DNA of 64,000 nucleotides from Streptomyces hygroscopicus (GTDB lineage Bacteria > Actinomycetota > Actinomycetes > Streptomycetales > Streptomycetaceae): assembly GCF_026168105.1 (NCBI RefSeq), contig NZ_LBMW01000010.1, forward strand, positions 1-64,000, written 5' to 3'. Positions 1 to 64,000 of the stretch are shown here, one piece after another. Below the pieces are notes generated by a model. The model was given only the letters and a program-made list of their open reading frames with translations, was not told the origin of the DNA and did no database searches. The position numbers and the translations under genes were made by a program. The first letter of the stretch is position 1. Every line of letters begins with the position of its first letter.

Positions 1-753
1 CCCGCTGGTCGCGGCGGGCGCGAAGGCCGGCCGCTGTTCGTCCGCGGCCCGGGCCGCGAGTGCGGCGCGACCGATCGCCCGGGCGGTCAGCCGCCGGTCC
101 CCGACCACCGCGGCGGCGGCCTCGTCGGCGACGCGCTCGACGGCAAGCCGGATCACCCCGGCCACGGGCCGCAGCCCGGGGTGGCAGAGCGCGGCGAGTT
201 CGGTGACAGCGAGGAAGTAGTGGTGGCCGCCCGCGTTGTGGGCCCGCTCGTGGGCGAAGAGCGCCTCGCGCTCCTGCGGGCTGAGGCTGCGGAGCATCCC
301 GGTGGTGACGACGATGCGATGCGGCCGCCCGGGCAGGGCGTACGCGTCCGGGTGCGGCGAGTCGATGACGCAGAGGTCGCCCGCTGTCGAGCGCAGGTCC
401 GCGTCGGAGGTGGCGGCCCGGAAGGCCCGCGCCTGGCGCAGCACGGTACGGACCACGGTCCACAGGCAGACGGCGAGCGCGCCGACCGAGAAGGCGGCCG
501 CGGGCACGACGAACATGTACGAGCCGGCGCGCAGCGGGCGTACCAGTTCACCGAACGCGGCGAAGAGGGGCAGCTGGAGCAGCCCGGTGAGGACGAAGGC
601 GCCCAGCGCGGTCAGGGAACAGCACACGAGCACGACCGTGGAGCCCGTCACCATCCACAACGCTGTCGCAGGTGCGAGCCGTTCCAGGGCGCGCCGTGCG
701 AGCGGGCCCACCAGGAACGGCAGCGCGAGCGGTACGAGGAGCAGGAAGGTCAC
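1..753 (-). CDS. M56/BlaR1-like integral membrane metalloprotease (3' end outside window)
   Basis: The reading frame opens at a GTG at 753 that overlaps the stop of the BlaI-type repressor gene (GTGA overlap), so the two are translationally coupled. It runs open for 251 codons to the window edge. The N-terminal third is hydrophobic with several likely membrane segments. A zinc-protease HExxH motif reads H-E-R-A-H at about 252-238, followed by a downstream D-E-A-A segment typical of M56 enzymes. By family, such proteases sense a cell-envelope signal and lead to loss of the partner BlaI repressor. The C-terminal sensor part, if any, lies beyond the window. Partner identity is clear; the signal is unknown. 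Confidence 0.88.
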   Translation of the reverse strand, partial: MTFLLLVPLALPFLVGPLARRALERLAPATALWMVTGSTVVLVCCSLTALGAFVLTGLLQLPLFAAFGELVRPLRAGSYMFVVPAAAFSVGALAVCLWTVVRTVLRQARAFRAATSDADLRSTAGDLCVIDSPHPDAYALPGRPHRIVVTTGMLRSLSPQEREALFAHERAHNAGGHHYFLAVTELAALCHPGLRPVAGVIRLAVERVADEAAAAVVGDRRLTARAIGRAALAARAADEQRPAFAPAATSG

Positions 754-1121
754 TGCTCACCGGATTCCAGCAGGTCCCGCAGGACGCGCTCGTCGGCTTC
801 GCTGAGCTGGGCGACGAACCGGGCGAGCACGGTGTGCCGGTCGCTGTCCCGGTCCAGTTCGGTGTGCATGCGCCGGGCGGTGAGCCCGTGCGCGTCCTGG
901 ACGGGGAAGTACGCGTAGCCGCGACCCTGACGCCGACGGCCGACGATGCCCTTCTCGTGCAGACGCGACAGGATGGTGGTCACCGTGGTACGGGCGAGGC
1001 CGGCTTCGAGGCTGAGCTGCACCTGGCCGGGGGTCTGGGGCGCCTGCGCCGCCCACAGGGCGGCCATGACGCTGGCTTCCAGCTCGCCCGCCGGGCGACG
1101 CTCGTCCTTCGCTTCGGTCAT
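750..1121 (-). CDS. BlaI/MecI/CopY-family transcriptional repressor
   Basis: A 123-residue protein, the normal size for BlaI. A winged-helix DNA-binding domain occupies about residues 15-80 (T-P-G-Q-V, then T-T-V-T-T-I-L-S-R-L as recognition helix, then a wing with G-R-R-R-Q-G-R-G-Y-A-Y). The C-terminal part is helical, as in the dimerisation domain. It is followed directly by the M56 protease gene, the standard repressor-sensor pair. Two CTACA-N4-TGTAG palindromes lie 27-59 bp upstream of its ATG and are probably its own operators. It likely represses itself and the protease, and possibly the divergent PAP2 gene. Confidence 0.93.
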   Translation of the reverse strand: MTEAKDERRPAGELEASVMAALWAAQAPQTPGQVQLSLEAGLARTTVTTILSRLHEKGIVGRRRQGRGYAYFPVQDAHGLTARRMHTELDRDSDRHTVLARFVAQLSEADERVLRDLLESGEQ

Positions 1122-1147
1122 GGAACCCTTCCTCGCCCCGTTGCCGT

Positions 1148-1180
1148 CTACATTTCTGTAGACCGTCTACAGGATTGTAG
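1148..1180. promoter_or_regulatory. Two tandem BlaI-type operators
   Basis: Two perfect palindromes, CTACATTTCTGTAG (1148-1161) and CTACAGGATTGTAG (1167-1180), have the form CTACA-N4-TGTAG with centres 19 bp apart. BlaI/MecI operators share the TACA...TGTA core. They lie between the divergent blaI-like and PAP2 genes, close to the blaI start, so they fit autorepression. Control of PAP2 is possible but not shown. Confidence 0.8.
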
Positions 1181-1242
1181 TCTTCACGGGTCCGGCCGAG
1201 GCCGAATGACCCGCCGGTCCATTATGAAAGGGGCTCACGGGC

Positions 1243-1977
1243 ATGGGCGCATCATGGTTGCACCGCGCCGCGGCACGCCGTCGTCGGGACGCCGTCGTGA
1301 AGCGGGCGGACACGGCCGACCTCGCCGGTTCGACGGCGGTGGGCGCTCTGGTGGCGTTCGTGCTGTTGTCGCTGACCGTCACGGGACGGTCCGGCGCCCC
1401 GCTGGTCGGCGACAAGGACCTGTTGGACTGGTCGGTCGCCCACCGCCCGCCTGCCGCGGTGACGGTGGCCCGGGCGCTGACGTACACGGGTACCGGGTTC
1501 GTGCCGTATGTGCTCGCCGCCCTGGCCGGTCTGCTGATGGGACGCACGGTGCGGCAGCGCGTGCTCACCACGGCGGCCTGCCTCGCCTGTCTGGCCGTCG
1601 GCGAGGCCGTGCGGTACGGCGTGATGTCACTGACGGCGCGTCCGCGCCCGGCGACGCGGTACTGGGTGACACACGCGTCGGGCTGGTCGTTCCCCTCCGG
1701 CCATACGACGACTGCCGCGATCACCGCCGGACTGCTGACCCTCGCGATCCTGGCCCGTGCGCCGCGGGGCGCGGCCGCGCTCCGGGCCGTGGTCCTCGGA
1801 TGGGGCGTGCTCGTCGGGCTCACCCGCGTGTATCTGGGCGTCCACTGGTTCTCCGATGTCCTGGGCGGCTGGCTGTTCACCCTGTGCTGGCTGAGCCTGT
1901 GCGTATACGTCGCCGCGCGGCTGGCCCCGCACATGGACGCCTGGAGATCACGATCCGCGCGGTCCCCGACGCCCTGA
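1243..1977 (+). CDS. PAP2-family membrane phosphatase
   Basis: A 244-residue protein with about five to six membrane helices. All three parts of the acid phosphatase signature are present: R124 with R-P near 133 (R-x-G-V-M-S-L-T-A-R-P-R-P), P-S-G-H at 151-154, and T-R-V-Y-L-G-V-H-W-F-S-D with R195, H201 and D205. The family dephosphorylates lipid phosphates such as undecaprenyl pyrophosphate or phosphatidate, with the active site facing outward. An AAAGGGG element lies about 10 bp upstream of the ATG. It is divergent from the BlaI/M56 pair, which suggests envelope-stress control. Substrate is not determined. Confidence 0.9.
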   Translation: MGASWLHRAAARRRRDAVVKRADTADLAGSTAVGALVAFVLLSLTVTGRSGAPLVGDKDLLDWSVAHRPPAAVTVARALTYTGTGFVPYVLAALAGLLMGRTVRQRVLTTAACLACLAVGEAVRYGVMSLTARPRPATRYWVTHASGWSFPSGHTTTAAITAGLLTLAILARAPRGAAALRAVVLGWGVLVGLTRVYLGVHWFSDVLGGWLFTLCWLSLCVYVAARLAPHMDAWRSRSARSPTP

Positions 1978-2069
1978 ACGGGGCCGGCGGGCCCGGACTC
2001 CCCGTGGCCCCGCCCGGAAAATGCGGGCCGGCCGGCTCCTGGCCGACGTGGCGTCAGGACGTGTGCCGT

Positions 2070-2098
2070 CGTGGCCCCCCCCGGCGTCGGGGGCCACG
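2070..2098. terminator. Bidirectional terminator hairpin between convergent genes
   Basis: The arms CGTGGCCCC (2070-2078) and GGGGCCACG (2090-2098) pair perfectly around a C/G-rich loop. The hairpin sits between the stop of the PAP2 gene and the stop of the convergent aldo/keto reductase, where a shared terminator is expected. There is no U-tract, as is usual in Streptomyces. Confidence 0.7.
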
Positions 2099-2102
2099 AG
2101 GC

Positions 2103-3020
2103 TCACTTCCCCTGTCGGTGCAGCGCGTCGAGGCGGGCCATGTCCTTGTCCGTCAGCCGCAGCGCACCCGCGGCCACGTTCTCCACGAGGTGATCCGGGT
2201 TGCCGGTGCCCGGAATGGCCAGGACGTGAGTTCCCTGCTGGAGCGTCCACGCCACCCGCACCTGGGCGGGCGTGGCGCCGTGCGCCCGCGCGACGTCCTC
2301 GACCACGTCTCCCGTTTCGCCCGCGTCGCCGACCGCGCCGTACTGCCCGCCGTTGCCCGCGACCGCGTAGAACGGCACGAAGGCGATGCCCTGCTCGTCG
2401 CAGATCCGCAGGAGTTCGTCCGTGTCCGGGTCGGGTGCGTGCAGCCCGTACTGGTTCTGTACACACACCACGGGCCCAATCGCCTGCGCCTCGGCGAGAT
2501 GGCGGGGTTCGACGCCCGAGATGCCGAGGTGCCGGATCAGCCCGGCCTCGCGCAGTTCGGCGAGCGCGCCGAAGTGTTCGGCGATCGAGTCCCAGCCGCG
2601 CATACGGCGGAGATTGACCACGTCCAGATGGTCCCGGCCGAGCTGCCGCAGGTTCTCCTCGACATGCCCGCGCAACTCGTCCGGACGGGCCGCGGCGCCC
2701 CACTCCCCCGAGTAGTCGCGGTAGGGGCCCACCTTGGTCACGATGACCAGGTCGTCGTCGTACGGCGCCAGCGCGCTGTTGATCAGTTCGTTCGCGGAGC
2801 GCAGCGAAGAGAAGTAGAAGGCGGCCGTGTCGATGTGGTTGACACCGAGTTCGACCGCCTTCCGCAGCACGGCGATCGACCGCTCGCGGTCGCTCGGCGT
2901 TCCGAGGTGGAAGGCGGCACTGCCCGTCAGCCGCATCGCGCCGAAGCCGATGCGGTGGACGGGCAGGTCGCCGAGTTTCCAGGTGCCCGCGGCATCCGCG
3001 GTGATCGTTTCGGGGGTCAT
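2103..3020 (-). CDS. Aldo/keto reductase family oxidoreductase
   Basis: A 305-residue TIM-barrel AKR. The tetrad residues D64 (N-H-I-D-T-A), Y69 and K96 (V-T-K-V-G) are visible. At the usual catalytic His after strand 4 the sequence is D-V-V-N-L-R-R, so Arg138 stands in the His position. The C-terminal NADPH site (I-P-G-T-G-N-P-D-H-L) is intact. The family reduces aldehydes and ketones with NADPH; a subgroup with N-L-R in place of the His exists among bacterial AKRs. The missing His means the substrate class should not be assumed. Monocistronic, convergent with PAP2. Confidence 0.9.
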   Translation of the reverse strand: MTPETITADAAGTWKLGDLPVHRIGFGAMRLTGSAAFHLGTPSDRERSIAVLRKAVELGVNHIDTAAFYFSSLRSANELINSALAPYDDDLVIVTKVGPYRDYSGEWGAAARPDELRGHVEENLRQLGRDHLDVVNLRRMRGWDSIAEHFGALAELREAGLIRHLGISGVEPRHLAEAQAIGPVVCVQNQYGLHAPDPDTDELLRICDEQGIAFVPFYAVAGNGGQYGAVGDAGETGDVVEDVARAHGATPAQVRVAWTLQQGTHVLAIPGTGNPDHLVENVAAGALRLTDKDMARLDALHRQGK

Positions 3021-3061
3021 CCGGGGATCATGCGCAGACTTCGCTCACCGGCGCACCCGGT

Positions 3062-4432
3062 TTACGGATACGTGTACGTGTTCAAGGTGTTCACGGCGGA
3101 CGCCGGGTCGCCGAGGTCGTAGCGGTCGACGGCGAGGTAGTTGGGCTTCTTGCGGGCGGCGGGCTGGCAGAACCGCTGGGCGCGGTCGGCGAGTTTGGTG
3201 TTGTCCGTCTGTGCCGTGGCCGCGATCGTCACGTCACGGAAGTGGTTCATGACGAACAGCGGGCGAAAGCCCGGCTCGGTGCGGGTGAGCGGGATGGTGG
3301 TGTTCGCGTCGTACCAGCGGCTGTAGCAGGACCAGTCGGAGGAGCCGAGGCCCGAGCCCATGGACCAGTAGTTCTCCACCGTCCAGTCCCTCTGGTACAT
3401 CACGCCGAAACTGTCGCGGGTGAGTCCTGCTGCCTCGTCCGAGGAGCGGCTGTGGTCGGTGAAGATCAGCAGGCGGTGGTTGGCGGCGATCAGATCGGCC
3501 ACCCTCGGCCAGCCGTTCTGTTTCACACCCGTCCGGTCGGGCCGGTAGAGCACGTCCGGCAGGCCGTTGACGCGGGCCAGTTCGCTGCGCAGGACACCCG
3601 GATCGACATAGTCCTCGAGGAAGACGGTGATGAACTGATCGGGGTGGGCCTTGAGGAAGTCCACGATCCGCTGGACGTCCACCCACAGGGCGACCGGGCG
3701 GCTGACCAGGGTGCAGCTGTTGTGGCAGAGGATCGCGCCGTCGGGGGTCTGGTGGATGTCCAGCATGAATCCCCGTACGCCCTCGCCGAGTTGCTGGTCG
3801 ATGCCGCGCACCTGGTTCGGCACCAGGTTCACGAAGGGCGGGGCGAATCCGCCGTCGACTCCGTTGGCGTAGGCGTTGTGCGCGGTGAGGAACGTGACCT
3901 GGTCGAGGGTGCGCTGATCGGCGGACGGCATGGGGCCGGTGGGCGACGTGACCGGGGTGAGGTACCAGGAGGAGAGGCCGCCGGGGGAGCCGACGGCCAA
4001 CTGGGCCGGGTAGTTGGCGCCGGAGGGCTTGGCCGCGACGGTCAGATATCGCTCGGCCCCGGGGGCTTTGAGCGTGTACCGGTCACCATCGACGGGCGCG
4101 ATCTCCCAGACCGCGTCGGCACTCGTGCACGCGACCGTGCGGGCCTGGTCGCCGGAGCGGCCGAGGCAACTGCCCGCGGTGTCGGCGCTTTCGAGGACGT
4201 ACGAGGTTCCGCTCGCTCTCAGGTTCCACTGCTGGTGGTCCTCGTTGCCCTTCGGGTTGTGCTGTTCGACGGCTCCCCCGTTGTCGGCCGCGTCGAGCCC
4301 GGTGGCGGCGCTCTGGACATAGTAGGCGCCTGCGGACGGAACCGCGGCCGCGGCGCTGGAGGAGGCGGGGGGCACCACGACCGCGGCGGCCAGCGCCGCG
4401 GTCGTGGCGAGCAGGGCGTGGGGGGTGCGCAT
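3062..4432 (-). CDS. Secreted PI-PLC-X domain protein with N-terminal ricin-like (beta-trefoil) region
   Basis: The start was placed at the ATG at 4432, where GAAGGG lies about 9-10 bp upstream and a signal peptide begins at once (M-R-T-P-H, a hydrophobic Ala/Val stretch, then an A-rich cleavage region). An upstream in-frame ATG at 4471 would add 13 non-signal residues. After the signal come about 120 residues resembling a carbohydrate-binding beta-trefoil (Q-Q-W-N-L type motifs). The catalytic part follows with T-A-H-N-A-Y and L-D-I-H...C-H-N-S-C, giving the two histidines of the PI-PLC X box. The protein is 456 residues. It probably cleaves phosphoinositides or a related lipid outside the cell; the substrate is inferred. 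Confidence 0.85.
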   Translation of the reverse strand: MRTPHALLATTAALAAAVVVPPASSSAAAAVPSAGAYYVQSAATGLDAADNGGAVEQHNPKGNEDHQQWNLRASGTSYVLESADTAGSCLGRSGDQARTVACTSADAVWEIAPVDGDRYTLKAPGAERYLTVAAKPSGANYPAQLAVGSPGGLSSWYLTPVTSPTGPMPSADQRTLDQVTFLTAHNAYANGVDGGFAPPFVNLVPNQVRGIDQQLGEGVRGFMLDIHQTPDGAILCHNSCTLVSRPVALWVDVQRIVDFLKAHPDQFITVFLEDYVDPGVLRSELARVNGLPDVLYRPDRTGVKQNGWPRVADLIAANHRLLIFTDHSRSSDEAAGLTRDSFGVMYQRDWTVENYWSMGSGLGSSDWSCYSRWYDANTTIPLTRTEPGFRPLFVMNHFRDVTIAATAQTDNTKLADRAQRFCQPAARKKPNYLAVDRYDLGDPASAVNTLNTYTYP

Positions 4433-4495
4433 GACGGGTGTGCCCTTCGTCGGCAGATCGGTCAGGTGCATGACACCATCCCCTGCGGTCCGGCG

Positions 4496-5206
4496 TCAGC
4501 AGGAGAGGTTGCCGCCCGGTGAAACTCCGAGGATCTGCGTGAACCGCCGGTAGGCGTCGACGCGGCTCTGCACTTGGGCGGGGTTCTTGCCGTCGCACTC
4601 CAGGGCGCCGTTGATGCTGCGGATGGTCTGGCCGAAGCCCGCGCCGTTCACCATGGCGTTGTGGCCGGTCATGGAGCCGGGGCCGGACTGGGTGTTCCAG
4701 TACCACAGGCCCGTCTTCCAGGCGACGGCGGCGTCGTTCTGCACCCGGTAGGGGTTGTTGAGCAGATCGATGCCGAGCGCGTCGCCCGCGGCCTTGTAGT
4801 TGAAGTTCCAGCTGAGCTGGAGCGGCCCGCGCCCGTAGTAGGCCGACTGGCCCGCCGGACATCCGTACGGTTGGCTCCAGTCGCAGTAGTGCGGGTAGTT
4901 GGCGGTGTTCTGCTCGACCACGTACACCAGCCCGCCGGTCTCGTGCCCGACGTTGGCGAGGAAGGCCGCGGCCTCCTGCTTCCTCACCGTGTCGCTGCCG
5001 GTGTTCGCGAAGGCCGGATACGCACCGAGGGCGGCCGTGAGCCCGCCGTAGGTGTAGAAGGAGTTCCGGCCCGGGAACATCTGGTTGAACTGCGCCTCGC
5101 TCACGACGAACCCGGCGGCGGACGCCGTGGGAGCCGACTGCAGGACCAGGGCGGTGCCCGAGACGGCGAGCGAGGTCAGGACTGCGGCGATGCGGCGCCT
5201 CAACAC
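4496..5206 (-). CDS. Secreted GH19 chitinase (catalytic domain only)
   Basis: The start was set at GTG 5206 because AAGGAG (5215-5220) lies 8 bp upstream and a signal peptide follows immediately (L-R-R-R-I-A-A-V-L, ending near T-A-S-A-A). The mature enzyme is a single GH19 domain of about 205 residues. G-H-E-T-G-G carries the catalytic Glu89, and V-E-Q-N nine residues later carries Glu98, the spacing of bacterial ChiC/ChiG chitinases. Y-Y-G-R-G-P-L-Q-L-S-W-N and the C-terminal cysteines are also typical. It hydrolyses chitin with inversion. There is no separate chitin-binding domain. Two tandem DasR-like boxes lie about 140-170 bp upstream. Confidence 0.94.
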   Translation of the reverse strand: MLRRRIAAVLTSLAVSGTALVLQSAPTASAAGFVVSEAQFNQMFPGRNSFYTYGGLTAALGAYPAFANTGSDTVRKQEAAAFLANVGHETGGLVYVVEQNTANYPHYCDWSQPYGCPAGQSAYYGRGPLQLSWNFNYKAAGDALGIDLLNNPYRVQNDAAVAWKTGLWYWNTQSGPGSMTGHNAMVNGAGFGQTIRSINGALECDGKNPAQVQSRVDAYRRFTQILGVSPGGNLSC

Positions 5207-5342
5207 AGGATCAACTCCTTTGTGCGACACGGCCGCTCCCCACAAGGGCAGGGCGGAGCCGAGCCTTGCGCGCACGCGCCGGCGGTACCGGCCACGGCGT
5301 GGGGGCGGCCGTGGTGGGGGGTGTGGAGGCACACTCAACCGC

Positions 5343-5375
5343 TTTGGTCTGTACCAGTCAAGGGTGTAGACCAGT
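5343..5375 (-). promoter_or_regulatory. Tandem DasR-like boxes / chitinase direct repeats
   Basis: Read on the minus strand, ACTGGTCTACACCCTT (5375-5360) and ACTGGTACAGACCAAA (5358-5343) are direct repeats 17 bp apart. Against the known DasR element ACTGGTCTAGACCACT they match at 13 and 12 of 16 positions. Paired repeats of this kind are the known hallmark of Streptomyces chitinase promoters. They sit upstream of the GH19 gene and point to N-acetylglucosamine-responsive control. Binding itself is inferred. Confidence 0.8.
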
Positions 5376-5400
5376 CAACTGTCGTACCGGCAAGACGGCT

Positions 5401-5430
5401 CGAGCCCGGTCGCAAGCGCGACCGGGCTCG
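5401..5430 (-). terminator. Terminator of the aldehyde dehydrogenase gene
   Basis: A perfect 13-bp stem, CGAGCCCGGTCGC (5401-5413) with GCGACCGGGCTCG (5418-5430), closes a 4-nt loop. It lies 16 bp after the stop of the minus-strand aldehyde dehydrogenase and would insulate the chitinase promoter from read-through. Confidence 0.8.
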
Positions 5431-5445
5431 ATGACTCGAGGAGAC

Positions 5446-6768
5446 TCAGCCCAGCGGCTTCTCCAGAACCGCCTTGCGGTGGCTGAACGTCTCGATCGAG
5501 TAGCGGCCGTGATAGCTGCCCATGCCGCTCTCCCCCACACCGCCGAACGGCAGGTCGGAGACGGTGAGATGGGCGAGCGGCAGGCCGTAGCCGAGGCCAC
5601 CGGAGGATGTCTCGGCGGCGATCCGCCGCCGGGTGTCGTCGGACTCGGTGAAGACGTACAGCGCCAGCGGCTTGTCCCGGTCGTTGATGAAGTCGATCGC
5701 CTCGTCCAGTCCGGACACGGTGACGACGGGCAGGATGGGGCCGAAGATCTCCTCCTGCATCACCGGGGACGTGGGGTCGACGTCGGCGAGGACGGTCGGC
5801 GCCATGTACTTCGTCGTACGGTCGCTGCCGCCGCCCACGACCACCCGACCGGAGTCGATCAGGCCACTGAGACGGTCGAAGTGGCGTTCGTTGACGATCC
5901 GGCCGTACTCGCCGTGGGCGGCGGGGTCCGTGCCGTAGAGCGCCTCGACGGCCCGGACGAGCGCCTTTTCGAGGCCGGCAGCGGTCTCCGGGTCGGTCAG
6001 GACGTAGTCGGGGGCCACGCAGGTCTGCCCCGCGTTGAGGAACTTGCCGCGGGCCAGCCGTTCGGCGACCACCTCGAGGCCGGCGCCCCGGTCGACGAAC
6101 ACCGGGGACTTGCCGCCGAGTTCGAGGGTGACCGGGGTGAGGTGCTCGGCCGCGGCCCGCATGACGATGCGGCCGACCGTGCCGTTGCCCGTGTAGAAGA
6201 TGTGGTCGAAGCGCTCGGCCAGCAGGGCCGTGGTCTCCGGGACGCCTCCCTCGATCACGGCGACCGCCTCGGTGTCCAGGTATGCCGGCAGCAGACGGGC
6301 GAGTGCGGCCGAGGTGACCGGAGCCAGCTCACTCGGCTTGGCGACGACCGCGTTGCCCGCGGCCAGCGCGCCGATCATGGGAGTCAGCAGGAGCTGCGCC
6401 GGGTAGTTCCAGGGCGCGATGACCAGGACCACGCCCAGCGGGTCGTACTGCGTCCAAGCCGTCGCGTCCCCGCCGAGATGCGCGGGGACCGGAGCGGGCT
6501 CGGGGTTCAGCCACTCGCCGAGGTGATGCAGCGTGTGGTCGATCTCCCGGACCGTGAAGTCGATCTCGGTGCGGTAGGCCTCGGTGGAGCTCTTGCCCAG
6601 GTCCGCGTGCAGGGCGGCGGCCAGCTCCGGCCCGTTCTCCGTCAGCATGGTGCGCAGGCTGCGCAGCTGGGCCGTGCGCCACTCGACGGGCTTGGTGCGG
6701 CCGGTGCGGAAAGTGGCGCGCAGCCGAGCCACGGCTTCGGCGGGCTGCTCGGTGCTGGGGTGGTTCAC
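5446..6768 (-). CDS. NAD(P)-dependent aldehyde dehydrogenase (class 3-like)
   Basis: A 440-residue ALDH when started at GTG 6768, where the coding pattern begins; a longer in-frame start at 6837 adds residues that do not look like ALDH. Visible family motifs are P-W-N-Y-P (N-terminal anchor), K-P-S-E (cofactor Lys), F-Y-T-G-N-G-T-V-G (cofactor loop), L-E-L-G-G-K-S-P (general base Glu) and N-A-G-Q-T-C (catalytic Cys). The short length and the C-terminal form place it with fatty/aromatic (class 3, coniferyl-type) ALDHs. It oxidises an aldehyde to an acid. Monocistronic with its own terminator. The natural substrate is not evident. Confidence 0.9.
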   Translation of the reverse strand: MNHPSTEQPAEAVARLRATFRTGRTKPVEWRTAQLRSLRTMLTENGPELAAALHADLGKSSTEAYRTEIDFTVREIDHTLHHLGEWLNPEPAPVPAHLGGDATAWTQYDPLGVVLVIAPWNYPAQLLLTPMIGALAAGNAVVAKPSELAPVTSAALARLLPAYLDTEAVAVIEGGVPETTALLAERFDHIFYTGNGTVGRIVMRAAAEHLTPVTLELGGKSPVFVDRGAGLEVVAERLARGKFLNAGQTCVAPDYVLTDPETAAGLEKALVRAVEALYGTDPAAHGEYGRIVNERHFDRLSGLIDSGRVVVGGGSDRTTKYMAPTVLADVDPTSPVMQEEIFGPILPVVTVSGLDEAIDFINDRDKPLALYVFTESDDTRRRIAAETSSGGLGYGLPLAHLTVSDLPFGGVGESGMGSYHGRYSIETFSHRKAVLEKPLG

Positions 6769-6950
6769 GGTGCCTCGCAGGTGGTGCGGGGTCCTTGCGC
6801 GCAAGGACGTCTCTGGCCAGTCAGGTGTAAACGCCAACCTTTCAAATGGTCAAATAAATTCCGGCGCCGCGCACCACCCTGCGTATGAGCCTTACGTCAC
6901 ACCCGCCGGCCGCGCGGCCCGGGCCCGTTGCCACGCCACGCCACGGGGAA

Positions 6951-7216
6951 TCAGACGTCCGCCTCTCCTGCGGCCCCACCCCGCCGCCGTTCCAGGCAGT
7001 CACCTTGCGCCGGGGTCCCGGGGAGGGCGATGGCCGCCTCGTGGGCGCCCTCGGCGTCGCCGCCCGGCCCGGGCGGCGCAGCAGTTCGGCGTGGACCGCC
7101 TGGACCGCTTCCTCTGCGAGGCCGATGTCGCCGAGGAAGATGAAACGGACGAGGACGAAGACCACGCCGCTGTACTCGGCACGTCGGACGGCCTCGGCGT
7201 CGCCGGGGCTCCGGCA
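6951..7216 (-). pseudogene. Collapsed ECF sigma factor gene (internal deletion plus frameshift)
   Basis: Directly after the YciI stop, one frame reads D-A-E-A-V-R-R-A-E-Y-S-G-V-V and G-D-I-G-L-A-E-E-A-V-Q-A, the region-2 start of RpoE/SigJ-like ECF factors that normally accompany YciI genes. It then continues as V-H-A-E-L-L-R-R-P-G. A second frame carries on as D-A-E-G-A-H-E-A-A-I-A-L-P-G-T-P-A with C-L-E-R-R, matching the extreme C-terminus of the same family. About 300 central codons are missing and the frame changes near 7080. What remains encodes neither a complete region 2 nor region 4. Identification rests on family recognition by eye. Confidence 0.65.
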
Positions 7217-7573
7217 TCAGTCCTCGGCCGGATGCATGAAGGGGCGCACCTCGATGGGGAGGGTGGTCGCTCGGGTCGCCTTCCGGCCCCACTCGAGAGC
7301 CGCGTCCAGGTCAGGGGCCTTGATCAGGCAGAGGCCGCCCAGATACTCCTTGCCCTCGGCGTAGGGCCCGTCGGTGATCAGCACCTCGCCGCCCTCGGGC
7401 CGCAGGACGGTGGCCTTCTCGGGGCCCTGCAGTCCGCCGGCGAAGACCCAGGCTCCTGCCTCGCGCAGCTCCTCGTGGAATGTCTCGACGTTGTGCATGA
7501 TCGCCGCGAGCGCCTCGGCCGAGGGCGGCTCGCCCTCGCTCGGCTGGATCACACTGAGCAGGTAGTACTTCAT
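7217..7573 (-). CDS. YciI/DGPF-domain protein
   Basis: A 118-residue protein starting M-K-Y-Y-L-L at 7573 with an excellent AAGGAGG six bases upstream; an in-frame GTG/ATG further up adds non-homologous residues. It has the family features: an N-terminal K-Y-Y-L-L-S-V strand, central A-G-A-W-V-F-A-G-G-L, and D-G-P-Y-A-E-G-K-E-Y-L-G-G, the DGPF loop. Family members form small ferredoxin-like dimers and are encoded with SigJ-type ECF sigma factors. Here the sigma partner immediately downstream is a wreck, so the protein is an orphan. Biochemical role is unknown. Confidence 0.9.
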   Translation of the reverse strand: MKYYLLSVIQPSEGEPPSAEALAAIMHNVETFHEELREAGAWVFAGGLQGPEKATVLRPEGGEVLITDGPYAEGKEYLGGLCLIKAPDLDAALEWGRKATRATTLPIEVRPFMHPAED

Positions 7574-7671
7574 GACGTCCTCCTTGGCTCCATGGGGTTC
7601 TGTCACCTCCTACACGAACGGCACAGCCCCGGATCGACACCTCGCCCGAAGACATCGGGAGAATCCTCTTC

Positions 7672-8715
7672 ATGACCACCGCCGCACACCCCCTCGTCGC
7701 CCGCGCCCGGCAGCTCGCGGACGACCTGCTCGCCCCACACGCCGAGCGCGTCGACCAGGAGGGCGTGCCGGCGAGCCATGTCGAGGCGGTGAAGCGGTCG
7801 GGGCTGCTCGGAGTGAGCGCGCCGGTCGAGTACGGCGGCGCGGCAGCACCCTCCTCGGTGGCCCGGCAGATCGCGGAGATCCTCGCCGGGGCGTGCTGCT
7901 CGACGTGGTTCGTGCAGACGCAGCACCACACGCCGGTGCTGACCCTGACGAAGAGCGAACTGCCCGTGCGCGAGCGCCTGCTGGGTCCGCTCGCGCGCGG
8001 CGAGCTGATGTCCGGGGTGGCGTACGCCCACCTGCGTGCGCACCCGCGTACCCCGGTTCGGGCCACGCGGGAGCGGGGCGGCTGGCGGTTCGACGGGACC
8101 GTCCCCTGGTACACGGGGTGGGGCCTGAACGACGTGATGCTGCTCGCCGGATGGACCGAGGCCGACGAGGCGCTCTTCGTCTTCACCGAGGCGCACGAGC
8201 AGGCGGGGCTGCGGGCGTCAGAGCCGGTGCGGCTCGCCGCTCTCACTGCCGCTCGCACGGTGGTGCTGGAGCTGGACGGGCTGTGGCTGCCTGACGAGGC
8301 GGTCGCCCTGCGGGCGCCGTACCGGCAGTGGACGGCGACCGACCGCGCGAAGACCGTGAACGCCTCACCGGCGGTGTTCGGCATCGCCGAGGCGGCGCTC
8401 GGCCTGCTGGACGAGGACACGGCGCAACCGCTGCGGGCCCGTGTCGACGAGGTGAGGCGCCGAGCCTACGCGCTGGCCGACCACCCCGTACCGCACGAGC
8501 ACCACGAGGAGCGGCTGGCCCTGAGGACCCAGGCGTACGAGGTGATGCGGGCGGCCACCACCGCTGCGGTGGTGGCCGGCGGCGGCCGGGCGCTGGCTCT
8601 GACGAGCAGGGCGCAACGGCTCGCGCGCGAGGGGATGTTCCTGCTGGTCCAGGGCCAGACGGCGGAGTCACGCCGGGCACATCTCGACGTCCTGGTCAGG
8701 GGCGGCGCCCCGTGA
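7672..8715 (+). CDS. Acyl-CoA dehydrogenase-fold flavoprotein
   Basis: A 347-residue protein of the acyl-CoA dehydrogenase/flavin monooxygenase fold. The N-terminal helical part has V-E-A-V-K-R-S-G-L-L-G-V-S-A-P-V-E-Y-G-G. The middle beta part has G-W-R-F-D-G-T-V-P-W-Y-T-G-W-G, and a C-terminal helical bundle follows. The usual E/D base and the R-D-A-R type C-terminal motif are not obvious, so it may act as a flavin-dependent oxygenase/desaturase or on a non-CoA substrate. It is divergent from the YciI gene. It has no CoA ligase or ETF neighbours, so its pathway cannot be named. Confidence 0.82.
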   Translation: MTTAAHPLVARARQLADDLLAPHAERVDQEGVPASHVEAVKRSGLLGVSAPVEYGGAAAPSSVARQIAEILAGACCSTWFVQTQHHTPVLTLTKSELPVRERLLGPLARGELMSGVAYAHLRAHPRTPVRATRERGGWRFDGTVPWYTGWGLNDVMLLAGWTEADEALFVFTEAHEQAGLRASEPVRLAALTAARTVVLELDGLWLPDEAVALRAPYRQWTATDRAKTVNASPAVFGIAEAALGLLDEDTAQPLRARVDEVRRRAYALADHPVPHEHHEERLALRTQAYEVMRAATTAAVVAGGGRALALTSRAQRLAREGMFLLVQGQTAESRRAHLDVLVRGGAP

Positions 8716-9030
8716 GCGGGGCGGGGCTGTCATGGTGCTGCACCACCGCGTGGGAGCCACCCGGCACCGGCGGATTCAGAGCGGCGGCCAAGGCAGTGTC
8801 CACACTCAACCGGCCACGCTCACCCCGCCAACGGCACCTGGGCCCGAGCAACCGCGTGCCTCCCGAACGGATGCCGCCACAGGCCCCGCGCGGCGAGCCG
8901 CGGCAGCACCCCGCGCGGTCAGTACAGGATCTGCACGAGGTGTTCGTGCGCAGGGCGCGGGAGCTGAGCAAAAAACTCGGCTCCCACGCTCCGCGGCCGG
9001 GCGAGTCGGCGCCCGGCTCCTCGTGACCGT
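8716..9030. other. No recognised gene
   Basis: About 315 bp lie between the acyl-CoA dehydrogenase and the small minus-strand gene. The plus strand has a short in-frame stretch ending V-R-R-A-R-E-L-S-K-K-L-G-S-H at 8940-8990 that looks protein-like and stops at 9024-9026. I cannot tie it to a family. It may be another gene remnant or a small unassigned ORF. Confidence 0.3.
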
Positions 9031-9062
9031 CCGGTCAGTCGTCGTCCCGGTCAGTCGTCGTC
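9031..9062. repeat. Perfect 16-bp tandem duplication over a stop codon
   Basis: CCGGTCAGTCGTCGTC occurs twice without a gap (9031-9046 and 9047-9062). On the minus strand each copy encodes D-D-D-stop followed by CCGG, so the duplication copies the last codons and stop of the small gene at 9051. Confidence 0.9.
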
Positions 9063-9218
9063 GCAGCCCTGGACCACCACCAGGAACGCGTCCGACTTGA
9101 GATCCATGATCACCTTGGCCGGCTCGCCCTGCGCGCGGCGCGCCGCCGCGTACTCCTCCGCCGGCCACGATCCGCGCGGAGCTCCCGCGGGAAACCGCTC
9201 CAACACCTTCGCGCTCAT
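9051..9218 (-). CDS. Small conserved Streptomyces protein, function unknown
   Basis: A 55-residue protein starting M-S-A-K-V-L-E-R-F-P-A-G at 9218; GGAGG lies about 11 bp upstream. Core motifs are G-S-W-P-A-E-E-Y-A-A-A-R-R and V-I-M-D-L-K-S-D-A-F-L-V-V-V, ending in an acidic tail. I recall similar small proteins as conserved hypotheticals in Streptomyces, without assigned function. The last codons are part of a 16-bp tandem duplication. It has no signal peptide or membrane segment. It stands alone on the minus strand. Confidence 0.7.
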   Translation of the reverse strand: MSAKVLERFPAGAPRGSWPAEEYAAARRAQGEPAKVIMDLKSDAFLVVVQGCDDD

Positions 9219-9445
9219 AGCGGCAGACACCTCCAGCATCGATCGACGAATCGAACCGACAACTCCCTTACGAACCGCCTGCCCGCGCTCGACGCGGACA
9301 TGTCGGGCTCGCAGGACTCCTTCGCGGCTCCCCGCCCAGCACCCCCAACGCACGGTCACGACGAGAACCCCGTCGGCGCATCCGGAACGGCCCTCTCCGT
9401 GGAAGTGATCGTTGAAGGGACACCGACTGGGAGGAACGGGAACTG

Positions 9446-10067
9446 ATGAACGGCGACGAGGCCGCACCGGGACCGCGTTGTCCGGTGACAGGCGCCGCGG
9501 GATGCATCGGCGGCCGGCTCGTCCCCGAGCTGCTCGCCGCGGGATACCGCGTGCGCGCTCTGGCCCGCTCCCCGGGAAAGCTGCGCGACCACCCATGGTC
9601 GGGCGAGGTCGAGGTGGCCGGCGGGGGCGTCACACGGTCCGCCTCGGTCGCCCAGGCCATGCGCGGCGTCGACGTCGCGTACCACCCGGTGCACGCCCTG
9701 GGCACCGGTCGCGGCTTCGAGCGGCCTGCGGCGCGGTCGACGCGGCGCAGCACGGCTGCGGATCGGCGGCTCATTGGACTTCTGGCGGGTCGAGGAGATC
9801 GAGCCGGGACATCTGCTGCGGCTGCGGGCCGAAAAGCGGCTGCCGGGCCTCGCCTTGCCGGAGATGTGAGCCGACAGGGACGCCGCCGGACGCACCCGGT
9901 ACCGCCGGCGCGCCCTGTTCCATCCGCACAGGCTGCTCGCCCACGCCTGCCGGTGGAGCGTCTTCCCCTTCCACGCCCCCGTGTTCGGCGGATCGGCCCG
10001 CAACATCGCGAAGGCCGCGACCAGGGCCCCGCTCACTGCGAAGGGGGCACACGCACCCGCTCGCTGA
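9446..10067 (+). pseudogene. Collapsed SDR/NmrA-like NAD(P)H-binding gene with DUF2867 remnant
   Basis: The N-terminus is a good Rossmann start (C-P-V-T-G-A-A-G-C-I-G-G-R-L-V-P-E-L-L; A-R-S-P-G-K-L-R). It runs to V-H-A-L-G-T-G-R-G-F-E and then switches frame. In another frame the sequence resumes as S-G-L-R-R-G-R-R with L-D-F-W-R-V-E-E-I-E-P-G-H, the DUF2867 C-terminal domain that normally follows some 230 residues later. That part has an in-frame TGA after L-P-E-M near 9847, then R-A-L-F-H-P-H-R-L and S-A-R-N-I-A-K-A to a stop at 10065. So there is a large internal deletion, a frameshift and a nonsense codon. The photolyase next door is intact. Confidence 0.75.
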
Positions 10068-10140
10068 CCCGCGCATCCGCCCGGCCCGCCCCGGCCGGAA
10101 GCACCTCACGGCCCCTCCCCCGCATCCCGGAGTCCGCCCC

Positions 10141-11520
10141 ATGAACGTCTCGGTCGTCCTGTTCACCTCCGACCTGCGGCTGCACGACCATCCGCCGCTG
10201 CGGGCCGCCCTCGACGGCTCCCGCCTCGTGGTGCCCCTGTTCGTGCGCGACCGGGGCGTGGTGGCGGCAGGTTTCGCCGCTCCGAACCGGCTGGCGTTCC
10301 TCGCCGACTGCCTCCAAGACCTCGACACCGCTCTGCGGGCCCGTGGCGGGCGTCTTGTCATCCGCTCCGGGGACGTGGTCGAGGAGGTGTGCCGGGTGGT
10401 CACCGAGGCGGACGCCGACGAGGTCCACATGGCGGCCGACGTCAGCGCCTATGCGCAACGGCGCGAGGCACGGCTGCGGCGGGCCCTGGAGGCGGAGGGG
10501 CGCCGGCTGTACGTCCACGACACGGTGACCACCGCCGTGGCGCCCGGTGGGGTGACCCCGGCCTCCTCGGACCACTTCGCCGTCTTCACGCCCTACTTCC
10601 GGCAGTGGTGCGGGCAGCAGCTGCGCGCCGCCCTCCCCGCGCCGCGCACCGTACGGGTGCCGGATGCCGTCGGATCCGAGGAACTCCCCGCACGCACAGG
10701 CCTCCGCGACCTGTCGGAAGGGCTGGCCACCGGCGGCGAGACGGAAGGCCGAAAGCGGCTGGCGGCCTGGCTGCGCGGCGGTCTTGCCGCGTACGCGGAC
10801 CGCCACGACGATCTGGCAGGCGACGCCACCTCCCGTCTCTCGCCGCATCTGCACTTCGGCACGCTCTCCCCCGTCGAGGTCGTCCGCCGGGCGCGCGAGA
10901 CGGACGGGCCGGGCGCCGAGGCCTTCGTACGGCAGATCGCGTGGCGCGACTTCCATCGTCAGGTGCTGGCGGCGCGCCCGGCCGCGGCCACAACCGACTA
11001 CCGTACGAAGCACGACCTTTGGCGGTCCGAGCGTGCGACGCGCAAGGAGGTCGAGGCGTGGCGGGAGGGCCGCACCGGCTACCCGGTGGTCGACGCGGCG
11101 ATGCGTCAGCTGCGCCACGAGGGCTGGATGCACAACAGGGCCCGTCTGCTGGCCGCGAGCTTCCTCACCAAGACCCTGTACGTGGACTGGCGCGTGGGAG
11201 CCCGGCACTTCCTCCGGCTGCTGGTCGACGGGGACCTCGCCAACAACCAGCTGAACTGGCAGTGGATGGCCGGAACGGGCACCGACACCCGGCCCAACCG
11301 GGTGCTCAACCCGGTCGCCCAGGCAAAACGCCACGACTCCGACGGCGTGTACGTACGGCGCTGGGTACCCGAGCTGGCGGCGATCGAGGGACCCGCGGTG
11401 CACGAGCCCTGGAAGCTCCGGGGTCTGGACCGTGCCGCGGTCGGCGACTACGTGGACCCGATCGTCGACCTCTCCGACGGACTCGCCCGCTTCCGGCGGG
11501 CCCGTGAACGGCGCGACTGA
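10141..11520 (+). CDS. phr: Deoxyribodipyrimidine photolyase
   Basis: A 459-residue cryptochrome/photolyase. The ATG at 10141 has GGAG 8 bp upstream; the open frame continues upstream only as non-homologous sequence. The N-terminal antenna domain starts V-V-L-F-T-S-D-L-R-L-H-D-H-P. The FAD-binding C-terminal domain shows T-S-R-L-S-P-H-L-H-F-G, W-R-D-F-H-R-Q, G-R-T-G-Y-P-V-V-D-A-A-M-R-Q-L, W-M-H-N-R-A-R-L and N-N-Q-L-N-W-Q-W-M-A-G-T-G-T-D. It repairs UV-induced cyclobutane dimers with light. All DNA-repair-class motifs are present, which favours photolyase over a signalling cryptochrome. Confidence 0.95.
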   Translation: MNVSVVLFTSDLRLHDHPPLRAALDGSRLVVPLFVRDRGVVAAGFAAPNRLAFLADCLQDLDTALRARGGRLVIRSGDVVEEVCRVVTEADADEVHMAADVSAYAQRREARLRRALEAEGRRLYVHDTVTTAVAPGGVTPASSDHFAVFTPYFRQWCGQQLRAALPAPRTVRVPDAVGSEELPARTGLRDLSEGLATGGETEGRKRLAAWLRGGLAAYADRHDDLAGDATSRLSPHLHFGTLSPVEVVRRARETDGPGAEAFVRQIAWRDFHRQVLAARPAAATTDYRTKHDLWRSERATRKEVEAWREGRTGYPVVDAAMRQLRHEGWMHNRARLLAASFLTKTLYVDWRVGARHFLRLLVDGDLANNQLNWQWMAGTGTDTRPNRVLNPVAQAKRHDSDGVYVRRWVPELAAIEGPAVHEPWKLRGLDRAAVGDYVDPIVDLSDGLARFRRARERRD

Positions 11521-11864
11521 AGAGTCGTACCGGGGATCTGACCGGGTGCCGACCTTGACGAAGTGCGCGACCGGGAACGACGGCGCGCGGACGGCCCGGG
11601 CACTGCGGCGCCTCGCGATCAACGGTCCGCGTCACCCGGCAGCCGTTCGTACACCCTGCGCCGCAGGACCCGCGGGGGCGACGTGGTCCTCCCCGCCGGG
11701 CGTGACGACCTGCCTCCCGGCGACTTCGAGGCACTGCAGCCGGTCCGGGCCGTAACCGACCCCGTTCCGGCCGGAGTTCGCCGCAAGGGATCGGCTGCGG
11801 CACCGACTTCCTTCGACCGGGTGACGGAATGACCCCGACTTGACGGGTGAGGGGAAGGGAGTGA
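11521..11864. other. Intergenic stretch without a recognised gene
   Basis: This is about 340 bp between photolyase and the YihY gene. Short open frames exist on both strands (for example plus-strand V-V-L-P-A-G-R-D-D-L near 11690), but none has a start with a ribosome site or a family I recognise. A GGAAGGGA at 11853-11860 serves the next gene. Confidence 0.4.
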
Positions 11865-12947
11865 GTGAGTGACGAGTCCGCCGGTCGGTGCTGCGCAGGG
11901 GACATGCCGGGTGGTGCCACGGACAGCCGCGCGCGACGCGATTCGGACGGAAGGGCAGCCGTGGAAGGGCATGCGTCAGTACCCCGGAGGAGGCGGCCGT
12001 GGCCGCGACGGGCCGGCACACCGGCCGGCACCGCTGCGCCGCCCGCCTTGGTGGAGGCCCTCAACCGGCTCCGCGGCTCATGGCCCGTGCTGTGGGCGGC
12101 GCTGCGCCGCACACCGGTGGTGATGTGGCGGGACGACGTCTCGGACTGGGCCGCGGCCCTCACCTACTACGCGATCCTCGCGCTGCTGCCCACGCTCTTG
12201 ATGACGTTCTCCTTGATCGGCGCGGTCAGCCCGCACCTCACGGACGCGCTGATCGCACGCGTCACCGCCTGGGCACCGGCCGAGGCCGGTACGGCCCTGC
12301 ACAGCACGCTGAGCCGGCTCGCCGGGGAGCGGTCCGCCGCGCTCACGGTGGCCGTGGGCGGCGGGGCGAGCGCGCTGTGGTCCGCCTCCAGTTACCTGGC
12401 GGTGTTCCGGCGGGCCCTGCACGATCAGCACGGTGTGGCGGACACCCGCCCCGCCCTGCGCACCGCGCACCGCATCCTGCTCACCGCCATGGCGCTGCTG
12501 ACCCTGTGGTTCTGCAGTGCGCTGCTGCTCGTACTGGGCGGCCCCCTGGTGCGGGAGCTGGGGCAGCGGGGCGGTCTGGGCGAGGCGGGTTCGACCGCCT
12601 GGACCTTGCTGCGCTGGCCCGCCCTGGTCGCGCTGGTGGCGCTCCTGGTGCTCGTTCTCTTCCGGACCGGACCGCCCGCGGCTCGCGTGCTACGGCATGC
12701 GGTGCCGGGCGGGGTGCTCGCCGCGGCGCTGTGGCTGGTCTCCTCCGTCTGCTTCACGGCGTACGCGGCGGGGCTCGGCACCTACAGCAGGCTCTACGGG
12801 CCGCTGGCGGGAGTGGTGGTCTTCCCCGTGTGGCTGTGGATGACCCATCTGTCCCTGCTGGCGGGCGCCCAGTTCACGGCCGAGCTGGCGCGGGCCGAAC
12901 GCGGTGCCGGATCCTCCAAGTCCCCAACCCCTACACATAAAGAATAA
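11865..12947 (+). CDS. YihY/BrkB-family membrane protein
   Basis: A 360-residue protein with a basic, disordered N-terminal 60 residues and about six membrane helices. Family landmarks are D-D-V-S-D-W-A-A-A-L-T-Y-Y-A-I-L-A-L-L-P near residues 90-110, G-G-G-A-S-A-L-W-S-A-S-S-Y-L, and a C-terminal T-Y-S-R-L-Y-G-P-L-A-G-V-V-V-F-P-V-W-L-W. The GTG start at 11865 follows GGAAGGGA; neighbouring GTGs at 11861 and 11869 are out of frame. YihY/BrkB proteins are inner-membrane proteins of unclear function, formerly annotated as ribonuclease BN. It may be expressed with the SPW protein 85 bp downstream. Confidence 0.92.
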   Translation: MSDESAGRCCAGDMPGGATDSRARRDSDGRAAVEGHASVPRRRRPWPRRAGTPAGTAAPPALVEALNRLRGSWPVLWAALRRTPVVMWRDDVSDWAAALTYYAILALLPTLLMTFSLIGAVSPHLTDALIARVTAWAPAEAGTALHSTLSRLAGERSAALTVAVGGGASALWSASSYLAVFRRALHDQHGVADTRPALRTAHRILLTAMALLTLWFCSALLLVLGGPLVRELGQRGGLGEAGSTAWTLLRWPALVALVALLVLVLFRTGPPAARVLRHAVPGGVLAAALWLVSSVCFTAYAAGLGTYSRLYGPLAGVVVFPVWLWMTHLSLLAGAQFTAELARAERGAGSSKSPTPTHKE

Positions 12948-13031
12948 ATAAGCGCAGAATGAGCATGCGCGGCGCTCTACCGCACACCGCACCAGACGCG
13001 GTCAGGCCTGCAGAGTCAAAGGAGACGAGTC

Positions 13032-13472
13032 ATGTCTGACGTCTCACACACCAGGGGTGACATCACCACCCACCCCGATGTACACGAAATGCGGGACCGC
13101 TACGCCCGCATGCTCGGTGGTCGCGATGTGGCGCTCGTGGACGGACCGGTGTTCCTGCTCGGTCTGTACTGCGCCGCGTCCCCGTGGATACTCCACTACA
13201 CGACGAGCCAGCCGCCGCTCGTGACGCACAACCTCATCATGGGGATCGCGATCGGCCTGCTGGCTCTCGGATTCACCATCATGCCGGAGCGAATGTACGG
13301 CCTGAGTTGGGCGATGTGCGCGCTGGGCGCATGGATGATCATTTCGCCATGGATCGTCGGCACCGCCCCCGACACCGGAGTCGTCGTCAACAGCATCGTG
13401 ATCGGCGCACTTGCCGTGGTGCTGGGCACGCTGTGCGCGGGCGCGGCGGCAAAGAGCACCTCCCGGGCATAG
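13032..13472 (+). CDS. SPW-repeat membrane protein
   Basis: A 146-residue protein with four predicted membrane helices arranged as two SPW repeats: A-A-S-P-W-I-L in the first and I-I-S-P-W-I-V in the second, each at a helix start. The N-terminal 40 residues are polar and probably cytoplasmic (H-P-D-V-H-E-M-R-D-R-Y). AAAGGAG lies 7 bp before the ATG. The family is common in actinobacteria with no assigned biochemical role. A strong hairpin follows at 13519-13544. Confidence 0.93.
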   Translation: MSDVSHTRGDITTHPDVHEMRDRYARMLGGRDVALVDGPVFLLGLYCAASPWILHYTTSQPPLVTHNLIMGIAIGLLALGFTIMPERMYGLSWAMCALGAWMIISPWIVGTAPDTGVVVNSIVIGALAVVLGTLCAGAAAKSTSRA

Positions 13473-13518
13473 GCGGCCGTCCGGTCACCGGACACAACGG
13501 GAACAGAGGGTAACCACC

Positions 13519-13544
13519 GGCCGGTCCGCGCACGCGGACCGGCC
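13519..13544. terminator. Terminator hairpin after the SPW gene
   Basis: A perfect 12-bp stem, GGCCGGTCCGCG (13519-13530) and CGCGGACCGGCC (13533-13544), lies 46 bp after the SPW stop. It would also serve the opposing SRPBCC remnant. Confidence 0.8.
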
Positions 13545-13560
13545 TCCTCGCACCCGGCCC

Positions 13561-13840
13561 TCACCCGGCGGCCCCTCGGCGGTCCGGCAGCAGCCACGGC
13601 TCCTGCGGCAGCGGACTGCCGGTCTCGATCAGGGACTTCAGATTGGAAAGGACCGCCGCCCAGCCGCCGGCCGCCTGCGCCCGCTCGGCCTCGTCGACCA
13701 GATCCTCGTGGGTGACGGTGAGCCCGACGATGTCGCCGTGCGGCTGGATGTCGAAGGTGACCCTGGAGTACTTGTCCTCATGCGCCTCGTGCTCGGGCGC
13801 GGCCCAGGTGGTGACCAGGCGGGTCCACCCGGGCAACTGG
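13561..13840 (-). pseudogene. 3' remnant of an SRPBCC/AHSA1-type protein
   Basis: The minus strand encodes R-L-V-T-T-W-A-A-P-E-H, V-T-F-D-I-Q-P-H-G-D-I-V-G-L-T-V-T-H-E and G-G-W-A-A-V-L-S-N-L-K-S-L-I-E-T-G, the C-terminal half of an AHSA1-like domain, with a proper stop at 13561. Upstream the V-D-P-P before R-L-V-T-T-W is in another frame, and beyond about 13840 homology stops, replaced by the remnant of an unrelated plus-strand gene. There is no plausible start. It is a truncated, frameshifted gene end. Confidence 0.7.
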
Positions 13841-13844
13841 CGCA

Positions 13845-14198
13845 GCGACGGCGGTGGTCCGGTCGTCCTGGACTTCGCCGACGCGTACTGGGGCCATCCG
13901 CGGTGGACGGTCTGCGCGCGCCCTCGACTTCCTCCCCTCCTCGGCCCGGGCGGCGGCGGCCCCCGCCTGGGCGGACGCCTGGACGGAGCACTTGCCGGGG
14001 GGCGATCCGGTCCGCGCCCTCGGGCTCGCCGAACCCCTCGCCCATCTCCCGTACGCCGTCCGCTACCAGGAGTTCCTCGACGGCATCGAGCGGTCGGAGC
14101 GGCCGTACCACGAGGGGGACCCGGCGGGGGCGATCCGGCGGGCCGTGCGCTGCCTGGAGCATCCGAGCCCGTTCCTCGCCGAGTTGCGACTGCCATGA
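13845..14198 (+). pseudogene. 3' remnant of a phosphotransferase-like gene
   Basis: The plus strand begins abruptly as D-G-G-G-P-V-V-L-D-F-A-D-A-Y-W-G-H-P, the metal-binding D-F-x-D region of kinase-like phosphotransferases. After two small indels near 13905-13925 it resumes as A-L-D-F-L-P-S-S and continues W-A-D-A-W-T-E-H-L, Y-A-V-R-Y-Q-E-F-L-D-G-I-E to a stop at 14196. The N-lobe and catalytic loop are absent. A one-base loss in CCGCGG and a two-base gain in the CGCGCG run would explain the frame changes. The subfamily is uncertain. Confidence 0.6.
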
Positions 14199-14342
14199 CC
14201 GATCGGACGGAAATGCCGCTCATCGGCGGACTCGCAGGCGTCGGTCCAGGAGGAACCACCCGGCGAGCGGATACCGGCGATCCTGGCGGCGCGGCAGCCG
14301 GGCAGGACCCCGCAGGTCCCACCCCGGCCGCCGGCCCCGTTC

Positions 14343-14540
14343 TCACGCCCCCGCCTCCCGGGGTGCGAGGTAGTCCTCGGTGATCTCCTTCGGGCCGAAC
14401 GGCCAGACCTTCTCCAGCCGTGCCCAGACCACGAACGCCAGGCAGCCGAGCGCCGGCCAGGCCAGGGACCACTCGACGGGGTGGCCGCCGGGGGGCGTTC
14501 TTGTCCGCGTAGCCGTAGATGAGAGCCGATAAAGTCAAGG
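14343..14540 (-). pseudogene. 3' remnant of a membrane transporter gene
   Basis: On the minus strand, S-A-L-I-Y-G-Y-A-D-K-N-A-P is followed, after an apparent extra C in a C6 run near 14495, by G-H-P-V-E-W-S-L-A-W-P-A-L and V-V-W-A-R-L-E-K-V-W-P-F-G to a stop at 14343. This has the character of the final membrane helix and tail of an amino-acid permease-type transporter. Nothing upstream of about 14540 belongs to it; the ROK gene's control region starts there. Confidence 0.5.
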
Positions 14541-14551
14541 AGCCTTACTAG
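14529..14551. promoter_or_regulatory. Operator-like site before the ROK gene
   Basis: Read on the minus strand, TAGTAAGG...GACTTTA (14551-14529) matches the ROK operator of the GH2 gene (TAGTAAAG...AACTTTA) at 16 of 23 positions. It lies about 25-45 bp before the ROK ATG and would fit autoregulation. The palindrome is weaker than at the target gene. Confidence 0.5.
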
Positions 14552-14573
14552 ACGCGTCGAGGGTGTGTCATGA

Positions 14574-15776
14574 ATGCGTGAGAATGGTGCGATGCCCGAC
14601 AGCGACGCCGCAGAGCAGCCCGAACAGCCCTGGAGCCGCCGACGGCTGCGCAGCACCAACGAGCGACTGCTCCTGGACCGGCTGCGCGCCGCGGGCAGGG
14701 CCTCTCGCGCCCAGCTCGCCCGGGAGACGGGCCTGTCGAAGCCCACGGTCTCCAGCGCGCTCGCGGCTCTGGAAGGGGCCGGACTGGTCCACCAGGTCGG
14801 CACGCACACTCCCGAGCGGGGCCGGATGGCCGTTCTGTACGCCCCGGATCCGGCCGCCGGATACGCGCTCGGCATCGACATCGGACGCAGCTGGCTGCGG
14901 ATCGCACTCGCCGACCTCGACGGCGAGGTGGTGGCCCGGGCGGATGTGCACAACCGGGCCCGCACCTCGGGCGCGATGGCCGACCTGGTCGTCTCCACCG
15001 CCCGGCAGGTGGTCGCCACCTCGGGTGTGGGGCCCGAGGAGGTGGCGCACGCGGTGGTGGGCACACCGGGCGTGTACGACGCGGAGCGGCGCCGGGTGCG
15101 GTACGCCATGCACCTGCCGGGCTGGGGCCGGGCCGGGCTGTTCGACCGGATGCACGACGAGCTGGGGATCCCGCTGGAGGTCCACAACGACGCCAATCTT
15201 GCCGCGCTCGGCGAGTACACGTACGGCGTCGGCGCGGGCAGCCGACTGTTCGCGTACATCCTGATCGGGACCGGACTCGGCATGGGGATCGTCAGCGAGG
15301 GCCGCCTGTTCACGGGCGCGCGCGGCGGGGCCGGGGAGATCGGATTCCTGCCGTGGCCGGGGCGGCAGAAGCCCGACACGCTGGAGGACGCGGTGTCGGG
15401 TGTGGCGGTCGTCGAGTCGGCGCGGGAGTTCGGCATGACCGGGCACCTCACGGCGAAGGCGGTGTTCGACGCGGCCCGGCAGGGCCATCCCGCCGCGGTC
15501 CGGGCGGTACGGCTGGAGGGCGAGCGGATCGCGCACACGGTGGCGGCGGCGACCGCCGTGCTCGACCCCGACCTGGTGGTGCTCGGCGGCGGCGTGGGCC
15601 ACAGCGTCGACCTGCTGCTGCGGCCCGTACGGGAGACGCTGCGCACGCTCACCCCGCTGCGCCCGAAGATCGCGCCGAGCCGGCTGGGCGAGGACGCGGT
15701 GCTCCTGGGTGCGCTGGCGACGGCCCTGGGCACGGCGCGGGACGTCGTCTTCGAGCGCAGGTCGGCGCTGTCCTGA
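14574..15776 (+). CDS. ROK-family transcriptional regulator
   Basis: A 400-residue ROK protein. The N-terminal winged helix occupies about residues 25-85 (R-L-R-S-T-N-E-R-L-L-L-D-R-L, then S-R-A-Q-L-A-R-E-T-G-L-S-K-P-T-V-S-S-A-L). The ROK domain shows L-G-I-D-I-G, V-V-G-T-P-G-V, N-D-A-N-L-A-A-L-G-E and G-T-G-L-G-M-G-I-V. The zinc CxCGxxGCxE cluster of ROK sugar kinases is absent, so it is a regulator rather than a kinase. ATG 14592 is an alternative start. It precedes a GH2 exo-glucosaminidase with a ROK-type palindrome at its promoter. It is likely a repressor released by a chitosan- or glucosamine-derived sugar, similar in role to CsnR. Confidence 0.9.
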   Translation: MRENGAMPDSDAAEQPEQPWSRRRLRSTNERLLLDRLRAAGRASRAQLARETGLSKPTVSSALAALEGAGLVHQVGTHTPERGRMAVLYAPDPAAGYALGIDIGRSWLRIALADLDGEVVARADVHNRARTSGAMADLVVSTARQVVATSGVGPEEVAHAVVGTPGVYDAERRRVRYAMHLPGWGRAGLFDRMHDELGIPLEVHNDANLAALGEYTYGVGAGSRLFAYILIGTGLGMGIVSEGRLFTGARGGAGEIGFLPWPGRQKPDTLEDAVSGVAVVESAREFGMTGHLTAKAVFDAARQGHPAAVRAVRLEGERIAHTVAAATAVLDPDLVVLGGGVGHSVDLLLRPVRETLRTLTPLRPKIAPSRLGEDAVLLGALATALGTARDVVFERRSALS

Positions 15777-15801
15777 CCAACTCTCGGGTGCGCAACGGCG
15801 A

Positions 15802-15861
15802 TTGACACGGCCCCCGGGGAGCCCTAGCTTGTGGCGCGTTAGTAAAGTTTCCTAACTTTAC
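15802..15861 (+). promoter_or_regulatory. Promoter with overlapping ROK operator for the GH2 gene
   Basis: A canonical -35 TTGACA (15802-15807), a 17-bp spacer and -10 TAGCTT (15825-15830) place the start of transcription near 15837. Directly there lies GTTAGTAAAGTTTCCTAAC (15838-15856), a near-perfect palindrome with one mismatched pair. It overlaps a second one, GTAAAGTT-N4-AACTTTAC (15842-15861), with perfect 8-bp arms. A repressor bound here would block initiation. The ROK regulator just upstream is the obvious candidate. Confidence 0.8.
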
Positions 15862-15877
15862 AAGGCTGGAGACCGCC

Positions 15878-18658
15878 GTGTTCCGTCGCCCCGCCACCGG
15901 ACGCCGTGCCGCCCCCGCTGCGGTCGCCCTGATCCTGGTCTGTTCCCTCTCCTCCGGTGCATGGGCGGGTGCCCGGGACCGGGTCCCGGCGCACCGGCCG
16001 CCCGGGCTCACCGCCGTGTCCTCCGTGGCCGGCAGCACCACCGCCCTGTCCGGGTACGCGATCCAGTCCACGGCGAAGGTCTCCGACCCACCGGCCGCCG
16101 TCTCCTCTCCCGGCTATCCTGCGAGCGGCTGGTACCCGGCGGGCCCCCGCTCCACCGTGCTCGCGGCGCTGCTCGCGGACGGCCTCTACCCGGACCCGTT
16201 CCACTCCACCAACCAGCAGAGGATCCCGAAGGCCGACTTCCAGGTGCCCTGGTGGTACCGCACGGACTTCACGGTCGCCGACACGAAGCGGCGCACCTCT
16301 CTGGACTTCAGCGGGGTGATCTCGGCCGCGGACGTCTACGTCAACGGGCGGCAGGTCGCCCCCGCCGCGGACGTGGCGGGCGCGTATACGCACCACGAAC
16401 TGGACGTCACCTCACTGGTGCGGGCGGGCACGAACACGGTGGCGTTCCGCATCCGGCCCAATGACCCGGACAAGAACCTGACCATGGGCTGGATCGACTG
16501 GCTGCAGCCGCCGCCCGACGGCAACATGGGCATCGTCCGTGATGTGCTGGTGCGCCGCGGCGGACCGGTCGCGCTGCGCGAGTCGCACGTCGTCACGAGG
16601 CTCGACGTCCCGTCCCTGGCCTCCGCGGACCTGACGGTCAAGACGAAGGCGCGCAACGACTCGGACACGGCGGTCACCGCCACGGTCTGGGGGAGCATCG
16701 GTTCCGTCTCCTTCACCAAGGCCGTCCCGCTCGCCGCCCATGAGACGAAGACGGTCACGTTCACCCCGGCCGACGTTCCCGGCCTGCACCTGGCCTCGCC
16801 CAAGGTGTGGTGGCCCGCGGGTACGGGCGGACAGCCCCTGTACACCCTCGATCTCGGTGCTTCCGTCTCCGGCACCACGTCGGACACCGCACACGAGACC
16901 TTCGGTGTCCGGGACGTGAAGGCGCCGCTCGACTCCGACGGCGCACGGCAGTACAGCGTCAACGGCCGGAGGCTGCTCATCAAGGGCGGTGGCTGGTCAC
17001 CGGACGAATTCCTGCGCTGGGACCGAACGTACGTCGAGGACCGCCTCAAGTACGCGCTCGATCTCGGGCTCAACACGATCCGTCTGGAAGGGCATCTGGA
17101 GCCGGACGAGTTCTTCGACCTGGCAGACCGCTACGGCATCCTCACCCTGCCCGGCTGGGAGTGCTGCGACAAGTGGGAGGGCAATGTCAACGGCGGCGAG
17201 CCCGGCGACAAGTGGACCGCCGCCGACTATCCGGTCGCGAAGGCCTCGATGGCCGCCGAGGCCGCCCGGCTGCGCGACCATCCCAGTGTCGTATCGTTCC
17301 TCGTCGGCAGCGACTTCGCACCCGACGCCACGATCGAGAAGAACTACCTGGACGCCCTGACGGCCGCCGACTGGCCGGTCCCGGTGGTGGCGGCGGCGTC
17401 GGACTCTTCCTCGCCCCGGCTCGGCAGTTCGGGCATGAAGATGACGGGCCCCTACGACTGGATCCCGCCGGACTACTGGTACGCCAAGCGCGAGGGAGGC
17501 GCCACCGGCTTCAACTCCGAGACCAGCGCGGGTCCGGACATCCCGACACTCGACACACTGCGGCGCATGATGACCCCGGCCGAGCTGGACACCCTCTGGA
17601 AGGACGGGAACGCCAGGCAGTACCACCGCTCGCCGTCGGCGACCTTCGGCACCCTCAAGCTGTACGACGACGCGCTGGCAGGACGGTACGGAGCGCCGAC
17701 CGGTCTCACGGACCACGTGCGCAAGGCGCAACTCGCCCAGTACGAGAACGTACGGGCCCAGTACGAGGCGTACGGGCGCAACGCCACCGACGCCTCGAAG
17801 CCCTCCACCGGAGTGGTCTACTGGATGTTCAACAGCGGCTGGACCTCGCTCCACTGGCAGCTGATGGACCGTTGTCTCGACCAGGGCGGCGCCTACTTCG
17901 GGGCGAAGAAGGCCAACGAGCCGCTCCACGTCCAGTACTCGTACGACAACCGGTCGGTCGTGGTGGTGAACAACCGGCACGCGCCGGTGTCCGGACTGAC
18001 CGCCCGCGTCACGCTGTTCAGCACCGACGGAACGCGGAAGTACGGCAGGACGGTGACCGGGGTGGGCGTCGCGGGCGACGGGGCGCACACGACCGTCGGG
18101 ACCCTTCCCTCCTCGGCGAGCGGCCTCACGACCACGTATCTCGCACGATTGGTCCTGACGGACCCGGCGGGCAGGGAGATCAGCCGCAACGTCTACTGGC
18201 TGTCCACCAAGGCCGACACGCTCGACTGGGCGCACTCCGACTGGTATTACACGCCGACGACGAGCTATGCCGATCTGAAGGGACTCGCCTCGATGGCACG
18301 GGTGCCGGTGTCGGCGACGGCCTCCACCAAGGTGGACGCGGACGGCATGTCGATCACGACGGTCACGCTGCGCAACACGGCCGGCGGTGGTACGCCCTCG
18401 CTGCTCACGGACGCCCACCTCGTGGACGCGAACGGCAGGCCGGTGCTGCCGGTCCAGTGGTCCGACAACGAGGTGAGCCTGTGGCCTGGCGAGTCGGCGA
18501 CGCTGACCGCCGTCTACCGGACCTCCGATCTGCACGGCTCGGCGCCGGGTGTACGGATCTCGGGCTGGAACACACCTCAGCAGACGGTCCCCGCGGCCCG
18601 AGTGGCAGGGGTGGGCCCAAACTTCGGGCCCACCCCCCGGGGCGTCAGCTCACATTGA
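15878..18658 (+). CDS. csxA: Secreted GH2 exo-beta-D-glucosaminidase (CsxA-like)
   Basis: A 926-residue protein with a signal peptide (residues 1 to about 30). It has a galactose-binding sandwich (residues 60-220, with W-Y-R-T-D-F-T-V and D-V-Y-V-N-G), an Ig-like domain, the TIM barrel and two C-terminal sandwiches. In the barrel, G-S-D-F-A-P-D places the general acid at Asp479, and F-N-S-E-T-S-A-G places the nucleophile at Glu548. The Asp acid and the 69-residue spacing are the CsxA signature (69 versus 72) rather than that of beta-galactosidases. It should release glucosamine from chitosan oligosaccharide ends outside the cell. Its 3' end overlaps the convergent gene by 14 bp. Confidence 0.92.
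18608..18636 (-). terminator. Terminator hairpin inside the GH2 3' coding end
   Basis: A perfect 11-bp stem, GGGGTGGGCCC (18608-18618) and GGGCCCACCCC (18626-18636), has a 7-nt loop. It lies just past the stop of the minus-strand secreted protein but within the last codons of the GH2 gene, whose C-terminal [10 protein letters not shown] is encoded by it. Confidence 0.7.
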
Positions 18659-20102
18659 GCGCGGTGTCGTCGATGACGAACGACGTCTGGAGGCTCGAAC
18701 CCTCGGTGCCGGTGAACTTGAGGGTGACGGTCTGCCCGGCGTAGCTCGCCAAGCTGAAACTGCGCTGGGTGTAGCCGTCGGCGGCATTGAGATTGGAGTA
18801 CGTCGCCAGGGTGCCCAGCACCGTCCCGGAACCGTTGAGAACCTGGACCTTGAGCGTGTCGTAGGCCGTGCCGGTGGAGGTCTCCGCCGTGTCGATGTGC
18901 AGAAAGAAGCTCAGGGTGGCGGTGGTGCAGGCGGAGGGGATGGTCACCGACTGGGACAGGGTGTCGGTGTGCGCTGATCCGTAGCCGTCCAGCCAGGCGT
19001 AGTACGAGCCCGTACGGGGCGACTCACTGCTGGAGTCGGTGATGACGCCGCTGCTGGCGCTCCAGTTGGTGGCGCCGGACTCGAAGCCGTTGTTGCCGAG
19101 GAGCTGAGCGGCCGTGCAGGTGGAGCCCCCGCCACCGCCGCTTCCCCCGCCGCTGCCGCTCGCGCCGGAGAGCCATTCGGTGGCGTTGAGGGCGAGGGCG
19201 GCGTTGGTGGCGCCGGAGTCGTTCCAGCCGTCGTACAGCGTGTTGCCGGGCTGGCCGGTGCCGTCGTCGATGGGCGAGCTGTCGCCCCAGAAGGCGACGC
19301 GGCCGCTGCCGAAGGTACTGGTCAGGAAGAACGCGCCGGTGTTGCCGGAGTAGCCGGAGCGGTAGAGCAGGCCCTTGACGGAGGAGTTGTCGGAGGGCTT
19401 GAGCGTGGCGGTGGTGCCGTTGGCGATCAGGCTCTTGGTGACGGTGCCGAAGGAACCGTGCAGGACAGGGTCGGTGCTGTCGTTGATGGCGGCGGGGTAG
19501 CCGGAGGCGATGTTCAGCGAGTCGATCGAGAAGCCGAACGGGTCGGTGGAGTCGACGCTGTTGTTGGTCATCAGATCGTTCAGGATCTTGACCGCGTCAT
19601 AGCCGTCGTTGTTGCGGTCGGCCCCGGTGTGGTCGGAGACCATGAACAGACCGCCGCCGTTCTTGACGAAGGTCATGATGGCGGTCTTCTCGGCCGCGGT
19701 GAACAGGGTGTTGGGCTCGGGCAGGACCAGCGTGTCGAAGTTCGACAGGTCGGTCGAGGACGAGCCGCCGTAGGAGAGGCTGGAGCCCGAAGGAAGCGTC
19801 TTGAGGCTGTAGTTGCCCGTCTTCTGCAGGGCGACCCCCCAGGACGAGAGGGCTCCGGTCCAGTCGGTCTCGGTGGACGGGGACGGGTTCTCGCCGAGCG
19901 GGTCGGGCTGACTGGTGGAGATGATCCAGTCGGCGTTGCCGGCGGTCTCCGCGTGCGCGTTGTCGAACAGGACGCGGTGTGTCGTGGCCGCGTGGGCCGG
20001 TGTGGCGACCGAGGTCGCCTGGACGGCGGCGCCCGCGGTGAGCAGGCCGAAGACGGCGAGAGCCGTGGTGAGTCTGTGTCTGGAGCTGCTGAGGCCGAGC
20101 AT
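18645..20102 (-). CDS. Secreted protein: GATase-like N-terminal domain plus C-terminal jelly-roll module
   Basis: A 485-residue protein starting at ATG 20102 with GGAGG 7 bp upstream. The signal peptide ends at T-P-A-H-A/A. Residues about 40-330 form an alpha/beta domain ([38 protein letters not shown]) that looks like a glutamine-amidotransferase-like or DUF4350-type fold. A Gly/Ser linker leads to a 150-residue beta-sandwich ([30 protein letters not shown]), a module often appended to secreted Streptomyces peptidases. No classical protease triad was found. The enzymatic role is unknown. Confidence 0.8.
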
Positions 20103-20163
20103 CGGCGGACCTCCGTGAGGGGTTGGGGAAGGTGTGGTGCAGTGTGCGGCGGTGCAGTGTGGG

Positions 20164-20211
20164 GTGGTGCCCTGTGGGGTGCTGCGGGTGGTGCCCTGTG
20201 GGGTGCTGCGG
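20164..20211. repeat. Perfect 24-bp tandem duplication in a 5' region
   Basis: A 24-bp unit beginning GTGGTGCCCTGTGG occurs at 20164-20187 and again at 20188-20211 without a gap; degenerate GTGCAGTG copies precede it. It lies 62-109 bp upstream of the secreted-protein start, in what is probably its leader. Confidence 0.85.
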
Positions 20212-20241
20212 GGCAGTGCGGGTGCGGTCTCTGCACATCTT

Positions 20242-20279
20242 CGCGCGTAGAAAGTCCCTCGCGGTCTGCGCGCGTAGAA
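20242..20279. promoter_or_regulatory. Direct repeats upstream of the secreted-protein gene
   Basis: CGCGCGTAGAA occurs at 20242-20252 and 20269-20279, 27 bp apart. Same-strand repeats of this size at near-helical spacing suggest binding sites for an activator or repressor of the minus-strand gene starting at 20102. The regulator is unknown. Confidence 0.4.
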
Positions 20280-20470
20280 CTCTCTTCCTACGCCACCCGA
20301 GCGACGGACTGTTGAACGGTACATGGCATAACGAGGCCTGAACAGGAGAACGGTCCCCCGGCAGGACGAGGATTGACCCCCCATTGACCGGCAGTTGAAG
20401 CGGACCGGACTGTTGCCGCGCACGCCGGGCACATGAAAGAGGGCAGAGCCCTTCACATCAAGGGGTGAAG

Positions 20471-20734
20471 ATGGAGATCTCGGGCATCCTCAGTGCCATC
20501 GTCATCGGACTCGTCATCGGTGTCCTCGGCCGACTCGTCGTCCCCGGACGCCAGCACATCGGCGTCCTCTGGACGATCGTCGTCGGCATCGTGGCGGCCT
20601 TCATCGGGGCCGGGATCGCCTCCGCGTTCGGCGTGGCCCACACCAAGGGCGTCGACTGGATCGAGTGGGTCATCCAGATCGGTCTGGCGGCTCTGGGGGT
20701 CGCGGCACTGGACCGGGCACGGGCGCGGCACTGA
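20471..20734 (+). CDS. GlsB/YeaQ/YmgE-family small membrane protein
   Basis: An 87-residue protein with three membrane helices. It has the family pattern [16 protein letters not shown] after helix 1, [13 protein letters not shown] in helix 2, and a third helix before a basic tail. The ATG at 20471 has AAGGGG 5-6 bp upstream; the GTG at 20465 is within that element. The family is linked to general stress responses in many bacteria, without a known mechanism. Confidence 0.92.
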
Positions 20735-20921
20735 CGGCGCGGACCCTCGTGCCGCATTTCCGTGCGGGACGAGGGCCGTGGCGGCTGCCGTATCTGAACC
20801 CGGCGGCTACAAAGCGATGGACGGGGTGGTCGTGCCCGTAAGGCCTCGGCCCGGACCCGAGGCCGAAACCGGCATGCCCCGGTCGTACCGGGCCGGTACG
20901 GCAGCGCGGTCCATGCGGGCC

Positions 20922-21776
20922 CTAACCCAGCTCAAGGGTGGTTACCCCGTACACGCGCTCCGTGGCGTAGGGCCGCACCGGGCCCGTGTACATGCGGGCC
21001 GTCTCGAAGGACGGAGTAAGGCCGGAGCGTTCGGCCAGGGACACCGCCGCCCTGTTGGGTTCGGGGACGTCGATGGCGATCTCCCGGCCCGCGGCTTCGG
21101 TGCACACCGCGGCGAAGAGGGCATCGGCGCCGTCGGGTGTGTCGGCGAACAGGGGGCCGATGCGCAGGCCGTCACGGGCGGGGCGGATCACCGCATAACC
21201 GGTCGGGCGGCCGTCCTCGAACCGGACGAGGACCCGATGTCCCGGGGCGGTGAGCCAGTGCGCCAGAAAGCGGGGGCGGTCGGCGGGGTAGCAGGCGGTG
21301 TCGTACGCCACGATGGCGTCGAGGTCGGCCTTCTCTGCCGGACGCACTCCGGGCAGTTCCTCACCGCCGCGGACGACGCCGGTGAACCGCACGGTGCGGT
21401 GCGCGAGTTCGAATCCGGACCTGCGGTAGTTGTCCTGCTGCGCCACCACACCGTCCAGACCGACGGTGCGATCGCCGGCGTGGGCGAGGGCCGCCTTCCA
21501 GGTGGTCAGCCCCAGTCCGCGGGCACGCAGGTCCGGGCGTACGAGATAGCAGCCCAGGAAGGCGTAGTCGGCACCATAGGTGACAACGGAGATCGCAGAG
21601 ACGGGTTCTTCGGCGAGTCTGCCGATGAAGAAGCCCCGGGGGTCCTGGGCGAAGAAGGCCGGGCCGTCGGACAGTCCCGGGTTCCAGCCCTCGTCCGCCG
21701 CCCAGCCGCTGATCACCGGCCAGTCGTCGAGCGTGGCCCGGGTGATGACGAGGTCTTCGGGACCCGAAGAGGTCAT
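20922..21776 (-). CDS. Two-domain GNAT N-acetyltransferase (YitH-like C-terminus)
   Basis: A 284-residue protein starting at ATG 21776 with GGAG 7 bp upstream (another ATG, 12 bp earlier, lacks a site). The N-terminal GNAT domain has the acetyl-CoA loop V-R-P-D-L-R-A-R-G-L-G-L-T-T-W near residue 80 and N-Y-R-R-S-G-F-E-L-A. The second half (V-L-V-R-F-E-D-G-R-P-T-G-Y-A-V-I-R; I-D-V-P-E-P-N-R-A-A; R-V-Y-G-V-T-T-L-E-L-G) matches the YitH/Acetyltransf_18-type domain. The acceptor is unknown. It is divergent from another GNAT gene that carries an internal stop. Confidence 0.88.
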   Translation of the reverse strand: MTSSGPEDLVITRATLDDWPVISGWAADEGWNPGLSDGPAFFAQDPRGFFIGRLAEEPVSAISVVTYGADYAFLGCYLVRPDLRARGLGLTTWKAALAHAGDRTVGLDGVVAQQDNYRRSGFELAHRTVRFTGVVRGGEELPGVRPAEKADLDAIVAYDTACYPADRPRFLAHWLTAPGHRVLVRFEDGRPTGYAVIRPARDGLRIGPLFADTPDGADALFAAVCTEAAGREIAIDVPEPNRAAVSLAERSGLTPSFETARMYTGPVRPYATERVYGVTTLELG

Positions 21777-21946
21777 CGCTGGCTCCATTCCGTGGGGGTC
21801 GGGGAACGCGGTGATCAGCCGCGCCGTCGGCATCCTTCCCGATCTCCGGTTCGCACGCCATGTGCGACCGGGGCGTTCCGGCCACACCCGGCCGACGCCG
21901 GTGCCACAGTGTTGAGCTGCGACGAGGGGTCGTAGGGTGACCGCTC

Positions 21947-22480
21947 ATGACCATCGAACATGTGACGCTGCGACCCGTGGGCGAGGACGATCTGGCCGTC
22001 CTGGACAGGTTCCTGACGGACCATGAGGTGGCTTCGTCCTACCAGTGGTTCGGCTGGTGGGACCCGGGCCGGTGGCGGCGCGAGTGGGCCGGGAACGGCC
22101 TGCTCGGCGACGACGGGGGCACACTCATGGTGGTACGGGACGACGAGGGGCTCGGTTTCGTCGCCTTCCGGAAGGTCCGGCCCGCCCGCACCGTCTTCTA
22201 CTGGAACATGGGGATCGGTCTGGTGCCGGCGGCCCGCGGCAAGGGCGTGGGCACCGAGGCCCAGCGGCAGTTGGTCCACTATCTCTTCGCGCACACGCCG
22301 GCCGAGCGCATCGAGGCGGACACGCAGGTCGGGAACATCGCGGAGCAACGGGCCCTGTAGAAGACGGGGTTCACTCGGGAGGGCGTCCTGCGCAGCGTCG
22401 TGTTCCGTGACGGGCGATGGCGCGACGGGGTGCGGTACAGCATTTTGCGAGGCGAAGCGGCGGTTACCACCCCCCGCTGA
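21947..22480 (+). pseudogene. GNAT acetyltransferase gene interrupted by an in-frame amber codon
   Basis: The frame runs from ATG 21947 through L-R-P-V-G-E-D-D-L, G-I-G-L-V-P-A-A-R-G-K-G-V-G-T-E-A-Q (acetyl-CoA loop) and N-I-A-E-Q-R-A-L to TAG at 22358-22360. The same frame continues without a break as K-T-G-F-T-R-E-G-V-L-R-S-V-V-F-R-D-G-R-W-R-D to a TGA at 22478. That is the normal RimJ-type ending (usually A-L-E-K-x-G-F). So one codon, probably GAG, has become TAG. Unless read through or a sequencing error, the product lacks its last beta strands. Everything else is intact, which suggests a recent event. Confidence 0.85.
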
Positions 22481-22549
22481 CGTCGGCAGCAAGAGCGGCC
22501 CCGCCGGCCGCCCGTCGGGCGGGGCCCTCCTCGAGGTGACCGAACCGCC

Positions 22550-23197
22550 TCAGCGGGGCGCTCCCGGCCGGAAGCGGCGGTACAGCACCGTCCCGCCGAG
22601 CATCAGGGCCGCGCCTGCCGCGAGCGCGGGCAGGGTGGCGTCGGCGCCCGTGTGGGCGAGGGTGACCACGCGGCGCGGAGCGGAACGCGGCGGATGCGAA
22701 GGCGTGCGCACGGTCGGCGGTGCGACGGGCCGCGGAGTGGGGTGGGGCCGGACGCCGGAGGTGTTCGCCGACGTGTTGTCCCCGGCCGCGTTGCCGAGAC
22801 CGGCCACGCTCACCGTGTTGCCGGTGATGTTCACCGGGAGGCGCACAGGCAGTTGCACACCGTTGTCGGCGAGCACTCCGGATGAATCCTTTCCGCTGCC
22901 GTACGCGGAGGCACCTCCCCCCGGAGCGGTACCGTGCCGCGCTCCGCCCCCTCCCCGGTTCCGGTTCGCGCAGGCGTTGCCCGCGGCCGAGTTCAGGAGC
23001 CCCGCCACGGTCACGGTGTTGCCGCACGCGTCGACCGGGATGTGCACCGGGAGCTGGATGGTGTTGCCGGAGATCAGTCCGGGCGAACCCGCCGCGGTGC
23101 CGTTCGCATCGGAGTCCGCGTGTGCCGGCATCGCCACGGCCAGCGCCCCCGAGGCGGCGGCCGTCGCGATCAAACCATTTCGGGTAACCCGTTTCAT
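22550..23197 (-). CDS. Long chaplin with two chaplin domains and a sortase signal
   Basis: A 215-residue protein starting M-K-R-V-T-R-N-G-L at 23197, with a signal peptide ending at P-A-H-A. The first chaplin domain (G-N-T-I-Q-L-P-V-H-I-P-V-D-A-C-G-N-T-V-T-V) has two cysteines. The second (G-V-Q-L-P-V-R-L-P-V-N-I-T-G-N-T-V-S-V) has none. A Pro-rich wall-spanning linker leads to the sortase motif L-A-H-T-G, a hydrophobic segment and a basic tail (Y-R-R-F-R). Long chaplins of the ChpA-C type are anchored to the wall and help coat aerial hyphae and spores with amyloid-like fibres. Expression is expected at aerial growth. Confidence 0.94.
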   Translation of the reverse strand: MKRVTRNGLIATAAASGALAVAMPAHADSDANGTAAGSPGLISGNTIQLPVHIPVDACGNTVTVAGLLNSAAGNACANRNRGGGGARHGTAPGGGASAYGSGKDSSGVLADNGVQLPVRLPVNITGNTVSVAGLGNAAGDNTSANTSGVRPHPTPRPVAPPTVRTPSHPPRSAPRRVVTLAHTGADATLPALAAGAALMLGGTVLYRRFRPGAPR

Positions 23198-23491
23198 AGG
23201 TTCCCTGCCTTCCAGACATGTCGCGAGCGTTCGCTCGCACCCGCTAAAACGCCGAGGAGCCAATCCGAGTTATGGCTTATCTTCCTTTCACTCCATCGAG
23301 TGGCACGGTTGTCGAACTGACGGGAAAGCAGTCACCCGTACGGCGGCATGCGACGCGTGGCCCGCACCGGCGGCACGCGGGCGACGGCGCTCTGGGCCGC
23401 CCCACGGTCCGGAGGCGCACCCCGAAGGGCCCGCCTATCGTGATCCCAGGGACGTCGCCGGATCCGCAGCCGGGACACCCCCGGAGGCAAC

Positions 23492-25057
23492 ATGCTGACC
23501 CCGCACGGACGCCGCGCGGTCACCACGACGGCGGCCACGGCCGCGGTGCTCGCCCTGCTGGGTGCCGGAATGCCGTCGGTGGCCGCGGCAGGCGTCGGCC
23601 CCGATCTGTCCCGCTTCTACCACCAGAAGATCACGTGGTCCGCCTGTCCGGGCCAGGACATGCCCCCGGACCTGCAGTGCGGGCAGGTGACGGTTCCCCT
23701 CGACTACGCGAGGCCCGGTGCCGGGACCCTCGATCTGGCGCTCGCCCGTTACCGGGCGACCGGCAGGTCCCACGGCTCGGTGCTGCTGGACTTCGGCGGT
23801 CCGGGTGGCCCCGGGATTCCCCTTCTGGCGGCGGAGGGCAAGGACTTCATGGGGCTGACGAACGGCTACGACGTGGTGACGTTCGACCCCCGGGGGGTCG
23901 GACGGTCCTCACCCGTCACCTGCGGCGCGGGCACGGACGACGTGCCTGCGGCGAACGGTCCCGCCGACGAGACCGATCCTCGCGCGGCCCTCGCCCGGGT
24001 GCGTCAGCTGGCCGAGCGGTGCACCAGGCACGCCGGGCCGGTGCTGCCGCACATAGGCACGATCAACGCCTCCCGCGACATGGACGTGATGCGCCAGGCC
24101 CTCGGCGACAAGAAGCTGAACTACCTCGGCTTCTCGTACGGCACCCGGCTCGGTGCGGTCTACGCGGCCCAGTTCCCCCACAACGTGGGCCGGATCGCGC
24201 TCGACGGCGTGGACACCCTCACCGAACCCCTGGCCGAGCAGGGGCTGGCGGGCGCGCAGGGACAGCAGAGGGCGCTGGAGGACTTCCTCGACTGGTGCGT
24301 CAAGGACCTGGCCTGCCCGTTCGGGCAGGACGCGCGCTCGGCCCGGGACCAGGTCGTCCGGCTCGTCGATCTGCTGGACCGGGAGCCGGCGCCGACCGAC
24401 CTCGGCATGCCGTTCACGGGTCAGGACCTGGTGGGCGCGATCGGCCAGGCACTGTTCACCAGGCAGCTGTGGTCGACGCTGGAGCTGGCGCTGTCCCAGC
24501 TGGTGGATCAGGGTGACCTCAGCGGGGTCCTGCGCCTGTCGGGCGTCGGCGTGTCCCTCCCCGTCGGCCCCCGGGCCCCGGGTGGGCTCGTCGGTCCCGA
24601 GGACGTGCCCTCCGACAACCTTCCGGCCGCCCTGATGGCGATCAACTGCGCCGACGACCCGGACCGTCCGAGCGCCGACCGCATCACCCAGGACATCGGC
24701 CGGCTGCGCGCCCAGTACCAGCAGGCGTCCCCGGTCTTCGGGCGCTACCGCCTCAACCAGGTGCTGATGTGCTACGGGCGGCCCAAGGGCACCGACTTCA
24801 TCCGGGAGAGGGTGAAGAACGTGCCGAGCGCGAAGATGCTGCTCGTCGGCACGCGCGGGGACCCGGCGACCCCGTACCGCTGGACCGTGGAGACCGCAAG
24901 GCGGCTCGGTTCCTCGGCGGTGGTCCTCGACAACAGGGGCGAGGGCCACACCGGGTACTCGACCTCCAAATGCGTCCACGAGAAGGTCGACTCCTTCCTG
25001 CTGTACGGCACCCTGCCGTCCGACGGCAGCTCGTGCGGCCCGGACGTGTCGTACTGA
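23492..25057 (+). CDS. Secreted alpha/beta-hydrolase, tripeptidyl aminopeptidase (SlpD/E-like)
   Basis: A 521-residue protein with a signal peptide ending near V-A-A-A. The alpha/beta-hydrolase core shows the oxyanion D-F-G-G-P-G-G-P-G, nucleophile G-F-S-Y-G-T-R-L-G (Ser about 216), acid G-T-R-G-D-P-A-T-P and base G-E-G-H-T-G-Y. The C-terminal TAP-like domain has paired cysteines (C-V-H-E-K; S-S-C-G-P). These enzymes remove N-terminal tripeptides or process propeptides of secreted proteins. The signal peptide lacks an obvious lipobox, unlike SlpD/E. Convergent with asnB. Confidence 0.9.
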   Translation: MLTPHGRRAVTTTAATAAVLALLGAGMPSVAAAGVGPDLSRFYHQKITWSACPGQDMPPDLQCGQVTVPLDYARPGAGTLDLALARYRATGRSHGSVLLDFGGPGGPGIPLLAAEGKDFMGLTNGYDVVTFDPRGVGRSSPVTCGAGTDDVPAANGPADETDPRAALARVRQLAERCTRHAGPVLPHIGTINASRDMDVMRQALGDKKLNYLGFSYGTRLGAVYAAQFPHNVGRIALDGVDTLTEPLAEQGLAGAQGQQRALEDFLDWCVKDLACPFGQDARSARDQVVRLVDLLDREPAPTDLGMPFTGQDLVGAIGQALFTRQLWSTLELALSQLVDQGDLSGVLRLSGVGVSLPVGPRAPGGLVGPEDVPSDNLPAALMAINCADDPDRPSADRITQDIGRLRAQYQQASPVFGRYRLNQVLMCYGRPKGTDFIRERVKNVPSAKMLLVGTRGDPATPYRWTVETARRLGSSAVVLDNRGEGHTGYSTSKCVHEKVDSFLLYGTLPSDGSSCGPDVSY

Positions 25058-25100
25058 GTCACCACGCCCGGGCTCTTCCGCGACGGCGAGGTGCCCGGCG

Positions 25101-26942
25101 TCAGGTGAGGGACACCTCCGGCCCGTAGATGTCCAGCCACAGCGCGAGGTCCAGCGCCCGTTCCAGGCCGTGCCGCGACGCCTGCGCGATCTGCGGTGTG
25201 TCGCGGTGGGCGAGCCGGTGCAGCCGGTCGCGGTCGATCAGGTCGAAGACCGGATGGGAGGGGCGGGCGAGGAGATCCTTGGCGTGTTCCTGGAGGGCCA
25301 GCGCGTACTTGGGGTCCTGCGTGGAGGGGTAAGGACTCTTGACCCTGTCGTACACGGACTGCGGGAGCACGTCCGCGGTCGCCTCCCTGAGCAGGCTCTT
25401 CTCCCGGCCGTCGAAGGACTTCAGCGACCAGGGGGTGTTGTATACGTACTCGACGAGCCGGTGGTCGCAGTAGGGCACCCGAACCTCCAGCCCGACCGCC
25501 ATGCTCATGCGGTCCTTGCGGTCCAGCAGGACCCGTACGAAGCGCGTCAGATGGAGGTGGCAGATCCGCCGCATCCGGTACTCGAAGTCGCTCTCGCCGT
25601 CGAGGCGCGCGATGCCCGCGACGGCCGTCCGGTAGCTGTCGGACACGTACGACTCCATGTCCAGCGCCTCGGTCAGGTCGGGGCGCAGAACGTCGGCGTC
25701 GTCGCCGAAGTGCCGGCGGAAGCTCACGAGCCAGGGGAAGGCGTCGGCTCGCCGGGCCTCCTCGTCGAAGAACTGGAGGTAGCCCCCGAAGACCTCGTCC
25801 GCGGACTCCCCCGAGAGCGCGACCGTGGAGTGCCCGCGGATCGCCTGGAAGAGCAGATAGAGCGAGGCGTCCATGTCGCCGAAGCCCATGGGCAGGTCGC
25901 GGGCGCGCAGGACCTTGGCGCGTACGTCGAGGTCGGCGAGCGCCTGGGCGTCCAGGACGATGTCCTGGTGGTCGGTGCCGGAGGAGCGGGCCACGTCGTG
26001 CACGAAGGGCGTGTCGGGCGTGCCGCGCAGTTCGTCGGCGACGAAGTTGTCGGCCTGCCCGACGAAGTCCACCGCGAAGCTGCGCACTTTCTCGCCGTGC
26101 TCGGCCAGCTGCCGTGCGGCCAGGGCGGTCATCGCGGAGGAGTCCAGGCCGCCCGACAGCAACGTGCAACGCGGTACGTCGGCGACCAGCTGGCGGCGCA
26201 CGATGTCCTCGAGCAGCGAGCGGACGGTGGCGATGGAGGTGTCGCGGTCGTCGGTGTGCGGCCGGGTCTCCAGCTGCCAGTAGACACGCCGGCGGGAACC
26301 CTGCCGGTCGACGGTGACGACGGTGCCGGGCTCGACCTCGTGCATGCCGTCCCACACGGCGTGTCCGGGCGTCTTGACCATCGCGAACAGCTCCCGCAGT
26401 CCGCCCAGGCGGACCCGGGCGCGGGACAGGGGGTTGGCCAGGATCGCCTTCGGTTCGGAGCCGAAGAGGACGCCGTCGGGGGTCGGGTAGTAGTAGAAGG
26501 GCTTGATGCCCATGCGGTCGCGGATCATCACAAGCTTGTCCTGGCGGCCGTCCCAGATGGCGAAGGCGTACATGCCGTTCAGCCGCTCGGGGAGCGCGTC
26601 GCCCCATTCGAGGTAGGCGTGCAGGACAACCTCGGTGTCGGAGTCGGTCGTGAAGCGATGGCCCCGGTCGGTCAGTTCGCGTCGCAGTTCTGTGAAGTTG
26701 TAGGTCTCCCCGGAGTAGACCAGTACGACGGTGCCGTCCGGGGTCGTCACGGACATCGGCTGGCGTCCGCCGGGCAGGTCGATGATCGCAAGCCTGCGGT
26801 GACCGAGGGCGGCGGGCCCCTCGGCCCATGTGCCGCTGTCGTCGGGGCCGCGGCACGACATGGCCTCGGTCATTGCATCCAATGTCGCGGTCTCGGTCCG
26901 CAGATCACGGTCGTAGGAGATCCAGCCGGTAATGCCGCACAT
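25101..26942 (-). CDS. asnB: Asparagine synthase (glutamine-hydrolysing)
   Basis: A 613-residue class B asparagine synthetase. The start at ATG 26942 exposes the catalytic Cys2 (M-C-G-I-T-G-W) after GGAGG; the upstream frame is ignored because it would bury that residue. The N-terminal glutaminase domain has R-G-P-D-D-S-G and H-R-R-L-A-I-I-D. The C-terminal synthetase has the PP-loop L-L-S-G-G-L-D-S-S and G-E-S-A-D-E-V-F-G-G-Y. It makes Asn from Asp, Gln and ATP. Such enzymes also serve in natural-product amidation, but no biosynthetic neighbours are present, so primary metabolism is the default. Confidence 0.95.
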   Translation of the reverse strand: MCGITGWISYDRDLRTETATLDAMTEAMSCRGPDDSGTWAEGPAALGHRRLAIIDLPGGRQPMSVTTPDGTVVLVYSGETYNFTELRRELTDRGHRFTTDSDTEVVLHAYLEWGDALPERLNGMYAFAIWDGRQDKLVMIRDRMGIKPFYYYPTPDGVLFGSEPKAILANPLSRARVRLGGLRELFAMVKTPGHAVWDGMHEVEPGTVVTVDRQGSRRRVYWQLETRPHTDDRDTSIATVRSLLEDIVRRQLVADVPRCTLLSGGLDSSAMTALAARQLAEHGEKVRSFAVDFVGQADNFVADELRGTPDTPFVHDVARSSGTDHQDIVLDAQALADLDVRAKVLRARDLPMGFGDMDASLYLLFQAIRGHSTVALSGESADEVFGGYLQFFDEEARRADAFPWLVSFRRHFGDDADVLRPDLTEALDMESYVSDSYRTAVAGIARLDGESDFEYRMRRICHLHLTRFVRVLLDRKDRMSMAVGLEVRVPYCDHRLVEYVYNTPWSLKSFDGREKSLLREATADVLPQSVYDRVKSPYPSTQDPKYALALQEHAKDLLARPSHPVFDLIDRDRLHRLAHRDTPQIAQASRHGLERALDLALWLDIYGPEVSLT

Positions 26943-27416
26943 ATGGTTACCTCCCGCGTCCGGTCCGCCGGGAGGGATCGATGACCTGCGGCTTCTCGAA
27001 GCCTCAGCCATTCCCGGGAAACCGGTTGTATCAAGCATCTATATATCGAGCGTGCGGCACGCGCCCCTCACGGTCAACGCGTCCGTAACCGGACCGGCCC
27101 CTTGCGCCCCATCGTTTCGGCCGGTTTTTGCGTCCCGTGTACGCGGTGATCGGCCCGTGGCGGGCGGGAGCCGTCAGGTCTCGGCCATCGGCAAAGAGTT
27201 CCCCAACATCCGGCGCCGCCGTCCGTCACGGCGGCGAGACGGCGTATCGAGGCGGCGGGACGGCATACCGACGGGAACGGCGCCGGCGGCACCCTGACGA
27301 CGAGCAGCACCCCCACCGGGGTACTCCGCGCCGCCGGGACCCCCGCCTGGCTGCGGAGACCACCGCCGGGCGGTCTACCCTGCGCGGGGACGGCCTCCGC
27401 AGAGGGAGTGCGACTC
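26943..27416. other. Long divergent intergenic region (asnB / Gfo-Idh-MocA)
   Basis: This is about 470 bp with no convincing ORF. An A/T-rich element with TATATAT near 27039-27047 stands out and may be a -10 region for the leftward asnB transcript. A degenerate 17-bp direct repeat starting GGCGGCG lies at 27230-27246 and 27251-27267. No riboswitch structure was recognised. Confidence 0.4.
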
Positions 27417-28469
27417 ATGGGTGATCTGCTGGGTGTGGCGGTACTGGGCGCGGGGCACATGGGCGCGGACCACATTCGCCGGTTGGATCATGTGGTGAGC
27501 GGAGCGCGTGTGGTGTCCGTGGCGGACCCTGAAACGGATCGCGCCAAGGAGGCCACGGCCGGCATCGAGGGCGTCCTCGTGCACGCCGAACCGGCCGCCG
27601 CGCTGGAGGCGCCCGGTGTCCAGGCCGTGCTGGTCGCCTCGCCCGGGCCGGCCCACGAGGAGGCCCTGCTCGCCGCCTTCGCGCGCGGGCTGCCCGTGCT
27701 GTGCGAGAAGCCGCTGGTGCCGGACGCGGCCGGGGCGCTGCGCGTGGCGGAGGCCGAGGCCCGACTGGGACGGCGGCTCGCGCAGGTGGGGTTCATGCGA
27801 CGGTACGACGCCGAGTACGTCCGTCTGAAGTCCCTGTTGGACAGCGGGCGGCTGGGGCGGCCGCTGATGCTGCACTGCACGCACCGCAATGTGTCCTCAC
27901 CGCCCGGCTTCACCACGGCCATGCTGATCAACAGCTCCGTCTCGCACGAGATCGACACGGCCCGCTGGCTGCTGGGCCAGGAGCTGACCGCGGTGTCCGC
28001 GCTCCGCCCCCGGCCGTCCCGCAACGCGCCGGAGGGCCTGGTCGACCCCCAGTTCGTCCTGTTCGAGACCTCGGGCGGCGCGCTCGTGGACGTGGAGATC
28101 TTCGTCAACTCCGGCTTCGGCTACCAGGTGCGCTGCGAAGCGGTCTGCGAGGACGGCAGCGCCCGCATCGGGGAGGGGCACACGATGGTCGTCACGACCG
28201 CGGACGGGGCGTCCGAAGAGGTCGCGCGGGACTATCTCGTGCGGTTCGCGGAGGCCTACGACCGCGAGGTGCAGGCCTGGGCCGACGCCACCCGGCAGGG
28301 GCGGGTCACCGGGCCCTCCGCGTGGGACGGGTACGCGGCCTCGGCGGTCGCCGAGGCGGGGGTGCGGGCACAGCTGAGCGGCGGCCGGGAAACCGTCGAT
28401 CTCGCCCCGCGCCCGGACCTGTACGGGGGCGCGGGCGGTCGTACAAACGCCCCCCGAACGCACGCGTGA
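27417..28469 (+). CDS. Gfo/Idh/MocA-family oxidoreductase (inositol 2-dehydrogenase-like)
   Basis: A 350-residue protein. ATG 27417 was chosen because GGGAG lies 8-9 bp upstream; the GTG at 27408 is too close to that element. The Rossmann start is [14 protein letters not shown]. The family signature C-E-K-P-L supplies the conserved Lys, G-F-M-R-R-Y-D follows, and [13 protein letters not shown] carries the catalytic H-x-x-D. The sequence resembles inositol 2-dehydrogenases, but no iol genes are adjacent, so the sugar or cyclitol substrate is open. Confidence 0.88.
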
Positions 28470-28703
28470 ACGGTGACCCATCCGCCTCCGCAGTCCGTCA
28501 AGTCACGTAGGCCACATGCGACTTGAGCACCTCCGACGGGCCCCCGCTCGCTCCTCGCGCCCACTCCGCCGCGCCTATGGCATATGCCAGAAGCACCACC
28601 TTATCGTGTGTTGCCAAATCCCTTACAGCGCGTCCCGCGCTGTGCAACAGTCGTGGTGGTCCTTCCGTCAGCCTTGGTCGAACCGTCCTCATCGGAGCGC
28701 GTC

Positions 28704-30137
28704 ATGCCACCCCCTCTCTCCGCGGACCGGCCCGCCGCCCAGCCGCCCGGCCGCGGCACTCTCGATGCGCTCATCTCGCAGACGAAGCGACTGCGCGGCG
28801 ACGTGGATGCCGTACGACGGAAGGCACCCGAGGACGGCGCGGATCCGGAGAGCCGGTGGCAGCGCGCACTGTGCGATCTGGCACTGCACCAACTCAGCGA
28901 CTTGGACGAGCACTTGGCGCAGCTGCGTGACGGTCCGTCGCCCACGCCCGCCGAACCGGCCACGGAACCGCCCACCGCGGAAGGCCGGACAGCCCCGCCC
29001 ACGTCCCCGGGCGGCTCACTGCTCAGCCGCGTCGGCAGCGCGGAGTGGAATCTGCTGACCGATGCGGCGAGTTGGTCGGGCGAGCTGTACCGGATCCTGG
29101 GCCGCGACCCCTCGGCCCCCGCGCTCACCCTCGACGAGCTTCCCTCCGTGGTGCACGACGAGGACCGCCCGCTGCTGACGGCCATGGTCACCGACTGCCT
29201 GATCGACGGCAAGCCCATCGACGGGGAGTTCCGGATCCTGCGCCCCGACGGCGAGGTGCGCACCGTGCACATGATGGGCGAGCCCGTGCTCGACGCCGGC
29301 GGCAGCACCGCCTCGATGTGGGCCGTGCTGCGGGACGTCAGCGAACTGCGCCGCCACAGGCGGACCGTGCGCGAGACCCGTGACTCGCTGCACCTCCACC
29401 GCGAGCGGACCGAGCACCGGCTTGCGGTCGAGCTGCAGGAGGCCGTGCTTCCGCCATGGCGCGGCTCCCTGCGGCTCCCACGGCAGGGCCCCGGGGCCCT
29501 GGACGTGGCGGCCCGTTGTCTGCCGTCGTCCACGAACGCGCTGATCGGCGGCGACTGGTACGACGCGCTCGAACTGCCCGGCGGGGACTCGCTGCTCAGC
29601 GTCGGCGAACTGACGGGGCACGGGGTGACCGTGGCCTCCGGCATGGCGACGCTCATCGGCGCCCTGCGCGGCATGGCCATGACGGGCACCGAACCCGGCC
29701 GGCTGATGGGCTGGCTCAACCAGCTGCTCGACGCCTCCGTCCAGCCGGCCCTGGGCAGCGCCGTGTGCTGCCGTTACCGGCCCCTGACGCGCACCCTGAG
29801 CTGGGCGCAGGCAGGCCACCCCGTCCCGCTGCTGTTCCGCGACGGGACGGGGCGCACGCTGACCGCACCGGACGGCGTACTGCTCGGGGCGACCTCGGGG
29901 GCCGCCTATGGGCAGGCCGAAGTGACCCTTGCGCCGGGCGACCTGCTGCTGCTGCACACCGACGGGCTGATCCCGCGGCACAGCGGCACGGCGGCCGTCC
30001 GGAGGCTGCTCGACCTGGCTCCACGCTTCGGCGAAGCCCGTACGGCCCAGGACTGTGTGCGGACGGTCGTGGAGGAGTTCGGCGGGAGCGGGCACCAGGA
30101 CGATGCCTGCGTGCTCGTTGCCAGGGTGGTTTCCTGA
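28704..30137 (+). CDS. PAS-domain PP2C/SpoIIE-type protein phosphatase
   Basis: A 477-residue protein from ATG 28704 (GGAG 7 bp upstream). Residues about 110-225 form a PAS fold (W-S-G-E-L-Y-R-I-L-G; V-H-D-E-D-R-P; F-R-I-L-R-P-D-G-E-V-R-T-V-H). A helical linker (L-H-L-H-R-E-R-T-E-H-R-L-A-V-E-L-Q) leads to the PP2C domain with G-G-D-W-Y-D, V-G-E-L-T-G-H-G, H-T-D-G-L and H-Q-D-D-A-C-V-L-V. The usual V-G-D-V Asp is Glu here. Family members dephosphorylate anti-anti-sigma factors in response to a signal. No anti-sigma gene is adjacent. An N-terminal extension of about 100 residues is low complexity. Confidence 0.9.
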   Translation: MPPPLSADRPAAQPPGRGTLDALISQTKRLRGDVDAVRRKAPEDGADPESRWQRALCDLALHQLSDLDEHLAQLRDGPSPTPAEPATEPPTAEGRTAPPTSPGGSLLSRVGSAEWNLLTDAASWSGELYRILGRDPSAPALTLDELPSVVHDEDRPLLTAMVTDCLIDGKPIDGEFRILRPDGEVRTVHMMGEPVLDAGGSTASMWAVLRDVSELRRHRRTVRETRDSLHLHRERTEHRLAVELQEAVLPPWRGSLRLPRQGPGALDVAARCLPSSTNALIGGDWYDALELPGGDSLLSVGELTGHGVTVASGMATLIGALRGMAMTGTEPGRLMGWLNQLLDASVQPALGSAVCCRYRPLTRTLSWAQAGHPVPLLFRDGTGRTLTAPDGVLLGATSGAAYGQAEVTLAPGDLLLLHTDGLIPRHSGTAAVRRLLDLAPRFGEARTAQDCVRTVVEEFGGSGHQDDACVLVARVVS

Positions 30138-30182
30138 CGATGGGTCGGTACCACCCCTGTCGTACGGGCGGGCTCAGGGCTC

Positions 30183-31682
30183 CTATGCCTGGGCCGTGTT
30201 GCCGCCCCTGGACTTCGACGGTCCCTTCGGAAGGGCCCGTTCGATCTCATCGCGCAGGTCCTGGATCTTCGGGTAGCCGGCGTACTGCGCGGTGAGCCGG
30301 TACATCTCGCGCAGCCGGTCCCAGGTGCGGTGGGAGGAGTTCGCCCCCATCGACGTCAGGGCCAGACGGGCGTACCGGTCGGCCTGTTCCGGGTCGTCCG
30401 CGATGAAGCACGCGGACGCGAGGGAGATGTGGTCGAAGATCTTCGACCGGTCCCGGCCCGCACCCCGCAGCTCCAGCGCTTCCTTGGCGTGCCGCTGCGC
30501 GATGAGGGCCGCGCCGGGCTCGTGTTCGGCGAGGGTGCGGTAGGCCAGGGCCTGCATCCCGTGCAGGTCCGCCTCGTCGAACATCTGCATCCAGCTCGGC
30601 GGCGGCACGTCTCCCTTGTCGGAGACGAAGAGGTCCTCCGCCTCGCCGAGGGTGCGCCGCATGGCCTGGCCCTTGCCCATGGAGGCCTGTGCCCAGGCCT
30701 CGATGGTGCAGAGCATGGCCTTGGTGCGCGGCAGCACCTGGTCGCCCGAGCCCGTCTTGGCGAGCTGCATCAGATCCAGTGCGTCGTCGGGCCGGCCGAG
30801 GTGCACCATCTGGCGGGCGGCGCGGGAGAGCGCCTCCCCGGCGCGGGGCCGGTCGCCGCCCTCACGGGCCGCGTGGGCGGCGATGACGAAGTACTTCTGT
30901 GCCGTGGGCTCCAGGCCGACGTCGTGCGACATCCAGCCCGCGAGGACGGCGAGGTTGGCGGCGACGCCCCACAGGCGCCGCTGCAGATGATCGGGGTGGT
31001 GGTAGGAGAGCATGCCCCCCACCTCGTTGAGCTGCCCCACGACGGCCTTGCGCTGCAGCCCGCCGCCGCGGGACGCGTCCCAGGCCCGGAACACTTCGAC
31101 GGAGCGTTCCAGCTCCTCGATCTCCTGCGACCCGATGGGGGCCGCCTCATAGCGGTCGAACCCAGCGGGGTCGGCGTGCAGAGGATCGTCGAAGCGCGGG
31201 GCGTCGGCCGCAAGAGCCGGATCGGTGTGCAGCCAGTCGTGCATGGCGCTGCTGAGTGCGGATCCTGCGGCGAGCGCGGCACCCGCGCCCACCAAGCCGC
31301 GTCGGTTGAGCATGAGGTCCATTCCCGTGAATTCGGTGAGGACCGCAGCAGTCCGCTCGGGCGCCCACGGCACTCCGTCGGGGTGCTTCGCATTCCCGTC
31401 GTCACGTCGTTTCCCCGGGCGCCCGTGCCGGACCAGACCGAGGTCCTCGATGGTCACGACACGGCCGAGTCGCTCGGTGAACAGCGCCGCCAGCACCCGG
31501 GGCACGGGATCGCGCGGGATCTCTCCCATGTCGATCCAACGCCGCACCCGTGAGGTGTCGGTCGCCAGCTGGGGGTGGCCCATGGCCGCCGCCTGCCGGT
31601 TGACCATCCTCGCGAGTTCCCCCTTGGACCAGCCGGCCAGGCCGAACAGGTCCGCGAGGCGGGTGTTGGGTTGTCCGCTCAC
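30183..31682 (-). CDS. NsdA-like regulator (TPR-containing)
   Basis: A 499-residue protein from GTG 31682 (GGGGG 6 bp upstream), matching the roughly 500-residue NsdA family. The N-terminus is helix-turn-helix-like: G-W-S-K-G-E-L-A-R-M-V-N-R, then T-D-T-S-R-V-R-R-W-I-D and I-P-R-D-P-V-P-R-V-L. A middle segment M-L-N-R-R-G-L-V-G-A-G-A-A-L-A-A-G is followed by a long helical, TPR-like C-terminus. In S. coelicolor NsdA negatively affects sporulation and antibiotic production; this may be NsdA or a paralogue. It is divergent from a TTA-containing phosphotransferase gene, a pairing that suggests shared control. Confidence 0.85.
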   Translation of the reverse strand: MSGQPNTRLADLFGLAGWSKGELARMVNRQAAAMGHPQLATDTSRVRRWIDMGEIPRDPVPRVLAALFTERLGRVVTIEDLGLVRHGRPGKRRDDGNAKHPDGVPWAPERTAAVLTEFTGMDLMLNRRGLVGAGAALAAGSALSSAMHDWLHTDPALAADAPRFDDPLHADPAGFDRYEAAPIGSQEIEELERSVEVFRAWDASRGGGLQRKAVVGQLNEVGGMLSYHHPDHLQRRLWGVAANLAVLAGWMSHDVGLEPTAQKYFVIAAHAAREGGDRPRAGEALSRAARQMVHLGRPDDALDLMQLAKTGSGDQVLPRTKAMLCTIEAWAQASMGKGQAMRRTLGEAEDLFVSDKGDVPPPSWMQMFDEADLHGMQALAYRTLAEHEPGAALIAQRHAKEALELRGAGRDRSKIFDHISLASACFIADDPEQADRYARLALTSMGANSSHRTWDRLREMYRLTAQYAGYPKIQDLRDEIERALPKGPSKSRGGNTAQA

Positions 31683-31708
31683 ATCAAGCCCCCAGGTTCT
31701 CGGCTGAG

Positions 31709-31773
31709 TTGACAGTAGCCCCCTGTCAGTTGCTTGGGGACTATTCGCCAGGGTTCGCCAGGGTGCGCCAGAT
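31709..31773. promoter_or_regulatory. Inverted repeat and decamer repeats in the nsdA-like divergent region
   Basis: TGACAG-TAGCCCC-CTGTCA (31710-31728) is a perfect inverted repeat overlapping a plus-strand TTGACA. Further on, TTCGCCAGGG is present twice in tandem (31744-31753, 31754-31763) with a third partial copy TGCGCCAG (31764-31771). Both lie between the divergent regulator and phosphotransferase starts. Likely binding sites; the protein is unknown. Confidence 0.5.
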
Positions 31774-31913
31774 GGTGTGCCACGGGGCATCGGGTGTCAG
31801 GTAGGAAAGCGCCACCCCGACCCGGCCGCCGCGGACATTCCCCAGGGTGCACCAACGGCGTCCGGGGCGGGATCGCGTAACTCAGCAGGCACACGAAGGG
31901 ATCTGTATCACCC

Positions 31914-33053
31914 ATGTACGCAGCATCGTCCTCCGTGTCCGCCCCGCCCCGGCCGCTTCGCCCCCGCCCGGGCGCCGGCGGCCCCTACCTCGACCCCGCG
32001 CGACCCGCGGCCCCCGTGCTCGGTACCGGCAGGACGCGCCGCATGCCGGGTGTCGGCACCCAACCGCTCAGCGGGAGAATCGACTTGTCCGGCCCTCAGG
32101 GCGCGCAGCTGCGCACGGCGATCGCTTCGGTGCATCGCATCTGTCCGGAGTTCACTCCGGTGCAGGTGCTGCGCCGAAGCGGGCGCTCCGTGCTCATCGT
32201 CGGCACGACAGGGCGCAGTACGGCCGTCGCCAAGTGCTTACTGGATCAATCCCCCATCTGGTCCGACCGCTTCCAGCACGAGATAGCGGCATACCGGTCG
32301 TTCGTCCGGCACCGGCCGCCGGTACGAGTGCCCCGGCTGATCGCGGCGGATCCGGACAACTGCACCCTGGTGATCGAGCGGATGCCGGGCCGGGTGGCCG
32401 CCCTGCAGCGTCATCCGGCGGAGGCGCCGCCGCGGGCGGACATCCGGGCGGCGCTGGGCGCCATCTGCCGGCTGAACGCATGGCGTCCCCCGGCGGGCAC
32501 GTTCGACGCCCCGCTCGACTACGCGGAGCGGATCTCCCGCTTCCATGAGCTGGGGCTGCTCACCGACCGGGACATGGGTGATCTGCAGAAGCTGCTGCAC
32601 GACATCGCCCACGCGGCGGGCCGGCAGGGCATGGGCCAGTTCTGTCACGGAGACGCCCTGTTGTCGAACATCCTGCTCTCACCGGCCGGGCCGGTCCTGG
32701 TGGACTGGGAGCACGCGGGCTGGTACCTGCCCGGGTACGACCTGGCGACGCTGTGGGTGGTCCTCGGTGACGCCCCGGTGGCCCGGCGTCAGATCAGTCA
32801 GATCGCGCAGACCGCGGGACCGGCTTCGCGCGACGCCTTCCTGGTGAACCTGATGCTCGTCCTGACCCGTGAGATCCGTACCTACGAGACGGCCGTGCAG
32901 CGTTCGATGCACGACGCGACCCCGGCGGCACCGGGAGTGGCCCACCCGGCTGCTGCGCCGTCCGGCGAGGAACAGCGGCTGCTGCTGCGGCGGCTGCACG
33001 ACGACTGCCAGTTGGCCCGGCGGGCCGTACGGGCAGCGGTCGGCACTCGCTGA
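31914..33053 (+). CDS. Aminoglycoside phosphotransferase-fold protein with a TTA codon
   Basis: A 379-residue protein. The first 60 residues are Pro/Ala-rich. The kinase-like core shows V-A-K (Lys of the N-lobe), the catalytic loop [13 protein letters not shown] and the metal-binding V-L-V-D-W-E-H-A-G. It therefore probably transfers phosphate from ATP to a small molecule or, less likely, a protein. Leu109 is encoded by TTA at 32238-32240, the only clear in-frame TTA found in the window, which makes translation dependent on the bldA tRNA. It is divergent from the NsdA-like regulator and followed by a strong hairpin. Substrate unknown. Confidence 0.85.
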
Positions 33054-33057
33054 CGGG

Positions 33058-33108
33058 GACGAAGGTCCGCGGCGCGCTCGCGACAGCGGCGCACCGCGGG
33101 CCTTCGTC
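33058..33108 (+). terminator. Terminator after the phosphotransferase gene
   Basis: A 15-bp stem with one G-U pair, GACGAAGGTCCGCGG (33058-33072) and CCGCGGGCCTTCGTC (33094-33108), lies 5 bp past the stop, with a loop of about 21 nt. Confidence 0.75.
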
Positions 33109-33339
33109 GTGTCCGGGCCCGGCGCCACCTGCGAGGCTCCCCCGTTCGGGTTCTTTGGTCCACTCCACTGACGCCCCGCAGGCCGTGCCACCACCGCCAC
33201 GAAACTCCTCGCAACCCCCGCTGACATGGGAAATCGCCCGCCCCTGAGGGTGATTGACGGATCGTCGGGGAGCCGGTACCACTGACCCACGCTCGGCTCC
33301 CGCACTCCCCAGAGCGCCCGACCGTCCCAGGAGGCTGCC

Positions 33340-35316
33340 TTGCGAGGATCCGCCACCGACACCCACTTCCCCGCCGGGCACAGACGTGCCCTCACCACGG
33401 CGGGTACTGCCGTCGCCTCGACGGCGCTGCTGCTACCGCTGCTGGGCGCCGCCCCGGCCGCCGGGCACGACACCTCGGACACCCTGCAGAACGCCTTCGC
33501 CGCCGCGGCGGCCGAGTACCACGTGCCGCAGAGCGTGCTCCTCGGTGTCTCGTACCTCCAGTCGCGGTGGGACGCGCACCGCGGCGTGCCGAGCGTCTCG
33601 GGCGGCTACGGGCCCATGCACCTCACGGACGCCCGCACCGCGATCGCCGAGGCCGCCCATCACGGCGAGGGCACGGAGGACGCGCGCGGCGACCAGGCCC
33701 GTGCCGCGCTGCTGCCCACGACGAGGGCGCCGGCCGGCTCCCGGCTGCCGGCCCGGCTGCAGACGCTGCCCAGGGCAGCCACCCTGGCCGGTGTCCAAGC
33801 CGAGCGGCTGCGCACCGACCCGGCGGCGAACATCGCGGGCGGTGCCGCGCTGCTCGCCGCCGCGCAACGGCACCTCGGCGAGCCGCTCAGCACGGACCCG
33901 GCCGCCTGGTACGGGGCGGTGGCGCAGTTCTCGGGCGCGGACGACACGGCGACGGCGGCCGCGTACGCCAACGACGTCTTCGAGGTGATGCGCCAGGGCG
34001 AGCGGCGCACCACGGACGCCGGGCAGAGCGTGACACTGGCCGCGCAGCCGGGCCTGGCGCCCGACACCGCCCAGTTGCAACGCACCGGGCTGCGCGCGGG
34101 CGACGCAAGCGGGACCGAGTGCCCGAAGAACGTGTCCTGCGAGTGGATCCCGGCGCCGTACGAGCAGCTCGGGCAGGACGACTACGGCAACCACGACCTG
34201 TCCGACCGGCCCACGTCCCAGAGCATCAAGTACATCGTCATCCATGACACGGAAGGCCAGTGGGACGGTGTCATCAATCTGGTCCAGGACCCGACGTATG
34301 TGTCGTGGAACTACACGCTGCGCTCCACGGACGGGCTCATCGCCCAGCATGTGAAGGCGAAGGACGTGGCCTGGCACGCCGGCAACTGGTACGTCAACGC
34401 CAAGTCGATCGGCATCGAGCACGAGGGCTTCCTCGCCTCGCCGGACGCCTGGTACACGGAGGCGATGTACCGCTCGTCGGCGCGGCTGGTGCAGTATCTC
34501 GCCGCGAAGTACGGCATCCCGCTGAACCGGCAGCACATCCTCGGGCACGAGAACGTCCCGGGCCCGACGACCGCCACGATCCCCGGCATGCACACGGATC
34601 CGGGCCCCTACTGGGACTGGCGGCACTACTTCGACCTTCTCGGCAAGCCATTCCGTGCGACGGCCGACGCCAAGGGCGGCCTGGTGACGATCCGGCCGGA
34701 CTACGCCAAGAACCAGCCGCAGTACACGGGCTGCACCGCCCAGGGCGCGCCGTGCCCGGCGCACGGGTCCAGCGAGGTGCGGCTGTACAGCAGGCCGGAC
34801 GCGACCTCGCCACTGATCAAGGACATCGGGCTGCACCCCAACGGGGACGCCTCCACGATCGACGTGAACGACGTGGGCTCGCGTGCCTCCACGGGCCAGC
34901 AGTACGCGGTCGCCGACCGCAGCGGGGACTGGACCGCCATCTGGTACCTGGGCCAGAAGGCCTGGTTCCACAACCCGAAGAAGCAGCCGACGGCGGTGAA
35001 CGCGTCCGGGTTCGTGGTGACGCCCAAGACCGGTCTCACGGACGTCCCGGTGTACGGCCGTGCGTACCCGGAGAAGGAGGCGTACCCGGCGGGCGTGCCC
35101 GTGCAGTCGGTCTCGCCGCTGCCGTACAAGCTGCCGGCGGGCCAGAGGTATGTCGTGGGCGACAAGGTCCCGGGTGAGTACTACTACTCGGTCACCTTCA
35201 CCACGGACTCGCATCGGGTCGTGGTCGGCAAGGACCTGTACTACGAGATCCAGTTCGGTCACCGGGTGGCGTTCGTGCGGGCGGCCGACGTGACGGTGGT
35301 GCCGTCGGGGAAGTAG
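33340..35316 (+). CDS. Secreted N-acetylmuramoyl-L-alanine amidase with lytic-transglycosylase-like N-terminus
   Basis: A 658-residue protein starting at TTG 33340; AGGAGG five bases upstream decides this start. The signal peptide ends near A-P-A-A-G. Residues about 50-220 resemble an SLT-type domain (S-V-L-L-G-V-S-Y-L-Q-S-R-W; S-G-G-Y-G-P-M-H-L-T). The Amidase_2 domain (about 290-445) has the zinc ligands in Y-I-V-I-H-D-T-E-G, W-H-A-G-N-W and H-T-D-P-G-P-Y-W, with catalytic Glu in I-G-I-E-H-E-G. An SH3-like tail follows. It cleaves the glycan-peptide bond of peptidoglycan. The first domain may be binding-only. Two wall-cleaving folds in one chain is notable. Confidence 0.92.
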   Translation: MRGSATDTHFPAGHRRALTTAGTAVASTALLLPLLGAAPAAGHDTSDTLQNAFAAAAAEYHVPQSVLLGVSYLQSRWDAHRGVPSVSGGYGPMHLTDARTAIAEAAHHGEGTEDARGDQARAALLPTTRAPAGSRLPARLQTLPRAATLAGVQAERLRTDPAANIAGGAALLAAAQRHLGEPLSTDPAAWYGAVAQFSGADDTATAAAYANDVFEVMRQGERRTTDAGQSVTLAAQPGLAPDTAQLQRTGLRAGDASGTECPKNVSCEWIPAPYEQLGQDDYGNHDLSDRPTSQSIKYIVIHDTEGQWDGVINLVQDPTYVSWNYTLRSTDGLIAQHVKAKDVAWHAGNWYVNAKSIGIEHEGFLASPDAWYTEAMYRSSARLVQYLAAKYGIPLNRQHILGHENVPGPTTATIPGMHTDPGPYWDWRHYFDLLGKPFRATADAKGGLVTIRPDYAKNQPQYTGCTAQGAPCPAHGSSEVRLYSRPDATSPLIKDIGLHPNGDASTIDVNDVGSRASTGQQYAVADRSGDWTAIWYLGQKAWFHNPKKQPTAVNASGFVVTPKTGLTDVPVYGRAYPEKEAYPAGVPVQSVSPLPYKLPAGQRYVVGDKVPGEYYYSVTFTTDSHRVVVGKDLYYEIQFGHRVAFVRAADVTVVPSGK

Positions 35317-35345
35317 CGGCGCCGGCTGGACTTCGTCCGGAACGG

Positions 35346-35377
35346 CGGACGGCCCCCGCGTCCGCGGGGGCCGTCCG
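35346..35377. terminator. Strong bidirectional terminator
   Basis: A perfect 15-bp stem, CGGACGGCCCCCGCG (35346-35360) and CGCGGGGGCCGTCCG (35363-35377), lies 29 bp after the amidase stop and just past the stop of the convergent gene at 35395. Confidence 0.88.
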
Positions 35378-35394
35378 TGCGCGTGCGGCTGTGA

Positions 35395-35892
35395 TCAGCC
35401 CTGCTGGAACAGCTCCGCGGGCAGCGGCTTCAGGAGCGCGTACAGGTCGTCGGTGATGGGACGGTCCCAGGCGGCGATGGTCACCAGGACGTTGTCACTG
35501 CGGTCGAACTGGACGCAGGAGATCCGGCTCTCGGAGAGCTTGAGGCGCCGCACGATGAGGAGGTTGTCACCCTGCATCACCGGGATGTCCTCGGTCCCGA
35601 CGACGGTGACCTCCTCGTCGTTCTCCAGCGCGAGGAGGAGCTGGGCCACCTCGAAGGGGATCTCGTCCTCGGTGACGTCGCGGGCCGGGGAGCCTTCCGG
35701 CAGATTGCCGATGATCATCGCGGGGCCCCGGCCGCCGAACAGGTCGTAGCGCAGGAAGACGCCCTGGCAGCTGCCGTCGGGGGCGGGCAGCAGACCGGCA
35801 CCGAGATTGCCCGGCCAGTCCCCCGGATCCATGGCCAGTACGTCGAAGTCGGGCCCGGCGGGAGTGGCGCTGCGGCGGCGGAGGAAGGACAT
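35395..35892 (-). CDS. Conserved actinobacterial protein, function unknown
   Basis: A 165-residue soluble protein from ATG 35892; no strong ribosome site is visible before it, and the longer upstream frame is compositionally unlike protein. It shows F-D-V-L-A-M-D-P-G-D-W-P-G-N-L-G-A, a Gly-rich middle and L-L-I-V-R-R-L-K-L-S-E-S-R-I-S-C-V-Q-F. It ends I-T-D-D-L-Y-A-L-L-K-P-L-P-A-E-L-F. I recognise it only as a conserved hypothetical of Streptomyces. It has no membrane segment or signal peptide. Confidence 0.8.
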   Translation of the reverse strand: MSFLRRRSATPAGPDFDVLAMDPGDWPGNLGAGLLPAPDGSCQGVFLRYDLFGGRGPAMIIGNLPEGSPARDVTEDEIPFEVAQLLLALENDEEVTVVGTEDIPVMQGDNLLIVRRLKLSESRISCVQFDRSDNVLVTIAAWDRPITDDLYALLKPLPAELFQQG

Positions 35893-36086
35893 GCCGCAAT
35901 GGTACGTGGCCGAGCGCGGAGCGGGGCCGTGGGACCACCGCCGTCCGGTACGGGTCATCGTTCGAGGGCGACGGCCGCCGTACGGCCATCCGGCGGCGCA
36001 CGGTCCCGGGCATTCGCGCAGCCCGGCCACCCAGGCGCAAGCGCCGGACCGGGCACGCGGGACGCCTCCGGAGGGCCGCCGCCCCG

Positions 36087-37004
36087 TCACTGCTCGGCAG
36101 GGCCGGGCTCCGCCACCGTCGGGATCACCGCGACGGGGCTCGCCGCGTGGAGCAGGACGGCCTGGGGCACGGACCCGATCATGCGGGCGGGTGCGAGGAG
36201 GTGGCGGCGATGGCGGCCCACGGCGACCAGTTCCGCGTCCCTGGAGGCCGCGACGAGATGGCCCGCCGCGTCGCCGGGCGGCGTCGAGAGGTCGACCTGC
36301 ACATCCGGGTGCCGTTCGCGATGGACGGCGAGAAGGCCCGCGGCCATGGTCCGGATCTCGTCCTCGACGGCGTCCTCGTCCAGGGCCGGGGGCACGGGTG
36401 CGCCGGGCGGGGACCAGATCTGGACCGGAGGCCACGGATAGGCGGCGATCACCTGCAGCCGGGCGCGGCGCAGGTCCGCCTCCGCGAAGGCGAAGGCGAG
36501 GGTGGTCTCGGCGGGGCTGTCGACGTGCAGGCCCACCACGATGCGCGGTCCAGGCGGGAGGGGCGGGCCCTCATGCACCTCGCGTCCCGGGGGTGGCACC
36601 ACCACCACGGGGCAGGCCGAGTCCCGTGCGGCCGCCACGCTGGTGGAGCCCAGCAGCAGACTGGCGAAGCCCCCGCGGCCCCGTGACCCGGTCACCATCA
36701 GCTGGGCCGTGTCGCCCAGTTCGGGCAGCACGGCGGCCGGTGCGCCCTGCGGCGTCTCGTACTCCACGGCCGGGAGGTCGGCCCGGCCCTCCAGATAGGC
36801 ACGGACCTGCTCGAGCACCGGGTCCGTGGCCGGTTCCGGCGGCTCGGCGACCAGGATGTCCGGCTGCGCCCGGGGGGCGTACTGCCGCACGTGCACCACG
36901 CGCAGCGGCGCCCCGCGCAGCCGCGCGTCGGTCAGCGCCCACTGAAGGGCACGCAGACTCTCGTCCGATCCGTCGACGGCCGCGATGACCGGCGCAGTAC
37001 TCAT
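36087..37004 (-). CDS. Tandem universal stress protein
   Basis: A 305-residue protein with two Usp domains. Domain 1 (1-145) begins V-I-A-A-V-D-G-S-D-E-S and has the ATP-binding run V-T-G-S-R-G-R-G-G-F-A-S-L-L-L-G-S-T-S. Domain 2 (155-300) begins R-I-V-V-G-L-H-V-D-S, but its nucleotide loop (G-R-H-R-R-H-L-L-A-P-A-R) has lost the Gly pattern and is probably inactive in ATP binding. GAGGAACCG precedes the ATG. Tandem Usps are typical of Streptomyces and accompany stress or stationary-phase regulons. Confidence 0.93.
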   Translation of the reverse strand: MSTAPVIAAVDGSDESLRALQWALTDARLRGAPLRVVHVRQYAPRAQPDILVAEPPEPATDPVLEQVRAYLEGRADLPAVEYETPQGAPAAVLPELGDTAQLMVTGSRGRGGFASLLLGSTSVAAARDSACPVVVVPPPGREVHEGPPLPPGPRIVVGLHVDSPAETTLAFAFAEADLRRARLQVIAAYPWPPVQIWSPPGAPVPPALDEDAVEDEIRTMAAGLLAVHRERHPDVQVDLSTPPGDAAGHLVAASRDAELVAVGRHRRHLLAPARMIGSVPQAVLLHAASPVAVIPTVAEPGPAEQ

Positions 37005-37138
37005 CGGTTCCTCGCCTTCCGGACACGGCGTTGATCGTTCCGGGGCCGGCCTGGCGCAGTCGGCGGCCCCGGGACGGGTTCAGCGGCCACGTGTCCGGAA
37101 ATTCCGGAACGGGCGGGGCCCACCTCGGCGGGCCGGGC

Positions 37139-37381
37139 TCATGTGAGGTCGAACTCCCCTTCCCGCGCCCCCGACACGAACGCGCCCCACTCCGCGGGGG
37201 TGAAGATCAGGGAAGGGCTCTCGGGACGGCCACTGTTGCGCATCGCGATGAAGCCTTCGACGAAGGCGATCTGAACATCCCCGAGCCCTCGGCTGCTGGA
37301 GTGCCAGTCGGCGTTGCTGAGGTCCAGCTCCGGCTTCTCCCAGCCCGCGAGCGGCTGCTGCTGGATGGTGCTCTCGGCCAC
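37139..37381 (-). CDS. DUF397-domain protein
   Basis: An 80-residue protein with the DUF397 pattern: W-H-S-S-S-R-G, V-Q-I-A-F-V-E-G-F-I-A-M-R-N-S, L-I-F-T-P-A-E-W-G-A-F-V-S-G-A-R-E-G-E-F. DUF397 proteins usually sit next to an XRE-type helix-turn-helix protein and act as its small partner. No such gene is adjacent here, so it is an orphan copy. GGAGCGAGGA lies upstream of the ATG. Confidence 0.9.
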   Translation of the reverse strand: MAESTIQQQPLAGWEKPELDLSNADWHSSSRGLGDVQIAFVEGFIAMRNSGRPESPSLIFTPAEWGAFVSGAREGEFDLT

Positions 37382-37464
37382 GTCCTCGCTCCTCCCGATT
37401 CGTCGTCCGCGGCAAGCCTAGCGATCGCATCCCACCGCCAACAGGTCACGCGAGGGCGATGCCC

Positions 37465-38631
37465 TCAGGAGGTCGGCGGCCGGTCTCCGACCAGCCACAT
37501 CGAGAAGAACTGGGACCCGCCGCCGTAGGCGTGCCCGAGTACCCGCCGGGCCCCGTCCACCTGGTGCTCTCCGGCCTGCCCGCGCACCTGGAGCGCCGCC
37601 TCGGCGAAGCGGATCATGCCGGAGGCGCCGATGGGATTGGTGGACAGGACGCCGCCGGACATGTTGACGGGAAGGTCCCCGTCGAGTTCGGTCACCCCGG
37701 ACTCGGTGAGCTTCCAGCCCTCGCCCTGCTCGGCGAATCCGAGGTTCTCCAGCCACATGGGCTCGTACCAGGAGAAGGGCACGTACATCTCCACCGCGTC
37801 GATGTCCCGGCGCGGGTCGGCGACCCCCGCCTGCCGGTAGACGTCGGCGGCGCAGTCCTTGCCTGCCTGCGGCGACACGAAGTCCTTGCCGGCGAAGAGC
37901 GTCGGCTCGCTGCGCATCGCGCCGCCGAGCATCCAGGCGGGCGGGCGGGGCGAGCGTGCCGCGCCCGCACGATCGGTGAGCACCATGGCGCACGCGCCGT
38001 CCGAGGAGGGGCAGGTCTCCGAGTAGCGGATCGGGTCCCACAGCATGGGTGAGGACTGCACCTTCTCCAGCGTGATGTCGTGTTCGTGCAGGTGTGCGTA
38101 CGGGTTCTTGAGGGCGTTGCGCCGGTCCTTGTACGCGACCAGCGAGCCGACCGTGTCCGGTGCGCCGCTGCGTCGCATGTAGGCGCGTATGTGCGGGGCG
38201 AAGAAGCCGCCCGCGCCGGCGAGCAGCGGCTGCTGGAAGGGGATCGGCAGCGACAGGCCCCACATGGCGTTGGACTCGGACTGCTTCTCGTAGGCGAGGG
38301 TCAGGACGGTGCGGTGGACGCGGGCGGCGACCAGGTTGGCCGCGACGAGTGCCGTGGAGCCACCGACCGAACCGGCCGTGTGCACCCTGAGCATGGGTTT
38401 GCCGACGGCGCCCAGCGCGTCGGCGAGGTACAGCTCCGGCATCATGACGCCCTCGAAGAAGTCGGGCGCCTTGCCGATGACCACGGCGTCGATGTCGGCC
38501 CAGGTCAGCGCGGCGTCCTCAAGGGCCCGCCGGGCCGCCTCCCGAACGAGCCCCGCGATGGACACGTCCCGCCGCGCCGCCACGTGCTTGGTCTGGCCGA
38601 TCCCGGTGACGGCCACGGACTCCTTGCTCAT
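37465..38631 (-). CDS. Thiolase-fold lipid-transfer-type protein (putative aldolase), paralogue 1
   Basis: A 388-residue thiolase-fold protein, the last gene of a four-gene operon; its ATG overlaps the stop of the preceding gene (ATGA). It starts V-A-V-T-G-I-G-Q-T-K like SCP-x/Ltp thiolases. At the nucleophile position it reads V-H-T-A-G-S-V-G-G-S-T, so the usual Cys is absent. The C-terminal G-H-P motif is replaced by V-L-S-T-N-P-I-G-A-S-G. True thiolysis is therefore unlikely. The pattern fits Ltp-type retro-aldolases that work with a DUF35 partner, present two genes upstream. Confidence 0.85.
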   Translation of the reverse strand: MSKESVAVTGIGQTKHVAARRDVSIAGLVREAARRALEDAALTWADIDAVVIGKAPDFFEGVMMPELYLADALGAVGKPMLRVHTAGSVGGSTALVAANLVAARVHRTVLTLAYEKQSESNAMWGLSLPIPFQQPLLAGAGGFFAPHIRAYMRRSGAPDTVGSLVAYKDRRNALKNPYAHLHEHDITLEKVQSSPMLWDPIRYSETCPSSDGACAMVLTDRAGAARSPRPPAWMLGGAMRSEPTLFAGKDFVSPQAGKDCAADVYRQAGVADPRRDIDAVEMYVPFSWYEPMWLENLGFAEQGEGWKLTESGVTELDGDLPVNMSGGVLSTNPIGASGMIRFAEAALQVRGQAGEHQVDGARRVLGHAYGGGSQFFSMWLVGDRPPTS

Positions 38632-39698
38632 CGCGGGTCTCCCTCGAGTACGGCGACCAGGTTCTGCTGCAGACAGGGGCCGGAGGTGGCGTGGGCGAGC
38701 GCGCGGTCGGACTCCCCACGGTGGATACGGGCGGCTGCCTCGCCGATGCGGATCAGCCCGGCCGCCATCATCGGGTTGGCGGCGAGGGCGCCCCCCGAGG
38801 GGTTGACCGTGACGCTGTCGCCGAGCCTGAGCGCCTTGCGCAGGATCATCTCCTGCGCGGTGAACGGCGCGTGCAACTCCGCGGTGTCCACAGGCCGTTG
38901 GAAGGCACCGGCCCGCTCGGCGGCGAGCCGCGCGGACGGCGAGTCCGTCAGATCGCGCACCCCGAGCCCGTGTGCCTCGATGCGATGGTCGATGCCCCGG
39001 ATCCAGGCGGGCCGCGCGCACAGCTGTCGGGCTCGCTCGCCCGCCGCAAGGATCACGGCGGCGGCCCCGTCGCCGACCGGCGGGCAGTCGCCGGTGCGCA
39101 GCGGCCGCACGACGTATTCCCCCTGTGGTACGCAACCCGTCAGCTGAGCGTGGGAGTTGGCGGCCGCGTCCGCCCGGTTGCGGGCGGCGACCTGGGCCAG
39201 TGCGGGCTCGTCGGTCTCGCCCCGGTCGATGAGCGCCTGTGCCTGAAGTGCGGCGAGCGCCACCGAGTCCGGCCACAGCGGAGCCACGTAGTAGGGGTCC
39301 AGCTGCCGGGTCAGCACGTCCCGTACGCTTCCGGGCGACGACTTGCCGTACGAGTAGACCAGCGCGGTGTCGGCGTCGCCCGTGAGCAGCTTGGTCCACG
39401 CCTCGTACAGCGCCCAAGCGCCGTCCATCTCGACATGCGACTCGGAGATCGGCGGCCAGGCGCCCACCCCGTCGAGAGCGAGAGTGAAGGAGAAGGCACG
39501 GCCCGCGAGATAGTCGCTGGAGCCGGAGCAGGTGAAGCCGATGTCGCTGGTATTCAGCCCGGTACGGTCGAGGACCTGGTGCAGGACCGGCATCAGCATC
39601 TCGACTTCGGAGAGTTCGTCGCTGGTGCGCCGGTGGTCGGTCTGCGCGAAGGCGACGACGGCGATCTCCCGGTGCCCTGGGGCTTCTTCGCGCGTCAC
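38628..39698 (-). CDS. Thiolase-fold lipid-transfer-type protein (putative aldolase), paralogue 2
   Basis: A 356-residue paralogue of the next gene, starting at GTG 39698 in a GTGA overlap with the DUF35 gene. It has E-I-A-V-V-A-F-A-Q-T-D near the N-terminus and V-N-P-S-G-G-A-L-A-A-N-P-M-M-A-A-G near the C-terminus, again lacking G-H-P. The nucleophile segment (S-E-S-H-V-E-M-D-G-A-W-A-L) has no Cys. In steroid side-chain catabolism Ltp2-like proteins of this sort pair with ChsH2-like DUF35 proteins to split a beta-hydroxyacyl-CoA. A heterodimer with paralogue 1 is possible. Confidence 0.83.
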   Translation of the reverse strand: MTREEAPGHREIAVVAFAQTDHRRTSDELSEVEMLMPVLHQVLDRTGLNTSDIGFTCSGSSDYLAGRAFSFTLALDGVGAWPPISESHVEMDGAWALYEAWTKLLTGDADTALVYSYGKSSPGSVRDVLTRQLDPYYVAPLWPDSVALAALQAQALIDRGETDEPALAQVAARNRADAAANSHAQLTGCVPQGEYVVRPLRTGDCPPVGDGAAAVILAAGERARQLCARPAWIRGIDHRIEAHGLGVRDLTDSPSARLAAERAGAFQRPVDTAELHAPFTAQEMILRKALRLGDSVTVNPSGGALAANPMMAAGLIRIGEAAARIHRGESDRALAHATSGPCLQQNLVAVLEGDPR

Positions 39699-40636
39699 AG
39701 CAGCTCCTTGTACGACTCGTAGTCCGCGTCCGGCTCTCCCGTGGGCCGGTAGTGATCGGGATGGCGCGCCCCGGGGGTCCACACCGGTTCGACCCGCAGC
39801 CCCATGCGCACCTGGTCGTAGGGGATGCCGCCGATACGGCCGTGCAGTGCGAGGTCGGCACCGTCGAGGGCGATGTGCGCGTAGACATAGGGGACTTCGA
39901 TGTCCAGGTTCTTCGCCTTGATGTTGACGATGCAGAACGTCGTCACGGTCCCGCGCGGGCCCACCTCGACCTGCTCCGCAGTGGCCACGCCGCAGGTGGG
40001 GCAGGCACCCCGCGGCGGGACGTAGACCTTGCGGCAGGACGGGCAGCGCTCGCCGACGGTCCGCCGTTCGGACAGGGCGCCGAGGTAGGCGGACTGGGCG
40101 CGACCGGGCGAGTAGGTGTAGTCGAGACGGGCCGGGGCGACGATGCCGGTCACCGTGTCCTCGAACTCGCCACTGTGGGCCCCGGACTCGGCGGGATCGC
40201 CGTCGTACGGCTCGAAGCAGGCAATGTCCGTGATGGCGCCGGAGCGTTCGGCCGCCCAACGGATACGGACGCGCATACCGGTGCGAAGGACGTCGGGGCC
40301 CGGGGCGTCGAGTGCGTGCAGGAGGGAGGTGTCGGCGCCGTCGAGCCGGACCAGGGCCCACCCGAAGGGGGTGTCGAGGGGCTGGCCGCGGCGTGGCGCG
40401 TGGTTCCAGGCCCAGGTGGTGACGGTGCCGGTGGGGGCGACCTCGACGAGGTCGCGCAGTTCCTCGGCCGTGACCGGGTCGTACTCGACGGGCGGGACGA
40501 GGGTGCGGCCGTCGCCGGTCCTCACCCCGAGGACGACACGTTCGCGCAGGCCGGTGAGGAAGGCGCTCTGCACGGGTCCCAGGGAGCGGGTGAAGGGGAA
40601 CTCGACGACGAGGGGGGCTTTGAGGACTTCGGGCAT
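39695..40636 (-). CDS. Tandem DUF35 OB-fold protein (ChsH2-like)
   Basis: A 313-residue protein with two DUF35 units. The first (about 1-145) has the OB-fold V-A-P-T-G-T-V-T-T-W-A-W-N-H but no zinc cysteines. The second has the rubredoxin-like zinc finger C-P-S-C-(x10)-C-P-T-C and the OB part V-G-P-R-G-T-V-T-T-F-C-I-V-N-I. Such proteins bind acyl-CoA chains and form stable complexes with Ltp-type thiolases, which follow here with 4-bp overlaps on both sides. It probably serves as the acyl-CoA-binding subunit for one or both of them. Confidence 0.9.
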   Translation of the reverse strand: MPEVLKAPLVVEFPFTRSLGPVQSAFLTGLRERVVLGVRTGDGRTLVPPVEYDPVTAEELRDLVEVAPTGTVTTWAWNHAPRRGQPLDTPFGWALVRLDGADTSLLHALDAPGPDVLRTGMRVRIRWAAERSGAITDIACFEPYDGDPAESGAHSGEFEDTVTGIVAPARLDYTYSPGRAQSAYLGALSERRTVGERCPSCRKVYVPPRGACPTCGVATAEQVEVGPRGTVTTFCIVNIKAKNLDIEVPYVYAHIALDGADLALHGRIGGIPYDQVRMGLRVEPVWTPGARHPDHYRPTGEPDADYESYKELL

Positions 40637-40666
40637 CGCGGATCTCTCCTTGTGTCTCCCGGCGGC

Positions 40667-41467
40667 TCAAGCGCGCCGGTAGACGGGCGGGCGTTTCTCG
40701 GCGAAGGCGCGGGTGCCTTCCTTGGCGTCGGCGGTGGCGAAGACCGGCCAACCGCGCTCGAGTTCGGCGGCCAGTCCGTCTGTCTCCGTCATCTCGGCGG
40801 TCTCGTACACGGATGCCTTGACGGCCTCGACGGCGAGCGGCCCGCAGGCATTGACCTGTTCGGCGATCTCCAGGGCGCGGGCGAGCGCGGTGCCGTCGGG
40901 GACCACATGGCCGACGAGTCCGATGCCGACGGCTTCGCGTGCCGTGTACGGGCGTCCGGTGAGCAGCATCTCCAGGGCGTGGGTGCGCGGGATCTGCCGC
41001 TGGAGGCGGACCGTCGAGCCGCCGATGGGGAACAGTCCGCGCCTGACCTCGAACAGGCCGAAGGTGGCGGAGTCGCCCGCCACCCGGATGTCGGTCCCCT
41101 GCAGGATCTCGGTGCCGCCCGCCACGCAGGGTCCCTCGACGGCGGCGATCACCGGTTTGCGGGGGCGGTGGTGGCGCAGCATCGCCTTCCAGTGCAGATC
41201 CGGGTCGGCGGTCAGCCGGTCGCGGTACTGCTGCCCGTCCATCCCCCGGCCGGCCAGGGCCTTGAGGTCCATCCCGGCGCAGAAGGAGCCGCCCGCGCCG
41301 GTGAGCACGATCGAGCGGACCGCGTCGTCCTCGTCGGCCTCGATCCAGCCGTCGTACAGCCCCACCAGCATCGGCAGCGAGAGCGCGTTCCTGGCCTCGG
41401 GCCTGTTGAGCGTGAGCACGAGTGTGGCGCCTTCGCGCTGCACGGTGAGGTGTTCCGTCCCACCCAT
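40667..41467 (-). CDS. Enoyl-CoA hydratase/isomerase (crotonase family)
   Basis: A 266-residue crotonase starting at ATG 41467 with GGAGG 5 bp upstream. It has N-R-P-E-A-R-N-A-L-S, the oxyanion loop S-F-C-A-G-M-D-L-K-A-L, E-G-P-C-V-A-G-G-T-E-I-L and R-R-G-L-F-P-I-G-G. Glu is present in G-G-T-E; the second catalytic Glu position reads L-F-P-I-G-G, so only one acidic residue is clear. It would hydrate or isomerise an enoyl-CoA ahead of the aldolase-like step. It is first in the operon, facing a palindromic operator and the divergent ligase gene. Confidence 0.9.
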   Translation of the reverse strand: MGGTEHLTVQREGATLVLTLNRPEARNALSLPMLVGLYDGWIEADEDDAVRSIVLTGAGGSFCAGMDLKALAGRGMDGQQYRDRLTADPDLHWKAMLRHHRPRKPVIAAVEGPCVAGGTEILQGTDIRVAGDSATFGLFEVRRGLFPIGGSTVRLQRQIPRTHALEMLLTGRPYTAREAVGIGLVGHVVPDGTALARALEIAEQVNACGPLAVEAVKASVYETAEMTETDGLAAELERGWPVFATADAKEGTRAFAEKRPPVYRRA

Positions 41468-41530
41468 CGCTTCCTCCCGTCTCCGGAACGAGAACAGGTT
41501 GCAGGAGGCGCGGAGACAGGACAAGGGTTT

Positions 41531-41547
41531 TCTGACAGACAGTCAGA
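41531..41547. promoter_or_regulatory. Perfect palindromic operator between divergent acyl-CoA genes
   Basis: TCTGAC-AGACA-GTCAGA (41531-41547) is a perfect inverted repeat with 6-bp arms and a 5-bp spacer. It lies between the crotonase operon and the divergent acyl-CoA ligase. Its size and form fit a TetR-family operator. No TetR gene is in this part of the window. Confidence 0.65.
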
Positions 41548-41653
41548 TTTCTTCTGCGGGGCCCTTCACAGTTGCGTCCCCCTTTGCTCTGATGACCGGC
41601 GGACCGATGCATGCCCCTTTCTTCGCCGAGCGTCGCCTGGGTCAGGAGGAGCG

Positions 41654-43273
41654 GTGGAGTACAACCTTGCCGACCTGTTCGAGTCGGTCGTCGACGTGGT
41701 TCCGGGCCGCGAGGCGCTCGTGTACGTCGACCACCCGGGCACGGGCGCGGAGCGTCGTCTCACCTACGCGGAGCTGGACGCGGCGGCCAACCGCATCGGA
41801 CACCATCTGCTCGAGGCCGGCATACGGCCGGGGGAGCACCTGGGCCTGCATCTGTACAACGGGGTCGAGTACCTGCAGACGGTACTGGGGTGCCTCAAGG
41901 CCCGCATCGTGCCGGTCAACGTCAACTACCGGTATGTCGAGGAGGAGTTGGTCTACCTCTACCGGGACGCGGACCTCGCGGCGCTGGTCTTCGACGCGGA
42001 GTTCACCGACCGGGTGGCGGCGGCGCTGCCCCGGGCGCCGAAGCTGCGGCACATGGTGCGCGTGGGGACCCCCGCGCCGGGTGCCGCCGCGCTGCCCGCC
42101 GTGGACTTCACCGACGCCGAGGCCGCCGCCTCTTTCGGGCGCGGCTTCCCGGCGCGCTCGGCGGACGACCAGTTCATCATCTACACCGGCGGCACGACCG
42201 GTATGCCGAAGGGCGTGATGTGGCGCCAGGAGGACCTGTTCTTCGCCGGACTCGGCGGCGGCGCCCCGACGGGCGAGCCGGTCACGAAGCCGGAGGAACT
42301 GGCCGAGCGGGTCGCGGCCGGCGGTGAGGGCATCACCTTCTTCCCGGCTCCCCCGCTGATGCACGGAACCTCGACGCTCACGGCGTTCATCGGCTTCAAC
42401 TTCGGCCAGCGGATCGTGATCCACCGCAAGTTCGTGGCGGAGGAGGTCCTGCGGACCGTCGAAAAGGAGAAGGTAACCAGCGTGTCGCTGGTGGGCGACG
42501 CGATGCTCCGGCCGCTGGTCGACGCGCTGAACGGACCCATGAAGGGCACGGACTGCTCGTCCCTGTTCAGCGTGTCGTCGTCCGGGGCGATCATGTCGGA
42601 GACCGTACGCACGCAGTTCCAGGCGCTCGTCCCGAACGCCATGCTGCTGAACAACTTCGGCTCGTCGGAGTCGGGTTTCAACGGCACCGCGACCCCCGAC
42701 TCGGGACCGGGCAGGGGTTTCCGCATCCGCGTCAACTCCCGTACACAGGTGGTGGATCCGGTCACCCACGCGCCGGTCGCGGCGGGCGAGCCGGGGCGCA
42801 TCGCACAGCGCGGGCACGTGCCGCTCGGCTACTACAACGACCCGGGCAAAACGGCCGAGACCTTCTTCGAGACGGACGGCGACCGGTGGGTACTGCTCGG
42901 CGACATGGCAACGGCCGACGAGGAGGGCGTGATCACGGTTCTCGGCCGCGGCTCGCAGTGCATCAACACCGGCGGCGAGAAGGTGTACCCGGAGGAGGTC
43001 GAGCAGGCGCTCAAGTCGCATCCGGACGTGTACGACGCCCTGGTCGCCGGGGTGCCGGACGCCACGTGGGGCAACCATGTGGCGGCGGTGGTGCAGTTGC
43101 GCGAGGGCGCGCCCCACCCGTCCCTGGAGGACATCCAGAACCACTGCCGGCCCCATCTGGCGGGCTACAAGGTGCCACGCCAACTGGTCATCACGGACAC
43201 CATCCAACGCTCGCCCAGCGGCAAGGCGGACTACCGCTGGGCGAAGGAGGTGGCGGTGGCGGCGGACCGCTGA
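41654..43273 (+). CDS. Acyl-CoA synthetase (FadD-like)
   Basis: A 539-residue AMP-forming ligase. GTG 41654 follows AGGAGGA by 3-4 bases. Motifs: I-I-Y-T-G-G-T-T-G-M-P-K-G-V (ATP loop, with Y-T-G-G-T-T rather than Y-T-S-G-T-T), N-N-F-G-S-S-E-S-G (A5 region), G-D-M-A-T-A-D-E-E-G-V-I (A7) and S-G-K-A-D-Y-R (catalytic Lys near the end). It activates a carboxylic acid to its CoA ester, presumably the entry substrate for the divergent crotonase/DUF35/thiolase-fold operon. Related ligases serve steroid or long-chain acid catabolism. The acid itself is not predictable. Confidence 0.92.
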   Translation: MEYNLADLFESVVDVVPGREALVYVDHPGTGAERRLTYAELDAAANRIGHHLLEAGIRPGEHLGLHLYNGVEYLQTVLGCLKARIVPVNVNYRYVEEELVYLYRDADLAALVFDAEFTDRVAAALPRAPKLRHMVRVGTPAPGAAALPAVDFTDAEAAASFGRGFPARSADDQFIIYTGGTTGMPKGVMWRQEDLFFAGLGGGAPTGEPVTKPEELAERVAAGGEGITFFPAPPLMHGTSTLTAFIGFNFGQRIVIHRKFVAEEVLRTVEKEKVTSVSLVGDAMLRPLVDALNGPMKGTDCSSLFSVSSSGAIMSETVRTQFQALVPNAMLLNNFGSSESGFNGTATPDSGPGRGFRIRVNSRTQVVDPVTHAPVAAGEPGRIAQRGHVPLGYYNDPGKTAETFFETDGDRWVLLGDMATADEEGVITVLGRGSQCINTGGEKVYPEEVEQALKSHPDVYDALVAGVPDATWGNHVAAVVQLREGAPHPSLEDIQNHCRPHLAGYKVPRQLVITDTIQRSPSGKADYRWAKEVAVAADR

Positions 43274-43308
43274 GCGCCCTTCGCAGCCCACGCGTGCATC
43301 ATGGTCGT

Positions 43309-43842
43309 ATGACCGATCTTGGAGAGTCCCAGCTCGACCAGCCTCTGACCTCTGTCAATTCGTCTACGTTGCTGGCGCTGGCTGATGGCTTCCACGCCCG
43401 CACGGTACGGCCACTGGGCAGCCGCGCGGTTGCCGGGCATCTGGTGAAGCCCTATGCGATCGAGGCGCCGGGACGGAGTGTGACGGACAAGGATCTGCAG
43501 ACCGCACTGCGGGTCGCCGCCGATCACCTGTCATCGGCGTATCTGCGGGGTTCACTCGGGCTCGCCGTGGTGCTCGTCCACGCCGGTGGTGACGGCGACT
43601 ACGTCCTCGTTCACACATGGATCGAGGGGTACATGTCCGACCTCGCCGTCTTCGTCGGTCCGGCCGGCGATGCTGCACAGCTCCGCCCCGGCCGGTCGGG
43701 CCTTGCTCCGTGTGTGTGGGAAGCGGCGGTCCTGGCTCACGAGCGGGATGCCGTCACCCGGCACGTGCTGGACGGGCGGGGTTTGCTCGACGAGCGGCTT
43801 GTGGCCTGGCGCGGCGATGTGCTCGAGGGTGAGGTCCGGTGA
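43309..43842 (+). CDS. Unknown protein co-transcribed with a GNAT
   Basis: A 177-residue soluble protein from ATG 43309. It shows L-A-L-A-D-G-F-H-A-R-T-V-R-P-L-G, V-K-P-Y-A-I-E-A-P-G, G-L-A-V-V-L-V-H-A-G-G-D-G-D-Y-V-L-V-H-T-W-I and a C-terminal W-E-A-A-V-L-A-H-E-R-D-A. I do not recognise the family. Its stop overlaps the GTG of the following acetyltransferase gene (GTGA), so the two are coupled and probably act together. It has no signal peptide or membrane helix. Confidence 0.72.
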   Translation: MTDLGESQLDQPLTSVNSSTLLALADGFHARTVRPLGSRAVAGHLVKPYAIEAPGRSVTDKDLQTALRVAADHLSSAYLRGSLGLAVVLVHAGGDGDYVLVHTWIEGYMSDLAVFVGPAGDAAQLRPGRSGLAPCVWEAAVLAHERDAVTRHVLDGRGLLDERLVAWRGDVLEGEVR

Positions 43843-44309
43843 CGGGCACCGGTTTGGCCAGGGTGCGCCGCGCACGCGTTGCCGATCTTCCTCATGTTGC
43901 CCAGCTCGTGTTCGAGCACGCCGCGTACGAGAGGGCGGCGCCCCCACCGACTGGCTTGGCCCGGCGGCTGGAGGCGCTGCTGTTCGCTTCGGAGACTCCG
44001 AGATTGCGGTGCTTCGTAGCGGAGTTGAACGACGGCGAGATCATCGGGTACGCCACGTGCACTCCGGAGGTGTCCACGTGGGACGGGGCAGAGTATCTCC
44101 ACATGGACTGCCTGTTCCTGCGGGATGGTCACCGGGGTCTGAAGGTCGGCCCCCTGCTGGTGGAGGCCGTGGTGGCGGAAGCACTTGAGCTGGGGCTCGG
44201 ACAAGTCCAGTGGCAGACCACGCCCTGGAACACGGACGCGATCAGGTTCTACGACCGGCTGGGAGCACAGGCGAAGGAGAAGCTGCGGTATCACCTGTCA
44301 ATCGGCTGA
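43839..44309 (+). CDS. GNAT-family N-acetyltransferase
   Basis: A 156-residue GNAT starting at GTG 43839 inside the end of the previous gene. The acetyl-CoA loop reads L-R-D-G-H-R-G-L-K-V-G-P-L-L-V, after the strand A-E-Y-L-H-M-D-C-L-F. The C-terminal W-N-T-D-A-I-R-F-Y-D-R-L-G-A is standard. In overall form it resembles diamine/spermidine acetyltransferases. The tight coupling with an uncharacterised 177-residue protein suggests a shared small-molecule substrate. Confidence 0.88.
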   Translation: MTGTGLARVRRARVADLPHVAQLVFEHAAYERAAPPPTGLARRLEALLFASETPRLRCFVAELNDGEIIGYATCTPEVSTWDGAEYLHMDCLFLRDGHRGLKVGPLLVEAVVAEALELGLGQVQWQTTPWNTDAIRFYDRLGAQAKEKLRYHLSIG

Positions 44310-44391
44310 ACTCCGGTGGCCGGAGCCACAGACTGATCGCGGCCACCGTGACGGTGCCGTGAAACACTGGTCGGCGAGGTCTTGGACCAGA

Positions 44392-44424
44392 GGCCATCCT
44401 GACCACAGGCGGCCATCCTGACCA
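44392..44424. repeat. 14-bp direct repeat between convergent genes
   Basis: GGCCATCCTGACCA occurs at 44392-44405 and 44411-44424, separated by 5 bp. It lies between the GNAT gene and the end of the amaB operon. No hairpin terminator is evident there. Function unknown. Confidence 0.7.
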
Positions 44425-44479
44425 TGGGCCGTATCCATCCCACCCCGGAGGACCGTTCACCCGGTCGCGAGGGACCCGA

Positions 44480-46009
44480 TCAGAGGAAGCTGACGCCCTG
44501 GGCGAGGGTGAGTTCGCTGGAGTAGTTGATGGTGTTGGTGGCGGAGCGCATGTACGCCTTCCAGGCGTCGGAGCCGGACTCGCGGCCGCCGCCGGTGTCC
44601 TTCTCGCCTCCGAAGGCGCCGCCGATCTCGGCGCCGGAGGTGCCGATGTTGACGTTTGCGATACCGCAGTCGGAGCCGGCGGCGGACAGGAAGATCTCGG
44701 CCTCCTGCTGGTCGCGGGTGAAGATGCTGGACGACAGGCCCTGCGGGACGTCGTTGTGCAGCGCGATCGCCTCGTCGAGGGTGTCGTAGGTGAGCACGTA
44801 CAGGATCGGCGCGAAGGTCTCCTCCCTTACGACGTCGCTCTGTTCGCCGACGCGGACGAGGACGGGCTCCGCGTAGGCGGCCGCGGGCGCGTCCTCGGTC
44901 AGGCGGCGGTTGCCGCCGGCCAGGATCTCGCCGCCCTGCGCCTGGACGCGGGCCAGAGCCTGCTGCATGCGTGTGAAGGCCTCGGTGGAGATGAGGGGAC
45001 CGACCAGCGTGGTGTCCTCGAACGGGCTGCCGATCGGGAGCTTGCGGTAAGCGGCGGTCAGCCGCTCGACGAGGGTGTCGGCGATGTCGCGGTGGACGAT
45101 GAGGCGGCGCAACGTCGTGCAGCGCTGACCCGCCGTACCGGCCGCGGCGAAGACGATGCCCTGGACGGCGAGGTCCAGGTCGGCGGAGGGAGCGACGACC
45201 GCGGCGTTGTTGCCGCCGAGTTCCAGCAGGCTGCGGCCGAAGCGGGCGGCGACGCGGGGGGCGACCTCGCGGCCCATGCGGGTGGAGCCGGTGGCGCTGA
45301 CGAGGGCCACGCGGGGGTCGTCGACGAGCTTCTCACCCACCGCCCGGTCGCCGAGCAGGAGACGGTGCACATCCCGAGGAGCCCCGACCTCCTCGGCGGC
45401 CCGGGCGAGCAGGTGGTCACAGGCCAGGGAGATCAGCGGGGTGAGCTCCGAGGGCTTCCAGACCACGGTGTCGCCGCAGACCAGCGCGACGGCGGTGTTC
45501 CACGACCACACGGCCGCAGGGAAGTTGAAGGCGGAGATGACGCCGACCACCCCGAGCGGGTGCCAGGTCTCGGCCAGGCGGTGGCCGGGGCGTTCGGAGG
45601 CGATCGTACGGCCGTACAGCTGACGGGACAGACCGACCGCGAAGTCGCAGATGTCGATCATCTCCTGGATCTCACCGAGCGCCTCGGAGCGGATCTTGCC
45701 CGCCTCGATGGTGACGAGGTCGGCCAGGTCGCTCTTGTGCTCGCGCAGCAACTCCCCCAGTCGCCGCACGAGTTCACCCCGGCGCGGCGCGGGCGTGGTG
45801 CGCCAGGTCAGGAAGGCGGCACGGGCGGCCGCGATGGCCTCTTCGACATCGGTGTCGGTGGCGGCCGTCAGCCCGAAGAGGGGCTCGCCGGTGAGGGGGG
45901 TACGGGCATGGAAGTCGTCGCCCTCCGCCACCTCCACACCGACGTTCCTGAGGCCGGCCAGGGCGCGGGCGCGCAGATCGTCCGTGGTGGGCAGTGCGGT
46001 GCTGGTCAT
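44480..46009 (-). CDS. amaB: L-piperidine-6-carboxylate (aminoadipate semialdehyde) dehydrogenase, AmaB/antiquitin type
   Basis: A 509-residue ALDH7-type enzyme. It has F-N-F-P-A-A-V-W-S-W-N (antiquitin anchor), W-K-P-S-E-L-T-P, S-A-T-G-S-T-R-M-G, L-E-L-G-G-N-N-A-A (the L-G-G-N-N form is diagnostic) and G-Q-R-C-T-T-L-R-R (catalytic Cys). G-G-A-F-G-G-E-K-D-T-G-G-G-R-E-S-G-S-D-A-W-K and the C-terminal Q-G-V-S-F complete the match. It oxidises the ring-open form of piperidine-6-carboxylate to 2-aminoadipate with NAD. Third gene of the amaA-hglS-amaB operon, 24 bp after hglS, with AAGGA before its ATG. Confidence 0.94.
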   Translation of the reverse strand: MTSTALPTTDDLRARALAGLRNVGVEVAEGDDFHARTPLTGEPLFGLTAATDTDVEEAIAAARAAFLTWRTTPAPRRGELVRRLGELLREHKSDLADLVTIEAGKIRSEALGEIQEMIDICDFAVGLSRQLYGRTIASERPGHRLAETWHPLGVVGVISAFNFPAAVWSWNTAVALVCGDTVVWKPSELTPLISLACDHLLARAAEEVGAPRDVHRLLLGDRAVGEKLVDDPRVALVSATGSTRMGREVAPRVAARFGRSLLELGGNNAAVVAPSADLDLAVQGIVFAAAGTAGQRCTTLRRLIVHRDIADTLVERLTAAYRKLPIGSPFEDTTLVGPLISTEAFTRMQQALARVQAQGGEILAGGNRRLTEDAPAAAYAEPVLVRVGEQSDVVREETFAPILYVLTYDTLDEAIALHNDVPQGLSSSIFTRDQQEAEIFLSAAGSDCGIANVNIGTSGAEIGGAFGGEKDTGGGRESGSDAWKAYMRSATNTINYSSELTLAQGVSFL

Positions 46010-46033
46010 CGTGGTCCTTGTGGGTGTGAGGGG

Positions 46034-47431
46034 TCAGCCGAGGGCGCCGGTGAGGTCCAACTCGTGGGCGACGTGTGCGAGGGAGCGGTTCTGCTGCCGC
46101 TCGTAGAGGGCGAAGGGGTCGAGGACCTCGCGTCCGAGGGCACCGGAGAGCCAGACGGCGTCGTAGGCGGTGCCCTGCTGGTCGTTGTCGCGGGTGCCCT
46201 CGCCGCTGAGGTTGGACTGGAAGATGCCGGCGGCGGAGCGGGGCAGGAAGTCCTCGTAGACGATCGGCTCGGCGTGTACCCAGCCGTGCTCCACCAGTTC
46301 GCCGATGCTGGTGGGCGGCTTGCTGCCGTCGCGGGGGCGTTCGTCGGCGAGCCGGTAGGTGAAATAGGCCAGCCCCTCGGCGGCGAGTTCCTGCTCGCTG
46401 CCGGGCATGTGCCGCTCCCACACGGCGCGCGCGATGTCGCCTCGAGCCGCGGTGGAATTCCGCGAGGCCTGCTCGTCGATGTGGCTGAGGAGTTCGTCGT
46501 AGAGGGCGCGGCCCTCACGGGTGAGGGCGATGCCGCGGGCCTCGACCTCACCGAAGCGCACGCGCAGGGCGCCGCTTTCGACGCTGCCGTCCGCGAGGCG
46601 CATCGCGCGCGGCTCGGCCAGGGCGCGGAAGGAGGTCTGCCGCAGCAGGAGGTCGGGGCCCTTCCAGGCCGGCGGGCCCTGGATGGTGTCGATCATCTCG
46701 ATGCCACGGTCCGTCATACGGCGGTACAGCTCGTCGATGTCCAGGACGCGTGGCGTGAGGTGGTTGATGTGCGTGCTGCGGACGCCGCCGATGTCGGCGG
46801 CGACGGCGGAGATCCGCTCCAGGGTCTCGTACCACGCCTTGTCGACCGGCTCGCTGGACAGCTCGAAGGCCGCGACTGCGAGTTGCAGGAAACGCTCGGC
46901 CTCGTCCTCCGGCAGTTCCCTGTCGGCTTCGGCCCGGTCGGCCAGCGCCAGCAGCTCCGGGGGAAAGAGTTCACGGCCGGCGAGGAAGGCTTCCAGGCGC
47001 GAGCGCAGGTCGGCGTCGAAGAAACGGGGGTCGGCGGGGGTGAGCATGGAGGTGAACACCCGGAAGGGGTTGCGGGCCAGTTCCTCGCCGTCGATGGGCC
47101 GGAAGGCGGTGGAGACGACGGGGACGGCGCTGGCCGCGGCCTCCCGCAGGTCGTAGAAGCCGACCGGGTGCATGCCGAGGGCGGCGAAGACGCGGGCGAC
47201 CTCGTGCAGTTCCCGCGGTGTGCCGACGCGGATCGCCCCGTGCCGCTCGGCGGTCACGCGGCCGATGGAGCCGAGGCGTTCGGCGTCGGCTCCCTGCGCG
47301 CGCAGGACGTCCTCATTGACCTCGCGCGACACGTCCACCAGCGTCGTGTAGGCGGGAACCTCCTGGCCGTACATCTCCGACAGCCGCACCGCGAACGCGG
47401 CCCGCAGCTGCCACTGGCTGATCGTTGACAT
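46034..47431 (-). CDS. hglS: 2-oxoadipate dioxygenase/decarboxylase (HglS, DUF1338)
   Basis: A 465-residue protein of the DUF1338/YdcJ family. Metal ligands fit HglS: His64 (A-E-R-H-G-A-I-R-V-G-T), a His at 221-224 (S-T-H-I-N-H-L-T-P-R) and a Glu at 295-297 (R-F-G-E-V-E-A-R-G), against His70, His226 and Glu294 known for the Pseudomonas enzyme. It converts 2-oxoadipate with O2 to D-2-hydroxyglutarate and CO2. It lies between the FAD oxidase and AmaB genes, with 22- and 24-bp gaps, so all three are probably one transcript. GAGAGG precedes the ATG. Confidence 0.93.
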   Translation of the reverse strand: MSTISQWQLRAAFAVRLSEMYGQEVPAYTTLVDVSREVNEDVLRAQGADAERLGSIGRVTAERHGAIRVGTPRELHEVARVFAALGMHPVGFYDLREAAASAVPVVSTAFRPIDGEELARNPFRVFTSMLTPADPRFFDADLRSRLEAFLAGRELFPPELLALADRAEADRELPEDEAERFLQLAVAAFELSSEPVDKAWYETLERISAVAADIGGVRSTHINHLTPRVLDIDELYRRMTDRGIEMIDTIQGPPAWKGPDLLLRQTSFRALAEPRAMRLADGSVESGALRVRFGEVEARGIALTREGRALYDELLSHIDEQASRNSTAARGDIARAVWERHMPGSEQELAAEGLAYFTYRLADERPRDGSKPPTSIGELVEHGWVHAEPIVYEDFLPRSAAGIFQSNLSGEGTRDNDQQGTAYDAVWLSGALGREVLDPFALYERQQNRSLAHVAHELDLTGALG

Positions 47432-47453
47432 GGTTCGGCCTCTCGGTCGGGGT

Positions 47454-48626
47454 TCACACCACGTGAGCCTCGGGGCGGGTCTCGGCGCCGTGGCGGAATC
47501 GGTCGGCGCTGAGCGGGGTGATGTCGGTGAACGGCTCGCGCTCCAGGTACAGGTCGCGCAGGACCTCGCCGACCGCCGGCGCCTGCAGGAAGCCGTGACC
47601 GGAGAACCCGGTGGCGTACAGGAAGCCCGGCAGCTCGCCGGAGCGGCCGATGAGCGCGTTGTGGTCCGGCGTGACCTCGTACAGGCCCGCCCAGCCGCCG
47701 ACGGTCTTCATGTCGGCCAGGGCCGGGGCGCGGTGGCGGGCGACGGTGCGGAACAGTTCCAGCCATTCCGGGGTCCAGGTGGTGTCGAACCCGTCCTTCT
47801 GGTCCGGGTCGGCCAGCCCGAACAGCAGACCGTCGTCGCTGTTGTGGAAGTAGGCGGCCGACGAGAAGTCGATGGTGAACGGGATGCGCGGGGCGGGCGG
47901 CGTGAGCGGCGCGGTGAATGCCAACTGCCGTCTGACGGGCCGGACCGGGAGGTCGATGCCGACCATTTCTCCGATCTGTGCCGACCAGACCCCGGCGGTG
48001 CAGATGACGGTGGAGCACGCAATGCGGCCCTGGTTGGTGCGCACGCCGGTGATGCGGTCCCCGGCCGTGTCGATGCCGGAGACCGCGGTGTGGGTGGCGA
48101 TCGTGACGCCGGCCCGGGCCGCGGCCTGTACGTATCCCTGGATGACCAGTCCGGGGCGGGCGTGCCCGTCGGCCGGGGAGTACACGGCGGCCACGAGGCC
48201 GTCGGTGCTGACATAGGGGCACAGGCGCTGGGCGTCGTCGGGGCTGATCATGCGGCTCGGCACGTTCAGGCTGTTCTGGAGCCTGACGCCGGCCTCGAAG
48301 TCGCTCGCCTGCTGTTCGCTGTTGAGCAGGAACAGGTAGCCCACGGTGTCGAGCTTGATGTCGGCTCCGGGCCGGTGGGGGAACTCCTGGTAGGCACGCA
48401 GGCTGCGGTGGCCCAGCTCGATGTTGAGCGGGTCGGAGAACTGGGCGCGCACGCCGCCGATCGGCTTGCCCGAGCTGCCGCAGCCGAGCTCGCCGCGCTC
48501 GACGACGACGATGTTCTTCACCCCGGCCTCGGCGAGATGGAACGCGGTGCTCGCACCCATCACACCGCCGCCGATGATCACAACATCGGCGGAGGCCGGA
48601 ACGGTGCGGAAGGCGGAGGAGGACAA
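47454..48626 (-). CDS. FAD-dependent amino-acid oxidase (candidate L-pipecolate oxidase, AmaA-like)
   Basis: A 390-residue DAO/sarcosine-oxidase-fold protein. TTG 48626 is the likely start, with GGGAG 8 bp upstream; frames further up are unlike protein. The FAD fingerprint is A-D-V-V-I-I-G-G-G-V-M-G-A-S-T-A, then V-V-V-E-R-G-E-L-G-C-G-S-S-G-K. C-terminal G-G-W-A-G-L-Y-E-V-T-P-D-H-N-A-L-I-G and G-F-S-G-H-G-F are typical. By sequence alone it could act on sarcosine, proline or pipecolate. Its place before HglS and AmaB makes pipecolate the best guess. A LysR gene is divergent across a palindrome. Confidence 0.82.
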   Translation of the reverse strand: MSSSAFRTVPASADVVIIGGGVMGASTAFHLAEAGVKNIVVVERGELGCGSSGKPIGGVRAQFSDPLNIELGHRSLRAYQEFPHRPGADIKLDTVGYLFLLNSEQQASDFEAGVRLQNSLNVPSRMISPDDAQRLCPYVSTDGLVAAVYSPADGHARPGLVIQGYVQAAARAGVTIATHTAVSGIDTAGDRITGVRTNQGRIACSTVICTAGVWSAQIGEMVGIDLPVRPVRRQLAFTAPLTPPAPRIPFTIDFSSAAYFHNSDDGLLFGLADPDQKDGFDTTWTPEWLELFRTVARHRAPALADMKTVGGWAGLYEVTPDHNALIGRSGELPGFLYATGFSGHGFLQAPAVGEVLRDLYLEREPFTDITPLSADRFRHGAETRPEAHVV

Positions 48627-48748
48627 CGGGCCACTCCCTTCCGGGGGCCACCCAGTCGGACGAAGAGGGTCCGTTTCCGGGGGCGGCGGGGCTGTCAGTG
48701 CAGAGCGATGCCGATCAGCTATCTGTGCGTCATCGTGCAGCAACCCCA

Positions 48749-48768
48749 CCGTTGACGTCTATCAACGG
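48749..48768. promoter_or_regulatory. LysR-type palindrome between amaA-like and lysR genes
   Basis: CCGTTGA-CGTCTA-TCAACGG (48749-48768) has perfect 7-bp arms and a 6-bp spacer. It is centred about 40 bp before the LysR ATG in the 172-bp divergent region. It is the natural binding site for the LysR protein encoded next to it. Confidence 0.75.
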
Positions 48769-48798
48769 TTAATGCTTCATATCTTTTAGGATTCCTAT

Positions 48799-49719
48799 AT
48801 GGACTGGACGAGTGCGCAGCTGCGTTCGCTGGTGGAACTGCCGAGGCGCGGCACCATCACCGCGGTTGCGGAAGCCCTGGGGTACACCCCCGGCGGCGTC
48901 TCACAGCAGATCACCGCGCTGGAGAAGGCCACCGGCATGCAACTGCTGCGGCGAGTGGGGCGCCGGGTGGAACTCACCGACGCCGGGGCGACACTGGCCC
49001 TGCACGCCGAGCGCATCCTCACGACGGAGGCAGAGGCCGTCGAAGCGCTGGAGCGCACCCGCAACGAGATCTCCGGAACGCTGCGGATCGGGCTCTTCGC
49101 CACGGCCGCCGCCGAGCTCCTGCCGCCGGCTCTGCGACAGGTACGCGAGATGCATCCGGGCGTGACCGTGCGCAGCCGGGACATGGACGTGGACGAGGTG
49201 TACGACGCGGTCGCCGGCGGAAGCGTGGACCTGGCCTTGGGCCTGGACTACCCGGACGTACCCATCCCGCGAGATCCGTCCCTGCGGGTGATGGAGCTGT
49301 CCAGGGAGCGCTTCTCTCTCGCGGTTCCCACCGGAGCCATGCCCGGCCGGCCGAAGGTCTCGCTCGCCGACGCCAGGGAACTGGGATGGATCCTGCCGTC
49401 GGTCGGCAGCTACTACGGCCGCGCCGTGCTCACGGCCTGCCGGCGAGCCGGTTTCGAACCGCAGGTGCTGCACGAGGTGACGGACACGGCCGCCACCCTG
49501 GCTCTGGTCGAGGCCGGCGTCGGGGTCAGCGTGGTGACCGATCTGATGCTCCGGCTGCGTCCGTCCAGCCTCGAAGTCCTGGAACTGCACGAGACGATGG
49601 AGCGGCACATCGTGGTGGTGTTCCGCTCCTTCGCCGAGCACCGGCCGACGGTGGCCGCCCTTGTCGATGTCCTGCGCACCTCCGCGGGCAGGCACTCGCC
49701 GACCCCGACCCAGGCGTAA
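48799..49719 (+). CDS. LysR-family regulator of the lysine/pipecolate operon
   Basis: A 306-residue LysR protein. The N-terminal winged helix-turn-helix occupies about 1-60 (L-R-S-L-V-E-L-P-R-R-G-T-I-T-A-V-A-E-A-L-G-Y-T-P-G-G-V-S, then Q-Q-I-T-A-L-E-K). The effector domain starts at G-T-L-R-I-G-L-F-A-T. It is divergent from the FAD oxidase operon with a clean palindrome between. It probably activates that operon in response to lysine, pipecolate or aminoadipate. It may also serve the APC permease gene 158 bp downstream. Confidence 0.92.
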   Translation: MDWTSAQLRSLVELPRRGTITAVAEALGYTPGGVSQQITALEKATGMQLLRRVGRRVELTDAGATLALHAERILTTEAEAVEALERTRNEISGTLRIGLFATAAAELLPPALRQVREMHPGVTVRSRDMDVDEVYDAVAGGSVDLALGLDYPDVPIPRDPSLRVMELSRERFSLAVPTGAMPGRPKVSLADARELGWILPSVGSYYGRAVLTACRRAGFEPQVLHEVTDTAATLALVEAGVGVSVVTDLMLRLRPSSLEVLELHETMERHIVVVFRSFAEHRPTVAALVDVLRTSAGRHSPTPTQA

Positions 49720-49877
49720 GCAGCGAGCCGGCAGCACACTCCTGACCGCCCGAGCAGAGCAAGATTCCCTTGGCCTCAGAGATGAAAGTTGTCGCGCTGC
49801 TGAGTCTTCCGGGTGTGGCACCCCCTGGGCAATGGTTTCAGGCCAGCCACCACCCCGACTCCACGGCGGGAGCCCGA

Positions 49878-51521
49878 ATGACGGCCACATCCACATCTGC
49901 TGACGGCGGCTTGAGCGCCGGATCGCGACACCTCCGGCGAAACGTCGGTTTCTGGGGTCTGATGTTCGTCTCACTCGGATCGATCATCGGCTCCGGATGG
50001 CTGCTCGGGGCGCTGACCGCCGCCACGGTGGCGGGACCCGCATCGCTGCTGTCATGGATCCTGGCAGCCGCGATGCTGCTCGTCCTCGCGCTGGTGCACG
50101 CCGAACTCGGCGGCGCGTACCCGATGGCGGGCGGCACCGCCCGCTTCCCGTTCTTCTCCTTCGGCCCGCTGGCCGGATTCGCCTCCGGATGGTTCGGCTG
50201 GGTGCAGGCGGTGACCATCGCCCCGATCGAGGTCGAGGCGACGCTGTCCTACGTCTCGCACCTCGGCTGGGTGAAGGACAACATCGACATCCTGCACACG
50301 GACGGCACGCTCACCGGCACGGGCATCGTGATCGCCAGCGTCTTCATGCTGCTGTTCACGCTGATAAACGCGGTGGGCGTGAAACTGCTCTCCGACTCCA
50401 ATGCGGTCATGGTGGTCTGGAAGGCGCTCGTCCCGCTGCTGACCGTTGTCGTGCTGCTGACCGTGTCGTTCCACTCCGGAAACTTCACCGCAGGCGGTTT
50501 CGCCCCCTTCGGGGCGCACGGAGTGTTCGCGGCGCTGCCCGCCGGTGTCGTCTTCGCGACGATGGGCTTCGAGCAGGCCATCCAGATGGCCGGTGAGGCG
50601 CGCAACCCTCAGCGGGACCTCTCCCGTGCGGTGGTCGTCGCCATGATCGTCGGCGTGGTCATCTACCTGCTTCTGGAGGTCGCCTTCGTCGGAGCCCTCG
50701 ACCCGCACAACCTGGTGCACGGCTGGGCCAACCCGATCGGGAAGGGCAACTTCGGCCCGTACGTGACCCTCGCGTCCTCTGCGGGGATCGTCTGGCTGGC
50801 CGTCGTCCTCTACATCGACGCCGTGGTCTCCCCGGCCGGTACCGGCCTGCTCTACCTGGCGACCTCGTCCCGCCTGTCGTACGCGATGGGCAGTGAGCGG
50901 ACGCTGCCGCGGTTGCTGTCCCGGGTGAGCCTGCGCGGTGTGCCGCTCCCCTCGATCATCGTGTCCTTCGTGGTCGGCGAGATCGTCTTCCTGCCGTTCC
51001 CGAGCTGGCAGTCGCTGGTCGGCCTGATCACCTCGGCCACCGTGCTGATGTACGCCTTCGGCCCGGTGTCACTGCACGCGCTGCGGCTTCAGGACCCGGA
51101 CCGTGCGCGTCCGTACCGGCTGCCGGCCTGGAAGGTGCTCTCGCCGGTTGCCTTCGTCTGCGCCAACCTGATCATCTACTGGTCCGGTTTCGAGGCGGCA
51201 TGGAAGCTCGGTGCCAGCCTGCTGATCGGTCTCGCACTCTTCTTCGGCACCCGGTTCCTCGGCGTCCCGGCGCATGAGCGCCCCGACCTCCACTGGAAGG
51301 CTTCGGCGTGGATGTGGCCATGGCTCGGTGGGCTGGTCCTGGTCGGCTACCTCGGCCGGTACGGCGGCGACGAGACCATTCCGGAGTGGTGGGACCTGGC
51401 CGTGGTGACCCTGTTCAGCCTGGCCGTGTACTACGGAGCCGTGCGCGCCCAGATGCCGCGTGAGTACGTGAACAAGGTCCTCGCCGCGGACGAGGAGGTC
51501 GTCCTGACGTCCAACGGGTAG
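49878..51521 (+). CDS. APC-superfamily amino acid permease
   Basis: A 547-residue protein with about 12 membrane helices. ATG 49878 follows GGGAG by 7 bp. The first helix has F-V-S-L-G-S-I-I-G-S-G-W-L-L-G-A, the G-S-G substrate-binding bend of APC transporters. F-A-T-M-G-F-E-Q-A-I-Q-M-A-G-E-A-R-N-P lies in helix 6. Set between two LysR genes and next to lysine-catabolic genes, it is a candidate importer of lysine or pipecolate. The specificity is inferred from context only. It ends 4 bp before the convergent LysR gene. Confidence 0.9.
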   Translation: MTATSTSADGGLSAGSRHLRRNVGFWGLMFVSLGSIIGSGWLLGALTAATVAGPASLLSWILAAAMLLVLALVHAELGGAYPMAGGTARFPFFSFGPLAGFASGWFGWVQAVTIAPIEVEATLSYVSHLGWVKDNIDILHTDGTLTGTGIVIASVFMLLFTLINAVGVKLLSDSNAVMVVWKALVPLLTVVVLLTVSFHSGNFTAGGFAPFGAHGVFAALPAGVVFATMGFEQAIQMAGEARNPQRDLSRAVVVAMIVGVVIYLLLEVAFVGALDPHNLVHGWANPIGKGNFGPYVTLASSAGIVWLAVVLYIDAVVSPAGTGLLYLATSSRLSYAMGSERTLPRLLSRVSLRGVPLPSIIVSFVVGEIVFLPFPSWQSLVGLITSATVLMYAFGPVSLHALRLQDPDRARPYRLPAWKVLSPVAFVCANLIIYWSGFEAAWKLGASLLIGLALFFGTRFLGVPAHERPDLHWKASAWMWPWLGGLVLVGYLGRYGGDETIPEWWDLAVVTLFSLAVYYGAVRAQMPREYVNKVLAADEEVVLTSNG

Positions 51522-51525
51522 GCCC

Positions 51526-52491
51526 TCACCGCAGCGGCCGTCGGTGTATCCGGCCCCGGGCCGAGATCTGCTCCGCCTGTCCGTCCCGGGTCGGGTGCAC
51601 GTACGGCTCTCCTGCCGGTACCGCGCTGCGCAGGGAGCGGATCATCGTGCCGAGCAGCGGGTTGCTGTTCTCGCTTCGGTGCAGGGCCATCACCCGGCGG
51701 AACGCGGACCGGTGCGTGAGCCGGGTGGCCTCCACCGACGGGCTGGGCGCGTGCCCGAGCCCCGGCACGATCGCCACGCCGAGTCCGGCGGACACCAACT
51801 CCCACACGACGGCGTAGTTGTTGCTGCGGAAGGCCACCTCGGCCTCGAACCCGGCAGCCGCGCAGAGCCGGGTGAGTGAGAGGGCACCGGCCGTCCCCTC
51901 CCGGCTGGCGATCCAGCGGACTCGTGACAGCCCGGCCAGGCGTGGGCTCAGACCGCTGTCACGGGCTCTGAGCAGCACAAGGTCCTCGCGCACGAGCTGA
52001 TGGCGGACCAGACCGTCCGGCCACTGCAGAGGACTGAGCCCGTACTCGTACACCAGCGCCACGTCCAGATCACCGTCGTTCAGCGCGGCGACGAGCTCGT
52101 CCGGCTCGCCCTCTTCCAGCTGGATCTGCGCCCGCGGATGGGTCGCGGTCAGCGCCGACAGCGCCGGTGGCACGAGCCGCACGCTTGCGGTGGGGAAGCT
52201 GCCCAGCCTCAGCCGACCGGTGGCGCCGGTGGCGAGCTGGTGCACCTGGTGGCCGAGGTCGTCGATGGCGGCCAGCACCGGGATGCTGAGGTCGACCAGC
52301 CGTTGGGCGGCCGCGGTCGCCCGGATGCCGTGCGCCTCCCGCTCGAACAGCACCAGCCCGGTCTCCTTCTCCAGCGCCGAGATCTGCTGCGAGATGGCGG
52401 AGGCGGTGTAGCCGAGGTCGCGGGCCGCGATGACGAACGAGCCGGTGCGCACGACGGCCCGCAACGTGAGCAGCTGCTGCGGCTTGAGCAA
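51526..52491 (-). CDS. LysR-family regulator divergent from the YdiJ-like gene
   Basis: A 321-residue LysR protein from TTG 52491; AGGAGG six bases upstream decides the start. The winged helix is L-L-T-L-R-A-V-V-R-T-G-S-F-V-I-A-A-R-D-L-G-Y-T-A-S, then Q-Q-I-S-A-L-E-K-E-T-G. The effector domain begins G-R-L-R-L-G-S-F-P-T. It is divergent from the D-2-hydroxyglutarate dehydrogenase-like gene and most likely controls it. It is a distant paralogue of the LysR at 48799. Confidence 0.91.
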   Translation of the reverse strand: MLKPQQLLTLRAVVRTGSFVIAARDLGYTASAISQQISALEKETGLVLFEREAHGIRATAAAQRLVDLSIPVLAAIDDLGHQVHQLATGATGRLRLGSFPTASVRLVPPALSALTATHPRAQIQLEEGEPDELVAALNDGDLDVALVYEYGLSPLQWPDGLVRHQLVREDLVLLRARDSGLSPRLAGLSRVRWIASREGTAGALSLTRLCAAAGFEAEVAFRSNNYAVVWELVSAGLGVAIVPGLGHAPSPSVEATRLTHRSAFRRVMALHRSENSNPLLGTMIRSLRSAVPAGEPYVHPTRDGQAEQISARGRIHRRPLR

Positions 52492-52532
52492 TGTCTTCCT
52501 CCTGCCGGCCTCCAGAACGGATATTCGAGCAT

Positions 52533-52543
52533 AAGCAGTGCTT
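52533..52543. promoter_or_regulatory. Short palindrome in the lysR/ydiJ-like divergent region
   Basis: AAGCAGTGCTT (52533-52543) is a perfect palindrome with 5-bp arms around a central G, in the 165-bp region between the two starts. It could be part of a LysR site. Too short to be sure. Confidence 0.35.
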
Positions 52544-52656
52544 TCCCTGGAGGGAGAATTCCTTCGTGCTGCTGGCTCTTGTGGGCCGCCGCACGGGTGC
52601 GGATCGTAGCCGTGACGAGGTCGTATGTGACCGATGAGGAACAAGGAGCAACCGCA

Positions 52657-55584
52657 GTGACGGCGACAGTGCAGGACCCGGAACGTCTCGACGCGGCAGC
52701 CGTGACCGAGGCGCTCGCGCAGGGCGACTGCGGTGAGGTGGACGGCGATGCCGGACGCCGGGCCCAGTACTCGGCCGACGCCTCCAACTACCGTCAGATC
52801 CCGTTGGCCGTGGTCTTCCCCCGCGAGCGCCGGCACGTGCTCAACACGATCACCGTGTGCCGCCGCCTGGGTGTCCCGATCACCTCGCGCGGCGCGGGCA
52901 CCAGCACCTCTGGCCAGGCCGTCGGCTCCGGCGTGGTCATGGACTTCTCCCGCTACTTCAACCGCCTCCTCGCGCTGGACCCCGACGCGGGCACGGCGAC
53001 GGTGCAGCCCGGCATCGTCCTGGACGACCTGCAACGGGCCGCCGGCGAACACGGCCTGGTCTTCGGCGCGGACCCCTCGACCCACAGCCGCTGCACGCTC
53101 GGCGGCATGATCGGCAACAACGCGTGCGGCTCGCACTCCGTCGCCTGGGGGCGAACCGCGGAGAACGTGCTGGAACTCGAAGTGGTCACCTACCGCGGGA
53201 CCGTGCTGCGGCTCAGCGAAATGACCCAGGCGGAGATCGACGCAGCCGTCGCCGCCGGCGATGACCGCGCCCAGCTCATCGCGGCTCTGCACCGTCTGGC
53301 CGAGCACAATCTGGCCACCCTGCGCACCGAGTTGGGCCGGTTTCCCCGGCAGATCTCCGGCTACGCGCTCGAACACCTGCTGCCGGAGCGACGCTTCAAC
53401 CTCGCCCGGGCGCTGGTCGGCAGCGAGGGCACACTCGCCGTCATCCTCTCGGCCACCGTCCGCCTGGTGGCTCCGCCGCCCGCCCGGGCCCTGGTCGTGC
53501 TCGGCTACCGGGACGCCTGCGCCGCCGCCGACGCCGTCCCGGCCCTGCTCAAGCACCGGCTCCTGGCGCTGGAAGGACTCGACCAGGCCCTGACCGACAT
53601 CGTCACCCGGCCGGAGACCCGTCGGACGATCGACACCCTGCCTCGCGCGCAGGCGTGGTTGTTCGCCGAACTCGGCGGGCAGCAGGACGAACTCCCCCGG
53701 CTGGCCGAGGAACTCACCGCGGCGGCCGGCCGGACCGACGGGTTCACCGGCCATGAGATCGTCACCGATCCCGTACGGGACCGTCAGCTGTGGCGCATCA
53801 GGGAAGACGGAGCCGGCCTCGCCACCCGCCTGCCTGGGGGTACCTCGCAGCCCCCCAGGGCCGGGGGAGGCTCCGAGGCCTGGCCCGGCTGGGAGGACGC
53901 GGCCGTACCGCCCGACCAACTCGGCTCCTACCTACGCCGGTTCACCGAACTGCTCGGCCGTCATCAGCTGCAGGGAGCCGTCTACGGGCACTTCGGCGAG
54001 GGCTGCCTGCACGTACGCATCGACTTCGACTTCACCACCGAAGCCGGCACCGCCGTCTTCCGGGCCTTCGTCACCGAAGCCGCCGAACTCGTCGCCGCAC
54101 ACGGCGGCTCCCTCTCGGGAGAGCACGGCGACGGCCAGGCGCGCTCCGAACTGCTGCCGCTGATGTACGGCCCCGAAGTCATCGCCCTGTTCGAGCAGTT
54201 CAAGGGCGTCTGGGATCCCGACAACGGCCTGAATCCCGGAATGATCGTCGACCCGCTGCCCGTTGACGGCAACCTGCGGGTCAGCCCGCACCGCACCCCC
54301 CTGCCGCTGACCACCGTCTTCCCCTTCCACGCCGACGACGGCGACTTCGCCAAGGCCACCCGCCGGTGTGTCGGCGTCGGCAAGTGCCGCACGGCCGCCC
54401 CGCGCGGCGACGTCATGTGCCCCAGCTACCGCGTCACCCTCGACGAGAAGGACTCCACCCGCGGCCGCGCCCGCCTGCTGTACGAAATGACCCAGGGCGA
54501 GGTCATCACCGACGGCTGGCGGTCCACCGAAGTGCGCGACGCACTCGATCTGTGCCTGTCGTGCAAGGGATGCAGCGCCGACTGCCCGGTCGGCGTGGAC
54601 GTGGCGACGTACAAGTCGGAATTCCTGCACCACCATTACAAGGGACGTCTTCGTCCGGCATCGCACTACACCATGGGCTGGCTGCCCCTGCTGTCCCGGC
54701 TCGCCGCCCGCATGCCCAGGCTGGTCAACGCCCTCACGGGATCCCGCCTCGCACCGGCGATCAAGCGGCTGAGCGGCATCGCCGCCGAGCGCGACGTTCC
54801 GCGCTTCGCCGACCGGACCTTCCTGGCCTGGTTCCGCGCCCGCACTCCCGAGGGCGACGGGCGGCGCGGCCCGGTCATGCTGTGGGTGGACTCCTTCAAC
54901 AACCACTTCACGCCCGACGTCCTCAAGGCGGGTGTGGCAGTCCTGGAGCACGCCGGATACCGGGTCCAGGTGCCGGACGGCACCCAGTGCTGCGGGCTCA
55001 CCTGGATCACCACCGGACAGCTGGGCGTCGCCCGACGTATCGCCCGCCGCACCGCCACCGCGCTCGCCCCGGCCACCAGCGCCGGCGTTCCGGTCGTGGG
55101 CCTGGAGCCGAGCTGCACGGCAGCGCTGAGATCCGATCTGCCCGAGCTCCTGGACGGTGACGCCGGCGCCCGTGCGCTCGCCCGGTCCACCCTCACCCTC
55201 GCCGAACTCCTCCTCCACCACACCCCGGGCTGGCAGCCTCCGCACCTCGACGCCCGCTCCATCAGCCAGACCCACTGCCACCAGCACGCCACCAGCGGTT
55301 TCACCGCCGACAGCGAACTCCTGGAAGCCATGGGCGTCGACAACAGCGTTCTGGACTCCGGCTGCTGCGGCCTGGCGGGAAACTTCGGCTTCGAACGCGG
55401 CCACTACGAGGTGTCCGTCGCGGCCGGCGAACAGGTCCTCCTGCCCGCGGTCCGGGCTGCCGCACCGGACACCGTCGTCCTGGCGGACGGCTTCAGCTGC
55501 CGCACCCAGATCACGCAGCAGACCGACCGCGGCGGGACGCACCTCGCCGAGCTCATCGCCCGCGCCCTGCCCCCGCAGCCCTGA
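52657..55584 (+). CDS. FAD/Fe-S D-2-hydroxyacid dehydrogenase, YdiJ-like (candidate D-2-hydroxyglutarate dehydrogenase)
   Basis: A 975-residue fusion from GTG 52657 (AAGGAG 7 bp upstream). The FAD-binding VAO domain has I-T-S-R-G-A-G-T-S-T-S-G-Q-A-V and N-N-A-C-G-S-H-S. The substrate/flavin C-terminal part has Y-G-H-F-G-E-G-C-L-H-V-R. Iron-sulfur ligands follow as C-V-G-V-G-K-C with M-C-P-S, and C-L-S-C-K-G-C-S-A-D-C-P. Two CCG-type domains (Q-C-C-G-L-T-W; S-G-C-C-G-L-A-G-N) close the protein. This is the YdiJ arrangement, and YdiJ oxidises D-2-hydroxyglutarate to 2-oxoglutarate. That is exactly the product of HglS 5 kb away. Confidence 0.88.
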   Translation: MTATVQDPERLDAAAVTEALAQGDCGEVDGDAGRRAQYSADASNYRQIPLAVVFPRERRHVLNTITVCRRLGVPITSRGAGTSTSGQAVGSGVVMDFSRYFNRLLALDPDAGTATVQPGIVLDDLQRAAGEHGLVFGADPSTHSRCTLGGMIGNNACGSHSVAWGRTAENVLELEVVTYRGTVLRLSEMTQAEIDAAVAAGDDRAQLIAALHRLAEHNLATLRTELGRFPRQISGYALEHLLPERRFNLARALVGSEGTLAVILSATVRLVAPPPARALVVLGYRDACAAADAVPALLKHRLLALEGLDQALTDIVTRPETRRTIDTLPRAQAWLFAELGGQQDELPRLAEELTAAAGRTDGFTGHEIVTDPVRDRQLWRIREDGAGLATRLPGGTSQPPRAGGGSEAWPGWEDAAVPPDQLGSYLRRFTELLGRHQLQGAVYGHFGEGCLHVRIDFDFTTEAGTAVFRAFVTEAAELVAAHGGSLSGEHGDGQARSELLPLMYGPEVIALFEQFKGVWDPDNGLNPGMIVDPLPVDGNLRVSPHRTPLPLTTVFPFHADDGDFAKATRRCVGVGKCRTAAPRGDVMCPSYRVTLDEKDSTRGRARLLYEMTQGEVITDGWRSTEVRDALDLCLSCKGCSADCPVGVDVATYKSEFLHHHYKGRLRPASHYTMGWLPLLSRLAARMPRLVNALTGSRLAPAIKRLSGIAAERDVPRFADRTFLAWFRARTPEGDGRRGPVMLWVDSFNNHFTPDVLKAGVAVLEHAGYRVQVPDGTQCCGLTWITTGQLGVARRIARRTATALAPATSAGVPVVGLEPSCTAALRSDLPELLDGDAGARALARSTLTLAELLLHHTPGWQPPHLDARSISQTHCHQHATSGFTADSELLEAMGVDNSVLDSGCCGLAGNFGFERGHYEVSVAAGEQVLLPAVRAAAPDTVVLADGFSCRTQITQQTDRGGTHLAELIARALPPQP

Positions 55585-55594
55585 CCCACCGGCC

Positions 55595-55647
55595 CGTTTC
55601 CTCAGCCGGTTTCATCAGCCCGTTTCATCAGCAGGCGATTCATCAGC
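55595..55647. repeat. Four-copy 12-bp repeat between the YdiJ-like and dehydrogenase genes
   Basis: Copies CGTTTCCTCAGC (55595-55606), GGTTTCATCAGC (55608-55619), CGTTTCATCAGC (55621-55632) and CGATTCATCAGC (55636-55647) repeat at 13-15 bp. The array fills most of the 81-bp gap before the dehydrogenase ribosome site. It may be a regulator array or a replication-slippage product. Confidence 0.75.
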
Positions 55648-55665
55648 AGACAAGGAACCCGCACC

Positions 55666-56811
55666 GTGACTGACGCACTGTCTCTCGTCGACGACTGGGG
55701 CCCCGAAAAGATCGTCGTCGTCTCCCACCGGCGCACCGGCATGAAGGGCGTCCTGGTCATCGACAACACCGCACGCGGCGTCGGCAAGGGCGGCACCCGG
55801 ATGAGCCCCACCGTCTCCGTCGGCGAAGTCGCCCGCCTGGCCCGTGTCATGACGTGGAAGTGGGCCGGCGTGGACCTCTTCTACGGCGGCGCGAAGGCCG
55901 GCATCGTCGCGGACCCGGCCTCGCCCGACAAGGAGGCGATCCTGCGAGCCTTCGCCCGCGCCCTGTCCAACGAGGTGCCCCGTGAATACGTCATGGGCCT
56001 CGACATGGGCCTGACCGAGGACGACGCGGCGATCATCCAGGACGAGCTCGGCGACCGCGGCGCGGCCGTCGGCACCCCGGCCCACCTCGGCGGGGTCGCC
56101 TATGACAAGCTCGGCGTCACCGGATACGGAGTCGCAGAGGCCGCCGACGCCGCCGCCGGGCACCTCCAGCTGCCGCTCAGCGGTGCCAGGGTCGCCATCC
56201 AGGGGTTCGGAGCCGTCGGCCGCGCCGCCGCCACGCGGTTCGCCGAACTCGGCGCCACCGTCGTCGCCGTGTCCACCGCCAAGGGAAGCCTGCACGACCC
56301 CACCGGACTGGACGTGCCCGCCCTGCAGGCCGCCAAGGAGGAGCACGGCGACGACTTCGTCACCCGCCACCACCAGGGCGCCGTCATATCACCCGGCAAG
56401 GAACTCACCGTCGACTGCGACATTCTGGTCCCGGCGGCCCTGCAGGACGTCATCGACGACACGACCGCGCACCAGATCAAGGCCAAGCTGGTCGTGGAGG
56501 GCGCCAACCTGCCCACCTCACCCCGGGCACAGTCCATCCTCGCCGAACGCGACATCCCCGTGCTGCCCGACTTCGTCGCCAACGCCGGCGGTGTCGTCGC
56601 CGCCGCCTTCGCCATGGACGCCCGCTACTCCGGATTCCGCCCCGAAGCCTCAACCATCTTCGAGACGATCTCCAAGCGACTGCGCACCAACGCCGTCACC
56701 GTCCTCGAAGAAGCCCAGCGCCGCGCCACCACCCCGCACATCGCCGGCCGCGGCCTCGCCGAGGAACGCGTCCGCGCCGCCATGCTCAGCAAGGGCCGCG
56801 TCGGCTCCTGA
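55666..56811 (+). CDS. Glu/Leu/Phe/Val dehydrogenase family protein
   Basis: A 381-residue amino acid dehydrogenase from GTG 55666 (AAGGA upstream). It has G-V-G-K-G-G-T-R-M-S-P (substrate Lys), F-Y-G-G-A-K-A-G-I (catalytic Lys), V-P-R-E-Y-V-M-G-L-D-M-G, and the NAD-binding I-Q-G-F-G-A-V-G-R-A. It interconverts an amino acid and its 2-oxoacid with NAD(P). Its position after the 2-oxoglutarate-forming YdiJ-like gene suggests glutamate/2-oxoglutarate, which would also recycle glutamate made by an aminoadipate transaminase. It is shorter than typical GDH, so branched-chain or other specificity is possible. Confidence 0.9.
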   Translation: MTDALSLVDDWGPEKIVVVSHRRTGMKGVLVIDNTARGVGKGGTRMSPTVSVGEVARLARVMTWKWAGVDLFYGGAKAGIVADPASPDKEAILRAFARALSNEVPREYVMGLDMGLTEDDAAIIQDELGDRGAAVGTPAHLGGVAYDKLGVTGYGVAEAADAAAGHLQLPLSGARVAIQGFGAVGRAAATRFAELGATVVAVSTAKGSLHDPTGLDVPALQAAKEEHGDDFVTRHHQGAVISPGKELTVDCDILVPAALQDVIDDTTAHQIKAKLVVEGANLPTSPRAQSILAERDIPVLPDFVANAGGVVAAAFAMDARYSGFRPEASTIFETISKRLRTNAVTVLEEAQRRATTPHIAGRGLAEERVRAAMLSKGRVGS

Positions 56812-56870
56812 CCCGACGAACCCGACGCGACTCAGTGGCCACCATCGACAGTCGGCCTCCTCGAAGCAGA

Positions 56871-57404
56871 TCAGGGAGGCCGACGGCGAAGGGAGGCAAC
56901 ACGCCGGGACTTGATCGATGAGTGGATTTCCCTGTGTTGTGGACCTTCAGCCTCGCCGGTCGCCGGTCGCCGATCGATGCGGTCGATGGCCGCCCGAAGC
57001 TCGACCAGCCCCTCCTCCAGGGTTCCCGCGTCCGCCTCTTCGGGGGACTCAGCGATGCCGAACCAGCCGTGGAAAAAGCACCGTCGCTTCCCAAGCCGAC
57101 GACGCCCGCCGGTCTCTACGCGGGCCTCGACCGGCCAACCCAGCTGATCGCGCAACCTGCCCGGATCGCCGCCGCGCCACTCGGGCCAGGGCTTGGACCA
57201 GGTCTGACCCTCCTCGGGAGGAACGTTGACCGGAAGGCCCGCCGCAAGGAATGCGCGGTGGTCGTCCGCGAACTCGAAGCCGTACTCCCGCTCGATGCGC
57301 GCGAACTCGGCATCTGTCAGCCCCGGCTCGAACTCACAGAGCCCTGTCTGCGCCAGGAGCCGTGCGGCCTCAGCGCCCAGGCGTGCCCCCTCATTGCTGA
57401 TCAC
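56871..57404 (-). CDS. SUKH (SMI1/KNR4)-like protein with divergent C-terminus
   Basis: A 177-residue protein from GTG 57404. The N-terminal 100 residues look like a SUKH domain: G-L-T-D-A-E-F-A-R-I-E-R-E-Y-G-F-E-F-A-D-D-H-R-A-F-L-A-A-G, then W-P-E-W-R-G-G-D-P-G-R-L-R-D-Q-L-G-W-P-V. The expected D-V-E-x-N-G-F-W core is missing. Instead comes F-F-H-G-W-F-G-I-A-E-S-P-E-E-A-D-A-G-T-L-E-E-G. It may be a fusion of two partial sequences. SUKH proteins often act as immunity proteins, but no toxin gene is nearby. Function unknown. Confidence 0.6.
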   Translation of the reverse strand: MISNEGARLGAEAARLLAQTGLCEFEPGLTDAEFARIEREYGFEFADDHRAFLAAGLPVNVPPEEGQTWSKPWPEWRGGDPGRLRDQLGWPVEARVETGGRRRLGKRRCFFHGWFGIAESPEEADAGTLEEGLVELRAAIDRIDRRPATGEAEGPQHREIHSSIKSRRVASLRRRPP

Positions 57405-57577
57405 CGACGCACGGTAGCGCCGACCAGCGCCCGCCGTCACCCGAGTTGTGCACGGGCTCCGTCCCAGTTTCCGTCTCATCCGGCACCGTCCACGGCCGTA
57501 CGGGCGAGCCCGGCCCAAGTCGAAGCCGGGACCAGAAGCTGGGACGTAGACCGATCAGGTACGGGACAATAGCGGCC

Positions 57578-58171
57578 GTGAATGACACGGTCGCGGTTGC
57601 CTTGGTCACTTCTTTGTCAACGCTGACCGCTGCAGCGCTGGCGGGCTCGGTCTCGGCCTGGACAACCAGTAGGCAACTACGGCATCAGGCTCTACTGGCA
57701 GGGGAGGAACGCGCCGAGCAACGCGCGAACTCCTACAGGGAGATGCGGCGCGAGTCGTACGAGCGATTCCTGTCTCGGGCTGATGCTGCCTACCGAGTGC
57801 TGGATAGCGGCTGGACGGCAAGGCCGTTCACCGAGCCACCGCATTGGGAAGCGGGATTCGCTGCACGCAGGGCACTGGACGAGGCTTACATCCGGGTTCG
57901 TCTGGTGGGACCGGAGAACGTCGCAGAGCTGGGAGCCGCAGTAGTGCGGGGCATAGGTGACGAATTTCGACTGCATGCACGTGTCGTGGGCTCTCATCCC
58001 GATGCGACGGACTGCGCCGCTGAGCTCGATCCGTCTACCCGAACGCAAGTGCTCCAGGCTCGGTTTGCCACGAACGGCGAGTTCGTCGCCGCGGCGCGCC
58101 GGGCACTCGGTGCTGAGCTCGCGCAGATACCCGACGCGGTCAACGCTGGGCGGAGCCCATCGACACGGTGA
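57578..58171 (+). CDS. Membrane-anchored protein with coiled-coil, function unknown
   Basis: A 197-residue protein from GTG 57578. One N-terminal membrane helix (V-A-L-V-T-S-L-S-T-L-T-A-A-A-L-A-G) is followed by a charged helical stretch (E-E-R-A-E-Q-R-A-N-S-Y-R-E-M-R-R-E-S-Y-E-R-F-L) that looks like a coiled coil, then a mixed domain. No ribosome site is visible. GACAAT at about 57564-57569 could be a -10 element, so a leaderless transcript is possible. Proteins of this layout are common in Streptomyces without known function. Confidence 0.65.
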   Translation: MNDTVAVALVTSLSTLTAAALAGSVSAWTTSRQLRHQALLAGEERAEQRANSYREMRRESYERFLSRADAAYRVLDSGWTARPFTEPPHWEAGFAARRALDEAYIRVRLVGPENVAELGAAVVRGIGDEFRLHARVVGSHPDATDCAAELDPSTRTQVLQARFATNGEFVAAARRALGAELAQIPDAVNAGRSPSTR

Positions 58172-58533
58172 ATCGAGCCTTTCGAAGAGGGCGCGCGCGG
58201 CCGTGGACGACGCACTGATCCGGCACAACCTTTGCCGGATCAAGGGCGCGGATCGGCGAGGTCGGCGACTGCGGTCGCGATGAGCCGATCGGCCGACTCG
58301 GGTGGCAGGGAGGGGTTGGTGGCCAACCCCTGCAGGACGGGGTTCACGGGGAATCATCGTGCCGGAAGCGTGGTCGGGCGGCTCGAGATTTCAGCGCTGA
58401 TACGGTCCCGTCAGCATCCGGTGAAGCCCTCACCGAACCCCGCGGCGCCGGTCTTACGGACGCCTTCGGCGTTCCCGCGGATGCCGCCGTCCGAGCGGCA
58501 CGCGGCCCGTCCGGCCGGGCCCCGCCCTCCGCG
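58172..58533. other. Gap with a short gene fragment and a hairpin
   Basis: This is about 360 bp between the membrane protein and the alpha/beta hydrolase. A perfect hairpin GGGGTTGG-TGG-CCAACCCC (58312-58330) stands out, but it falls inside the small coding-like fragment on the minus strand (58240-58347). Nothing else recognisable. Confidence 0.5.
58240..58347 (-). pseudogene. N-terminal fragment of a leucine-rich-repeat-variant/HEAT-like protein
   Basis: From a GTG at 58347 the minus strand reads N-P-V-L-Q-G-L-A-T-N-P-S-L-P-P-E, then D-R-L-I-A and a TGA at 58240 (35 residues). The N-P-x-L-x-x-L-A-x-N-P-x-L-P pattern is the start of actinobacterial repeat proteins that normally run for hundreds of residues. 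Here it ends at once. Either a truncated gene or a very small ORF; recognition is by pattern only. Confidence 0.4.
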
Positions 58534-59370
58534 TCATCGCGCGAAGAAGCCGCCCACGCGCGCGGCGAACCCGTCGGGGTCGTCCAGCCACGGGTAGTGA
58601 CCGGCGCCCGGCTGGACCACGAACTCGGCGTGCGGCACGCATTCCGTGACGCGCCGGGCGAGGCCGGGGCGCGGACCGCCGTCGAGTTCGCCCGCGTACA
58701 CGAGGACGGGCGCGTTCAGTCCGGCGAGCGCGGCCCGGGTCGCGGGCGCGTCGTAGGCGCCGTCGGAGCCGAAGACGTCGGTCGCCGTGTCGTTGAACTC
58801 CTCGTCGGCTGCCGCGTCATGGGCCTGCGCCGCCGCGTCCCAGCGCCCGTAGAAGAAGGGGGTGAAGACGGGGTCGAAGTCCCCTTTCCCCACGAGCCAC
58901 TCCTCGAACACCGGGAAGGCCGCCTCGAACCAGGGTTCGCCCTTCCGCAGCAGGGCCGCTTCGAGCCGGTCCTCGGCGGTGGCGGGCATCCCCAGCGCCC
59001 ATGGCGTGACGGTGATCAGGGCGAGCCGCGCGACACGCTCCGGGTACCGGGCCGCGTACAGCATGGCGAGGCTGCCGCCCGCCGAGTGCGCGAGCACATC
59101 CATGCGCTCGAGGCCGAGATGCGCGCGCAGCGCCTCCACGTCGTCGACGAGCCGGTCGCACCGGTACGTGGCGGGGTCCGTGGGGGACGCGGAGTCACCC
59201 GTGCCGCGCAGATCGAGCAGCACCAGCTGCCGCCGTTCGCCGAGTCCGCCCAGATCGCCGAGATAGGCGGAGGCCCGCATGGGCCCACCCGGCAGCACCA
59301 CGAGCGGCTCCCCCTTTCCCCTCAGGTGGTAGGCGAGTCGGGTCCCGTCGTAGGCATCGAAGCTCGGCAT
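58534..59370 (-). CDS. Alpha/beta hydrolase (proline iminopeptidase-like)
   Basis: A 278-residue cytoplasmic alpha/beta hydrolase from ATG 59370. It has the oxyanion L-P-G-G-P, R-G-T-G-D-S, nucleophile elbow A-H-S-A-G-G-S, acid G-E-L-D-G-G-P and base G-A-G-H-Y-P-W. The R-G-T-G-D-S and P-G-G-P motifs are those of prolyl aminopeptidases, although many esterases share them. It is divergent from paaK across a small palindrome. Substrate unknown. Confidence 0.88.
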   Translation of the reverse strand: MPSFDAYDGTRLAYHLRGKGEPLVVLPGGPMRASAYLGDLGGLGERRQLVLLDLRGTGDSASPTDPATYRCDRLVDDVEALRAHLGLERMDVLAHSAGGSLAMLYAARYPERVARLALITVTPWALGMPATAEDRLEAALLRKGEPWFEAAFPVFEEWLVGKGDFDPVFTPFFYGRWDAAAQAHDAAADEEFNDTATDVFGSDGAYDAPATRAALAGLNAPVLVYAGELDGGPRPGLARRVTECVPHAEFVVQPGAGHYPWLDDPDGFAARVGGFFAR

Positions 59371-59494
59371 GGCCCCGATCCTCACGTCACGGAGTGGCTT
59401 GTCGCAACGGGATTGAGTGCGGCCCGGCCGGAAAGTGGCACCGAACCCCTTGCTTCGGGCCGGGCGGCCTGGATTACTGATCTCCAGCAGATCT

Positions 59495-59508
59495 ACCGAA
59501 TGATCGGT
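59495..59508. promoter_or_regulatory. Palindrome between the alpha/beta hydrolase and paaK
   Basis: ACCGA-ATGA-TCGGT (59495-59508) is a perfect inverted repeat 38 bp before the paaK ATG. Its form suits a TetR-family site; regulators of phenylacetate genes of the PaaR type use related CCG/CGG palindromes. Confidence 0.5.
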
Positions 59509-59545
59509 CGCCCGAATTGGTGCGATGGGTGAGGGAGACGTTCCC

Positions 59546-60841
59546 ATGGCGGATGCACACGACCTGCTCGACGCGGGGGAACGGCTCGGCACGGATGAAC
59601 TGCGGGCCCTGCAGCTGGAACGGCTGCGGACCTCACTGCGGCACGCCTACACGCACATCCCCTTCTACCGCGACTCCTTCGACAAGGCCGGCGTCCGCCC
59701 GGACGACTGCCGGACGCTGGACGACCTCGCCCGGTTCCCGTTCACCGTGAAGGCGCACCTGCGGGAGAACTACCCGTACGGGATGTTCGCGGTGCCCCGG
59801 GAGCGGATCCGGCGGATCCACGCCTCCAGCGGTACCACCGGGCGGCCCACCGTGGTCGGGTACACCGACAACGACCTGTCCATGTGGTCGGACATGGTGG
59901 CCCGGTCGATCCGCGCGGCGGGCGGGCGGCCCGGTGACACGGTGCACGTGGCGTACGGCTACGGCCTCTTCACCGGCGGCCTCGGTGCCCACTACGGCGC
60001 CGAGCGCCTCGGCTGTACGGTGATCCCCGCCTCCGGCGGTATGACGGCGCGCCAGGTGCAGCTGATCCAGGACCTGAGGCCGGGCATCATCATGGTGACC
60101 CCCTCCTACATGCTGACCCTCCTCGACGAGTTCGAGCGCCAGGGCGTCGATCCGCGCACCACCTCCCTGCGCGTGGGGATCTTCGGCGCCGAGCCGTGGA
60201 CGGAGGAGATGAGGCGCGAGATCGAGGAGCGCTTCGCGATCGACGCGGTCGACCTCTACGGTCTGTCGGAGGTCGTCGGCCCGGGCGTGGCGATGGAGTG
60301 CGCCGAGGCCAAGGACGGCCTCCATGTGTGGGAGGACCATTTCTACCCCGAGGTGGTCGACCCGATCACCGGCGAGGTGCTGCCCGACGGCGAGGAGGGC
60401 GAACTGGTCTTCACCTCCCTCACCAAGGAGGCCATGCCCGTCATCCGCTACCGGACCCGGGACCTGACCCGTCTGCTGCCCGGCACTGCCCGCGTCTTCC
60501 GCCGGATCGAGAAGATCACCGGCCGCAGCGACGACATGGTCATCCTGCGCGGTGTCAATCTCTTCCCCACCCAGATCGAGGAGATCGTGCTGCGGACACC
60601 GGGCGTGGCACCGCACTTCCAGCTCCGGCTCACCCGTGAGGGCCGGCTCGACGCGCTGACGGTGCGGGCCGAGGCCCAAACGGGCGCCACACCCGAGCAG
60701 CGTGAGGCGGCGGCGCTCGCCATCGCCGCGGCCGTGAAGGACGGGGTCGGCGTCTCGGTCGCGGTCGAGATCGTGAAGCCGGAGTCGCTCGAGCGGTCGG
60801 TGGGCAAGATCAGGCGGATCGTGGACCTGCGGCCGCGCTGA
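59546..60841 (+). CDS. paaK: Phenylacetate-CoA ligase
   Basis: A 431-residue ligase from ATG 59546 (GGGAG 8 bp upstream). It shows the PaaK hallmarks: Y-T-H-I-P-F-Y-R near the N-terminus, H-A-S-S-G-T-T-G-R-P-T-V-V-G-Y-T (ATP loop), F-G-A-E-P-W-T-E-E-M-R, Y-G-L-S-E-V-V-G-P-G-V, Y-R-T-R-D-L-T, and G-R-S-D-D-M-V-I-L-R-G-V-N-L-F-P. The C-terminal S-V-G-K-I-R-R carries the catalytic Lys. It makes phenylacetyl-CoA. No paaABCDE oxygenase genes lie in the window, so another aryl-acid substrate or an unlinked pathway is possible. Confidence 0.93.
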   Translation: MADAHDLLDAGERLGTDELRALQLERLRTSLRHAYTHIPFYRDSFDKAGVRPDDCRTLDDLARFPFTVKAHLRENYPYGMFAVPRERIRRIHASSGTTGRPTVVGYTDNDLSMWSDMVARSIRAAGGRPGDTVHVAYGYGLFTGGLGAHYGAERLGCTVIPASGGMTARQVQLIQDLRPGIIMVTPSYMLTLLDEFERQGVDPRTTSLRVGIFGAEPWTEEMRREIEERFAIDAVDLYGLSEVVGPGVAMECAEAKDGLHVWEDHFYPEVVDPITGEVLPDGEEGELVFTSLTKEAMPVIRYRTRDLTRLLPGTARVFRRIEKITGRSDDMVILRGVNLFPTQIEEIVLRTPGVAPHFQLRLTREGRLDALTVRAEAQTGATPEQREAAALAIAAAVKDGVGVSVAVEIVKPESLERSVGKIRRIVDLRPR

Positions 60842-60847
60842 CCCGCC

Positions 60848-62347
60848 TCAGGCCCCGGCGAACCGGTCCCGCAGCTCCCGCTTGAGGATCTTCCCGCTCG
60901 CGTTGCGCGGCAGCTCGTCCACGAACAGCACCCGCTTGGGCGCCTTGAAGGGGGCGAGCTTCTCGCGTGCGTGGGCGAGGAGTTCGGCCTCGGTCACTCC
61001 GCCGCGGGGTACGACGACCGCGGTGACCGCCTCGATCCACCGCTCGTCGGGCAGCCCGATGACCGCCACCTCGGCGACGCCCTCGTGCGTGTACAGGGCG
61101 TCCTCGACCTGCCGCGAAGCGACGAGCACGCCACCGGAGTTGATGACGTCCTTGACCCGGTCGACGATCGTGAAGAACCCGTCGGCGTCCCGCACGGCGA
61201 GGTCGCCGGAGTGGAACCAGCCGTCGCGGAAGGCCTCGGCACTCTCCTCCGGCTTGTCCCAGTAGCCCTCGCACAACTGCGGCGACCGGTAGGCGATCTC
61301 ACCCTGCTCCCCGTCGGGCACGTCCTTGCCCGACTCGTCGACGAGCTTGGCCTCCACGAACAGCACCGGGCGTCCGCACGAGTCCATGCGTCCCTTGTGT
61401 TCGTACGGCCCGAGGACCATGGACAGGGGGCCGATCTCACTCTGTCCGAAGCAGTTGTAGAAGGCGAGCTTCGGCAGCCGCTCCTTGAGCCGTTCCAGGA
61501 CCGGCACGGGCATGATCGAGGCTCCGTAGTACGCCTTGCGCAGCCCGCTCAGGTCGCGCGTGGCGAAGTCGGGGCGGCCCGCGAGGCCGATCCACACCGT
61601 GGGCGGCGCGAACAGGCTGTCCGCGCGGCCGGTTTCGATCAGGTCGAAGAGCCGGTCCCCGTCCGGGGCATCCAGAATGACGTTCTGCGCGCCGACGGCG
61701 AGGTAGGGCAGCAGGAACACGTGCATCTGCGCGGAGTGGTAGAGCGGCAACGAGTGCACGGGCCGGTCGCCCGCGCTGAGGTCGAGGGCGGTGATCGCAC
61801 TCAGGTACTCGTGCACCAGGGCACGGTGCGTCATCATCGCGCCCTTGGGGAGGGCTGTCGTGCCGGAGGTGTAGAGCAGTTGCACGAGGTCCTCGCCCAA
61901 AGGCTCCTCACCGTCGTAGGGCTCCGTCGTGGCGAGCCGCGCGAGCAGGGAGTCGCCCGCGTCGCGCAGCGGCATGACCCGCACACCCCGGGCGAGGTTC
62001 CCCGCGAGGTCCGGATCGGTCAGGACGAGCCCGCAGCCCGCCTGGCCGACGATGTACGACAGCTCCTCGCCGGTCAGGTTCTGGTTCACCGGCACATGCA
62101 CCAGACCCGCGCGGGCGCAGGCCAGGAAGGCGATCAGATAGGCGTCCGAGTTGTGGCCGTAGGCTCCGACCCGGTCGCCGGGGACGAGTCCGGCCTCGCG
62201 CAGCACACGGGCCCCGCGCGAGACGGCGTCGTCGAGTTCCGCGTACGTCCACGACCGGTCGCCGTAGTGGATCGCGACGCGTTCCGGGGTGCGCCGGGCG
62301 CTGCGTCGCAGCGTGCCGTCGACCGTGACGCTTCGTCCCGCCGTCAT
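60848..62347 (-). CDS. AMP-forming acyl-CoA synthetase
   Basis: A 499-residue ligase from ATG 62347 (GAAGGG upstream). Motifs: L-L-Y-T-S-G-T-T-A-L-P-K-G-A (ATP loop), Y-N-C-F-G-Q-S-E-I-G-P-L, W-F-H-S-G-D-L-A-V-R-D-A-D-G-F, V-D-R-V-K-D-V-I-N-S-G-G and the catalytic Lys in N-A-S-G-K-I-L-K. It activates a fatty or aryl acid. It is preceded (120 bp) by another ligase on the same strand and ends 6 bp before the convergent paaK stop. Substrate not predictable. Confidence 0.91.
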   Translation of the reverse strand: MTAGRSVTVDGTLRRSARRTPERVAIHYGDRSWTYAELDDAVSRGARVLREAGLVPGDRVGAYGHNSDAYLIAFLACARAGLVHVPVNQNLTGEELSYIVGQAGCGLVLTDPDLAGNLARGVRVMPLRDAGDSLLARLATTEPYDGEEPLGEDLVQLLYTSGTTALPKGAMMTHRALVHEYLSAITALDLSAGDRPVHSLPLYHSAQMHVFLLPYLAVGAQNVILDAPDGDRLFDLIETGRADSLFAPPTVWIGLAGRPDFATRDLSGLRKAYYGASIMPVPVLERLKERLPKLAFYNCFGQSEIGPLSMVLGPYEHKGRMDSCGRPVLFVEAKLVDESGKDVPDGEQGEIAYRSPQLCEGYWDKPEESAEAFRDGWFHSGDLAVRDADGFFTIVDRVKDVINSGGVLVASRQVEDALYTHEGVAEVAVIGLPDERWIEAVTAVVVPRGGVTEAELLAHAREKLAPFKAPKRVLFVDELPRNASGKILKRELRDRFAGA

Positions 62348-62466
62348 GACCAGCCCTTCGTCCGCCTTCCCCTGGCGTGATCCTCGTTGCGTTCCGCAAG
62401 GGCGGTCAAGTCCGGGCCGCCTTCGGAGCGAAAACGGCTCCCGGCCCGTTGCGTGCGCTGCCCGGC

Positions 62467-64000
62467 TCACACCGGGCGGGTACGGCCCTCCCAGTACGGG
62501 TCGCGCAGCCGCCGTTTGTACAGCTTGCCGTTCGGGTCACGCGGCATCGTCCCGATGAAGTCGACGCTCCTGGGCCGCTTGTAGCCGGCCAGTTGCCGGG
62601 TGCAGTGGTCGAGGATGTCGGCGGCGAGTGCCGGGCCGGGCTCATGGCCGGGAGCGGGTTCGACGACCGCCTTCACCTCCTCGCCCCAGTCCTCGTGCGG
62701 GATGCCGAAGGCGGCCGCGTCGGCAACGGCGGGGTGGCTGAGCAGGGCGGCCTCGATCTCCGCGGGGTAGATGTTGACCCCGCCGGAGATGATCAGGTCG
62801 ATCTTACGGTCGCGCAGGAAGAGAAAGCCGTCCTCGTCGAGACATCCCAGGTCGCCGACGGTGAAGAAGTCGCCGATGCGGTTCTTGCGTGTCTTGGCCT
62901 CGTCCTTGTGGTACGCGAATCCGCCCGTGCTCATCTTCATGTATACGGTGCCCAGTTCACCGGGAGGCAGCCGGTTGCCGTCGTCGTCGAAGACGGCGAG
63001 TTCGCTGATGGGCCACGCCCTGCCGACCGTGCCGGGCTTCTTCAGCCAGTCCTCGGCGGTGGCGAAGGCACCGCCGCCCTCACTGGCCGCGTAGTACTCC
63101 TCCACGCAGTCGCCCCACCACTCGATCATCGCCCGCTTCACGTGGTCGGGGCAGGGGGCGGCGCCGTGAATGGCGTGCCGCATGGAGGAGACGTCGTAAC
63201 GCGTCCGCACCTCCTCGGGGAGCGCGAGGAGCCGATGGAACTGGGTCGGCACCATGTGCGTGTGGGTGCACTCGTGGGCGTCGATGAGCCGGAGCATCTC
63301 CTCGGGCGCCCACTTGTCCATCAGGACCAGCCGGTGCCCGATGTGCAGGGACGCGCCCGCGAACTGGAGCACCGCCGTGTGGTAGAGCGGTGAGCAGACG
63401 AGGTGGACGTTGTCGTCGTACGGTTCGATTCCGAAGATGCCGAGGAAGCCGCCCAGGTACGCCTCCTCGGGCGGTTTGCCGGGCAGCGGGCGGCGGATGC
63501 CGCGCGGGCGGCCCGTGGTGCCCGAGGTGTAGTTCATGACCCAGCCGAGGGTGCGCTCGTCGGGCGTCGACTCGGGCTGTCCGGCGAGGAGTTCGGCGTA
63601 CGGACGGAAGCCCTCGACCGCTCCGACGGCGTACCGTGCCGCAGCGGGCATCCCCGCCTCGTCGGCGGCGCCGCGTGCCGCGTCCGCGAACCGCTCGTGC
63701 GCGATGAGCACCTTGGCACCGGAGTCGGCCACGATCCAGGCGATCTCGGGTCCGACGAGGTGGTGGTTGACGGGTACGAGATACAGGCCGGCCTGGCTGG
63801 CGGCCAGGTAGGCGGTGAGGAACTCGACTCCGTTGGGCAGCAAGACCGCGAAGGAGTCCCCGCGTTGAAGACCTGCGGCGCGCAGTCCGTGCACCAGCTG
63901 GTTGGCCGTGCCGAGCAGCCCTCCGGCGGTCCACTCCTGCCCGTCCGGGGCGACGAGGACCGTGCGCTCGGGGTCCCCCGCTGCCTGGGCCCAGAATCCG
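62467..64000 (-). CDS. AMP-forming acyl-CoA synthetase, 5' end beyond the window
   Basis: The frame is open from the window edge (W-A-Q-A-A-G-D-P-E-R-T-V-L-V-A-P-D-G) to the stop at 62467, at least 510 codons. A GTG at 63892-63894 lies inside the domain and is not the start. Motifs: M-N-Y-T-S-G-T-T-G-R-P-R-G-I (ATP loop), Y-Y-A-A-S-E-G-G-G, F-T-V-G-D-L-G-C-L-D-E-D-G-F, R-D-R-K-I-D-L-I-I-S-G-G-V-N-I-Y-P and the C-terminal P-N-G-K-L-Y-K. It resembles ligases acting on bulky acids such as bile-acid or long-chain types. Same strand as the preceding ligase. Confidence 0.9.
   Translation of the reverse strand, partial: GFWAQAAGDPERTVLVAPDGQEWTAGGLLGTANQLVHGLRAAGLQRGDSFAVLLPNGVEFLTAYLAASQAGLYLVPVNHHLVGPEIAWIVADSGAKVLIAHERFADAARGAADEAGMPAAARYAVGAVEGFRPYAELLAGQPESTPDERTLGWVMNYTSGTTGRPRGIRRPLPGKPPEEAYLGGFLGIFGIEPYDDNVHLVCSPLYHTAVLQFAGASLHIGHRLVLMDKWAPEEMLRLIDAHECTHTHMVPTQFHRLLALPEEVRTRYDVSSMRHAIHGAAPCPDHVKRAMIEWWGDCVEEYYAASEGGGAFATAEDWLKKPGTVGRAWPISELAVFDDDGNRLPPGELGTVYMKMSTGGFAYHKDEAKTRKNRIGDFFTVGDLGCLDEDGFLFLRDRKIDLIISGGVNIYPAEIEAALLSHPAVADAAAFGIPHEDWGEEVKAVVEPAPGHEPGPALAADILDHCTRQLAGYKRPRSVDFIGTMPRDPNGKLYKRRLRDPYWEGRTRPV

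Follow-up and report, generated by a model that had tools for sequence, protein, structure and literature searches.

Positions 37465-43273 of a 64,000-nucleotide stretch of Streptomyces hygroscopicus DNA (the window) probably encode the arm of actinobacterial sterol catabolism that acts on C24-branched side chains, with retro-aldol cleavage by one thiolase-fold protein (B), a second thiolase-fold protein (A) as its partner and a tandem DUF35 protein as a clamp. The genes for a crotonase, the DUF35 protein, A and B lie on the minus strand, and a gene for a CoA ligase is divergent from them (Table 1).

Table 1. Genes and putative regulatory sites of the locus, in window coordinates
Feature	Position	Strand	Remarks
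B, Ltp3-like thiolase-fold protein	37465..38631	-	388 aa, ATG start; PRK08313
A, Ltp4-like thiolase-fold protein	38628..39698	-	356 aa, GTG start; PRK07937
Tandem DUF35 protein, Rv3521 type	39695..40636	-	313 aa
EchA19-like crotonase	40667..41467	-	266 aa; PRK07799
KstR-type box	41490..41503		One mismatch to TnnAACnnGTTnnA; motif per PMC1995591
Palindromic operator (putative)	41531..41547		TCTGACAGACAGTCAGA; conserved CTGAC-n(3-8)-GTCAG
FadD19-like acyl-CoA ligase	41654..43273	+	539 aa, GTG start; PRK07798

The locus is orthologous to a conserved block of sterol side-chain genes

The DUF35 gene overlaps the gene for A, and the gene for A overlaps that for B, by 4 bases each; translational coupling was noted in a preliminary description of this DNA. 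The crotonase gene may use an alternative, longer TTG start at 41524. No pathway dehydrogenase or hydroxylase was found in the window. The order ligase, crotonase, DUF35, A and B, with the ligase alone in the opposite orientation, is conserved in 76 of 80 named loci, and in the remaining four the contig stops before the crotonase. The order DUF35-A-B is repeated in Streptomyces, mycobacterial-type genomes and further families of the phylum. Among the 12 loci fetched from outside Streptomyces, only L126 and L137 have the ligase-crotonase pair beside DUF35-A-B, while L128 and L133 have a crotonase without the ligase.

Four NCBIfam models, PRK08313 for B (712.6 bits, cut-off 514), PRK07937 for A (574.5 bits, cut-off 419), PRK07798 for the ligase (745.8 bits, cut-off 543) and PRK07799 for the crotonase (423.3 bits, cut-off 316), were matched above cut-off in the window, and all four were also matched above cut-off in the mycobacterial-type locus L126. 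Against the EchA19 equivalog NF051848 (cut-off 400), the crotonase scored slightly below cut-off at 378.1 bits and the L126 crotonase scored 446.9 bits. The ligase is 44.7% identical to the ligase adjoining echA19 in L126. By family models, gene order and motifs, we conclude that the set is the orthologue of the FadD19/EchA19/Rv3521-type/Ltp4/Ltp3 block. In Rhodococcus, Ltp3 and Ltp4 are described as essential for degradation of C24-branched, and not of straight, sterol side chains (Wilbrink 2012, as cited in PMC6273163); the evidence on Ltp3 and Ltp4 in the literature consulted is genetic. The echA19 gene of M. smegmatis has been reported as non-essential for sitosterol or cholesterol degradation.

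B keeps a putative catalytic tyrosine that A does not

We aligned A and B with an SCP2-type thiolase encoded in the same genome, which contains the motifs NCAT, HDCF and GHP. In B, the nucleophilic Cys is replaced by Gly (HTAGSVG), HDCF by YVPF and GHP by TNP; in A, the Cys is replaced by Glu (SHVEMDG), HDCF by HAPF and GHP by ANP. Thus, the earlier observation that both proteins lack the nucleophilic Cys and the G-H-P His was confirmed by alignment with an intact thiolase. These features were followed in 107 orthologues of each protein (94 from Streptomyces-type and 13 from other loci; rows may repeat species, and the distant locus L136 was left out). YVPF and HTAGSVG, and with them the position of the catalytic Tyr, were kept in 107/107 B proteins, and SHV(E/D) in 107/107 A proteins. 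The G-H-P His position is Asn in 107/107 B and 105/107 A proteins, the other two A proteins having His without the Gly (L099 and L134). Because the Cys was lost in all orthologues of both proteins, a sequencing error is excluded. Separately, the distant locus L136 reads TEYY and HEAF.

Pfam places A and B in thiolase families, A below the gathering cut-off, and both have sequence matches in the PDB, as would be expected of ordinary thiolases with displaced catalytic residues; this explanation is highly improbable given the replacement of the Cys throughout both sets and of the G-H-P His in all B and nearly all A proteins.

Judged from these residues, B, with Tyr283 in YVPF and Gly in place of the Cys, is most likely the retro-aldolase. 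The corresponding motif is YDHF in Ltp2 and YDCY in Sal. For a second catalytic residue, B has Asn/Pro near the column of Ltp2 Tyr344, in a gapped alignment, and Pro at the column of Sal Cys304; our guess is that Tyr369, in HAYG, could be the other acid.

In A, the base position varies among H, Y, C and L across relatives, and YAPF occurs in three of the 13 non-Streptomyces proteins. An AlphaFold2 model of A, from 27 sequences of which 26 were Streptomyces-type relatives, had a mean pLDDT of 32.5. A is most likely a partner that has lost most of its catalytic residues, and we propose a non-catalytic or a specificity role for it. The YAPF motifs and the two proteins with His suggest that some lineages may have an active A.

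A tandem DUF35 protein accompanies A and B

The DUF35 protein consists of unit 1 (residues ~1-143) and unit 2 (residues ~158-313), which align over 114 aa at 35% identity (E 4e-17). As the preliminary description stated, zinc-ribbon cysteines are present only in the second unit (C198, C201, C212 and C215), where they are invariant in 29 aligned sequences. Pfam detects two stretches of OB_ChsH2_C in the protein and zf-ChsH2 in unit 2. A fold search gave 6ok1_B as the best match (E 9.4e-8); with a model of pLDDT 64.1, this is weak support. In L128, L129, L130, L132 and L135, each unit has a gene of its own; the window and other loci encode them in fused form. Rv3521-type proteins thus appear to be tandem DUF35 proteins, an assignment that is new here; a homologue was described in a 2022 paper as a hypothetical protein with possible DNA binding (PMC9782250).

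Both units are present alongside A and B in every fetched locus that is complete over this stretch, and in some lineages as separate genes. This pairing would also suit an arrangement in which A and B are both catalytic, in different steps or on different chain types (e.g. 24-methyl versus 24-ethyl), each with one DUF35 unit, and A keeps strongly conserved motifs of its own (HATSGP-LQQN and ESHV(E/D)) besides the occasional YAPF. We consider this unlikely, however, since the base position varies in A while it is Tyr in every B orthologue, and since unit 1 is without zinc-ribbon cysteines in the examined relatives, fused and split, other than L136. We favour instead a complex of A, B and the DUF35 protein that is probably asymmetric, B being the one of the two paralogues that keeps the catalytic Tyr position. 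The mixed complex of two paralogues and a double DUF35 protein suggested earlier stays the best-supported reading, although the arrangement, which had been put forward as unusual, is not so in itself, given the recurrence of DUF35-A-B described above. The conserved asymmetry between A and B, as read from the alignments, is new here, beside the Rv3521-type assignment and the uncoupling of ring and side-chain genes described below.

Sterol side-chain genes are largely uncoupled from ring-degradation markers in the sampled genomes

The S. hygroscopicus genome also encodes orthologues of Ltp2 (which scores 575.6 bits against 6OK1 and retains YDHF), ChsH2-ChsH1, CYP125, FadA5 (688.6 bits to the equivalog, cut-off 515) and KstD (3-oxosteroid 1-dehydrogenase, 923.1 bits, cut-off 788). 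Taking PRK07937 over cut-off as the marker of module-positive genomes, we found ChsH2-like proteins in 12/12 module-positive and 0/12 module-negative Streptomyces genomes, CYP125 at 56-58% identity in 11/11 module-positive and 0/6 module-negative genomes, and KstD at 54-58% identity in 8/11 and 0/6, respectively, three of the 11 positives being without a close KstD. The marker itself was present in 81 of 200 sampled genomes of the bacterium's own family, i.e. about two fifths. The gene caller used in the analysis was home-made, and the counts call for some caution.

By one family model each, and in a 159-contig draft, KshA (PF19298) had no match in the S. hygroscopicus genome and HsaC (TIGR03213) had a best match of 24.7 bits in a 159-aa frame. 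The KshA_C cut-off of Pfam, which is low, was exceeded in four of 20 module-positive Streptomyces genomes (306, 93, 77 and 64 bits) and in three of 20 module-negative ones (85 and 67 bits, and one close to cut-off); scores of 64-93 bits were not counted as a strong KshA. None of the 20 module-positive Streptomyces genomes passed the HsaC-type cut-off; their best scores of 326, 261, 228, 204 and 187 bits suggest that some relatives may have a ring enzyme. Outside Streptomyces and outside f3, six of eight module-positive genomes were without a KshA_C match. In total, side-chain genes are largely uncoupled from ring-degradation markers in the sampled Streptomyces-type genomes, which is new here.

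These observations bear on the substrate. The missing KshA had raised the idea that the module lies outside any sterol context; it was dropped on the basis of the Ltp2, CYP125, FadA5 and KstD orthologues. Sterol-type genes could also have been recruited for the same chemistry on a non-steroid isoprenoid acid with a beta-branched chain: a strong KshA is missing in 19/20 module-positive Streptomyces genomes, the HsaC-type and non-Streptomyces results point the same way, and the steroid pathway was reported as absent in 55 of 57 Streptomyces genomes (Bergstrand 2016). We nevertheless regard this as quite unlikely, because CYP125, ChsH2 and, in the same genome, a true Ltp2 co-occur, all with characterised relatives that act on steroids, because KstD and FadA5 equivalogs are encoded in the genome and a KstR-type box lies in the promoter, and because CYP125A13 of Streptomyces is reported to hydroxylate cholesterol (PMC9728343).

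The divergent promoter contains two conserved sites

Of the 77 intergenic regions from orthologous loci, 76 have a KstR-type box with at most one mismatch to the motif given by Kendall 2007 (PMC1995591), and 27 match it exactly; base-shuffled regions gave 2.7%. CTGAC-n(3-8)-GTCAG was present in 77/77 regions, the ten commonest forms (75/77) all having n5, and TCTGACn5GTCAGA was exact in 69/77. The KstR core AACnnGTT begins 31 bp after the palindrome in 75/77 regions, and in the window promoter, too, the box and the palindrome are 31 bp apart. In the S. hygroscopicus genome, the palindrome has nine sites, three of them inside called genes.

Two candidates for the regulator acting at the palindrome were rejected. 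The KstR-like TetR gene is present in the S. hygroscopicus genome and also in 9/12 module-negative genomes, and its own promoter has an exact KstR motif in 12/12 loci and is without the palindrome (up to two mismatches) in 11/12. The TetR gene of the C140 cluster (L139:5049-5684) is present in 24/24 Streptomyces genomes tested, of which 12 are module-positive and 12 module-negative. Other genes behind the palindrome, judged from their sequence to encode acyl-CoA-dehydrogenase-like proteins, had no specific NCBIfam name at the E-value used and were therefore not called ChsE; one of them weakly matched a pimeloyl-CoA dehydrogenase model.

Proposed mechanism and implications

Gene families, conservation, active-site losses, gene order, operators and the co-occurrence of sterol side-chain genes were computed; from these we infer the substrate, the reaction steps, the division of labour, the complex and its stoichiometry. 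A plant-sterol side chain would be oxidised by CYP125, encoded elsewhere in the genome, and converted by the FadD19-like ligase to the C26-oyl-CoA. An acyl-CoA dehydrogenase encoded outside the window would generate the enoyl-CoA, to which the EchA19-like crotonase would add water. With an alkyl branch at C24, the product would be a tertiary alcohol, which rules out oxidation to the ketone needed for thiolysis; hence a retro-aldol cut. In B, Tyr283 would act as the base on the beta-hydroxyl group, yielding a ketone and propionyl-CoA. A, mostly without catalytic residues, would be the thiolase-fold dimer partner of B, and the two unlike subunits would be clamped by the two DUF35 units. As KshA and HsaC were not found in the S. 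hygroscopicus genome, the pathway would probably end at a 17-keto steroid, of the androstadienedione type given the presence of KstD, rather than in full mineralisation. S. hygroscopicus may thus trim sterol side chains and leave the core uneaten.

Hydration by the crotonase followed by retro-aldol cleavage, as the preliminary description had it, remains the best-supported scheme. The acyl-CoA that it called unknown need no longer count as such, given the orthology with FadD19/EchA19/Ltp4/Ltp3, for which C24-branched sterol side chains are the reported target, the Ltp2, ChsH2/H1, CYP125, FadA5 and KstD orthologues in the genome, and the KstR-type box.

For cleavage by Ltp3 and Ltp4, the window suggests one active subunit, one partner and a two-headed DUF35 clamp, and it would give the "hypothetical" Rv3521-type proteins a role. 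The prediction is that removal of plant-sterol side chains, with the rings left in place, occurs in many Streptomyces. Industry is reported to engineer mycolicibacteria to remove the side chain with rings kept, giving androstenedione-type intermediates (PMC10398937). Tentatively, with rather more doubt than confidence in the whole, we suggest a lopsided retro-aldolase, composed of a catalytic Ltp3-type and a degenerate Ltp4-type protein and a DUF35 pair with one unit without a zinc site, fused or split several times, that would serve sterol side-chain removal mostly stopping at the intact core in those sampled genomes of the family that carry the PRK07937 marker (about two fifths), under a KstR-type box and a second regulator site.

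Comparison with known systems

Benzoylsuccinyl-CoA thiolase BbsAB (PDB 7PXP) also pairs a thiolase-fold protein with a DUF35 protein and was matched by sequence and by fold search; however, the window scores far below the cut-offs of the family models (104.9 against 750 for BbsB, 20 against 250 for BbsA). The Sal-Shy(DUF35) bile-acid aldolase (PDB 9MYR) is described as a thiolase-fold enzyme with a DUF35 partner and retro-aldol chemistry (PMC12329534); its YDCY includes a catalytic Cys, whereas B has Pro at that position. Ltp2-ChsH2 (PDB 6OK1) shares with the window the thiolase fold, the DUF35 partner, Gly for Cys and, in B, Tyr at the base position. By contrast, it is described as a homodimer with two copies of one DUF35 protein (PMC12329534), compared with a pair of dissimilar paralogues and a DUF35 protein of two units in the window, and it has YDHF and a MaoC-type hydratase in place of the YVPF of B and the crotonase.

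The FadD19/EchA19/Rv3521/Ltp4/Ltp3 block of mycobacteria and rhodococci has its families in common with the window. The crotonase runs directly into DUF35-A-B in Streptomyces, whereas ~4 kb separate them in L126 and L137; the zinc cysteines of DUF35 unit 2 are present in the window and absent in L126, L127 and L137; and the second palindrome was not found, with up to two mismatches, in the L126 and L137 promoters. L126 and L137 resemble the window in the ligase divergent from the crotonase and in the order DUF35-Ltp4-Ltp3, and a KstR-type box in the divergent promoter is common to the block and the window.

The Ltp3/Ltp4 gene block and its distribution

The window module belongs with Ltp3/Ltp4. 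Divergent from an acyl-CoA ligase gene, it has genes for a crotonase, for a protein with two DUF35 units in tandem and for a pair of thiolase-fold proteins, A (Ltp4-like) and B (Ltp3-like); the reading frames of DUF35 and A, and those of A and B, overlap by 4 bases. In NCBIfam, B matched PRK08313 (712.6 bits; cut-off 514), A matched PRK07937 (574.5; 419), the ligase PRK07798 (745.8; 543) and the crotonase PRK07799 (423.3; 316), and the EchA19 model scored the crotonase at 378.1 bits, slightly below its cut-off of 400. In Pfam, all matches of A were below the gathering cut-off, and the DUF35 protein matched zf-ChsH2 and OB_ChsH2_C, most strongly over its second unit.

Features of the module and of a candidate regulator
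Feature	Position	Strand	Basis
Crotonase, tandem DUF35 protein, A and B	37465-41467	-	gene calls
Acyl-CoA ligase	start 41654	+	gene calls
KstR-like TetR repressor	own genome, contig C90:27221-27892		PDB sequence matches

PRK07937 was over cut-off (module-positive genomes) in 81 of 200 genomes sampled from the strain's own family and, across the phylum, in 20 of 198. Of 589 loci confirmed, the best 80 are labelled Streptomyces (78), Microtetraspora glauca (one) and 'Actinobacteria bacterium' (one); among them the closest named relatives of A were from Streptomyces (92%), which is why the genus is termed Streptomyces-type. Streptomyces griseofuscus DSM 40191 (L074) is one of the carriers. In 76 of these 80, a ligase (-) precedes crotonase, DUF35, A and B (all +); the other four stop before the crotonase. 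A and B are adjacent in all 12 retrieved non-Streptomyces loci (L126-L137), of which L128 and L133 have a crotonase nearby without a ligase.

Elsewhere in the window, an L-piperidine-6-carboxylate dehydrogenase (817.8 bits; cut-off 730), a mycobacterial-type HglS (758.8; 600) and a DAO-family oxidase are encoded consecutively at 44480-48749. This row points to lysine/2-oxoadipate catabolism and is probably unrelated to the aldolase module.

Active sites of A and B

A and B were aligned with a genome-encoded SCP2-type thiolase (NCAT, HDCF, GHP) and the strain's own Ltp2 orthologue (YDHF). At the thiolase active-site positions, B has HTAGSVG, YVPF and TNP, and A has SHVEMDG, HAPF and ANP. The alignment thus bears out the preliminary description, according to which both proteins lack the nucleophilic Cys and the G-H-P His. 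Among 107 loci (94 Streptomyces-type and 13 others), YVPF and HTAGSVG are present in every B and SHV(E/D) in every A, while HAPF is present in 99 A proteins, the remaining eight having YAPF (three), HAPY, HAAF, CAPF, LAPF or HAQF. Asn occupies the G-H-P His position in 107/107 B and 105/107 A; A of L099 and L134 has His there.

In Ltp2 and Sal, which are known thiolase-fold retro-aldolases, the Tyr that opens the YD(H/C) motif is the catalytic base and a Gly lies near the substrate hydroxyl, as described in the consulted part of PMC12329534; the strain's own Ltp2 aligns a Gly with the thiolase nucleophile. By this comparison, B appears to have two features of known thiolase-fold aldolases that are mostly missing from A. 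As a guess, Tyr369 in HAYG could be the general acid of B.

The two DUF35 units

Units 1 and 2 of the tandem DUF35 protein share 35% identity in a 114-residue alignment (E 4e-17), and, as had been described, the four zinc-ribbon cysteines are confined to unit 2. The units are separate adjacent reading frames in L128, L129, L130, L132 and L135; in L131, the DUF35 stretch is interrupted by the contig end. At the split loci, zinc-ribbon cysteines are missing from the first unit and number three or four in the second. The protein is fused in L134, with the cysteines in unit 2, and in L133 and the mycobacterial-type loci (family f3: L126, L127 and L137), with the cysteines in neither unit.

In trees of A plus B from 15 taxa, the fused Streptomyces loci cluster with split L129 (FastTree 0.996; IQ-TREE 90) and fused L133 clusters with split L132 (0.96; 87); therefore, DUF35 was fused or split more than once. 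By hand count there were at least three such events, on trees whose inner nodes differ and have weak support. In the distant locus L136 (phylum genome G254), a pair of DUF35 units, each with four cysteines, comes after two thiolase-fold genes; the units share one frame but are divided by a stop codon. This arrangement may be ancestral to the lopsided A/B pair. In our reading, the two units would serve two unlike aldolase-fold subunits.

Promoter motifs

CTGAC-n(3-8)-GTCAG is present in 77/77 ligase-crotonase intergenic regions and the exact palindrome TCTGACn5GTCAGA in 69. The exact palindrome occurs four to nine times per genome in 10/10 module-positive genomes and is absent from 4/4 module-negative ones; a reversed-pattern control gave none per genome, except one in each of two genomes. 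With the module's own site excluded, a called gene starts no more than 450 bp downstream of 51 of 53 palindromes in nine relatives, against 37% for random positions in those stretches, and of five of eight palindromes in the strain's own genome (8.65 Mb, 159 contigs).

The core of a KstR-type box (motif of Kendall 2007, PMC1995591, whose consulted part has sites at Rv3515c/Rv3516 and Rv3520c/Rv3521) begins 31 bases after the palindrome. The box is present with at most one mismatch in 76/77 intergenic regions (27 of them exact; the box in the window has one mismatch; shuffled-region control, 2.7%) and also lies between ligase and crotonase in L126 and L137. An exact box precedes the strain's KstR-like gene, whose product matched five PDB sequences, three of them KstR entries and two (3mnl and 3bjb) labelled only TetR-family. 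This gene is not module-specific, being also present in 9/12 module-negative genomes of the genus.

Two other palindrome locations were observed. On contig C108 (L167:4998-6251), the palindrome lies between genes for PNPOx-family and isochorismatase-family proteins, an arrangement recurring in 4/10 genomes. A second cluster (L138, L139 on own contig C140, and L169-L171) encodes F420-type luciferase-like proteins, an SDR, a FadD3-family ligase (796 bits; cut-off 657), a TetR and two thiolase-fold/DUF35 sets; its palindrome was found in 9/10 module-positive genomes examined.

Sterol genes elsewhere in the genome and genus

In the strain's own genome, a palindrome lies 17 bp upstream of a ChsH2-like gene, which is followed by a ChsH1-like gene and true Ltp2 (575.6 bits against 6OK1). 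The genome also encodes a 3-oxosteroid 1-dehydrogenase equivalog, and it carries a CYP125-like gene and a gene for a steroid 3-ketoacyl-CoA thiolase equivalog in divergent orientation. Within the genus, ChsH2-like genes, some in two pieces, are present in 12/12 module-positive versus 0/12 module-negative genomes. CYP125 (56-58%) was detected in 11/11 versus 0/6, one of the six having a 40% match, and KstD (54-58%) in 8/11 versus 0/6. CYP125A13 from S. peucetius is reported to hydroxylate cholesterol (PMC9728343, consulted in part).

For ring degradation, KshA_C had no match in the 159 contigs. It was above cut-off in four of 20 module-positive genomes of the genus (one strong, three weaker), gave three weak matches in 20 module-negative ones, was strong in 5/5 f3 genomes and matched in 2/8 other module-positive genomes. 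The best HsaC-type score in the strain's genome was 24.7 bits, and 0/20 module-positive genomes were over cut-off; scores were 326 bits in KshA-positive genome G064 and 187-261 bits in four more module-positive genomes. The consulted part of Bergstrand 2016 (PMC4810484) lists the steroid pathway as missing from 55/57 Streptomyces. The strain would remove the side chain and leave the ring system intact.

Proposed reaction and comparison with mycobacteria

The ligase would act first, followed by dehydrogenation by an enzyme encoded elsewhere. Hydration by the crotonase would then give a tertiary alcohol at C24, and B, assisted by A and DUF35, would make the retro-aldol cut.

The mycobacterial counterparts are fadD19 (Rv3515c), echA19 (Rv3516), Rv3521 (a conserved hypothetical), ltp4 (Rv3522) and ltp3 (Rv3523), as listed in the consulted part of PMC6429209; echA19 is reported as dispensable in that of PMC6273163. 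Among the papers listed for Rv3521/3522/3523 together, for KstR or CYP125 in Streptomyces and for Streptomyces sterol side-chain cleavage, mostly from outside subscription journals, none, as far as consulted, described this operon from Streptomyces or recognised two DUF35 units in Rv3521. The L126 crotonase and ligase pass the EchA19 (446.9 bits; cut-off 400) and PRK07798 (857.7; 543) cut-offs. In L126 and L137, of the 12 non-Streptomyces loci, about 4 kb separates the ligase-crotonase pair from DUF35 of the Ltp3/Ltp4 block, whereas the Streptomyces order is contiguous.
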